NCBI RefSeq assembly: GCF_944324745.1
Contig: NZ_CALUXO010000067.1
Span: 1-37,766 of the forward strand
Direction of reading: 5' to 3'
Length of the DNA stretch: 37,766 nucleotides
Origin: an uncultured Thomasclavelia sp.
Lineage (GTDB): Bacteria; Bacillota_I; Bacilli_A; Erysipelotrichales; Coprobacillaceae
The notes under the pieces were generated by a model. It was given only the letters and a program-made list of their open reading frames with translations. It made no database searches and was not told the DNA's origin. Each line of letters begins with the position of its first letter. Within the stretch, counting starts at the first letter, position 1. Below, in pieces: positions 1 to 37,766 of the stretch. The position numbers were made by a program, and so were the translations under genes.

Positions 1-60
1 CCTCCGTGTTATTTTATTTGCAGTTGGTAGCCGCAAGTATATTATAACATGGAGGTTTTT
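1..60. promoter_or_regulatory. Imperfect 12-bp inverted repeat at window edge
   Basis: Positions 1-12 (CCTCCGTGTTAT) and 44-55 (ATAACATGGAGG) are complementary except for one pair, which is a G-U wobble if transcribed from the plus strand and an A-C mismatch on the minus strand; TTTTT follows on the plus side. Read on the minus strand, the segment contains TATAAT (41-46 complement) and ends with GGAGG at 1-5, which would be a good ribosome binding site for a minus-strand gene starting just outside the window. It could be a plus-strand terminator-like hairpin with a large loop, or a minus-strand promoter and 5' leader. The sequence alone does not decide. Confidence 0.35.
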
Positions 61-89
61 CATTATCACTCCACTAAAGCTTTTATACA

Positions 90-115
90 CCCCCAGCCTA
101 GCTGGGGGTTTTATT
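90..115 (+). terminator. Intrinsic terminator, plus strand
   Basis: An 8-bp perfect GC-rich stem (CCCCCAGC, 90-97; GCTGGGGG, 101-108) with a CTA loop is followed by TTTTATT. The T tract is only on the plus side, so it would stop transcription arriving from beyond position 1, convergent with the atp operon. No plus-strand gene is visible in the window for it. Confidence 0.7.
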
Positions 116-121
116 GTGTTA

Positions 122-154
122 CAAAAAATACGACTTTCGTAACGAAAGTCGTAT
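122..154 (-). terminator. Intrinsic terminator of the atp operon
   Basis: A perfect 12-bp inverted repeat (128-139 and 143-154, arms ATACGACTTTCG / CGAAAGTCGTAT, 3-nt loop) lies just after the atpC stop codon and is followed on the minus strand by a run of six T. This is a textbook rho-independent terminator ending the ATP synthase transcript. Confidence 0.9.
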
Positions 155-157
155 TCA

Positions 158-2833
<2,676 letters not shown>

Positions 2834-4357
2834 TTACCCCTTTACCTGTGTTTTTTCAAATTGAGATACAAAAGCACCAATTACATCTTTCATCTTATTT
2901 TCTAACTCTGGTGAAATTTCTTTTTTATCATTGATTTCATCAATAATTTCATGATTATTTAATTCAATATTATTTACTAATTGATCCATAAAGTTAGATA
3001 CTTGTTCTACTTTTAATGATTTAGTAAATCCATATTTTAACGCAAATAAAGTGATTACTTGTGTAGATACTGATCTAGGCGAATATTGTGCCTGTTTTAA
3101 AACTTCACGTACTTTAGCTCCATGGTCTAATGTAGCTTGAGTTGCTGCATCTAGATCAGAACCAAATTGGGCAAAGGCCTGCATTTCGGTATATTGCGCT
3201 AATTCTAGTTTTAATGATCCAGATACTTGTTTCATCGCTTTAATTTGGGCAGCAGAACCAACCCGGCTTACTGATAAACCAGTATCAATGGCTGGTCTAA
3301 ATCCAGAGTTGAATAAATCTAACTGCAAGAAAATTTGACCATCAGTAATTGAAATTACATTAGTTGGGATATAAGCTGAAATATCCCCTGCTTGTGTTTC
3401 AATGATTGGTAAAGCTGTGATTGAACCACCACCATTTTCTTCATTTAACCGACAAGCTCTTTCTAATAATCTTGAATGTAAATAGAATACATCTCCTGGA
3501 TAAGCTTCACGTCCTGGTGGTCTTTTTAACAACAATGAAAGTGTTCGGTAGGCTACCGCATGTTTTGATAAATCATCATAAACAATTAAAACATCTTTTC
3601 CTTGTTCTAACCATTCTTCTCCAATGGCACATCCAGCATATGGAGCGATATATTGAACTGGTGCCAATTCACTAGCTGAAGCACAAACTACTGTAGTATA
3701 TTCCATAGCGCCACCTTGGCGTAGTTTTTCAACTATTTGGGCAACAGTAGAATTTTTTTGACCAATAGCAACGTAAATACAATAAATATCTTGTCCTTTT
3801 TGATTTAAAATTGTATCAATAGCGATGGCTGTTTTTCCAGTTTGACGATCTCCGATAATCAACTCACGTTGACCACGACCAATTGGAATAATAGCATCAA
3901 TAGATGTAATTCCAGTTTGTAAAGGCTGATCAACTGATTTTCTAGTCATAACCCCTTTGGCAACTCTTTCAATTGGACGAGTGCGATTAGTTTTTATTTC
4001 CCCATTACCATCGATTGGTTGTCCTAATGGGTTAACAACACGACCTAGTAAAGCATCACCAACTGGTACTTCCATGATACGATTAGTTCGTTTAACTTCA
4101 TCGCCTTCTTTAATTTCACTATCAGAACCTAAAAGAACTGCTCCAACGCTATCTTCATCAAGGTTCATAACCATTCCATAAATATCATTAGGAAAAGCTA
4201 ATAATTCACCAAGCATGGCATCGTCTAGTCCATGAATTACACAAACACCATCACCAACAGTCATGACAGTACCAACGTCTTTGCGTTCGATTACTTCATC
4301 AAAATGTTTGATTTGTTCTTTAATCAAAGCACTAATTTCATCTGGTTTAAGCTCCAC
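2834..4357 (-). CDS. atpA: F-type ATP synthase alpha subunit
   Basis: I place the start at the GTG at 4355-4357 (507 residues, beginning [16 protein letters not shown]) because AGGTG lies six bases upstream and the resulting N-terminus matches family members; an in-frame GTG at 4366, right after the atpH stop, would add three residues. Alpha carries the non-catalytic nucleotide sites. The P-loop GDRQTGKT is at about 169-176, and the arginine finger lies in [10 protein letters not shown] (about R365). The C-terminal helical domain (from about 380) contains the usual [18 protein letters not shown] segment. Family length is normal. Confidence 0.97.
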
Positions 4358-4366
4358 TATTTTCAC

Positions 4367-4900
4367 CTACTTTCTTAATAGTTCTTTCTTTAATAATGAA
4401 ACTTTATTTTTTACAGAGCCATCATATACTCGATTTTTAATAACCACTTTTATCCCACCAACTAACGTTGGATCATTAACAACTGTTAATTTAATGGTTT
4501 TGCTTTCTTTTGTACCGATGGCAGCTTCGATTTTTTTGATTTGTTCGTTGTCTAATGTAAAACTTGTATATAAAGTTCCTTCTTCTATTCCTAAGTATTC
4601 ATTACATAACGTTTTAAATTCTTGATTTATTTCTAATAAATGTTTTATTCGTCTTTTTTTAATTAAGAGTTTTAAAAAATTGACAATATATTTATCAACT
4701 TGATTTTTAAATGCTTGATCAATGATTTGATATTTAGTTTCATTAGAAATAGCCACTTCATTAAAAAATCTAATGAACTTAGGATCGTCTAAAAAGACTT
4801 GGTTAACTAAATTAATATCTTTTTGATAATCTAATACCGCTTGTTGATCAAGAGCTAACGAAAATAATGATTGAGCGTAACGTTTAGCTACTGTTTCCAT
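4367..4900 (-). CDS. atpH: F-type ATP synthase delta subunit (OSCP)
   Basis: Product of 177 residues, typical of the delta/OSCP family that links the top of F1 to the peripheral b stalk. The N-terminal six-helix domain starts with VAKRYAQSLFSLALDQ, the expected A-x-R-Y-A-x-A-L motif. The C-terminal part has the usual V-x-x-D-P-x-L-x-G-G motif (VVNDPTLVGGIKVVI, about 139-153). The atpF stop and atpH start overlap as TAATG, a coupling arrangement. Sequence identity of this subunit is always low; position in the operon supports the call. Confidence 0.95.
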   Translation of the reverse strand: METVAKRYAQSLFSLALDQQAVLDYQKDINLVNQVFLDDPKFIRFFNEVAISNETKYQIIDQAFKNQVDKYIVNFLKLLIKKRRIKHLLEINQEFKTLCNEYLGIEEGTLYTSFTLDNEQIKKIEAAIGTKESKTIKLTVVNDPTLVGGIKVVIKNRVYDGSVKNKVSLLKKELLRK

Positions 4901-5403
4901 TAGTTAACAACATCATCGACAAATTCATCAATCATAGCCCGATTAGTATCAGTGTCGATTTCCTTTTCCATAACTTTAGTAGCCACATCGATAGCCACAT
5001 TGACAATTTCTTCTCTGATTTCGGCTTTTGCCGCTTCTTTTTGATACTCAATCTCACGATTTGCTTGTTCCATCTTAGCCTTAGCTACCTGATTAGCTTC
5101 ATCGATAATATTTTGCTTAATTACATTAGCATCATCTTTGGCTTTATTAACAATTGTTTGATATTGAACAGCAGCATCTCGTGCTTGTTTTTCACTTTCT
5201 TCAACAAACTTTTTCGCTTCATCCTTCATAGTTGCGGCATCAGTCATGGTGCTTTCAATATATTCAGCTCTTTTAGCAAAATAATCTTGAACTGGCTTCC
5301 ATAAAAACTTTTTAAATATTAATAGCATTACGCCTGTTGCCAATAACTGCACCACAAGTGTCGTAATATTCGGGAACAGTTTTCCAGCTATATCAATTCC
5401 CAT
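4900..5403 (-). CDS. atpF: F-type ATP synthase b subunit
   Basis: Product of 167 residues. The b subunit forms the dimeric peripheral stalk of Fo. A single N-terminal membrane segment is at about 13-31 (TTLVVQLLATGVMLLIFKK), followed by FLWKPVQDYFAKRAEYI, the family motif, and a long charged, alanine-rich helix to about 160 with heptad-like character. A strong ribosome binding site (AAGGAGGAAATAAA) precedes the ATG. It lies between atpE and atpH as expected. Confidence 0.97.
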   Translation of the reverse strand: MGIDIAGKLFPNITTLVVQLLATGVMLLIFKKFLWKPVQDYFAKRAEYIESTMTDAATMKDEAKKFVEESEKQARDAAVQYQTIVNKAKDDANVIKQNIIDEANQVAKAKMEQANREIEYQKEAAKAEIREEIVNVAIDVATKVMEKEIDTDTNRAMIDEFVDDVVN

Positions 5404-5424
5404 TTTATTTCCTCCTTGTAATTA

Positions 5425-5652
5425 TTAGTATACGAATAATAAGATCAAAGATACTAATAACCCATAGATTGCAACTGTTTCTGTTAAGGCAATCCCTAAA
5501 ATCATTGTTGTACGAACTTTACCTTCTGCTTCAGGATTACGTCCAATAGCTTCAACTGCTTTTGCAGCTACAAGACCTTCTCCAATACCAGTAAATGCTC
5601 CAGCACATACAGCAATAGCTGCAGCAATTGCAATTAAACCTGTGTTATCCAT
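5425..5652 (-). CDS. atpE: F-type ATP synthase c subunit (rotor ring)
   Basis: Product of 75 residues forming two membrane helices joined by the polar loop GRNPEAEGK (37-45). The ion-carrying carboxylate in helix 2 is E58 (ALTETVAIYG). Helix 1 has a second carboxylate, E25, in GIGEGLVAAKAVE, at the position that is Gln32 in the Ilyobacter tartaricus Na+ c ring. The residue after E58 is Thr, a hydroxyl where Na+-type rings have Ser. This resembles the two-carboxylate Na+ site described for Fusobacterium nucleatum, but lactic acid bacteria with proton-coupled enzymes can also have the helix-1 Glu. GGAGGAAGAATT precedes the ATG. Confidence 0.97.
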   Translation of the reverse strand: MDNTGLIAIAAAIAVCAGAFTGIGEGLVAAKAVEAIGRNPEAEGKVRTTMILGIALTETVAIYGLLVSLILLFVY

Positions 5653-5702
5653 AATTCTTCCTCCAAATATTTAAATATTTCTTAAAATAAATATATCTTT
5701 AA

Positions 5703-6362
5703 CTAGTTAACCTCAATTGAAATCAAGATACTAGATAAAGTCACAAAAATCAGGGTCTGAACAAACCCAGCAAAAACATCAAAATACATATGTAAAATAG
5801 ATGCAACAAATGGTCCTAAAAAGTTAAAATCGATAATATAGCTTGATAAGTAGCCAGTGAAACTATAGACCAAAGACATCAATATTGATCCCGCTAAAAT
5901 ATTACCAAACAACCTCATTGATAATGAAATCATTGGTGATATAGCACCTAATATATTGGTTGGCGGTATCAATAGATTTTTAACATACGCAAATAATCCA
6001 TTGGTCCTCAATGCATTGTATTGAATCAACGTAATCGTCGTTAACCCCATTGCCAGAGTGATTGATAGACAAGAAGTTGGCGCTTCGAATCCCCATAAAC
6101 CACTGATATTGCAAATGAATACGTAGATAAACAACATGCTAAAATAAGGATAATAGTTTTTAGCAAAACGAGGAGGGCCGGGCATAATTGAGCTCATATA
6201 GTTATAAATCATGTTAATTCCAGTCTCCACAACTAAAACTACTCCTTTAGGTTTTTCTAATGGATTAGCCTTTTTAAATTTGTTACCAATTAATATAAAA
6301 GCAATGCATAACGCTGTCATAATAATTAGTGAATAAATCAGTTCAACCTGAATCTCAATCAT
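5703..6362 (-). CDS. atpB: F-type ATP synthase a subunit
   Basis: Product of 219 residues with about five membrane segments; the a subunit provides the ion half-channels of Fo. The essential arginine is R150 in ISLSMRLFGNILAG, the diagnostic motif of helix 4 of the subunit. Other landmarks are PYFSMLFIYVFICNISGLWGF (about 72-92) and the C-terminal DVFAGFVQTLIFVTLSSI motif. AGAGGTGAG lies about nine bases before the ATG, within the end of atpI. Somewhat short but complete. Confidence 0.96.
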   Translation of the reverse strand: MIEIQVELIYSLIIMTALCIAFILIGNKFKKANPLEKPKGVVLVVETGINMIYNYMSSIMPGPPRFAKNYYPYFSMLFIYVFICNISGLWGFEAPTSCLSITLAMGLTTITLIQYNALRTNGLFAYVKNLLIPPTNILGAISPMISLSMRLFGNILAGSILMSLVYSFTGYLSSYIIDFNFLGPFVASILHMYFDVFAGFVQTLIFVTLSSILISIEVN

Positions 6363-6366
6363 TGTT

Positions 6367-6726
6367 TCAACTCACCTCTTTTCGATAATAAATTTGTAAA
6401 GTAACTTTCATAATTAGGCATCCAATAAAGGTTCCAGCCAAATGAAAGAACTGGCTAAATATAATTGATAGATAAAATGCCACTGCAATCAAAACTAATT
6501 TTAAAACAAAGAACATTCCAACTAATATTGGACTTCCCTGTTTTAAAGAAATGATCGTATCTGTCATTTTAACTGTCATAAAAAATGTAATAATACTTAC
6601 CAGATAACCTAATAGAAAACCTGTCATAAATGAAAAATCATTAAAGTATAATGAAATAAGTAAAAATACTAATTCACCTACAAAAAATACGATAACTGAT
6701 TTTTTTAATATATTTTTTATATCCAT
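6367..6726 (-). CDS. atpI: ATP synthase subunit I (AtpI/UncI family)
   Basis: I choose the ATG at 6724-6726 (119 residues, MDIKNILKKSVIVFF) because it follows the upp stop after one base and gives a normal family N-terminus; a longer frame runs back into upp. Four hydrophobic segments are visible (about 10-28, 33-52, 66-84, 89-107), matching the small AtpI membrane protein encoded first in many atp operons, which helps c-ring assembly and possibly Mg2+ handling. Primary sequence is poorly conserved in this family, so context carries much of the call. Confidence 0.85.
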   Translation of the reverse strand: MDIKNILKKSVIVFFVGELVFLLISLYFNDFSFMTGFLLGYLVSIITFFMTVKMTDTIISLKQGSPILVGMFFVLKLVLIAVAFYLSIIFSQFFHLAGTFIGCLIMKVTLQIYYRKEVS

Positions 6727-6727
6727 A

Positions 6728-7351
6728 TTACTCTGTTCCAAATAAGCGATCGCCAGCATCACCTAAGCCAGGTACAATATAACCCTTATCATTTAGCTTA
6801 GCATCTAATGCAGCTAACGTCAAATCAACATCAGGATGTTCTTTTTCAATTAAAGCTACACCCTCAGGAGCTCCAACTAAGCATACCAGTTTGATATCTT
6901 TAGCTCCTCTTTTTTTAAGGCAATCAATCGTAGCACTGGCACTACCACCAGTAGCCAACATGGGATCAACAACAATTACTGTAGCATCTGGTAAATCTTT
7001 AGGAAATTTGGCATAATATTCTTCTGGTTTTAAAGTTTCTTCGTTTCGTGACATTCCAATATGACCAACTTTAGCTGTTGGAATAATTTGTCTAAATCCA
7101 TCAACCAGACCAATTCCCGCTCTTAAAATTGGAACAAGAACAACCGGCTTTTTTAATTGCTTTCCAACGATTGGGCATATTGGTGTTTCAATTTCAATGT
7201 CCTCTACTTCTAAATCTTTAGTTACTTCATAAACCATTAGCATTGCAATTTCATCGAGATTTTGCTTAAAAATATTTGATTTGGTATTTTTATCACGCAT
7301 TATCGTCAATTTATGATTTATTAATGGATGATCAATAATTGTTGTTGCCAT
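6728..7351 (-). CDS. upp: Uracil phosphoribosyltransferase
   Basis: Product of 207 residues, the usual length. It converts uracil and PRPP to UMP in pyrimidine salvage. The PRPP-binding loop [16 protein letters not shown] is at 127-142, RAGIGLVDG at 77-85, and the uracil-binding C-terminal [14 protein letters not shown] is intact. A good GGGAGGTAATTT site precedes the ATG. The glyA-upp-atp order is conserved in many Firmicutes. Confidence 0.98.
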
Positions 7352-7362
7352 AAATTACCTCC

Positions 7363-8601
7363 CTAAATGTATTTAATATCTTGATACATTGTTACTTTAT
7401 CAGTTAATGCCTTTACTCTTTTTAGGCACTCTTCTTTAATTTCGTCAGTTTCTTCGTTTTTTAAACGATAAGCAATAATTTTTCCAACTTCTTCAAAATC
7501 AGCTTCTTTAAACCCTTTTGTTGTCATTGCAGGAGTACCAACTCGAATTCCACTAGCTTTGAAAGGTTTTTCAGTATCAAATGGAATTGCATTTTTATTA
7601 GCAGTAATATTAATTTCATCTAATAATCGTTCGGCTTTTTTACCAGAAATTCCACAGCTGGCTTTTACATCAATTAAGATTAAATGATTATCAGTACCAT
7701 CAGCAACTAATCTAAATCCTTCTTCTTTTAATGATTTTTCTAGTGCTTTAGCATTTTTAATAATTTGATGCGCATATTCTTTAAACTCTGGTTGCATTGC
7801 TTCATAGAAGCAGGCAGCTTTAGCAGCAATAATATGCATTAATGGTCCACCTTGCATTCCAGGGAAGACAGCACGATCAATTGCTGGTCCTAATTCCTTT
7901 TTACATAATATAGCGCCACCACGTGGTCCTCTTAATGTTTTATGAGTAGTCGTTGTAACGACATCAGCATATGGTACTGGTGATGGATGATATCCTGTTG
8001 CAACCAAACCTGCAATATGAGCCATATCAACCATAAATAAAGCCCCAACATCATGAGCACATTTTGCCATGAATTCAAAATCAATAATTCTTGAATAAGC
8101 ACTGGCACCAGCGACAACTAATTTCGGTTTTATTTCTTCACATTTTTTCTTGAAATCTTCATAATCAATAGTTTCAGTATCCTTAGATACGCCATAACTA
8201 TGAAATTCATAATTAATTCCTGAATAATTTAATGGATGTCCATGAGTTAAATGACCCCCATCATTTAAAGACATTCCTAAAACTTTATCACCATGATTTA
8301 ATAATGCCATATATACGGCTGTATTAGCTTGAGCCCCACTATGAGGCTGAACATTGGCATATTCTGCATTGAAGATCTTACATAGTCTTTCACGAGCAAT
8401 TGTTTCAACTTCATCAACATATTTACAACCACCATAGTATCTTTTTCCAGGATAACCTTCAGCATATTTATTAGTTAATACACTTCCAGCTAATTCCATA
8501 ATTTCTGGTGAAACAAAGTTTTCTGAAGCAATCAATTCAATATTATTTCGTTGCCGGTTTAATTCTCTTTCAACACTAGCAAATACTTCTAAATCTTTCA
8601 T
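7363..8601 (-). CDS. glyA: Serine hydroxymethyltransferase
   Basis: Product of 412 residues, full length. This PLP enzyme interconverts serine and glycine with transfer of the one-carbon unit to tetrahydrofolate. The PLP lysine is K221 in [15 protein letters not shown]; other marks are [16 protein letters not shown] near the start, [14 protein letters not shown] at 46-59, [10 protein letters not shown] at 88-97 and [10 protein letters not shown] at 191-200. Spaced two bases from rpiB, with GAGGAG before the start, so it is probably co-transcribed with its neighbours. Confidence 0.99.
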
Positions 8602-8603
8602 GA

Positions 8604-9044
8604 TTACTCCTCCTCATAGGCCATCATTTTTTCAATTCTTTGAACATGACGACCACCTTCAAACTCACTTTCTAACCATGCTTTTAAAATTTCTAAAGCT
8701 AATCCTTCGCCAATAACTCTTTGCCCCATTGCCAGCATATTAGAGTCATTATGTTGCCGAGTTGCTTTAGCGCTAAAAACATCGTGGCATAAGGCACATC
8801 TAATCCCTTTTACTTTATTCGCTGTAATACTTACACCAATTCCAGTACCGCAAACAACAACCCCCTTGTCACAAGTACCATCAGCTACTGCTTTAGCAGC
8901 TTTACCAGCATAATCTGGATAATCACAGCTTTCTTCAGTATATGTTCCAAAATCAGTAACTTCATAACCATGAGTTTCTAAATATTCCTTTAAAACATTT
9001 TTTAATCGTAACCCACCATGATCACAAGCCATTGCTATTTTCAT
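8604..9044 (-). CDS. rpiB: Ribose-5-phosphate isomerase B (RpiB/LacAB family)
   Basis: Product of 146 residues, normal for RpiB. It interconverts ribose 5-phosphate and ribulose 5-phosphate. Marks are [10 protein letters not shown] (6-15), the active-site cysteine C65 in [15 protein letters not shown], and H98 in [15 protein letters not shown]. The start codon overlaps the stop of the upstream tsaC gene as ATGA, showing translational coupling. The family also includes galactose-6-phosphate isomerase subunits, but the housekeeping context favours RpiB. Confidence 0.95.
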
Positions 9045-9646
9045 TTCAATACCTCCATTATTTCTTCTTTAGTAATATCACCTAAGCGTAATATTTCAAC
9101 TTTACCCTTACTTACATCCACAATTGTACTTGCCTTTTTACTAATACTTTCACCTTTAACAATAATAGGAATCTTACCTGAAAAAACCTTCATAACTGCC
9201 TGATCATCAACCAAACTTTCATTGCCAGAGATATTAGCACTTGTTACTAACATTGGTCCTGTTTTTTCCAGCAAAGATAATACAAATGGATCATCAGGAA
9301 TTCTAATTCCAATGGTATCTAAAGATGCAGTAAAAAAATCATCGATAAAAGGCTTCTTTTTTAAAATGATAGTGATCATTCCGGGCATAAATGCCTGAAT
9401 TATCTTTTTGGCTTCTTCATTTACATAAGCATATTGTTCAATTGCTTCGGGTTTACTAATCATCATTGATATTGCTTTACCACGATCACGATGTTTAACC
9501 TGATACAATGCCTCTAATGCTTGATGTGAGCCAAATTTTACCCCTAAACCAAAAACAGTTTCAGTAGGAAAAGCTACAACTTCATTAGCAGTCACTAACT
9601 TAGCGACCGTATCAAGAGCATCTTTTTCAACTAAAACTGTATTCAT
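9041..9646 (-). CDS. tsaC: Threonylcarbamoyl-AMP synthase (Sua5/YrdC/YwlC)
   Basis: Product of 201 residues: a YrdC domain with a short C-terminal extension but without the separate Sua5 domain. The enzyme makes threonylcarbamoyl-AMP for t6A at position 37 of ANN-decoding tRNAs. Typical segments are VVAFPTETVFGLGVKF (23-38), KHRDRGKAIS (51-60), and LVTSANISG with the S-x-N motif at about 153-161. GAGGTGATTCT before the ATG fits a start. It is the first gene of the conserved tsaC-rpiB-glyA-upp-atp block, so it probably marks the operon start. Confidence 0.93.
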   Translation of the reverse strand: MNTVLVEKDALDTVAKLVTANEVVAFPTETVFGLGVKFGSHQALEALYQVKHRDRGKAISMMISKPEAIEQYAYVNEEAKKIIQAFMPGMITIILKKKPFIDDFFTASLDTIGIRIPDDPFVLSLLEKTGPMLVTSANISGNESLVDDQAVMKVFSGKIPIIVKGESISKKASTIVDVSKGKVEILRLGDITKEEIMEVLK

Positions 9647-9668
9647 AGAATCACCTCATTTGCACTAT

Positions 9669-9698
9669 ATTATACAATAAAAGATATAAAATTTGTAG
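9669..9698 (-). promoter_or_regulatory. Possible promoter of tsaC-rpiB-glyA-upp-atp
   Basis: On the minus strand a perfect TATAAT (complement of 9669-9674) lies 22 bases before the tsaC start. The -35 region is weak (CTACAA with an 18-base spacer). The rest of the 9647-9825 spacer is AT-rich and holds no gene that I can support. Confidence 0.5.
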
Positions 9699-9825
9699 CA
9701 TTTTGGTGACTTTTTAATGCCATATCTGTTTTTATAACTTATAAAATATCTTTTTAATCATTTATGATATTTCAATGTTATATAAATAATTATTTTAATA
9801 AATATTTTTCTTTAAAATTCATTTC

Positions 9826-10122
9826 CTATATTTCCCATTTACACTTTTTCATATCAACATTGCCATTGCTTTTAAAAATTACTCCCTCATTTTCTAACAG
9901 TACTCGCTGATTGGTCCAGCCAGGAACTAATCTTCCAACGCTATTTACAACTCGATGACATGGATAATCACCATACAAAGATGAATGTTTTAATACCTTA
10001 CCAACTAATCGAGCATTTTGAGGATGGTTTGCCAAAATAGCAATTTGTTTATAACTGGCAACTTTTCCTTTAGGAATCTCGGAAACTATTCCTAATATTT
10101 GATAAATTAAATCTTTGTCCAT
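9826..10122 (-). CDS. Small MGMT-family DNA repair protein
   Basis: Product of 98 residues containing only the C-terminal DNA-binding/active-site domain of O6-alkylguanine-DNA alkyltransferases. IPKGKVASYKQIA (16-28) is the helix-turn-helix entry, ARLVGKVLKHS contains the arginine finger, and PCHRV (54-58) keeps the acceptor cysteine C55. That cysteine separates it from alkyltransferase-like proteins, which have Trp or Ala there. It starts five bases after the stop of the upstream glycosyltransferase with no clear ribosome binding site, so it may be translated from the same message. An enzyme of this size could be a functional methyltransferase or a damage sensor. Confidence 0.85.
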   Translation of the reverse strand: MDKDLIYQILGIVSEIPKGKVASYKQIAILANHPQNARLVGKVLKHSSLYGDYPCHRVVNSVGRLVPGWTNQRVLLENEGVIFKSNGNVDMKKCKWEI

Positions 10123-10127
10123 AAGCT

Positions 10128-11291
10128 TTATTGGTTATTATCTAAAAATAGTTCTTCATACTGTGACGTTATATAATCCCAAGTATAAAATTCTTTTATA
10201 ACTTGCTTTGCTTCGTTACCTAATTTATCTATATATTTTTCTGAAAAATCATCGACTGTATTAATAATTTCAGCTAAATTCATCGACTGTTTTCCCCAAT
10301 AAATTGCAGCTTCCCTACCAACTTCAATATTAAAATCAACATTCAATAATAAATTAATGTTAGTTGTAGCCAATGCCTCTAGTAATGATGGGTTAGTTCC
10401 ACCAACTGAATGACCATGAATATAAGCATAAGCATTTATTCTAATTGCAGTTAATAAGTCCTGATCATATACAGTACCTACAAACTCTATTCTACTATCT
10501 TTTTCAAAATCAGTATTTTTCTTTAAATTATCATAATACTTATTATTTTCTACATTAGTAATCAATACTAATTTTTTTTGGGTTTTTGATTTCATAAATT
10601 CCTTAATTATAGTTTCAAAATTATTTTCAGGAACAAAACGCCCAACAACTAAATAATACTGTTTTTTTTCTAAATTAAACTTTTTATACCAATTCAAAAG
10701 TGATTCCTCATCATTTACATTATAAGAATCGGTAACATTAGCACCATAAGCAATAAAAGTTGTTTTTGGATTATACTTTTTATACTGATTATTAATATAT
10801 TTTTCAATATTGACTGAATCACAAATAATCAAATCACTATTCTTTACCATCAAACGTTCAGAAAACTTCCAATATTTTTTGATAAAATAATTCCACTTCG
10901 CTCTTTTCCATTCATGTCCATCAGGATTAATAAAAACTTGACAATCCAACTCATGTAATTTCTTTACATGATATTTCATAAAAGGGCCAATTCGACAGGC
11001 CAATATATAAACAATACCATTATCTATATTATTATCTTTAATATATTGTATGACATTTTGTAACGCTAAAACATCATAAATTATAGCTTTTGCTGGCCCA
11101 ATATTAGGAACTTTAATATTAAAGCATCTCGCACCATTATACTCAAATTCACTACTTTCGTTACTTTGACAGGCAACATGATATTTAATAGATTCATTTT
11201 TTCTATTTTCTGTTAATTTATCAACAAATGTTTCAAACCCACCATATTTTGCTGGAATTCCTTTAGAACCAATAATAAATATATTTTTCAT
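10128..11291 (-). CDS. RgpA/WchF-like GT4 rhamnosyltransferase (DUF1972)
   Basis: From the ATG at 11289-11291 the product has 387 residues beginning MKNIFIIGSKGIPAKYGGFE, the hallmark of the DUF1972 / Cps2T / RgpA group of GT4 enzymes that add the first rhamnose to a lipid-linked sugar. A TTG 12 bases upstream with AGAGG eleven bases before it is an alternative start (391 residues). The C-terminal Rossmann half has GRFVPENNF, EFVGTVYD and the GGTNPSLLEALA nucleotide-sugar segment with its glutamate. It lies between the lipoprotein terminator and mgt, with no convincing promoter of its own. The exact sugar specificity is inference from family; rmlD in the same locus supports rhamnose. Confidence 0.8.
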   Translation of the reverse strand: MKNIFIIGSKGIPAKYGGFETFVDKLTENRKNESIKYHVACQSNESSEFEYNGARCFNIKVPNIGPAKAIIYDVLALQNVIQYIKDNNIDNGIVYILACRIGPFMKYHVKKLHELDCQVFINPDGHEWKRAKWNYFIKKYWKFSERLMVKNSDLIICDSVNIEKYINNQYKKYNPKTTFIAYGANVTDSYNVNDEESLLNWYKKFNLEKKQYYLVVGRFVPENNFETIIKEFMKSKTQKKLVLITNVENNKYYDNLKKNTDFEKDSRIEFVGTVYDQDLLTAIRINAYAYIHGHSVGGTNPSLLEALATTNINLLLNVDFNIEVGREAAIYWGKQSMNLAEIINTVDDFSEKYIDKLGNEAKQVIKEFYTWDYITSQYEELFLDNNQ

Positions 11292-11335
11292 TTTTTCAAT
11301 CAATTACTGATTTTCCTCTCTTTCTATATGACTTA

Positions 11336-11371
11336 AAAATAAAAAGACCGTTTATAGACCCCGATCTTTTT
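11336..11371 (-). terminator. Intrinsic terminator after lipoprotein gene
   Basis: On the minus strand AAAAAGATCG and CGGTCTTTTT pair over ten positions with one U-G wobble around an 11-base loop, followed by ATTTTT. On the plus strand the wobble becomes a mismatch, so it favours minus-strand termination, 31 bases after the lipoprotein stop. Confidence 0.75.
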
Positions 11372-11402
11372 ACTTATTCTTATCCACTAAAATATCTTAT
11401 AT

Positions 11403-12107
11403 TTATTCAGATACAGGATATTCTATAATAAATCCTCTGAAAATTCCATTTCTATTTTCATTACAACAATCAAAAGTATATGTATATCCTAAAGAATCAG
11501 AATAATCCAATCTACCATCTGTAGCATGTTCTGGATCGCCTAACTCATCGTAGAAATCATATAAGTCAACTTTTCCGTCCATTTTAAATGTATAATTTGC
11601 AGTCACCACTTGAATAGAGTTAAAGGCTTTTTCGTATTCAAACTCAGAAAGTGGATCATATTTAACCTCAATTTGCGTTACCTTTGCTTGGGCAACTGGG
11701 ATAGCTTTATCACTACTGTTTTCATATCGAACAGGGAAACGTTGTACCTCTCCAGCTTCTGTTTCAACATTTAAATAAGCTACCATTGATGATATACCAT
11801 TAGCATTAATTTCTTCATCAAAAACTGAATTTCCAGTATCATTTAATGTTACTGTTCCTAACTGACTTAAATAATTTGCATATTCTCCAACAGTTTCAGG
11901 GATACTAAAATTAAATCCTTCTATCGTAAAATAACTTATTAATCCGCTTGATTCTTGAAAATCTGAGACATCTTTGATTGTAACTTCATCATTTGCTGAA
12001 TCATTACTATTGTTATCACTACCATCACTACTGTTATCATTATTACAAGCCGTCAGACCAAACACCAATAATAACGACAAAAATAGTGATAAAACTTTTT
12101 TAATCAT
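11403..12107 (-). CDS. Putative secreted lipoprotein, unknown function
   Basis: Start chosen at 12107 (234 residues) because TGGAGGAAATAAT lies just upstream and it gives a clean lipoprotein signal peptide: MIKKVLSLFLSLLLVFGLTAC with lipobox LTAC and lipidated C21. A Ser/Asn/Asp-rich linker (about 22-42) follows, then a roughly 190-residue soluble domain rich in beta-strand-like segments. I recognise no catalytic motif. Two adjacent cysteines occur near the C-terminus (FDCCNENRNG). It has its own promoter and terminator although it sits inside a run of glycosyltransferase genes, so it looks like a separately expressed insertion. Confidence 0.8.
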   Translation of the reverse strand: MIKKVLSLFLSLLLVFGLTACNNDNSSDGSDNNSNDSANDEVTIKDVSDFQESSGLISYFTIEGFNFSIPETVGEYANYLSQLGTVTLNDTGNSVFDEEINANGISSMVAYLNVETEAGEVQRFPVRYENSSDKAIPVAQAKVTQIEVKYDPLSEFEYEKAFNSIQVVTANYTFKMDGKVDLYDFYDELGDPEHATDGRLDYSDSLGYTYTFDCCNENRNGIFRGFIIEYPVSE

Positions 12108-12141
12108 ATTATTTCCTCCAAAAATATTATAGGTCATCTTT

Positions 12142-12170
12142 ATAATACTCATAAATGTACAGCTCGTCAA
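12142..12170 (-). promoter_or_regulatory. Promoter of the lipoprotein gene
   Basis: On the minus strand TTGACG (complement of 12165-12170), a 17-base spacer and TATTAT (complement of 12142-12147) form a near-consensus sigma-A promoter, giving a leader of about 25-30 bases before the ATG at 12107. Confidence 0.75.
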
Positions 12171-12220
12171 TAATAATTAGTTTCTTAACATCTTTATCCT
12201 GAAAAAAAACATAATTAATT

Positions 12221-13075
12221 TCACATTAATTTCATTTTAATTAAATAATAACTATTTTTAGGATATAGTATCAATGCAACTATTTTATATAAAATATTTT
12301 TTCCTTCATATATTTCTCTCATTTTCATTCTTCGATAATAATTTTTTCGTTCTCTACTATTAATAATATCTTGATTATATAAGTAATCAATAACTTCATA
12401 AGATGATTTTTTCATCTTATTAAAATCAGTTGATACATTATTACCGTGATATCTATGAACATAAACAATATTATTATTATAAGCAATTTTTACACCATTT
12501 TTTATTAGTAATATCCACAAAAATAAATCATCCGAACCATTATTCTTGATTATATAGTCTATCCATTGATTAGGAATTGCACTTTTCTTAATCATACATT
12601 GTCCTGGTGAAACTATCATACATCCAACATTAAAATAATAATTCAAATCAGAGCACAACTCCTGATGTTTAACGCTATGATATATTTTACCATAATTCAG
12701 TGGGTTATAATCAAAGCCATTAGCTACTACTAAATCACTATCTTTTATTTCTTGATATTGAGTACTTAAAGCCTCTATTGCTAATTCATCATCTTGATCT
12801 AGCATAATAATATATTCTCCTAAAGAATTTTTTATTCCTTGAACTCTCGAATAATGAATTCCTCTGTTAGTTTCATTATTAATCACTTTGATATCTAGAT
12901 TCGGGAAATCATGATATATAACGTCACAGTCAGGACTATCATTTACTATAATTATTTCTACTTTTAAAGTTTTAGTATGCTCAACACAACCATTTAACTT
13001 TCTAAGATTATTGGTTATATAATTATTCCCATAATAAAAAGGAATAATTATTGATATATCAAAATAATTTTTCAT
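12221..13075 (-). CDS. GT2 family glycosyltransferase
   Basis: Product of 284 residues with a GT-A fold: SIIIPFYYGNNYI at the start (8-20), IIIVNDSPD (41-49) for nucleotide binding, and DQDD (93-96) as the metal/donor motif. A C-terminal VHRYHGNNVST segment resembles the acceptor-side histidine region of other GT2 enzymes. Last GT2 in a run of three downstream of the GacH-like gene; 113 bases separate it from the lipoprotein start. Donor and acceptor cannot be read from the sequence. Confidence 0.85.
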   Translation of the reverse strand: MKNYFDISIIIPFYYGNNYITNNLRKLNGCVEHTKTLKVEIIIVNDSPDCDVIYHDFPNLDIKVINNETNRGIHYSRVQGIKNSLGEYIIMLDQDDELAIEALSTQYQEIKDSDLVVANGFDYNPLNYGKIYHSVKHQELCSDLNYYFNVGCMIVSPGQCMIKKSAIPNQWIDYIIKNNGSDDLFLWILLIKNGVKIAYNNNIVYVHRYHGNNVSTDFNKMKKSSYEVIDYLYNQDIINSRERKNYYRRMKMREIYEGKNILYKIVALILYPKNSYYLIKMKLM

Positions 13076-13101
13076 TTATATTTCCTCTTGCTAACTTTTG
13101 A

Positions 13102-14073
13102 TTATTTCCATCTGTCTATCTTTTTATATACCAATTTAAGAACAGGACGACAATAAAAATATAAGTATAAAGCATATTTGTTCTTTTTTCGAATATTTTT
13201 ATCTTTTAAAACTTTTTTCCCATATAATTTTAAAATATTTTTTGCTTTATCAACTGCATCTTTATATTCGGTATTATCAGGAGCATTTAAATATACTCGT
13301 AATGCACCTGTTACATTATATGACATTGCCGCTTTCTTTAAATTATCACTTTTATCTGATGAAAATGATGTTATTTTATCACAAATATTTAAAATTATAT
13401 TATCTTTTTTTGAGTAATTATTAGTAGTTATACTATTTTCATGATGAACATATCCATATACTGGAGTTTCGTTGTATACAATTTTTTTACATTGATAGAA
13501 CACTTCATGCATGATATCAATGTCTTCAAATATTATTCCTTCCGTAAACCTTATATTATCAAATAATCGTCTTTTATATAACTTCCCCCATGCACTTGGA
13601 AGAAAATTACTTTGATACCATAAAGAGCAAATTGCTTCCTCAGCAGAAAAACAATATGTTTTATCATAAAAAGAATCAAAAATACAATCATTTTCACTAA
13701 ATATATGTTTTGTACCACATATCGATAAATCAGCATCATTATTTTTTAATACGTTATACAGTATCTCACATATTTTATTACTAACAACATCATCACTATC
13801 AACAAACATCAAATACTCACCAGTTGCCCTGTCAATTCCTATATTTCTAGCTGCTGATAGTCCCCTGTTTTCTTGATGAATTACTATTATACGGTTATCC
13901 TTATCAGCCCATTGATTACATTTTAAACCGCTAGCATCTTTAGATCCATCGTTAACTAAAATAATTTCTAAATCCTTAAATGTTTGATTTACAATACTAT
14001 TCAAACAGGTATCTAAATACTTCTCTACATTATAGACCGGTATAACAATACTTATCATTATATTTGACCACAT
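13102..14073 (-). CDS. GT2 family glycosyltransferase (WbbL/EpsJ-like)
   Basis: Product of 323 residues. MISIVIPVYNVEKYLDTCL, ILVNDGSKDASG (39-49), ENRGLSAARNIGI (68-80) and VDSDD (91-95) are the standard GT2 core; IIFEDIDIMHEVFY carries the ED catalytic-base motif. Basic residues are concentrated near the C-terminus (KKIDRWK), which may associate with the membrane. The ATG at 14073 and an in-frame ATG at 14058 both lack a recognisable ribosome binding site; AAAGGAG is about 30 bases upstream. Probably adds one residue of the polysaccharide repeat. Confidence 0.85.
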   Translation of the reverse strand: MWSNIMISIVIPVYNVEKYLDTCLNSIVNQTFKDLEIILVNDGSKDASGLKCNQWADKDNRIIVIHQENRGLSAARNIGIDRATGEYLMFVDSDDVVSNKICEILYNVLKNNDADLSICGTKHIFSENDCIFDSFYDKTYCFSAEEAICSLWYQSNFLPSAWGKLYKRRLFDNIRFTEGIIFEDIDIMHEVFYQCKKIVYNETPVYGYVHHENSITTNNYSKKDNIILNICDKITSFSSDKSDNLKKAAMSYNVTGALRVYLNAPDNTEYKDAVDKAKNILKLYGKKVLKDKNIRKKNKYALYLYFYCRPVLKLVYKKIDRWK

Positions 14074-14126
14074 TTTTTCAATTATTAAATATTTTTATAT
14101 GTGGTATTCTCCTTTCTAAAATATAT

Positions 14127-15113
14127 TTAACTATATCTATCTTTTTTACGTACAATACTTATGATATCACCTAAACATGTTTTAAAGGTGCCAAATTTGC
14201 TATATCCTCTTTTTATATATAATAGCAATAAACTCATCATTTTTTTACTTTTTATCATATTAATTCTATTACTTAAATAGTCTTTATTTTCTAAACACAT
14301 CTTCAAATCTTTATCAGACAAATTGAATTGTAAAATAAAATTTGTTTTTTCTAATTCAGCATTCAAATAATCTAATCTGTTTTCTGTCCGTTTGGTTTTC
14401 TCTTCAATAAAAGTATCTTCTAAGTAATCTAGTCCTATAGTATTTTCATTATGTATTCGATAACTAATTAATTTTTCATTAAAAAAATAACATCCATGCT
14501 TACTAGCAGCTATTAAATTCAAAGCCCAATCATGAGGTATCTTATCATCAAAATGTTTTAAATATTCATCTATAATGACTTTTTTTATAGCCATGGTGCA
14601 GCCTTGAGAAAAATTACACCTTAATAAATATTTTAAATCTATTTCTGTTAACTTAGAATTAATAGGAAAATTAATTAAATTATTGTTTCCTTTTCCATTT
14701 TGAACTTTTATGTCAAATGCCTTTCCATCTTTGTCAATGAAATTAAAACTAGAAGCCAAAGAATAAATACAAGACTCATTGGATAATACATCTACCATTT
14801 TAGAAACTTTATCACAACTCCATATATCATCTTGATCACATAAAAATACTATCTCACCATTTGCTAGTGTTAGACCCTTTCTAAAATTTTCAATATACCC
14901 TAAATTACTATCGTTACGTATTAATTTCCAATAATTTAGTTGATATTCTTTTATATAATCTTTAATGAGAATAAAAGAGTTATCTTTTGAACAATCGTCA
15001 ATGATTATTACTTCATCTATTTGTTTTTTTTGATTTCTAATTGAATCTAACTGCTCTATAATATATTTCTCACCATTATATACTGCCATGACTAATGATA
15101 TTTCTATTGTCAT
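14127..15113 (-). CDS. GT2 glycosyltransferase, RgpB-like rhamnosyltransferase candidate
   Basis: Product of 328 residues. ISLVMAVYNGEKYIIEQLDS (5-24), VIIIDDCSKDNS (35-46) and FLCDQDDIWSCDKV (90-103) match the GT2 group that contains rhamnosyltransferases such as RgpB; IPHDWALNLIA has the usual H-D-W motif of this subgroup. AAGGAG is seven bases before the ATG and the gene begins two bases after the upstream stop, so it is co-transcribed with the GacH-like gene. Rhamnose specificity is inferred only. Confidence 0.85.
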   Translation of the reverse strand: MTIEISLVMAVYNGEKYIIEQLDSIRNQKKQIDEVIIIDDCSKDNSFILIKDYIKEYQLNYWKLIRNDSNLGYIENFRKGLTLANGEIVFLCDQDDIWSCDKVSKMVDVLSNESCIYSLASSFNFIDKDGKAFDIKVQNGKGNNNLINFPINSKLTEIDLKYLLRCNFSQGCTMAIKKVIIDEYLKHFDDKIPHDWALNLIAASKHGCYFFNEKLISYRIHNENTIGLDYLEDTFIEEKTKRTENRLDYLNAELEKTNFILQFNLSDKDLKMCLENKDYLSNRINMIKSKKMMSLLLLYIKRGYSKFGTFKTCLGDIISIVRKKDRYS

Positions 15114-15115
15114 TA

Positions 15116-16612
15116 TTATTCTCCTTCATTAAGAATCTTTTTCTTATAAAAATTAGATGATTTTTGTAACTCTTGATCAAAGATTTCTAAACCTATTTCT
15201 TCAATAATCGTCTCTTTGTCAGAAAACAGATTAGTTCCTAATCCTAATCTATCACCGTCAATATTAGCTCCCATCGCTGCTAATATCGTTGGATACATAT
15301 CCATAGCACTAAAATTTCTTTGTGTAGTTTGAACTGGTTCAACTGCACTATTAATAATACAGTTGTATGGAGTTCTTATATAATCACTATCTATATTACT
15401 AAAAAACTTTTCAGCCATACTTTTATGATCACCAGTAATTACAATTGTAGTATTTTCATACCATGATTGTTGCTTGCACCAATTTATAAAGTTTCCAACT
15501 TGACGTGATTGACATTCAATTACATTAGCATATTGATTTTCATGATTATTTTGGCACAAATCACATAAATATCCATCAGGTGTATGAGTATCGATAGTTA
15601 CCATAGATATATTAAATGGTTGATCACCAGCTGCCAAATTAGTAATATCCTTTTTAGCAATTTCAAATAGCTTAGAATCTTCAATTCCCCAGAAAACAAA
15701 ATAATCTGATGGTATTTCTCCACTAGCTACAAAACTATTATAATCACGAATAATATAATTACCATGTTGCTTATAAAAATTTGAAGTACCCCCAAAGTCA
15801 GCATCAGAGCCACAAAGAAATTCATTTACATAACCGTTATCTTCTAATACTTCTCCTAAAGAATATCCCCCTGGTAAATAAGGGGTAGTTTCATCATACT
15901 TATCACTAGTTATTGATAGTGATAATGGAATTCCCATATCTTGAGATACATGAGAGGCAATAGTCCATTGGGTTCCATCAATAGTCTGCCAACCACCTAA
16001 ATTATTATCATGAGAAAAATTGATATTTTCATTAGCTAACTCTGTTAATTCTGGAATATAGTTTTCTTGTTCAGCGCCACCGCTTAGAATATCTGCGTAA
16101 GTATTTTCAATTGACTCTAAGTAGATATGAATTAAATTTCTTTTTTCTCCATCAAAAGTAATATCAACGCTACTAGGATCAACATAATATCTTTCGTAGA
16201 TATCAGTACTTTGTATGGAATTACTAATATACCCATAAATATTATAATTATACACCGTAAAAATCAAAGAACCAACCAAACAACAGATTCCCCATTTGAT
16301 AAAATGTTTTTTTAGATAGTCACTTAAATTACTATTATTTCTTTTTAATATTTTTTGTATCTTATAGAATAATAAATTAAAGATTACTACAACTATCAGA
16401 CTAATAGGAACAGCAAAAAGAAACCAATCTAAATATACTCCAGTATCTGTTCCTTCCATTGGCACTTTTAAATGATATACTATTTGATTCAATGTTTTTA
16501 CAGAAAAGGTACGATTACCCCAAATAATCGATGCAACAATTAAAACACTAATAAATACCAGCATTGTTCCAATAATATACTTTTTTTCTATCTTTCTTAT
16601 TTTCTTTATCAT
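15116..16612 (-). CDS. MdoB/LtaS-family glycerol-phosphate transferase (GacH-like)
   Basis: Start set at 16612 (498 residues) because AAGAGGA is seven bases upstream; a longer frame to 16639 has no ribosome binding site. Three N-terminal membrane segments (about 12-31, 63-85, 107-125) are followed by an extracellular sulfatase-fold domain. LIHIYLESIENTY carries the metal glutamate (about E166), DGTQWTIASH the likely nucleophile threonine (about T214), and DTHTPDG and ITGDHKSM the metal histidines. The family transfers sn-glycerol 1-phosphate from phosphatidylglycerol outside the cell. At this size and in this locus it resembles GacH, which decorates the streptococcal polysaccharide, more than LtaS, which has five membrane helices. 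Confidence 0.85.
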   Translation of the reverse strand: MIKKIRKIEKKYIIGTMLVFISVLIVASIIWGNRTFSVKTLNQIVYHLKVPMEGTDTGVYLDWFLFAVPISLIVVVIFNLLFYKIQKILKRNNSNLSDYLKKHFIKWGICCLVGSLIFTVYNYNIYGYISNSIQSTDIYERYYVDPSSVDITFDGEKRNLIHIYLESIENTYADILSGGAEQENYIPELTELANENINFSHDNNLGGWQTIDGTQWTIASHVSQDMGIPLSLSITSDKYDETTPYLPGGYSLGEVLEDNGYVNEFLCGSDADFGGTSNFYKQHGNYIIRDYNSFVASGEIPSDYFVFWGIEDSKLFEIAKKDITNLAAGDQPFNISMVTIDTHTPDGYLCDLCQNNHENQYANVIECQSRQVGNFINWCKQQSWYENTTIVITGDHKSMAEKFFSNIDSDYIRTPYNCIINSAVEPVQTTQRNFSAMDMYPTILAAMGANIDGDRLGLGTNLFSDKETIIEEIGLEIFDQELQKSSNFYKKKILNEGE

Positions 16613-16790
16613 TTTTAGTCCTCTTAATTTAAATTCCATATTATTCTATCATATATTAAGCAATTATGAAACATAAGAAAAGTGTGAAATAATCACTATT
16701 ATTTTACTATATTCTATTTTATTATTTTTCAAATAAAATCAAAACACATTAAATCACTAAAAATTTTTCTTTCCTTCTTCGCTTCATTTT

Positions 16791-16846
16791 CTTAATGTTT
16801 TCTTAATATTTATTAAGAAAACATTAAGAAAACATTAATTTTTTTT
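16791..16846. promoter_or_regulatory. 18-bp perfect inverted repeat with 11-bp direct repeats
   Basis: Arms at 16791-16808 (CTTAATGTTTTCTTAATA) and 16811-16828 are perfectly complementary with a 2-base centre. The right side continues as direct repeats of ATTAAGAAAAC with an 11-base period (16812-16822, 16823-16833, partial 16834-16838), then eight T. It lies 12-60 bases upstream of an extended -10 for licD and about 180 bases upstream of the GacH-like gene on the other strand. The helical period suggests an operator for a winged-helix response regulator; a hairpin/terminator function is the alternative. Confidence 0.5.
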
Positions 16847-16855
16847 ATCAAAATA

Positions 16856-16864
16856 TGTTACAAT
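16856..16864 (+). promoter_or_regulatory. Extended -10 element upstream of licD
   Basis: TGTTACAAT (TG-N-TACAAT) lies 42 bases before the licD start. The matching -35 region (about 16836-16841) is poor and directly abuts the repeated ATTAAGAAAAC elements, which would fit an activator-dependent promoter. Confidence 0.5.
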
Positions 16865-16906
16865 AACTTAACAATAAAAATAACAATACACTAAAAGGAG
16901 CCAAAA

Positions 16907-17722
16907 ATGAAAAAGATATCATCTAAAGAAATTCAAACACTGGAACTTGATATTCTAAAAAAATTTAAAAATTATGCCAAACAACATAATATTTCTTTTT
17001 TTCTGTGTGGTGGTACTTTATTAGGTGCTATTCGTCACAAAGGTTTTATACCATGGGACGATGATATTGATATCTGCGTTCCTAGAGACTCTTACGATAA
17101 ACTTATAGAACTTGCAAAAGAAAACCGATTTATTGATGGCACAAATTATAAATTTTGTCTACCATTAGATGAAAATTACATATATCCATATATTAAAATT
17201 ATTAATACTAATACAATAGTATATGAAAAAGATATAAAAAAAGAATACTGCTTAGGAGTTTGGATTGATGTTTTTCCTTTAGATAAATTTCCAAAAAAAC
17301 AAGATGATATAAAAAAAGTAATCAGAAAGCATTCAAAATATAAATTTTATAATAAAATGTGTGTTGCCGGAAACCTTTCAACACCATCAAAAAAAATGGT
17401 TGCCTGTTTTGCAAAAATTTACTATACAATTTTTTGCATTGGAAAAGATAATAAATATTGGATTTCTAAAATATTAGATCTGGTAAAGTCATATGATTCT
17501 AATTACGTTGGCAATTTAGTATGGCCAAATCAATATCGTGAGATATTTAATGGTTCCGTATATTCAAAAACACTAGAATCTCAATTTGAAGATGACTATT
17601 TCCCTATACCATCAGGTTATGAGGAATATTTAACTAGTATGTATGGCGATTACATGACACTTCCAAAAGAATCGGAACGTGTTTTTCATGATTTTGAAGC
17701 GTATATAATTGATGATGAATAA
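16907..17722 (+). CDS. LicD-family phosphotransferase
   Basis: Product of 271 residues. The nucleotidyltransferase-like core CGGTLLGAIRHKG then FIPWDDDIDICV (about 34-58) is the LicD signature with the metal aspartates. Family members move phosphocholine or other phospho-alcohols (for example ribitol phosphate) onto glycans. AAGGAG lies seven bases before the ATG. It is the only plus-strand gene inside the polysaccharide locus and is flanked by a shared terminator with rmlD. No licA/licB/licC choline genes are in the window, so the donor is unknown. Confidence 0.88.
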   Translation: MKKISSKEIQTLELDILKKFKNYAKQHNISFFLCGGTLLGAIRHKGFIPWDDDIDICVPRDSYDKLIELAKENRFIDGTNYKFCLPLDENYIYPYIKIINTNTIVYEKDIKKEYCLGVWIDVFPLDKFPKKQDDIKKVIRKHSKYKFYNKMCVAGNLSTPSKKMVACFAKIYYTIFCIGKDNKYWISKILDLVKSYDSNYVGNLVWPNQYREIFNGSVYSKTLESQFEDDYFPIPSGYEEYLTSMYGDYMTLPKESERVFHDFEAYIIDDE

Positions 17723-17760
17723 AAAAGAGTGTATGCAACATCAGTTGTATTCACTCTTTT
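17723..17760. terminator. Bidirectional terminator between licD and rmlD
   Basis: AAAAGAGTG (17723-17731) and CACTCTTTT (17752-17760) pair perfectly, with an inner CAAC/GTTG pairing. T runs occur on both exits, so the hairpin can end licD on the plus strand and rmlD on the minus strand; both stop codons are within five bases of it. Confidence 0.85.
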
Positions 17761-17764
17761 CATT

Positions 17765-18610
17765 TTAATATTCAATTTCTTTTAAATATCTTCCCAAAGC
17801 ATCTTGCCATGTTGGTAATCGTTTAAAACCATTTTTATCCAACATTTCTTTAGACATTCTACTATTATTTGGTCGTTTAGCTTTAGCTGGAAATGCATTA
17901 GAATCTACTGGTGTTACTTTTACATCATCCATACCTGCTTGTTTAAAGATTTCACAAGCAAATTCATACCATGAGCATAACCCTTCATTCGTTGCATGAT
18001 AAATTCCATATTTATCAGTTTGAATCATATCAACAACTAATTTAGATAAATCATATGTATAAGTTGGTGATCCAATCTGATCATTTACTACACTCACTGC
18101 TCCTCTTTCTTTTCCTAGACGAAGCATAGTCTTGATAAAGTTACTTCCATTAACACCAAATACCCAAGCAATTCTTACAATGAAAAATTTATCTAAAGCT
18201 TCAACTGCTAATTCGCCTTCGTACTTAGTTTGTCCATAAACATTTAATGGATGTCTTTCATCATATTCTTGCCATGGTTTATCACCTTGACCATCAAATA
18301 CATAATCAGTAGAAAAATACATCATTGGAATATCTAATTCTTTACATACTTTAGCAATATTTTTAGTTCCGTCTACATTTACTTTAGTACATGCTTCAAC
18401 TTCATCTTCAGCTTTATCCACTGCTGTCCAAGCAGCACAGTGAATTACGGCATCATAATTACCTGCTTTAATTACTTCGTCTACTTTTTTGGCATCAGTA
18501 ATGTCCATTTCTTCGACATCGACACCGACTGCTTCAATATTTCTTTTTTTGCATTCATTGACAATGTCATGACCTAATTGTCCTTTTACTCCTGTAACTA
18601 ATAATTTCAT
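17765..18610 (-). CDS. rmlD: dTDP-4-dehydrorhamnose reductase
   Basis: Product of 281 residues, usual for RmlD/GacA. It reduces dTDP-4-keto-L-rhamnose to dTDP-L-rhamnose, the donor for rhamnosyltransferases. The NAD(P)-binding TGVKGQLGHD is at 6-15, STDYVFDG at 100-107, and the catalytic Y125-x3-K129 in VYGQTKYEGE. SPTYTYDLSKLV and the WYEFACEIF region are also typical. AAGGAGGTAAGT precedes the ATG. rmlA, rmlB and rmlC are absent from the window and must be elsewhere if the pathway works. Its presence supports a rhamnose-containing polymer. Confidence 0.95.
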   Translation of the reverse strand: MKLLVTGVKGQLGHDIVNECKKRNIEAVGVDVEEMDITDAKKVDEVIKAGNYDAVIHCAAWTAVDKAEDEVEACTKVNVDGTKNIAKVCKELDIPMMYFSTDYVFDGQGDKPWQEYDERHPLNVYGQTKYEGELAVEALDKFFIVRIAWVFGVNGSNFIKTMLRLGKERGAVSVVNDQIGSPTYTYDLSKLVVDMIQTDKYGIYHATNEGLCSWYEFACEIFKQAGMDDVKVTPVDSNAFPAKAKRPNNSRMSKEMLDKNGFKRLPTWQDALGRYLKEIEY

Positions 18611-18631
18611 ACTTACCTCCTTTATTAGATA

Positions 18632-20815
18632 TTATATATCATCTAAAACAAATGCTTTTTTCAAGCTTAAATTAGGATTATAAAATTTATCATTATATAG
18701 TAAATCTCCCCACTTATCTTTCATATAATCATGCTCAGAAACAAACCGTTTATATTTTTCACCCTTTGTGTCCAAACCTCGTGATTTAGATTCATAATGA
18801 TAAAGCTCAACTTGATTTAAACAAACATTATAATACCCAGCCTTCAATAATTTTAAATTAAAATCAATATCATTAAAAGCTACTTTCAAAGTTTCTTCTA
18901 ATCCTCCAACTTGTATAAACTTCTGTTTTGAAACCATCAGACAAGCTGCAGTTACAGCGCTATAATTAAACGGAACAGATAATCTACCATAAAAACCAGG
19001 ATCATCACGACTGCAACCAATAAATGTATGCTGAGCAATTCCGCCTATGCCTAATATAACCCCTGCATGTTGAACAGTATTATCAGGATATAAAAGTTTA
19101 GCACCCACTGCACCGATGTGAGGCTGCATTGCATATCCTACCATTATCTCTAACCAATTAGGAGTAATTATTTCTGTATCATTATTCAACAATAATATAT
19201 ATTCGCCGCTAGCATCTTTAACACCTTGGTTATTTATCTTTGAATAATTAAATTCATAATTAGCATCGATAACTCTAAAATTGGAGTATTTTTCTTTATA
19301 TTTATCAAACAAATCAAATGTTGCTTTTTTGGAACTATTATTATTCATAACAATTACTTCATAATTTTTGTATGTTGTTTTTTCAAACAATGATTTTAAA
19401 CATTGCTCTGTTATATCAGCATTATCTTTCGTTGGAATAATAATTGAAATTTTTGGTTCTTGTTCATATTTATAATTAACACAATAATAAGGTACTTTTG
19501 GATGAACAGTTACTTCTGCATCAATTCCTCTTCTAGTCATTGCATCTTCTACTGCTTGTCGTCCACGTTCAACCGCATAACCTTTGTTATCAATTTCAGC
19601 AGCTGTAGACCCTTCTATCATTCTCCAATGATAAAGTATCTTAGGGATATGATATATTTTGTCGATAGTAGTATTTTCGAAGAAACGTAAAAATAAATCA
19701 TAATCTTGCGCCCCTTCTAAACCAACTCTGAAACCTCCAATTTTATCAACAATAGACTTTCTCATTATTTCAAAGTGACAAATATAATTACTTCCTAAAA
19801 TTGTATCAGGTGCAAAATCAGATTTAAAATGGGGATCTCTTCTTTTACCATTCATATCCATCTTATCTTCATCTGTATAAATAAAATCTAGTTCAGGATT
19901 TTCATTTAATACTTTTACACATTCATACAGTGCATTTTTAGCAAGTAAATCATCATTATCCATCAACCCAATAAAATCACCTGATGCTATAGCTAGTGCA
20001 TCATTAGTTGCTTTTGAAATATGTCCATTCTGTTTTCGATGAAATACCTTGATTCGGTTATCTTTAGCCTCATATTCATTTAAAGTATCTATCGTTTCTT
20101 GCAATGTAGAGCAATCGTTAGAAATACAAATCTCAAAATTTTGATAAGACTGATTTAAAATCGAATCTAAGCATTCAGATAAATATTTTCCTGCAACATT
20201 ATAAACAGGTATACAGATAGAAATAAGTGGTCTATAATTAAAATTCAGTTTTGGTTCATCTTCTTTCTCATTATATTCTAACCACTTTAAATAATTATTT
20301 TGATCAAAAAAGTTAATAAATCCAATTCCTTCAACTAGCATTCGTTTATTATCTTTCATTCGCTGAATACTTTGTCTAAATGCCGTTGGTTTTAGGATAA
20401 AACATCTGTTTTTAATATCGTATTTTAACTCTTTTGCTACAGCTATAAAAATGAATTTTAAATCTCTTAATCTGTATAGAGTATCACCCTTAATTCTTTT
20501 TAAAATAACTCTAATTTTTGATTTAATTCTTTTTACTCTAGTATTTTTTCTTATGCATACTAATTCTTTTTTTTCATCATGTACTAAATATACTTCAATT
20601 ATGCTATCAGTATTATTTAATTTCAAAAATAATTCATAGTTATCTGACGCTAAATCTGGTTTGAAACTAGCATCTTTTAATTTCCCATCAACGTACACTT
20701 CAAAATTGTATTTTTTCAAATCACAATTTCCATACATATTAAAAGTTGGGTTAATTATTCCATGAACATGCGCATCACGAATATTTAAATAATCTAAGTT
20801 TTCAATTTTTACCAT
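18632..20815 (-). CDS. Double GT2 glycosyltransferase with N-terminal beta domain
   Basis: Product of 727 residues. An N-terminal beta-rich region (about 1-95) is followed by a basic helical linker (95-190), a first GT2 domain (about 195-400; ICIPVYNVAGKYLSECLDS, ISNDCST, DNDD at 286-289) and a second GT2 domain (about 454-690; ISIIIPTKDNADI, NNDTE at 544-548). Enzymes with two GT-A domains commonly polymerise or add alternating sugars on lipid-linked O-antigen or rhamnan. It lies between the ABC permease and rmlD and is probably the main backbone polymerase. The start has only a distant AGGATG site. Confidence 0.88.
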   Translation of the reverse strand: MVKIENLDYLNIRDAHVHGIINPTFNMYGNCDLKKYNFEVYVDGKLKDASFKPDLASDNYELFLKLNNTDSIIEVYLVHDEKKELVCIRKNTRVKRIKSKIRVILKRIKGDTLYRLRDLKFIFIAVAKELKYDIKNRCFILKPTAFRQSIQRMKDNKRMLVEGIGFINFFDQNNYLKWLEYNEKEDEPKLNFNYRPLISICIPVYNVAGKYLSECLDSILNQSYQNFEICISNDCSTLQETIDTLNEYEAKDNRIKVFHRKQNGHISKATNDALAIASGDFIGLMDNDDLLAKNALYECVKVLNENPELDFIYTDEDKMDMNGKRRDPHFKSDFAPDTILGSNYICHFEIMRKSIVDKIGGFRVGLEGAQDYDLFLRFFENTTIDKIYHIPKILYHWRMIEGSTAAEIDNKGYAVERGRQAVEDAMTRRGIDAEVTVHPKVPYYCVNYKYEQEPKISIIIPTKDNADITEQCLKSLFEKTTYKNYEVIVMNNNSSKKATFDLFDKYKEKYSNFRVIDANYEFNYSKINNQGVKDASGEYILLLNNDTEIITPNWLEIMVGYAMQPHIGAVGAKLLYPDNTVQHAGVILGIGGIAQHTFIGCSRDDPGFYGRLSVPFNYSAVTAACLMVSKQKFIQVGGLEETLKVAFNDIDFNLKLLKAGYYNVCLNQVELYHYESKSRGLDTKGEKYKRFVSEHDYMKDKWGDLLYNDKFYNPNLSLKKAFVLDDI

Positions 20816-20834
20816 AACTTTATAATCATCCTAA

Positions 20835-21608
20835 CTAAATTTCTTCAGCAAATCCCTTTTCTAGTTTTCTAAATATATATAATCCCAAGCCAAAACATAT
20901 AATAGCAATTATAACTACATATGTTATTCTTCCTATTGGTGGAAAAACATGATACATAAAAGCATCACGATAAGCATCTATTATATGAGTAAATGGGTTA
21001 ATATATAGTACCCATCTAATGGCTTTTGGAAATAATTCAGCAGTATATAATATTGGCGTTGCATAAAACAACATATTAATAAAAAACTGGATAATATACT
21101 CTGTATCTTGAACATAAACATTGATAGCACTAAGTCCTAATACCAGACCGGTAGTAATCATAAATTGTATTATTGCAATAAAAGGAACTAGCAAAATATG
21201 CCAACTTATTCCTAGACCTCCAAAAACACAAAATAAAATTATAATAATACATGCTATAAAGAAATTTACTAGCCCACTCAATGATGCTGAAATAGGTAAA
21301 ATTTCTCTTGGAAAATAAACTTTTTTTATTATTCCGGCATTATTTTTTATACTTCCCATTCCTAAACTCATGACTGTAGTGAAAAAATTCCAAGGTATTA
21401 CACCACAAATTAAATATTGTAGGTAATGATCTGTTTCAATTCTCATAATATATGGAAAAACAATGGCATAAACAGCTACCATCAATAATGGGTTTAAAAA
21501 CGACCATAATACTCCTAAAAAAGAACCTTTATATTTACCCCTGATATCTTTTTTTACATTAGTTTTTAGCAATTCTCGATATTCATACAAATTTTTAAAT
21601 AGTTTCAT
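20835..21608 (-). CDS. Polysaccharide ABC exporter permease (RgpC/TagG/Wzm type)
   Basis: Product of 257 residues with about six membrane segments, typical of ABC-2 permeases for polymer export. The N-terminus ELLKTNVKKDIRGKYKGS followed by FLGVLWSFLNPLLMVAVY is the Wzm/TagG/RgpC signature, with an amphipathic cytosolic helix before TM1. The conserved NPFTHIIDAYRDAFMY motif is near residue 210. AGGAG lies six bases before the ATG and the ATPase gene stops nine bases upstream, so the two are one unit. It would export the undecaprenyl-diphosphate-linked backbone. Confidence 0.93.
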   Translation of the reverse strand: MKLFKNLYEYRELLKTNVKKDIRGKYKGSFLGVLWSFLNPLLMVAVYAIVFPYIMRIETDHYLQYLICGVIPWNFFTTVMSLGMGSIKNNAGIIKKVYFPREILPISASLSGLVNFFIACIIIILFCVFGGLGISWHILLVPFIAIIQFMITTGLVLGLSAINVYVQDTEYIIQFFINMLFYATPILYTAELFPKAIRWVLYINPFTHIIDAYRDAFMYHVFPPIGRITYVVIIAIICFGLGLYIFRKLEKGFAEEI

Positions 21609-21617
21609 TTTTTACTC

Positions 21618-22751
21618 CTATATAATATTTACTTTTAATGATTTTTCAGCAATCATTTGATTCTTATCATCTAACAATTGTACAACAATTTCATGTTCAC
21701 CTAAAGTGACATTATCTAAACTAACAAAATAATCAAAACCACACTCATCATCATTAGTTGCATATCCACCATATTTTTCCTGATATGCCATTAATACATC
21801 ACTTCGGTTAACTTTACGCATTTTTGTAATAATCTCATCACTAAATTTTACAACTAATGTATCATTTTCGCAATCACTTAAACTCCAACCAGAGATTGTA
21901 AATTCTCCCATTTCTTTTTTTATTTCAGCAAAAGATTGAGGAATATCAACTATTGTAATTCCATGATAATTATCTATTTTATCTTTATATTTTTTCTTAG
22001 CCTCTTCTTTATTGTCAATCTTTACTTGCTTTAAATACTCATCAATTACATAAACAGGATCCCCATCTAAGCGTAATTCACCCTTATAAATCCAAATTGC
22101 ACGAGTACACAAATCTCTAACAGTATCTAGACTATGGGAAACAATTACAATTGTTTTTTCACTATCTCTTAATTCTTTTAATTTATCAAAACATTTATCT
22201 TGAAAATGCTGATCACCAACAGCTAAGATTTCATCTATCAATAATATTTCAGCATCAACATTTATAGCAATTGAAAAAGCTAAACGCATATACATTCCTG
22301 ACGAATAGGTTCTAATTGGATTATCTATAAATTCTCCTAATTCAGAAAATTCTATAATATCATCAACTCTTTTTTCAATTTCTGCTCGAGTTAATCCAAA
22401 AACCGCAGCATTAAAATAAATATTTTCTCTTCCTGTAAAATCCGGATGAAATCCAGCACCTAATTCTAATAATGACGTTAATTTTCCATTCGTTTGGATT
22501 GTTCCTTCGTTTGGATAAATAATTTTAGTCATTAATTTTAATAGCGTTGATTTACCACTTCCGTTAGTACCTATTAAACAAACTGTTTCTCCCTTTTTTA
22601 TATCAATATTAATATCTTTTAAAACAGTATGTACTTCATGATTGCTTTTACCAATTGATAAAAGTCTTTCTTTTAAAGTATGAGGTTTATCATATTCTAC
22701 TTTAAAGTGTTTTGTCATATTTCTTATCTCAATTGCATTATTTGCATCCAT
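21618..22751 (-). CDS. Polysaccharide ABC exporter ATPase with C-terminal domain (RgpD/Wzt type)
   Basis: Product of 377 residues. Walker A GTNGSGKST is at 61-69, the Wzt/TagH-type Q-loop region LLELGAGFHPDFTGREN at 94-110, signature YSSGMYMR at 149-156, Walker B ILLIDE at 169-174 and switch H206 in VSHSLD. A C-terminal extension (about 255-377, ending HEIVVQLLDDKNQMIAEKSLKV) is a beta-rich domain like those that recognise the polymer or its cap in Wzt proteins. GGAGG stands six bases before the ATG and a strong promoter lies just upstream. Confidence 0.94.
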   Translation of the reverse strand: MDANNAIEIRNMTKHFKVEYDKPHTLKERLLSIGKSNHEVHTVLKDINIDIKKGETVCLIGTNGSGKSTLLKLMTKIIYPNEGTIQTNGKLTSLLELGAGFHPDFTGRENIYFNAAVFGLTRAEIEKRVDDIIEFSELGEFIDNPIRTYSSGMYMRLAFSIAINVDAEILLIDEILAVGDQHFQDKCFDKLKELRDSEKTIVIVSHSLDTVRDLCTRAIWIYKGELRLDGDPVYVIDEYLKQVKIDNKEEAKKKYKDKIDNYHGITIVDIPQSFAEIKKEMGEFTISGWSLSDCENDTLVVKFSDEIITKMRKVNRSDVLMAYQEKYGGYATNDDECGFDYFVSLDNVTLGEHEIVVQLLDDKNQMIAEKSLKVNII

Positions 22752-22778
22752 AAAAAACCTCCATTTTTATACGTAGGT

Positions 22779-22806
22779 ATTATATCATAGATATTAGCAA
22801 AATCAA
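22779..22806 (-). promoter_or_regulatory. Promoter of the ABC exporter unit
   Basis: On the minus strand TTGATT (complement of 22801-22806), a 16-base spacer and an extended -10 TGATATAAT (perfect TATAAT, complement of 22779-22784) lie 28 bases before the ATPase start. This would give the exporter, double GT and rmlD their own transcription start. Confidence 0.75.
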
Positions 22807-22860
22807 ATTTAATCGGTTTTTTCAATATATATTCAAATGTAATTATAAATATATTGATTC

Positions 22861-24432
22861 TTATATAAGAACTTTAGTAATTAAATCAAAAATTGTTATT
22901 ACTGATAGCCAAGGAATAACTATTAATAATAATTCATTTATAAAAGAGTTTAGATAAATTCTACTATTTTGTAACGGTATTAATAATAAGAAAATAATTG
23001 GTATAAAATATCTCCCTTGAACTCCTTGAATTGTTGGATAACCAGCTGGTGTATATATAAGAGCCATACCTAACAATATCAACACCATAGTTATTAAAGA
23101 AATTCCTAATAACAATAACTTATGTCGATACGTAAAAACTTCTTCATTTGATTTTTCGCTAAACGGTGTAATACACAATATACCTAACCAAGTATAGATT
23201 ATTGGCATTGCAATCGATATATCGAGCCATCCTAATAAAGAACCCACTGCAGTTTCAATATAACCTACTCCTTTTTCAATAAATGTATTGAATATTAATC
23301 GGATTGAATCAATTGGATTAAACAAAATATCTTCTACTGTATAAGAAGGTAATCCTGCCCATGAAACTATTCCACCAGATACGGATTCAACATCACTGAC
23401 TTGATTTGAATCTGTTATTAATTGTAAATTAATTAAAAAGACTATTACTACTAAAACAAAAATTATTAATATTTTTACTCTTAATGCTGTCCGTTCATTT
23501 CCAGGATTAAAATACTTTGCTAAAATCGGAATTGCTAAAATTAATGCATAGGTTGAACTTTTATTTGTTAATAAAAGTATTCCACAAATAGCATAAAACA
23601 GTACGTCTTTAAAAGTAATCTTCTCCGCTAAATAAACAAAATACATGCCATATGCAATGCATGCAAATGATGACGAATTAATTACAGCATCATAAGACAA
23701 TGAAAACATTTGATGAGAAGTCATAGGCAATAACATAATTGCAAATAACAATAATTTACCAAATGGTATTTTTTTTATGGCAAAATAACTGATAATTGTA
23801 TAGAAAATAAAATTGAAAATTCTACCTAAATAAAATGTTGTAATTGCCCCAAATGATAATAATCTAGCAATAAGTGTTGCTATCACTGAAGGAAAATAAC
23901 AAAATATCTGATCCAATCCTATGGAATCATTATCTATAGTCACATAATTGTTTTGATTACTTATAGAAATCAAATTAGTATATATATAATTATAGTATTC
24001 TGGATTTACCGATTGAACTTGTTGACTATATAATTCATACTCACATTCTCGCATAGTAATGTGTCCGTCCTGTTCCAGACCAGTTATTTGGCTAGATAAT
24101 GATAAAATATTTCTCATATGCGTCCATTCATCAGGTATAATACCTGGTGGAATCAATAAAGTATAAACTATTCCCAAAGGAACCACACACATTAAAAATA
24201 GTTTTTCATATTTTACCTCGTTTTCTATCACATAATTTATTATTTTGAGAAGCATTATAAATAATAACGCAACAACAATTATATATACTATTGTATATGA
24301 CATAGGCTTATCTACTAAAATATTTTTAGTATTTATAATCATATAAATATATATAATAATCGCTACAATAAATATGTATACTTTCTTTTCTTTAAAAAAA
24401 TTATTTTCTTTATTTTTTGCGATATGCTTCAT
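22861..24432 (-). CDS. DUF2142 polytopic membrane protein, probable GT-C
   Basis: Product of 523 residues with about 11-13 membrane segments. IPPGIIPDEWTHMRNIL (94-110) contains the PDE motif of DUF2142 in the first extracytoplasmic loop, where GT-C enzymes have acidic catalytic residues. Other features are LLLTNKSSTYALIL and YTPAGYPTIQGVQGRYFIP near the C-terminus. GT-C enzymes use polyprenyl-phosphate sugars as donors outside the membrane, so it may add a side-chain sugar. GAGGTG is six bases before the ATG; it opens the unit driven by the promoter at 24471-24499. Confidence 0.8.
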   Translation of the reverse strand: MKHIAKNKENNFFKEKKVYIFIVAIIIYIYMIINTKNILVDKPMSYTIVYIIVVALLFIMLLKIINYVIENEVKYEKLFLMCVVPLGIVYTLLIPPGIIPDEWTHMRNILSLSSQITGLEQDGHITMRECEYELYSQQVQSVNPEYYNYIYTNLISISNQNNYVTIDNDSIGLDQIFCYFPSVIATLIARLLSFGAITTFYLGRIFNFIFYTIISYFAIKKIPFGKLLLFAIMLLPMTSHQMFSLSYDAVINSSSFACIAYGMYFVYLAEKITFKDVLFYAICGILLLTNKSSTYALILAIPILAKYFNPGNERTALRVKILIIFVLVVIVFLINLQLITDSNQVSDVESVSGGIVSWAGLPSYTVEDILFNPIDSIRLIFNTFIEKGVGYIETAVGSLLGWLDISIAMPIIYTWLGILCITPFSEKSNEEVFTYRHKLLLLGISLITMVLILLGMALIYTPAGYPTIQGVQGRYFIPIIFLLLIPLQNSRIYLNSFINELLLIVIPWLSVITIFDLITKVLI

Positions 24433-24470
24433 TTGTTCACCTCAATCTTATTAAGCTTTACTTAAGGAAT

Positions 24471-24499
24471 ATAATATATTTAAAACTTATATAGTTCAA
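24471..24499 (-). promoter_or_regulatory. Promoter of the DUF2142 gene
   Basis: On the minus strand TTGAAC (complement of 24494-24499), a 17-base spacer and TATTAT (complement of 24471-24476) match sigma-A spacing and sit about 40 bases before the ATG at 24432. The rest of the 24433-24745 spacer holds the upstream unit's terminator and otherwise AT-rich sequence with no supported gene. Confidence 0.65.
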
Positions 24500-24644
24500 C
24501 TTTTTACGTTTATTTTATCAGATAATTAAACATTTTTATCGTTTAAGATAGCTTTAATCAAACTAATTGTCATCGCCTTAATATTTTTGTAATAAATCTA
24601 ATATATTTTTTGTATAAGCATTCATCTTCAATTATATTTTTTTA

Positions 24645-24707
24645 TTAAAAAATACGATTCTTTTAACAAACATGATTATCATTATGCTCATCAATTTGAA
24701 TCGTATT
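24645..24707 (-). terminator. Terminator of the gacJ-like end of the upstream unit
   Basis: Perfect 10-bp arms (AATACGATTC, 24651-24660; GAATCGTATT, 24698-24707) are separated by 37 bases containing an inner ATGATAATCAT palindrome. On the minus strand TTTTAAT follows, extending the TT of the stem. It lies 39 bases after the DUF2304 gene stop. Confidence 0.6.
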
Positions 24708-24745
24708 ACCAAAAAATTCTGTATTAATATTTTATTTTGTATTTC

Positions 24746-25087
24746 TTACTTCAATTTATTTTCTTTTTTTAATATTGCAATTTCTTGAATTAAATCCTTT
24801 TGTTTTTCTTCGAGTGCTGAAACTTTACTAAATAACATATAAACTAAAATAATCAGCATAAAAATCATAAACGCAAAAACAATATTTGCAGGAGAAATTA
24901 CACCCAATAAACTTGCACCAAAATAGGCAATTTGAGGAAAAATGCTGACAATAATCAATGCTAATGAACATACAATCCAGCCCAAAGCATAATCAGATCT
25001 TAATTTTCCCTTCTTAACATTTCTAATTAATACGATGAAGAGTACTATTGACATTAATATTAATGTAAGCTGTAAAGTTATACTCAT
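24746..25087 (-). CDS. DUF2304 small membrane protein (GacJ-like)
   Basis: Product of 113 residues with three hydrophobic segments (about 4-21, 34-52, 61-86) and a charged coiled-coil tail (EEKQKDLIQEIAILKKENK). SDYALGWIVCSLALIIVSIFP is the DUF2304 signature. These proteins are encoded next to polyprenol-phosphate sugar GT2 enzymes; in group A Streptococcus the relative GacJ binds GacI and raises its activity in forming undecaprenyl-phosphate GlcNAc. Here the partner GT2 ends 14 bases upstream, supporting the same role. Confidence 0.88.
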   Translation of the reverse strand: MSITLQLTLILMSIVLFIVLIRNVKKGKLRSDYALGWIVCSLALIIVSIFPQIAYFGASLLGVISPANIVFAFMIFMLIILVYMLFSKVSALEEKQKDLIQEIAILKKENKLK

Positions 25088-25101
25088 AAACTCTCCTCCT
25101 T

Positions 25102-25773
25102 TTAGTTAAAAAATATAATTGTTACTAATACTTTAAGCATATATTTAATTGAATTGCCCAAACCTGCATAGATACTAGTACCAGCCAATCGATCTTCCAT
25201 TTTAACCTGAACTTCTTTAGCTTTAAAACCTTTTTTTATTTGAAAAGCTAATGTATCAGGCTCTGGTTTTCTATTAATTTCAAATGCATAATCTTTAATT
25301 AATTTCTTATTAATAATTCTCATACCGCTTGTTGGATCATTTATAGTAGCACCGGTAGTTAATTTAATCATCGCAGTAATAATACGGCTACCCAACATTC
25401 TCAAACTAAATTGTTTTTTTTCATCCACAAATCTAGAACCTATTACAATATCATATCCTTTTTCAATTTCTGCAACCAAGGCAGGTATGTATTCAGGTAA
25501 ATGTTGCCCATCTCCATCAAATTGTATTGCTGCATCATAATCATTATAATAGGCATATTTATAACCAGTCTGTACCGCTCCAGTTAATCCTAAATTAACT
25601 GGCAAATCAATATGATTAATATTATTTTCATCTAATATTTTCCCAGTACTATCTTTTGAGCAATCATTAATTACTACATAATCACATCCTGTATTTGATA
25701 ATTCAAGATTTTTTACTACTCTCAATATACTCTCTTCTTCATTATATGCAGGTATAATAACTAATACTTTCAT
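25102..25773 (-). CDS. Polyprenyl-phosphate sugar GT2 (GacI/DPM1-like)
   Basis: Start at the ATG 25773 (223 residues) because GAGAGGTGATTTA lies just before it; a TTG farther upstream would overlap that site. MKVLVIIPAYNEEESILRVV, VINDCSKDSTGK (34-45), LPVNLGLTGAVQTGY (57-71) and FDGDGQHLPE (85-94) are the DPM1-like GT2 pattern, followed by SRFVDEK and TSGMRIINK. There is no large C-terminal membrane domain, the division of labour being with the DUF2304 protein next door. It should make an undecaprenyl-phosphate hexose or GlcNAc; the sugar is not readable. Confidence 0.9.
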   Translation of the reverse strand: MKVLVIIPAYNEEESILRVVKNLELSNTGCDYVVINDCSKDSTGKILDENNINHIDLPVNLGLTGAVQTGYKYAYYNDYDAAIQFDGDGQHLPEYIPALVAEIEKGYDIVIGSRFVDEKKQFSLRMLGSRIITAMIKLTTGATINDPTSGMRIINKKLIKDYAFEINRKPEPDTLAFQIKKGFKAKEVQVKMEDRLAGTSIYAGLGNSIKYMLKVLVTIIFFN

Positions 25774-25832
25774 TAAATCACCTCTCAAACATTTGAATTA
25801 TAGCATAATAATTGAAATAATAATATATCATT

Positions 25833-27812
25833 TTAGTACAATGTCTTTAATAAATAATATTGGTTATCTCCAAAGTGAGTTAGAACAACTTCAAATCCAA
25901 ATGTTTCTAATTCATCCCTTTGATTCTCTTCAGTTACTAAAATATATTCAATTTGATGCTCTTTTAAAATATGATCTATACTAGTATAAGGAGTTTCATT
26001 TGAAAAGAATTTATTCATCTCATCTATTTCTTCAGGAGTTGTATTATTACAACCATTATGGCTGCACAATTCAACTCTATTAGATGTTATTACAAATCCA
26101 GCACTAGGTATTGTAATACCGTTATAAGTAACTTCATTTGGTAAAACGAGTGAATAATTACCATACTCTAAAGAATCAAAATAATTTCCAACATCAACCA
26201 TAATTTGTGGCATCATCTCATCATTTCGTATCAACGGTTCAAAAGAATATCCTAATTTCGTCATTCCTGAACCTAAAAAATCTTGCTCATATATATACTC
26301 TTTATTCATATATATATATCCTAAAACACCAAAAATCATTGTAAATGAAACAAGCGGAATAACTATACTATATTTACGAATTTTTTCCAATATAACTATT
26401 ATTGCAATACCTATAAAAGATACAATCATTAATTGAATCGAAGTAATAAACCTTAACGCAACAAAGAAATAATTAAATGTTGATAAAATCATCAATTCGA
26501 CAAATTTGTTTGAATATATTATCAAAAAAGGTATACTAACTAGTAATACTGTTGACTTTTGATAATAATTTTTACTTATAAAATATAATCCAGTCATAAA
26601 AAACGGTGCATAGTAAACAAAGGTATCAGAGCCAAAGTAATAAGCATAATAATTATAATACTCTGTTATATTATTATTATAATTTTCTGTATTTATTATA
26701 GATAAATTGTCTAGTTTCTTTGAAATTATTAATAATATCATCATTATTGCAATGACTAAAATTGCAATAAACATTTTCTTATTATTTAATTGATAATATA
26801 ATTTGAAACAATAGAAAGCTTTAATCAAAATGAACGCAAAAGTAAGCAATACTGCGTATGTTGTAAAAATTGTTGAAAATGACATCATTGTTAAATAGAT
26901 CATTCCCATAAAAACAACTTTTTTAATAGTGAGTTTTTTTACCAACTCAATTCCAAAAATGACCAACATAGGAATTGCCATAACCCTAACAACCGAACTG
27001 CCATAAAATATAGCAGTTTGAAACTGCCATCCATCATACATTCTTACAGTAAATTCTGCATGATCCGAATTCATTAGAAAGCCACTAGATATCAATAAAA
27101 TTGTAAAAGGAATTAAAATATATTGTGAGTTCTTCTTTTTGACAAATAATTCACCCACAGCTTTATAACATAAAAATGTTAATATGTAGTTATGTATTGT
27201 CATTGCAACTCTACAGAAAAAAGGAATGCTTATATTAAATACAGTAGCAAAAAATCCATAACTAATTTCAAAAGTATTAAGTACTCTAGTTATTCCCCCA
27301 TCAATAACATCACTTAAATTACCATTATAATAATTCTCAGATAATAGCGCATTTGACCCAACCTGATTTACTATTTTTCCTATATAATAAGAATCATCAT
27401 AATTCATTCTATAATATGACAATAAATTACAAATAGATAATATGGTAAATGCTATTACTAACAAATATAAAAACCAATAATTTTTTAAATTGTTCTTTAA
27501 AAACTTTAGTGGTTCTTTTTTTAGTTTGGATAAATTTTCCTTAATTTCATTCTTTTTTATAGACAAGGATAACAATATTAATCCCAATAAAACAATTAAA
27601 AAAATAAATTTAAACGTGCTCCAACTAGTATGTAAAAGCTGACAAGGGACACCAATAACAAATCCTAAGAAAAATACCAAAATAAAACCACTTATAACTT
27701 TTTTTTCATTACCTACATTATTGTAGCCAAAAAACTCTAATACTACATTTCCCACTAAACCATATATTAAAAAAATTATAATTAAATAAATAAAACTAAA
27801 CACCCAATTCAT
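25833..27812 (-). CDS. Polytopic GT-C-like membrane glycosyltransferase (GacL-like position)
   Basis: Product of 659 residues: about 12-14 membrane segments over residues 1-510, then a soluble extracytoplasmic C-terminal part (about 515-659). MNYDDSYYIGKI (136-147) places an acidic D139-D140 pair in the first large loop, the usual catalytic site of GT-C enzymes. It stands between the polyprenyl-phosphate sugar GT2 and the flippase, the same set as GacI-J-K-L, so it is the best candidate to transfer the flipped sugar to the exported polymer. Family assignment beyond GT-C-like is uncertain. Confidence 0.75.
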   Translation of the reverse strand: MNWVFSFIYLIIIFLIYGLVGNVVLEFFGYNNVGNEKKVISGFILVFFLGFVIGVPCQLLHTSWSTFKFIFLIVLLGLILLSLSIKKNEIKENLSKLKKEPLKFLKNNLKNYWFLYLLVIAFTILSICNLLSYYRMNYDDSYYIGKIVNQVGSNALLSENYYNGNLSDVIDGGITRVLNTFEISYGFFATVFNISIPFFCRVAMTIHNYILTFLCYKAVGELFVKKKNSQYILIPFTILLISSGFLMNSDHAEFTVRMYDGWQFQTAIFYGSSVVRVMAIPMLVIFGIELVKKLTIKKVVFMGMIYLTMMSFSTIFTTYAVLLTFAFILIKAFYCFKLYYQLNNKKMFIAILVIAIMMILLIISKKLDNLSIINTENYNNNITEYYNYYAYYFGSDTFVYYAPFFMTGLYFISKNYYQKSTVLLVSIPFLIIYSNKFVELMILSTFNYFFVALRFITSIQLMIVSFIGIAIIVILEKIRKYSIVIPLVSFTMIFGVLGYIYMNKEYIYEQDFLGSGMTKLGYSFEPLIRNDEMMPQIMVDVGNYFDSLEYGNYSLVLPNEVTYNGITIPSAGFVITSNRVELCSHNGCNNTTPEEIDEMNKFFSNETPYTSIDHILKEHQIEYILVTEENQRDELETFGFEVVLTHFGDNQYYLLKTLY

Positions 27813-27816
27813 TTTA

Positions 27817-29085
27817 CTATCCTCTCAGCTTATCACTTTTTATTTTTTCAAAAACAACCAATATACTAAATATTATAACCATTATTCCTGAGCTAATTGT
27901 ATATAATAACGAAGCGCCCGTTATTCCTAAATTGCTTACTAACGATGTCGATAATACTAATGATACAATTAAAGTAATAACATATCCTATTAAAAGTTGA
28001 TTTTGACTTCTTTGAACAGTTAAAACCACCATAAAAAAACCTGCAATTGTATTTAATCCACCACCGAAGATTAAAATTATAAATGGTAACATATAACTAC
28101 TTAAATCGATGCTATATATAATTCCCAATAGTTTCAAACCAATAATATATCCACCAATTACGGCAATAAATGTTAATATTATAATTAACAATACTTGCTT
28201 CGTAATAATACCTACGAACGTCTTATTATCATTACTATTATAAGCTACAGACAACGGATTAATCATAGGTCGATAAACAACCACACTAAGCATATTGATT
28301 ACTTGAACAGGCATCATCAATATACCATAATAAGTCTGTATCGATTGAGACAAATAACTGTCTATAGTATATTTTGGGACATTAACAATATATGCAGATA
28401 TAAAACCACTAATACAAATTGGTAACACAATTATAAATAATTTTTTCACTTTTTTATAATTAAATTTTATTTTTTCTTTTATATAATACTTTATATATGG
28501 TCGATTTTGAAAAATAAAAATTATAATTGTTACTATTGTTGCAACCAAATTAGAAATAACTAAATCACGAGTAATAATTAATAGTACTAAAAGTACTACA
28601 ACTGATATTACATATCTTATAGTTTGCAAAATACTCCCAATATCCAAACGATTAAATCGATGGTATTCCCCATGATATAAATCTTCTATTGCTTCAACAC
28701 TTTTGAAAATGCCAATAGAAAATACAACTAATGATTTTTCTAAATCATAATTTGATGCAAAAGCATAATAAATAATTAAACCATACATCAGAATACATGA
28801 AAATACTCTTAAATAAAAATAGTCAGAAAAACTATATTCGTTATTTGTATCAGAAGCATGGACATTTCTTACTCCAAATGCACCTAATGTTTGACATTGG
28901 TAAGCGTATGCCATTGCAATAGAGAACATTCCGCCAGCTTCTACACCTACTATACGCGTAATAAAAAATAACATTACCGCTGAATAAGAGGCGTTTATCA
29001 TACTTGCAACAAAATTTGAAATTGTACTTCTTTTTATAATCTGTGACTCATCTGCTTCGATCAATTTTGTCGAGAATTTACTCAT
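27817..29085 (-). CDS. Wzx/GacK-like flippase (MOP superfamily)
   Basis: Start set at the ATG 29085 (422 residues) because AAGGTGG lies six bases upstream; an ATG at 29103 lacks a site and overlaps the preceding gene. About 12-14 membrane segments are spread over the whole length, with RSTISNFVASMINASYSAVMLFFITRIVG-type start and EAGGMFSIAMAYAYQ, typical of polysaccharide flippases of the MOP group. With an ABC exporter in the locus and no Wzy-like polymerase visible, it more likely flips a single undecaprenyl-phosphate sugar (GacK role) than a repeat unit. Confidence 0.85.
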   Translation of the reverse strand: MSKFSTKLIEADESQIIKRSTISNFVASMINASYSAVMLFFITRIVGVEAGGMFSIAMAYAYQCQTLGAFGVRNVHASDTNNEYSFSDYFYLRVFSCILMYGLIIYYAFASNYDLEKSLVVFSIGIFKSVEAIEDLYHGEYHRFNRLDIGSILQTIRYVISVVVLLVLLIITRDLVISNLVATIVTIIIFIFQNRPYIKYYIKEKIKFNYKKVKKLFIIVLPICISGFISAYIVNVPKYTIDSYLSQSIQTYYGILMMPVQVINMLSVVVYRPMINPLSVAYNSNDNKTFVGIITKQVLLIIILTFIAVIGGYIIGLKLLGIIYSIDLSSYMLPFIILIFGGGLNTIAGFFMVVLTVQRSQNQLLIGYVITLIVSLVLSTSLVSNLGITGASLLYTISSGIMVIIFSILVVFEKIKSDKLRG

Positions 29086-29095
29086 ATTTACCACC

Positions 29096-30031
29096 TTATC
29101 CATATTTTCTCGCTACTTTTAGCATATATTTAAATAGAAAATTAGGAACAATTGTAAATACAATATTAAACTTTGCAACATCTGGTGCCAATTTTCTATA
29201 TTTAAATAATGTAATTATATTACCATTTTTACCAGCATTTGCAAATAATTCCATTTCCTTGATATCTTTATGATGTGGATACTTTTCTTTAAAAGCTGCA
29301 ACAGCCTTTATTTGGGGTTCTAATCTTTGCTCTATATAGTCTTTTTTAGTATTGATTCCTTTCAAAATTCCGCTAACATTTTTACCATGTCGACGATATT
29401 GAACTAGTGGTTCCTCTATAAAAGAGACAGTACCTTCAGTTGCAGCACAAGATAATATCCATTTATCATGTGCTGTATATGGTGAAATAGGTAAAGTACT
29501 TCTAGCAAAATCTCCACATGCTACTATGCTCATTCCCACAGCAAAAGTTATAAATAAATTATATTTCGCTATATCATCAAAACTATGCCAACTATCATAA
29601 TTTTTATGACTATGATCACGAACTTTTTCCCAAACTATGTTATCATTTTCATCTATTATCTGTCTTTCAGAAGCTACTGCTAATGATCCATCTTGCTTTA
29701 AAACTTCTACACATCTCTCTATTTTATTAGACATCCAAATATCATCTTGATCACAAAAAGCTATATAATCACCATTTGAATATTGTATTAATTTTTCAAA
29801 GGCCTTGATATAGCCATGATTTTTATTTTCATATGGTAATATTTCATATTCAAAATTTGTAATATATTTTTTAAATATATCCACGTCACATCTATTTTCT
29901 ATACAATCATCAAATATATACAATTTCAAATTATCATACGTTTGTTCATTTAAAGATTGTAACTGTTTTTTTAAATATTCGATATTGGGGTTATAAACCG
30001 ATAATAAAATATCCACTCTATCTTTCATCAT
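29096..30031 (-). CDS. GT2 glycosyltransferase, RgpB-like
   Basis: Product of 311 residues. DILLSVYNPNIEYLKKQLQS (7-26), YIFDDCIEN (38-46) and FCDQDDIWMSNKIE (92-105) are the same subgroup pattern as the enzyme at 14127-15113; PYTAHDKWILSCAA carries the H-D-W element and QYRRHGKNVSG the C-terminal basic motif. AGAGGA is a few bases before two consecutive ATG codons. Rhamnosyltransferases are common in this subgroup, but other donors occur. Confidence 0.86.
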   Translation of the reverse strand: MMKDRVDILLSVYNPNIEYLKKQLQSLNEQTYDNLKLYIFDDCIENRCDVDIFKKYITNFEYEILPYENKNHGYIKAFEKLIQYSNGDYIAFCDQDDIWMSNKIERCVEVLKQDGSLAVASERQIIDENDNIVWEKVRDHSHKNYDSWHSFDDIAKYNLFITFAVGMSIVACGDFARSTLPISPYTAHDKWILSCAATEGTVSFIEEPLVQYRRHGKNVSGILKGINTKKDYIEQRLEPQIKAVAAFKEKYPHHKDIKEMELFANAGKNGNIITLFKYRKLAPDVAKFNIVFTIVPNFLFKYMLKVARKYG

Positions 30032-30060
30032 GATTTCCTCTTAATTTATTAAATTATTTG

Positions 30061-30984
30061 TTAACTATATGAACTAACTTTAACAAACCGATATATTTTG
30101 TCAAGGTAATTCAAAGATGTAAAAGTTAATAATATTCCATCAATAAAAAACTTAAAATATTTTTTTTCTTCTATATCGCGTAATGCATTATTAAATCGCA
30201 CATTCGCCTTAAGATATCTTCTTGCTTTTTTTGGATTATTCTTCTCTTTTACATATTGTTTAGCTTTATCAATATCTGCTATTTCACCATTACTATATTT
30301 TTTGGTTATATATTTTGCATAAAGATATTGTTCAAATAGATTTGACCTAGAAATACTTGTTGAAGTCATCCTATATTTTAAAACAGTTTCGTTAATGTTG
30401 GATATCCTATATCCAGCAAGAACCGCCCTTAATGTAAAATCATAATCCTCACATAGCGGCATCATACGATACCCATTCATTTTATCAAATAATTCTTTTT
30501 TTCCAAACCATGTTGGATGCGAAATTATTTGATTATATTTTAGACTCTTTTTAATTTTTTCTTCATTAGTTGGAACTTTCTTTATTGAATAGATAGGTTT
30601 TCCATTTTCATCTATCATTTGGGAAACACCACCAATTAAATCATAATCATTTCTTTCTAAATGCTTTTTTTGAATTTCTAACCTATTACTTATTGAAACA
30701 TCATCAGCATCCATTCTGCAAATATACTTCCCTTTAGCTAATCCTAATCCTCGATTTAATGTATTTGTTAATCCCATATTTTTTTCATTTACATAAAACT
30801 TTATTCTTTTATCTTTTTTTTCATAATCTTTTATACATTGTATATGCCTATTGTTATTTGGGTTATCTAGTATAATAATAAATTCAAAATCAGTATATGT
30901 CTGATTTAAAATGGATTCTATTGCTTCTTTTAATAAGTCTAATTCCTCTTTATATGTAGCCATAATCACAGATACTTCACACAT
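30061..30984 (-). CDS. GT2 family glycosyltransferase
   Basis: Start set at the ATG 30984 (307 residues), nine bases after AGGTG; an upstream TTG would overlap the site. EVSVIMATYKEELDLLKEAI, IIILDNPNNN (36-45), EKNMGLTNTLNRGL (67-80), RMDADD (90-95) and PLCEDYDFTLRAVLAGY form a complete GT2 core with the DxDD and ED motifs. The C-terminal third is basic and helical. Similar enzymes add galactose, GlcNAc or other sugars in capsule loci; specificity unknown. Confidence 0.87.
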   Translation of the reverse strand: MCEVSVIMATYKEELDLLKEAIESILNQTYTDFEFIIILDNPNNNRHIQCIKDYEKKDKRIKFYVNEKNMGLTNTLNRGLGLAKGKYICRMDADDVSISNRLEIQKKHLERNDYDLIGGVSQMIDENGKPIYSIKKVPTNEEKIKKSLKYNQIISHPTWFGKKELFDKMNGYRMMPLCEDYDFTLRAVLAGYRISNINETVLKYRMTSTSISRSNLFEQYLYAKYITKKYSNGEIADIDKAKQYVKEKNNPKKARRYLKANVRFNNALRDIEEKKYFKFFIDGILLTFTSLNYLDKIYRFVKVSSYS

Positions 30985-31002
30985 TTTTTCAATCACCTAC
31001 AC

Positions 31003-31872
31003 CTATCTTTGTTTTAGCTCATTAAACAGTTTATCTATAATCTCATTATCTATATCTTCATCAAATTTTCTAGCCATCAAAAAATCAACAGTTTTTAATT
31101 GATTATAATCTTCAATTCTGAATGTTTTTGGATGATTCATTTGACCATCCCAATCTATAAAAGTTAATTTATCCATACATGTATCCTTATAACGACTATT
31201 CATAAATAATGTCTGAAATAAAGACTCATCCGGAACAAGGCAATTTTTATAATAAATTAAAAATGAATCCATATTTTTATACATTTCAAATAAACAATCA
31301 TATGTTAAAACCCACCACTGGCTGCCAAAATAATACTTTACACCTAAAGAGTCTTTTCGTTTTAAAAAACGTGTTTTAGTTAAACCACCCGTTATAATCA
31401 TGTAAGCTATTTTTAAAATTCTAGACCATAAAGTCATTTTCATAATCCACTCTGGATAATACAATTCGTTTCTTTTTAACAAACGTTTATAATTAACATT
31501 CTTTTCATCTATTACTTCAATGAAATTTTTCCCTTTGTTTTGTTCTAAATATTTTTTAATATCTTCCTTATTCCGTAATGGAAAATCTTGTCCGCTCATT
31601 AACCAAATGTAATCATATTTCTTATCATCATCAAATACAGCCTCTAATAAATTTCTTGTTGCTTCAATCATTGAGATATTTCCCCATTTTATATCTACTC
31701 TTTTATCCTTAGGTAAAATATGAATATTTGGTCTAACTTGGATTAAATTTTGAATATTTGCTTTTTTATCAATATGTATAAAAAAAGTACTTTCTTCATC
31801 ATACAATAAATCAATTAATTTATTAATTTGTTGCTCATTTTTATGACACAAAACAATATAAGCTATTTTCAT
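31003..31872 (-). CDS. GT14 core-2/I-branching family glycosyltransferase
   Basis: Product of 289 residues. KIAYIVLCHKNEQQINKLID at the start, FFIHIDKKA (30-38), WGNISMIEATRNLL (63-76), YIWLMSGQDFPLRNKEDI (88-105) and SQWWVLTYD (about 183-191) are the Branch (beta-1,6-N-acetylglucosaminyltransferase) pattern found in many capsule loci. PDESLFQTLFMNS follows. It does not need a DxD motif. It probably adds a branch, N-acetylglucosamine or xylose-like sugars being typical; the acceptor is unknown. Confidence 0.9.
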   Translation of the reverse strand: MKIAYIVLCHKNEQQINKLIDLLYDEESTFFIHIDKKANIQNLIQVRPNIHILPKDKRVDIKWGNISMIEATRNLLEAVFDDDKKYDYIWLMSGQDFPLRNKEDIKKYLEQNKGKNFIEVIDEKNVNYKRLLKRNELYYPEWIMKMTLWSRILKIAYMIITGGLTKTRFLKRKDSLGVKYYFGSQWWVLTYDCLFEMYKNMDSFLIYYKNCLVPDESLFQTLFMNSRYKDTCMDKLTFIDWDGQMNHPKTFRIEDYNQLKTVDFLMARKFDEDIDNEIIDKLFNELKQR

Positions 31873-31899
31873 ATTTAGTTTCCCTTCATTTATAAATTG

Positions 31900-33264
31900 T
31901 TATAAAGATCCTTTTCCGTATATAACACTTTTAACTGTTTTATATATTATTGTAAAGTCTAGCCAAATTGACCAATTATGGTAGTAATAATCATCTAATT
32001 TACAGCGATAATCAAACTCAACATCACTTCTTCCGTTTGCCTGCCACATACCAGTTATACCTGGTTTTAATTTTATTATCGAATCATAATATTGTCCCAT
32101 ATCTGCCTTTTCCCTTGGTAAATACGGACGTGGTCCTATAAAACTCATTTCCCCTTTAAATACATTAATAAATTGTGGCCATTCATCTAATGATGTTTTT
32201 CTTAAAAAATGCCCAACATCTGTTATTCTTGGATCATTTTTTAACTTCTTATTAGTTAAATATTCCTCTTTTATTTTAGGATTTTCTTTCATCAATTTTT
32301 CTAGTTCTGCTTCAGCATTAGGTATCATCGATCTAAACTTATATATTTTAATTAATTTCCCATTTTTTCCTATTCTATCCTGAGAAAATATAATACTATT
32401 TCGATCACCGTCTTTTACGTATCTATATTTAACATACCCTGTCAATGGAATTAAAGTAAGAATTCCCAATAACCCAACAACCACATCTACAAATCTTTTG
32501 ATAAAAGAATCAAATAAACTCATTCTTTCGTTTGATGTTGCAATTAATAACTGCCCATCAAAATCTTGGACTTCTGATGAAAAAGTCATTGTGCCATTAA
32601 CTTGAGGCAAATATTTAACAAATTCGACTTTACCGTGAATATCTGTCATAACTTTATCGATTACTTGTTGATTTGCCTCTGGTAAAGCAATGATAATTTG
32701 CTCTATATTCTGTGATACAATTGCATCATTCAATTCATCATAATCAAATACCTTGCTATGTTCTATTATATTTTCTTGTTTAAATCCAAATAAACTACCC
32801 GTCCTATTTACATCTATATATCCTTTTACAGAGGTTAAAGCAAATCTATTATTATTAGATATTTTTCCCAATCTTGCAGCTTCATAACCAGTACCAATTA
32901 CTAATGTCTTTCTAGCAAATATGTCACGAAAAGCAATCCTTAAAAATCTTGATGCCAACAAGCTAATTATAAACATTGCAATAACCATTACTGTCAAATG
33001 TATTCTTCGATCATAACCATGACTTCTAGGCACTAGAACTAATAATGCAATAAAAAAACAAAAACTAGTCTTTACTAACTGTTTTATTTCATTCCAAATT
33101 AAACATGTATTTACCGAGTAATGACCATAAATTACTAAGAATAAAAAGTATAATGTACCAGAACCCAAAATCAAACTTAAATCCATGTGAAAATAAAGGC
33201 AGATAAAATAATACATTACTACTTCTATTATAAAAAGCATAATTGGTAATAGTTTTCTATTCAT
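31900..33264 (-). CDS. Polyprenyl-phosphate sugar-1-phosphate transferase (WcaJ/CpsE type)
   Basis: Start at the ATG 33264 (454 residues), just after GAGGTGAG; a frame to 33288 has no such site. Four N-terminal membrane segments, a middle Rossmann-like domain (LVIGTGYEAARLGKI, then LLIATSNERMSL) and, after one more membrane segment, the catalytic C-terminal domain: IYKFRSM, RKTSLDEWPQFINVFKGEMSF, IGPRP, LKPGITGMWQANGRSD. It transfers a hexose-1-phosphate to undecaprenyl phosphate, the first step of chain assembly. First gene of its transcription unit. Streptococcal rhamnan loci use a WecA/TagO-like enzyme instead, so this is a mixed arrangement. Confidence 0.94.
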   Translation of the reverse strand: MNRKLLPIMLFIIEVVMYYFICLYFHMDLSLILGSGTLYFLFLVIYGHYSVNTCLIWNEIKQLVKTSFCFFIALLVLVPRSHGYDRRIHLTVMVIAMFIISLLASRFLRIAFRDIFARKTLVIGTGYEAARLGKISNNNRFALTSVKGYIDVNRTGSLFGFKQENIIEHSKVFDYDELNDAIVSQNIEQIIIALPEANQQVIDKVMTDIHGKVEFVKYLPQVNGTMTFSSEVQDFDGQLLIATSNERMSLFDSFIKRFVDVVVGLLGILTLIPLTGYVKYRYVKDGDRNSIIFSQDRIGKNGKLIKIYKFRSMIPNAEAELEKLMKENPKIKEEYLTNKKLKNDPRITDVGHFLRKTSLDEWPQFINVFKGEMSFIGPRPYLPREKADMGQYYDSIIKLKPGITGMWQANGRSDVEFDYRCKLDDYYYHNWSIWLDFTIIYKTVKSVIYGKGSL

Positions 33265-33295
33265 ATACTCACCTCGTGAATTTAACATTATATAA

Positions 33296-33330
33296 TTATC
33301 TTTATTTTTGACATTTTATCTTTATTTTTT
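33296..33330. repeat. Tandem 14-bp direct repeat in the 5' leader
   Basis: TTATCTTTATTTTT occurs at 33296-33309 and again at 33316-33329, period 20 bases with GACATT between. On the minus strand it falls within the roughly 75-base leader between the promoter at 33347-33374 and the WcaJ-type gene. A repeat this exact may be a protein or RNA-regulatory site; in AT-rich sequence chance duplication is also possible. Confidence 0.5.
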
Positions 33331-33346
33331 ACCGTCTTACTCAACT

Positions 33347-33374
33347 AATATAACATACTCACAATATATTTCAA
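33347..33374 (-). promoter_or_regulatory. Promoter of the large polysaccharide unit
   Basis: On the minus strand TTGAAA (complement of 33369-33374), a 16-base spacer and an extended -10 TGTTATATT (hexamer 33347-33352) lie about 85 bases before the WcaJ-type start. It would drive the eight genes down to the terminator at 24645-24707. Confidence 0.7.
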
Positions 33375-33498
33375 GGTAACTTTGATACTTGTTAAATTTT
33401 TTTAAGATCTTACAAACTATTTATAGATTATATGTATTTTTGATATTATTGACATTTTTTATTATCCTTAACATTCTATATTTCTAATTAATATCTAT

Positions 33499-33526
33499 TT
33501 GCAAATAAATCAACATTATATATAAT
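33499..33526 (+). promoter_or_regulatory. Promoter of the PAP2 gene
   Basis: TTGCAA (33499-33504), a 16-base spacer and a perfect TATAAT (33521-33526) lie 31 bases before the GTG start. It is divergent from the polysaccharide promoter; the two share the 33375-33498 spacer, in which I see no gene. Confidence 0.7.
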
Positions 33527-33557
33527 AAGAATATACTAGAAGCGGAGGTAAATATAA

Positions 33558-34034
33558 GTGAAGAATTTTTATGAACATATGAATTCGTTTATTTTTAAAC
33601 ATCCTTTTTTTAAAGGGTGTATATATTTCGTTTCTCGATTTTGCCCTTACATGATAATAATTTTTTACTCCTTATTCTTATTAAAGATATATATTGAATG
33701 GGAAAGCCAACTACTTTATTTCATAAAAAATCCTTTATTATCATTGGCTATTGTTATAATATTAAAATTAATTTTTAATCGTAAACGCCCTTGTCAAAAA
33801 TATAAAATAAAAACTGTTGACGATTTACAAAGACAAAATTATTCTTTTCCTAGTATTCAAACTGCATGTGCTTTTTCAATTGCACTAACAGTATTAAAAT
33901 ATGGTCCAAATATGGGGCTTTTATTGGCGGCACTTGCTATTGGAATTACTGTTTCTCGTGTTCTATCAGGTGTTCATTATATTAGTGATGTTTTAGTTAG
34001 TATTATTATTGCCTTTATCATTAATTCATTATAA
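33558..34034 (+). CDS. PAP2-like membrane phosphatase, possible UndPP phosphatase
   Basis: Product of 158 residues starting with GTG, nine bases after GGAGG. About four to five membrane segments. The PAP2 motifs are K70-x6-R77-P78, then PSIQ at 98-101, and S133-R134-x5-H140-x3-D144. Motifs one and three are intact, but the middle motif, normally PSGH or PSxH, has Gln in place of His. PAP2 membrane proteins dephosphorylate undecaprenyl diphosphate or lipid phosphates, which would recycle carrier for the adjacent locus. The missing His may lower or change activity. No clear terminator follows. Confidence 0.82.
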   Translation: MKNFYEHMNSFIFKHPFFKGCIYFVSRFCPYMIIIFYSLFLLKIYIEWESQLLYFIKNPLLSLAIVIILKLIFNRKRPCQKYKIKTVDDLQRQNYSFPSIQTACAFSIALTVLKYGPNMGLLLAALAIGITVSRVLSGVHYISDVLVSIIIAFIINSL

Positions 34035-34317
34035 AAATAACTGGGATATAGATTTATAATAATTTTAGTGGACAATTTAAAAATTCTTCTTTTTATTTTT
34101 CTAAAATAGATGGATATACTATTATCACGCCTTACAATTTAAATACCAAATTCAAATAGCAAGAAAGTCATTTTATGCCCATTTATAATTCAACATTAAA
34201 ATAATTCCTATCCTTTTTTTATTCGGCAATTGTAAAAGAGTAAATTTTGTCCTAATACACATAATCTATCTGACGTGTTAAAAATAGAATAATACATATT
34301 TTAGATATTTTACTCTG
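34035..34317. other. AT-rich intergenic region without a supported gene
   Basis: Between the PAP2 stop and the terminator of the L,D-transpeptidase I see no start-plus-ribosome-site combination and no RNA gene. TTAGTGGACAATTTA near 34066 and the complement of TAAATTTTGTCCTAA near 34242 are loosely similar in inverted orientation, which might be a decayed mobile-element remnant but is not convincing. Confidence 0.4.
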
Positions 34318-34355
34318 CAAAAAAGAAGAATAGCTATTGCCAAACAATAGCTACT
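34318..34355 (-). terminator. Intrinsic terminator of the L,D-transpeptidase gene
   Basis: On the minus strand AGTAGCTATTG and CAATAGCTATT pair over 11 positions (one G-U) around a 5-base loop, followed by CTTCTTTTTT, 21 bases after the stop codon. Confidence 0.85.
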
Positions 34356-34376
34356 CCCTGATATGTAAAACTTATT

Positions 34377-37031
34377 TTATATTGCCGGATCAGTTGGATC
34401 CCATGTCTGTGTTAACGGTATTTTTTGTGCAGACGGTTTACTTAATGGATCATTACCGCTAGGAACAATAATCACTTTTGTTCCTAACGGGCAATAATCG
34501 TATATCCATTTAGCATCTGCCACTGTTAACCTAATACATCCATGTGAACATGTAGTTCCAAGTTGATTATACATCCTTGCAGATAATGAATAAATATCAC
34601 CATTTCTATTATAAGGTACTGAATGAAATAAATATCCATTAACTATTCTTGTAGAATATTGTCCATAGCTAGGTCCCATCAATTCTCTCCAACGATATTT
34701 TACTGGTGTGTAATAAATTCCGACCGGTGTGTCATATCCAACTGAACAAATAAATCGCTTATATGCTATAATTTTATTTCCGTTTCCATCAGGAGCTAAA
34801 ACAGTTACAACATTTGTTGCCTTATTTACTCTTAAATCATATGTACCAGGTAAAGTATATAATGTCTGTATGTCTTCTTGCTTATTTCCATTGTTATCAT
34901 AGCATACTAAATAGCCGTTATTATTTTTAAAAGTCAAACAAGCTTTACTTGAAGCATCTGGAGCTCCTACTCCTTTTAGATAGGTTTTGATTTGAATTGC
35001 TTCTATTCTAAAACTAGCTCCTATTGTTCCAGCCTGATTATCATTACAAGTCCAATCCATCCAACCTATATTTTGTACGTATACTCGATAATAAATATCA
35101 TAATAATTTGCTATTTCTCCTGCTAATCGTATCTTAATTGCTTCAATACGTTTTGACTGATTTTCTGTTCCAGCAATTTCTCCATTACTAGCATAATTCA
35201 TCCAACCATAATCTTGAACATGAACACTATATTCAACATTTCCAGAATAATTATCATTACCTAATGATATTTTTATTGCTTCTAATCGGTAACTCTTTCC
35301 TGTTGTTCCACTTGTTGTTCCATTGGAAACTTGACTTGTCCAACCTAAATTTTGAACATGTGTTGTGTAATAAACGCTTTCACTTTTTACAAATGGTCTA
35401 TCAGTCGAACCGGGTGGAACTGCATCTTTTTCAACAAGTATTATTTCTATTGCTTCAATTCTACAATTCATTCCTTCGGTTCCAGCCTTATTATCATTTT
35501 TAGCCCAATCTAACCAACCAATTTCTTGGACATGAGCTCGATAATAAACATCATAATAATTAGAAATATCTCCTGTCAATTTTATTTTAATAGCCTCTAC
35601 TCTTAATTTTTGACCAGTTGTACCAGCTATTACTCCATTTTTTTGATATGATTGCCATCCGATATTTTGAACATGGGTACTATATTCAATATCCCCAGTA
35701 TATCCAACATTTCCAAGATTGATTTTTATTGCTTCTATTCTCTTTGACTTACCAATCGTTCCACTTGTTGTTCCATCAGCTACGCTTCCCATCCATCCAT
35801 AATCCTCTACATGTGTTGAATAATAAATGTTACCTGGCGTTTTATAAGGCTGATTAGTATTACCAGGAGCTGATTCTCCTTTAGGCACCAGCTCAACTTG
35901 AATAGCTTCTACTCTATAAGCATATCCATCAGTCCCGGCAATCTCATCATTCTTTGCCCAATCTAGCCAACCAATCTCTTGGACATGAACTCGATAATAA
36001 ACATCATAATAATTTGCAATTTCCCCAGACAAATTAATCCTTATTGCCTCTATTTGCTTTTTTTGACCGGTTGTTCCTGCTATTGTTCCATTTGATTTAT
36101 ATTCCTGCCAACCATAATCTTGTACTTTAACATTATATTGAATATCCCCTGTATATTCATAGTTATCTAGATATAATTTTATTGCTTCTATTCGTTTTGA
36201 TTGCCTTTCTGTACCAGATAATTTTCCATCGCCAACATTGCCTTGCCAGCCAATGTCAGCTATATGACTAGAATAATAAACTCTACCAGGGCTAACAAAG
36301 CACCTATTAGTTGGACCTGGTGCATCTTCACCTTTTTTCACTAATTTGATTTCTATACCTTCAAGACGATAGCTATAACTAGCACTACCTGCAGCTTTAC
36401 CATTACTAGCCCAGTCTAACCATCCATAATTTTGAATGTGTACACGATAGTAAACATCATAGTAATTTGCAATTTCTCCGGTTAGTTTTATTTTGATAGC
36501 TTCTAATCGTAAACTTTGTCCTTCAGTTCCACTTTTATTGTTATTATCTACAAAATTAGTCCAGCCTAAATTTTGAATATGTGTGGCATAGCTAATACTC
36601 CCTTCAACGGTATTATCAACTAATTGTATTTTAATACTTTCCAATCTTTTAGATTTACCAATTGTCCCCGCTGTTTTACCATCTTTTACATATTCTTGCC
36701 AACCAATATCCTGTACATGGGTTGAATACTCAACACTTGATGATATATCATCTAATGTTTCTTCTTTATTTACAGTATCAATATTATCTTTTGATTCATT
36801 ATCCTCTATTTCTTCTTGTTTTTGCTCATTATTATTTGAGTAGTCACTAATCCCTCTTTCTTCAATTGTTTCTGTATTATCTATATCGGAAACATCCGTA
36901 TTTTCAGAATTAATATTGTTTTTCTCAACCGTTTCTGAAGAGTTATTTTGGTCATCAATTCCATAAACATTAGATACTGTTAGAGTAAAAATGAAACATA
37001 ACGATATAAAAACTGTAAGTATTTTTTTCAT
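34377..37031 (-). CDS. Secreted L,D-transpeptidase with 12 ChW repeats
   Basis: Product of 884 residues. Signal peptide 1-24 (MKKILTVFISLCFIFTLTVS, cleavage near VYG), an acidic Asn/Asp/Glu-rich linker (25-98), twelve ChW repeats (about 100-686) each with a GW dipeptide and an R-x-E-A/S/G-I block, then a YkuD domain (about 725-857). The catalytic motif SHGCIR has H830 and C832, with H803 in YLFHSVPY. YkuD enzymes make 3-3 cross-links in peptidoglycan or attach proteins to it; ChW repeats are thought to bind cell-surface polymers. Conserved repeat order suggests tethering of the enzyme to the wall. AGGAGGTG precedes the ATG. Confidence 0.93.
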   Translation of the reverse strand: MKKILTVFISLCFIFTLTVSNVYGIDDQNNSSETVEKNNINSENTDVSDIDNTETIEERGISDYSNNNEQKQEEIEDNESKDNIDTVNKEETLDDISSSVEYSTHVQDIGWQEYVKDGKTAGTIGKSKRLESIKIQLVDNTVEGSISYATHIQNLGWTNFVDNNNKSGTEGQSLRLEAIKIKLTGEIANYYDVYYRVHIQNYGWLDWASNGKAAGSASYSYRLEGIEIKLVKKGEDAPGPTNRCFVSPGRVYYSSHIADIGWQGNVGDGKLSGTERQSKRIEAIKLYLDNYEYTGDIQYNVKVQDYGWQEYKSNGTIAGTTGQKKQIEAIRINLSGEIANYYDVYYRVHVQEIGWLDWAKNDEIAGTDGYAYRVEAIQVELVPKGESAPGNTNQPYKTPGNIYYSTHVEDYGWMGSVADGTTSGTIGKSKRIEAIKINLGNVGYTGDIEYSTHVQNIGWQSYQKNGVIAGTTGQKLRVEAIKIKLTGDISNYYDVYYRAHVQEIGWLDWAKNDNKAGTEGMNCRIEAIEIILVEKDAVPPGSTDRPFVKSESVYYTTHVQNLGWTSQVSNGTTSGTTGKSYRLEAIKISLGNDNYSGNVEYSVHVQDYGWMNYASNGEIAGTENQSKRIEAIKIRLAGEIANYYDIYYRVYVQNIGWMDWTCNDNQAGTIGASFRIEAIQIKTYLKGVGAPDASSKACLTFKNNNGYLVCYDNNGNKQEDIQTLYTLPGTYDLRVNKATNVVTVLAPDGNGNKIIAYKRFICSVGYDTPVGIYYTPVKYRWRELMGPSYGQYSTRIVNGYLFHSVPYNRNGDIYSLSARMYNQLGTTCSHGCIRLTVADAKWIYDYCPLGTKVIIVPSGNDPLSKPSAQKIPLTQTWDPTDPAI
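34974..36734 (-). repeat. ChW repeat array, four copies of a three-repeat block
   Basis: GW dipeptides stand at residues 110, 156, 203, 260, 307, 354, 411, 458, 505, 563, 609 and 656, that is spacings of 46-47, 47, 57-58 repeated. Each third repeat starts D-V/I-Y-Y-R and ends with an extra proline/glycine-rich spacer (for example APGPTNR, APGNTNQ, PPGSTDR). The period of the whole block is 150-152 residues (about 453 bases), so the array grew by duplication of three-repeat blocks. Confidence 0.9.
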
Positions 37032-37055
37032 TCTTTCACCTCCTATCTTACTTTA

Positions 37056-37086
37056 AGTATAACTCAAAAAACACACATTTTGTTAA
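37056..37086 (-). promoter_or_regulatory. Possible promoter of the L,D-transpeptidase gene
   Basis: On the minus strand TTAACA (complement of 37081-37086), a long 19-base spacer and TATACT (complement of 37056-37061) precede the AGGAGGTGAAAGA-ATG start. The spacer length makes this tentative. Between 37087 and 37406 the sequence is AT-rich and I see no gene or RNA. Confidence 0.45.
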
Positions 37087-37406
37087 TATACTTTACATTT
37101 TAAAAGAAAAAAGTGAAATATTTTTTTGAATTATTAAATTAATATTAACAATAAAAAAAATATTGATTGAATCATTATTTTTTATTACTTATTAAGATGT
37201 TACAAAATGAAAATTTATGCAATAATCTACTATTTTTACCTGTAATTTAATAATCAAAATTCTAAAAAAGGCTATAAAATTACAATTCTAATATTCATCA
37301 TTTTTACTATAATACCTATTTAACAATTTGTTCTAGTCTAATAAAACTATGATATCTAACACACCTAAACTAGAAAAATTCTATAAATCAAAAATATAAT
37401 ATGTTT

Positions 37407-37447
37407 AAAAAAAGGAACACAATCATTGCAATAATTTGTGTTCCTTT
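37407..37447 (-). terminator. Intrinsic terminator of the right-edge ChW gene
   Basis: Perfect 12-bp arms AAAGGAACACAA (37411-37422) and TTGTGTTCCTTT (37436-37447) with a 13-base loop; on the minus strand the stem runs into seven T. It lies 62 bases after the stop of the partial gene at 37510. Confidence 0.85.
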
Positions 37448-37509
37448 AAATCTTTTTAAGGTAAGTATTCAGTAATATTATCTTCTTAAAGTGCACCAAG
37501 TATATTTCT

Positions 37510-37766
37510 TTAATCTTTTGGTGCTTCTCCACCTTTTTCAACAAATACTATTTCTATTGCTTCTAGTCGCTTTGACTGTCCTGTTGTCCCAGCTGTTTCA
37601 CCATTTTTAACCCAACTTTGCCATCCAATATCTTGTATATGTACTCGATAGTATATATCATAATGACTTGCCATTTCTCCGGTTAAATCTATTTCGATTG
37701 CTTCTAATCTCTTTGATTGTCCGCTTGTCCCGGCCATCGCTCCATCTGCTCTCCAGCTTTGCCATC
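37510..37766 (-). CDS. ChW repeat surface protein, C-terminal fragment
   Basis: The frame is open through the right edge, so only about 85 C-terminal residues are visible and the N-terminus is missing. They form two ChW repeats (WQSWRADGAMAGTSGQSKR and, 47 residues on, GWQSWVKNGETAGTTGQSKR, each followed by LEAIEI), joined by LTGEMASHYDIYYRVHIQ, which closely matches the linker between second and third repeats in the neighbouring L,D-transpeptidase. It ends shortly after the last repeat, VEKGGEAPKD. The catalytic or other domain, if any, must lie upstream outside the window. Confidence 0.88.
   Translation of the reverse strand, partial: WQSWRADGAMAGTSGQSKRLEAIEIDLTGEMASHYDIYYRVHIQDIGWQSWVKNGETAGTTGQSKRLEAIEIVFVEKGGEAPKD

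Follow-up and report, generated by a model that had tools for sequence, protein, structure and literature searches.

The question raised by this locus is what a long, perfect palindrome does in front of a licD-family gene. The window (the whole stretch of DNA that was analysed, 37,766 nucleotides from an uncultured Thomasclavelia sp.) carries it in the intergenic region at 16640-16906, which separates two divergent genes: the licD-family gene and a sulfatase-fold, phosphoglycerol-transferase-like gene that a preliminary description of this DNA called GacH-like (Table 1). The latter scores 195.5 bits against the NCBIfam model of phosphoglycerol transferase I, under the cut-off of 572. Judged from the sequence, the element is probably (at a probability of about 0.68) an operator through which a response regulator of the OmpR/PhoB family acts on licD. 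A limited literature search brought up no paper on such regulation in this genus, and the locus offers a defined element by which a genus of gut commensals could control a LicD-type surface gene.

Table 1. Features of the licD upstream region and the genes that flank it (window coordinates)
Feature	Coordinates	Strand	Basis or detail
Sulfatase-fold divergent gene, 507 aa, phosphoglycerol-transferase-like (GacH-like)	15116..16639	-	Pfam PF00884
Weak candidate promoter of divergent gene, TTCATA-16-TAGAAT with TG	16643..16670	-	promoter scan
Left arm of perfect inverted repeat, 22 nt	16787..16808	+	inverted-repeat search
Box 1, CTTAAT (ATTAAG on - strand)	16791..16796	-	TTAA core 16792, -67 from -10 hexamer
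Box 2, CTTAAT (ATTAAG on - strand)	16802..16807	-	TTAA core 16803, -56
Right arm of perfect inverted repeat, 22 nt	16811..16832	+	inverted-repeat search
Box 3, ATTAAG	16812..16817	+	TTAA core 16813, -46
Box 4, ATTAAG	16823..16828	+	TTAA core 16824, -35
Box 5, ATTAAT	16834..16839	+	TTAA core 16835, -24; over place of -35 hexamer
Extended -10 of licD, ATATGTTACAAT (hexamer TACAAT 16859-16864)	16853..16864	+	sequence; TATG precedes hexamer in both relatives too
licD-family gene, 271 aa	16907..17722	+	Pfam PF04991, E 3.1e-44

The inverted repeat is real, and with arms of 22 nt it is longer than the 18 first claimed for it. Its arms are 100% complementary and separated by 2 bases; the runner-up among the perfect inverted repeats of the window (loop up to 12) has 14-nt arms, and none of 2000 dinucleotide shuffles of the intergenic region (267 bp), nor any of 40 shuffles of the window, had arms of 18 nt or more. 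This striking palindrome is a row of five short repeats placed one turn of the DNA apart: five boxes with a TTAA core underlie it at steps of 10-11 bp, with the proximal boxes oriented towards licD and the two distal boxes in the opposite direction. The direct repeats with 11-base spacing of the preliminary description were likewise recovered (ATTAAGAAAAC starts at 16812 and again at 16823, and ATTAAT comes next at 16834). When scored as a three-box array of WTTAAG at 11-bp steps the region reaches 17 of 18, which was attained in 0 of 1000 shuffles, and other spacings from 8 to 15 bp give scores of 12-14 only.

The row ends at a promoter of the extended -10 type, TATGTTACAAT. At a 17-bp spacer the place of the -35 hexamer is taken by TAATTT (16836-16841), which matches TTGACA poorly; the repeats thus reach the -35 position, a good -35 is missing and the extended TG is present, as had been described. 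Direct repeats about 11 bp apart that replace the -35 in front of an extended -10 are the layout of activators of the OmpR/PhoB family. Both features of such operators occur upstream of licD, namely at least two direct repeats at about 11 bp and a box lying over the -35 (box 5, relative to a -10 assigned by eye).

The genus sample comprised nine genomes, and close licD homologs (74-75% identity) are found only in the source genome and in two relatives, G001 and G006. We took G001 to be T. cocleata DSM 1551, which has the same sequence around licD (NZ_FOIN01000017.1). As a MAFFT alignment of the three promoters was out of register at the -10 of the source genome, positions were counted from the -10 hexamers instead, these being chosen by eye in all three species. 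The TTAA cores then lie at -66, -55, -44, -34 and -22 in G001, and at -67, -56, -45 and -22 in G006, with TTAG at -34 (compare Table 1). All three species whose licD is close (at least 74% identity) thus keep the spacing of the boxes to the promoter, and also TATG before the -10; the distance from the -10 to the ATG varies (48 bp in the source genome, 38 bp in G001 and 40 bp in G006). The 11-bp periodicity was matched by 0 of 5000 shuffles for the source genome, 7 for G001 and 150 for G006, and by none when pooled, and only 1 of 5000 shuffles placed G001 and G006 as much in phase with the source genome. Further TTAA copies stand outside the register, at -98, -90 and -83 in G001 and at -74 in G006. 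Taken alone, G006 is modest: its three boxes are matched by 86 of 1000 shuffles, in addition to the periodicity figure just given, and its array is not among the three-box matches with up to two mismatches. Conservation was scored in these three species. Among farther LicD relatives (55% identity and below), in G020 the gene lies closely behind the preceding gene, and in G033 no such array was seen by eye in the spacer of about 110 bases.

The perfect dyad itself is absent from the licD upstream regions of G001 and G006. It is peculiar to one species, and the phasing to the promoter is what the relatives keep. Accordingly, of the expected conservation in relatives, the part that held is the phased row of boxes, in register in both G001 and G006, and the part that failed is the palindrome. 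The case illustrates a way to separate a functional operator from an eye-catching palindrome, in that the phasing is conserved and the palindrome is not. These results bear directly on an operator for a dimeric regulator of another class (MarR, Xre or TetR-like), in which the palindrome itself would be recognised. Such a protein would suit the perfect 22-nt dyad, but the loss of the dyad in two species that retain the 11-bp phasing, together with the direct orientation of the internal repeats, makes it unlikely. They bear equally on intrinsic curvature, by which A/T tracts phased at 11 bp could lift the promoter without any protein. In the source genome A4 and T4 tracts are indeed phased with the boxes. 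However, among 11 four-letter words with at least three copies there, only TCTT, TTCT and TTAA are phased in the relatives (0, 0 and 1 of 2000 shuffles as well phased), and AAAA and TTTT fall out of phase (277 and 728 of 2000). With TTAA, which contains the flexible TpA step, staying in phase, curvature is an improbable explanation. What is conserved is a phased row of boxes, and neither the palindrome nor A-tract curvature.

A transcribed hairpin acting as terminator or attenuator would explain the predicted fold of the source sequence (-21.9 kcal/mol, z -9.7, 0 of 200 shuffles), the T run behind it, two matches in a terminator scan (overlapping forms) against 0.0 expected, and the weaker hairpins of G001 (z -3.0, 2 of 200) and G006 (z -2.2, 3 of 200; z -0.5 in another segment). 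We nevertheless regard it as distinctly improbable. The hairpin precedes the -10 of licD and separates two divergent genes, so that neither gene's own transcript contains it, and the fold drops sharply in the relatives. Against the definition of an intrinsic terminator, the stem and T run are there, but just 3 of 20 counted pairs are G-C and the position is one between divergent gene starts. Moreover, TTAA is self-complementary, and hairpins therefore follow from the boxes. The least probable of the explanations considered is a Pho box for the PhoB-type regulator L036, which would tie licD to phosphate starvation. In its favour, PhoB-type regulators use 11-bp direct repeats, TTAAGAA-N4-TTAAGAA precedes a polyphosphate kinase gene in the source genome and a Na/Pi cotransporter gene in G002, and RR_1586, an OmpR-family regulator of C. 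difficile, has phosphate-transport targets among those described in PMC6222199. Yet L036, which is encoded behind phoU, has no orthologue in G001. Furthermore, the pst-phoU-phoB operon of the source genome and of G006 is preceded not by TTAAG boxes but by TTTACA-N5-TTAACA, the form of the Bacillus PhoP boxes. Because the pst promoter carries this sequence in both genomes, the Pho regulator appears to read boxes other than the TTAAG type.

The reading as an operator of the OmpR/PhoB family accommodates these observations as follows. A phosphorylated regulator would bind the TTAAG-type boxes as head-to-tail dimers, one helical turn apart, over a row that extends from about 67 bp to about 24 bp before the -10 hexamer. 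The proximal box would substitute for the missing -35, such that the regulator could contact RNA polymerase at the extended -10 promoter, a predicted case of class II activation. In the source species the turn in orientation between the distal and proximal boxes coincides with a perfect palindrome. The boxes, with their phase and conserved register, and the make-up of the promoter are observed; from them we infer the class of the protein, its binding, and activation rather than repression. The suggestion of an OmpR/PhoB-type operator in the preliminary description is therefore upheld as to layout (11-bp phasing, overlap with the -35, register kept in two relatives), and binding is predicted.

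As to what the array controls, the divergent GacH-like gene is probably not its target, because it does not adjoin the array in the relatives. The assumed licD/GacH-like pair is not conserved: in G001 and G006 a glycosyltransferase-like gene is the divergent neighbour of licD. The GacH-like gene of T. cocleata (62% over 286 residues) is found some 5 kb off while the array stays before licD. In the window, about 120 bp separate the array from the weak candidate promoter of the divergent gene, and the promoter scan that yielded it returned 4 promoter-like sites against 2.8 expected. Upstream of the glycosyltransferase-like gene of G001, read on its strand, there is a short inverted repeat plus a T run (ACTAGTATCAATTATAACTAATACTAGC; L007 1280-1350, and L008 for the other strand), which may be a leader terminator. 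At 34377-37031, at the edge of a polysaccharide cluster, the window encodes a large protein that combines an L,D-transpeptidase domain with 12 clostridial hydrophobic-W repeats.

The preliminary description saw no match of the consensus to known Pho, Wal or CovR boxes. It overlooked two others, as WTTAAG-N5-WTTAAG fits the boxes given for CiaR in PMC3091779 and for RR_1586 in PMC6222199. The streptococcal CiaR box is stated as NTTAAG-N5-WTTAAG (PMC3091779); boxes 3 and 4 (ATTAAG-N5-ATTAAG) agree with it letter for letter. In pneumococcus, the lic1 operon is described as having one promoter under CiaRH (PMC13393172), and the lic operon as positively regulated by CiaRH (PMC12507249). A CiaR-like regulator of Bacillus anthracis has been tested with the CiaR consensus (PMC4938410). 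The arrangement at licD differs, however. The csRNA promoters driven by CiaR have one pair, with its second repeat 10 bases before the -10, whereas licD has five boxes with the distal ones inverted; here the second ATTAAG ends at 16828, 30 bases before the -10, and ATTAAT ends at 16839, 19 bases before the -10 that starts at 16859. The operator reported for RR_1586 is DRTTAAGNWWWDRTTAAGNWWW, an 11-nt direct repeat that is required according to one-hybrid selection and gel shift (PMC6222199). To its consensus DRTTAAGNWWW the licD sequence TATTAAGAAAA CATTAAGAAAA matches, by eye, at 21 of 22 positions, the sole mismatch being that the second box starts with C rather than D. C. difficile belongs to another order of Firmicutes, and the likeness is one of box consensus. 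Finally, the VanR box is given in PMC4405338 as (T/C)CGTANGAAA(T/A)T, and the vanG promoter PYG resembles that of licD in its repeated boxes, -10 TACAAT, poor -35 and TAAGAAA core. The boxes compare as CGTANG in VanR and ATTAAG in licD, with 9 of 12 letters shared by eye, counting N, and the CG of the VanR definition is missing at licD. For each of the CiaR, VanR and Pho boxes a defining feature was looked for and found wanting, so we class the array with none of them.

The genome-wide search for ATTAAG-N5-ATTAAG that had been proposed reveals no regulon, with five occurrences against four for the reversed control. Likewise, 16 three-box matches with up to two mismatches were found against 16 in the control, the licD array being the sole one of the 16 with at most one mismatch. 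There was thus no enrichment over reversed controls for these pair and triple patterns. The longer pair KTAAGAA-N4-KTAAGAA occurs at 24 places in the nine genomes versus 18 in the controls. These places include nine vanR promoters, five positions before a VanZ-like gene, two at licD and two before a D-Ala-D-X ligase gene; the rest comprise single places before an LCP-type gene, before a Na/Pi-cotransporter gene and before a polyphosphate kinase gene, along with three that look like chance. Five of the places are in the source genome, two of them in the licD region, against one for the control. An Rfam search of the window had no match at gathering thresholds.

In the source genome, 18 OmpR-family output domains exceed the Pfam cut-off; a weak 19th hit, L054, falls under it and was left out. 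The reciprocal-hit comparison took 27 of 28 domain hits, setting aside L187, a partial domain. The best candidate for the regulator of the licD array, one that we put forward tentatively, is the VanR-family regulator L039 (G000:C76), and the CiaR/ArlR-like L037 and the VanR-like L040 rank behind it. L039 scores 395.7 against the NCBIfam VanR model (cut-off 350) and is followed by a kinase and then a VanZ-like gene. This set of VanR-family regulator, kinase and VanZ-like gene is a core cluster of the genus (L039/L218-L226, in G000:C76 and eight relatives). Upstream of the regulator gene the pair TTAAGAAAATYGTAAGAA is present in 9 of 9 genomes, and on this pattern is predicted to be autoregulatory. 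The copy in the source genome contains TCGTAAGAAAAT, a VanR-box form that fits the enterococcal VanR consensus as stated in PMC4405338. Pairs of the same kind stand before the VanZ-like gene in five genomes, before a D-Ala-D-X ligase gene in two and before an LCP-type gene in one; the G001 ligase with such a pair passes the VanG model (506 over 495).

A model built from the nine vanR sites fits the licD regions of the source genome (2 of 400 shuffles as good) and of G006 (3 of 400), and not that of G001 (185 of 400). Its fit to two of three species weakly favours a VanR-family regulator as the best candidate. An L038-type model fits G001 and G006 (2 and 1 of 400 shuffles) and not the source genome, and no licD region of the three is fitted by a model from the L037, L040 or VanZ-gene sites. 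As seven models were tried on three regions, these results are leads only. The VanR-like L038, whose promoter boxes look right, was rejected in that G006 has no match to it, and the KdpE-like L043 because neither G001 nor G006 contains a reciprocal best hit to it. The recognition helix of L037, VVEVYIRYLRNKM, is by eye the nearest to that of CiaR, VVEVYVSKVRKKL, sharing 7 of 13 residues; the promoter of L037 itself carries different repeats.

More doubtful is the wider proposal that, through this five-box, back-to-back operator, a wall-stress system of the VanR/VanS family might also control the LicD-type phosphotransferase, so that antibiotic-type stress would lead to a changed phosphate decoration of the surface polysaccharide. 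Should the VanR-type link be true, the alternating orientation of the boxes would be uncommon among regulators of this family, and the sensing of wall stress and the decoration of surface polymers would share one switch, as with CiaRH and the lic1 operon in pneumococcus.

Related boxes were encountered elsewhere. TTTAAG-type boxes at 11-bp steps lie between an OmpR-family regulator gene and an ABC-transporter gene in L188 (G001:C37:1026-1064), where four stand in a row, and in L144 (G005). Several TTAAG/TTTATAC-like boxes precede a TrkH-family gene in L147 (G008:C307, around 1500) and resemble the ones that L158 and L155 carry upstream of the P-type ATPase gene.

The ATTAAG pairs at the P-type ATPase gene also led to a conserved, RNA-like leader element, GAAUAAGUGGUGGAGUCUGUCAU followed by AUAAAGC-loop-GCUUUAU and UUAUUC. 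With up to three mismatches it was found in 17 of 98 genomes and in 0 for the reversed control; one match (L276) looks like chance, which leaves 16 genomes from seven genera and two families (L261-L275 and L277, at about base 1500 of each), and the source genome has a shorter form (L155, G000:C8). A comparison with Rfam had no match at E 0.1 or 0.5, and the literature was checked to a limited extent. In all 16 the outer stem has 6-8 of its 8 pairs. In 11 of them a terminator-like hairpin is present with whose 5' arm GGAGUCUGUC can pair at 9-10 of 10 positions; in the other five the best partner found by the script is elsewhere. In L271, GUCUGGC lies opposite CCAGA, a matching change. RNAalifold on five leader rows had 1 of 18 pairs changed on both sides, and no covariation support. 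The element precedes a TrkH/KtrB-type gene in ten genomes and a P-type cation ATPase gene in six (gene types were read from translations, with Pfam run on L261 and L272, one per type). We regard it as a candidate attenuator or riboswitch that would act on the transport of potassium or sodium, and in our view it deserves a study of its own more than the operator does.
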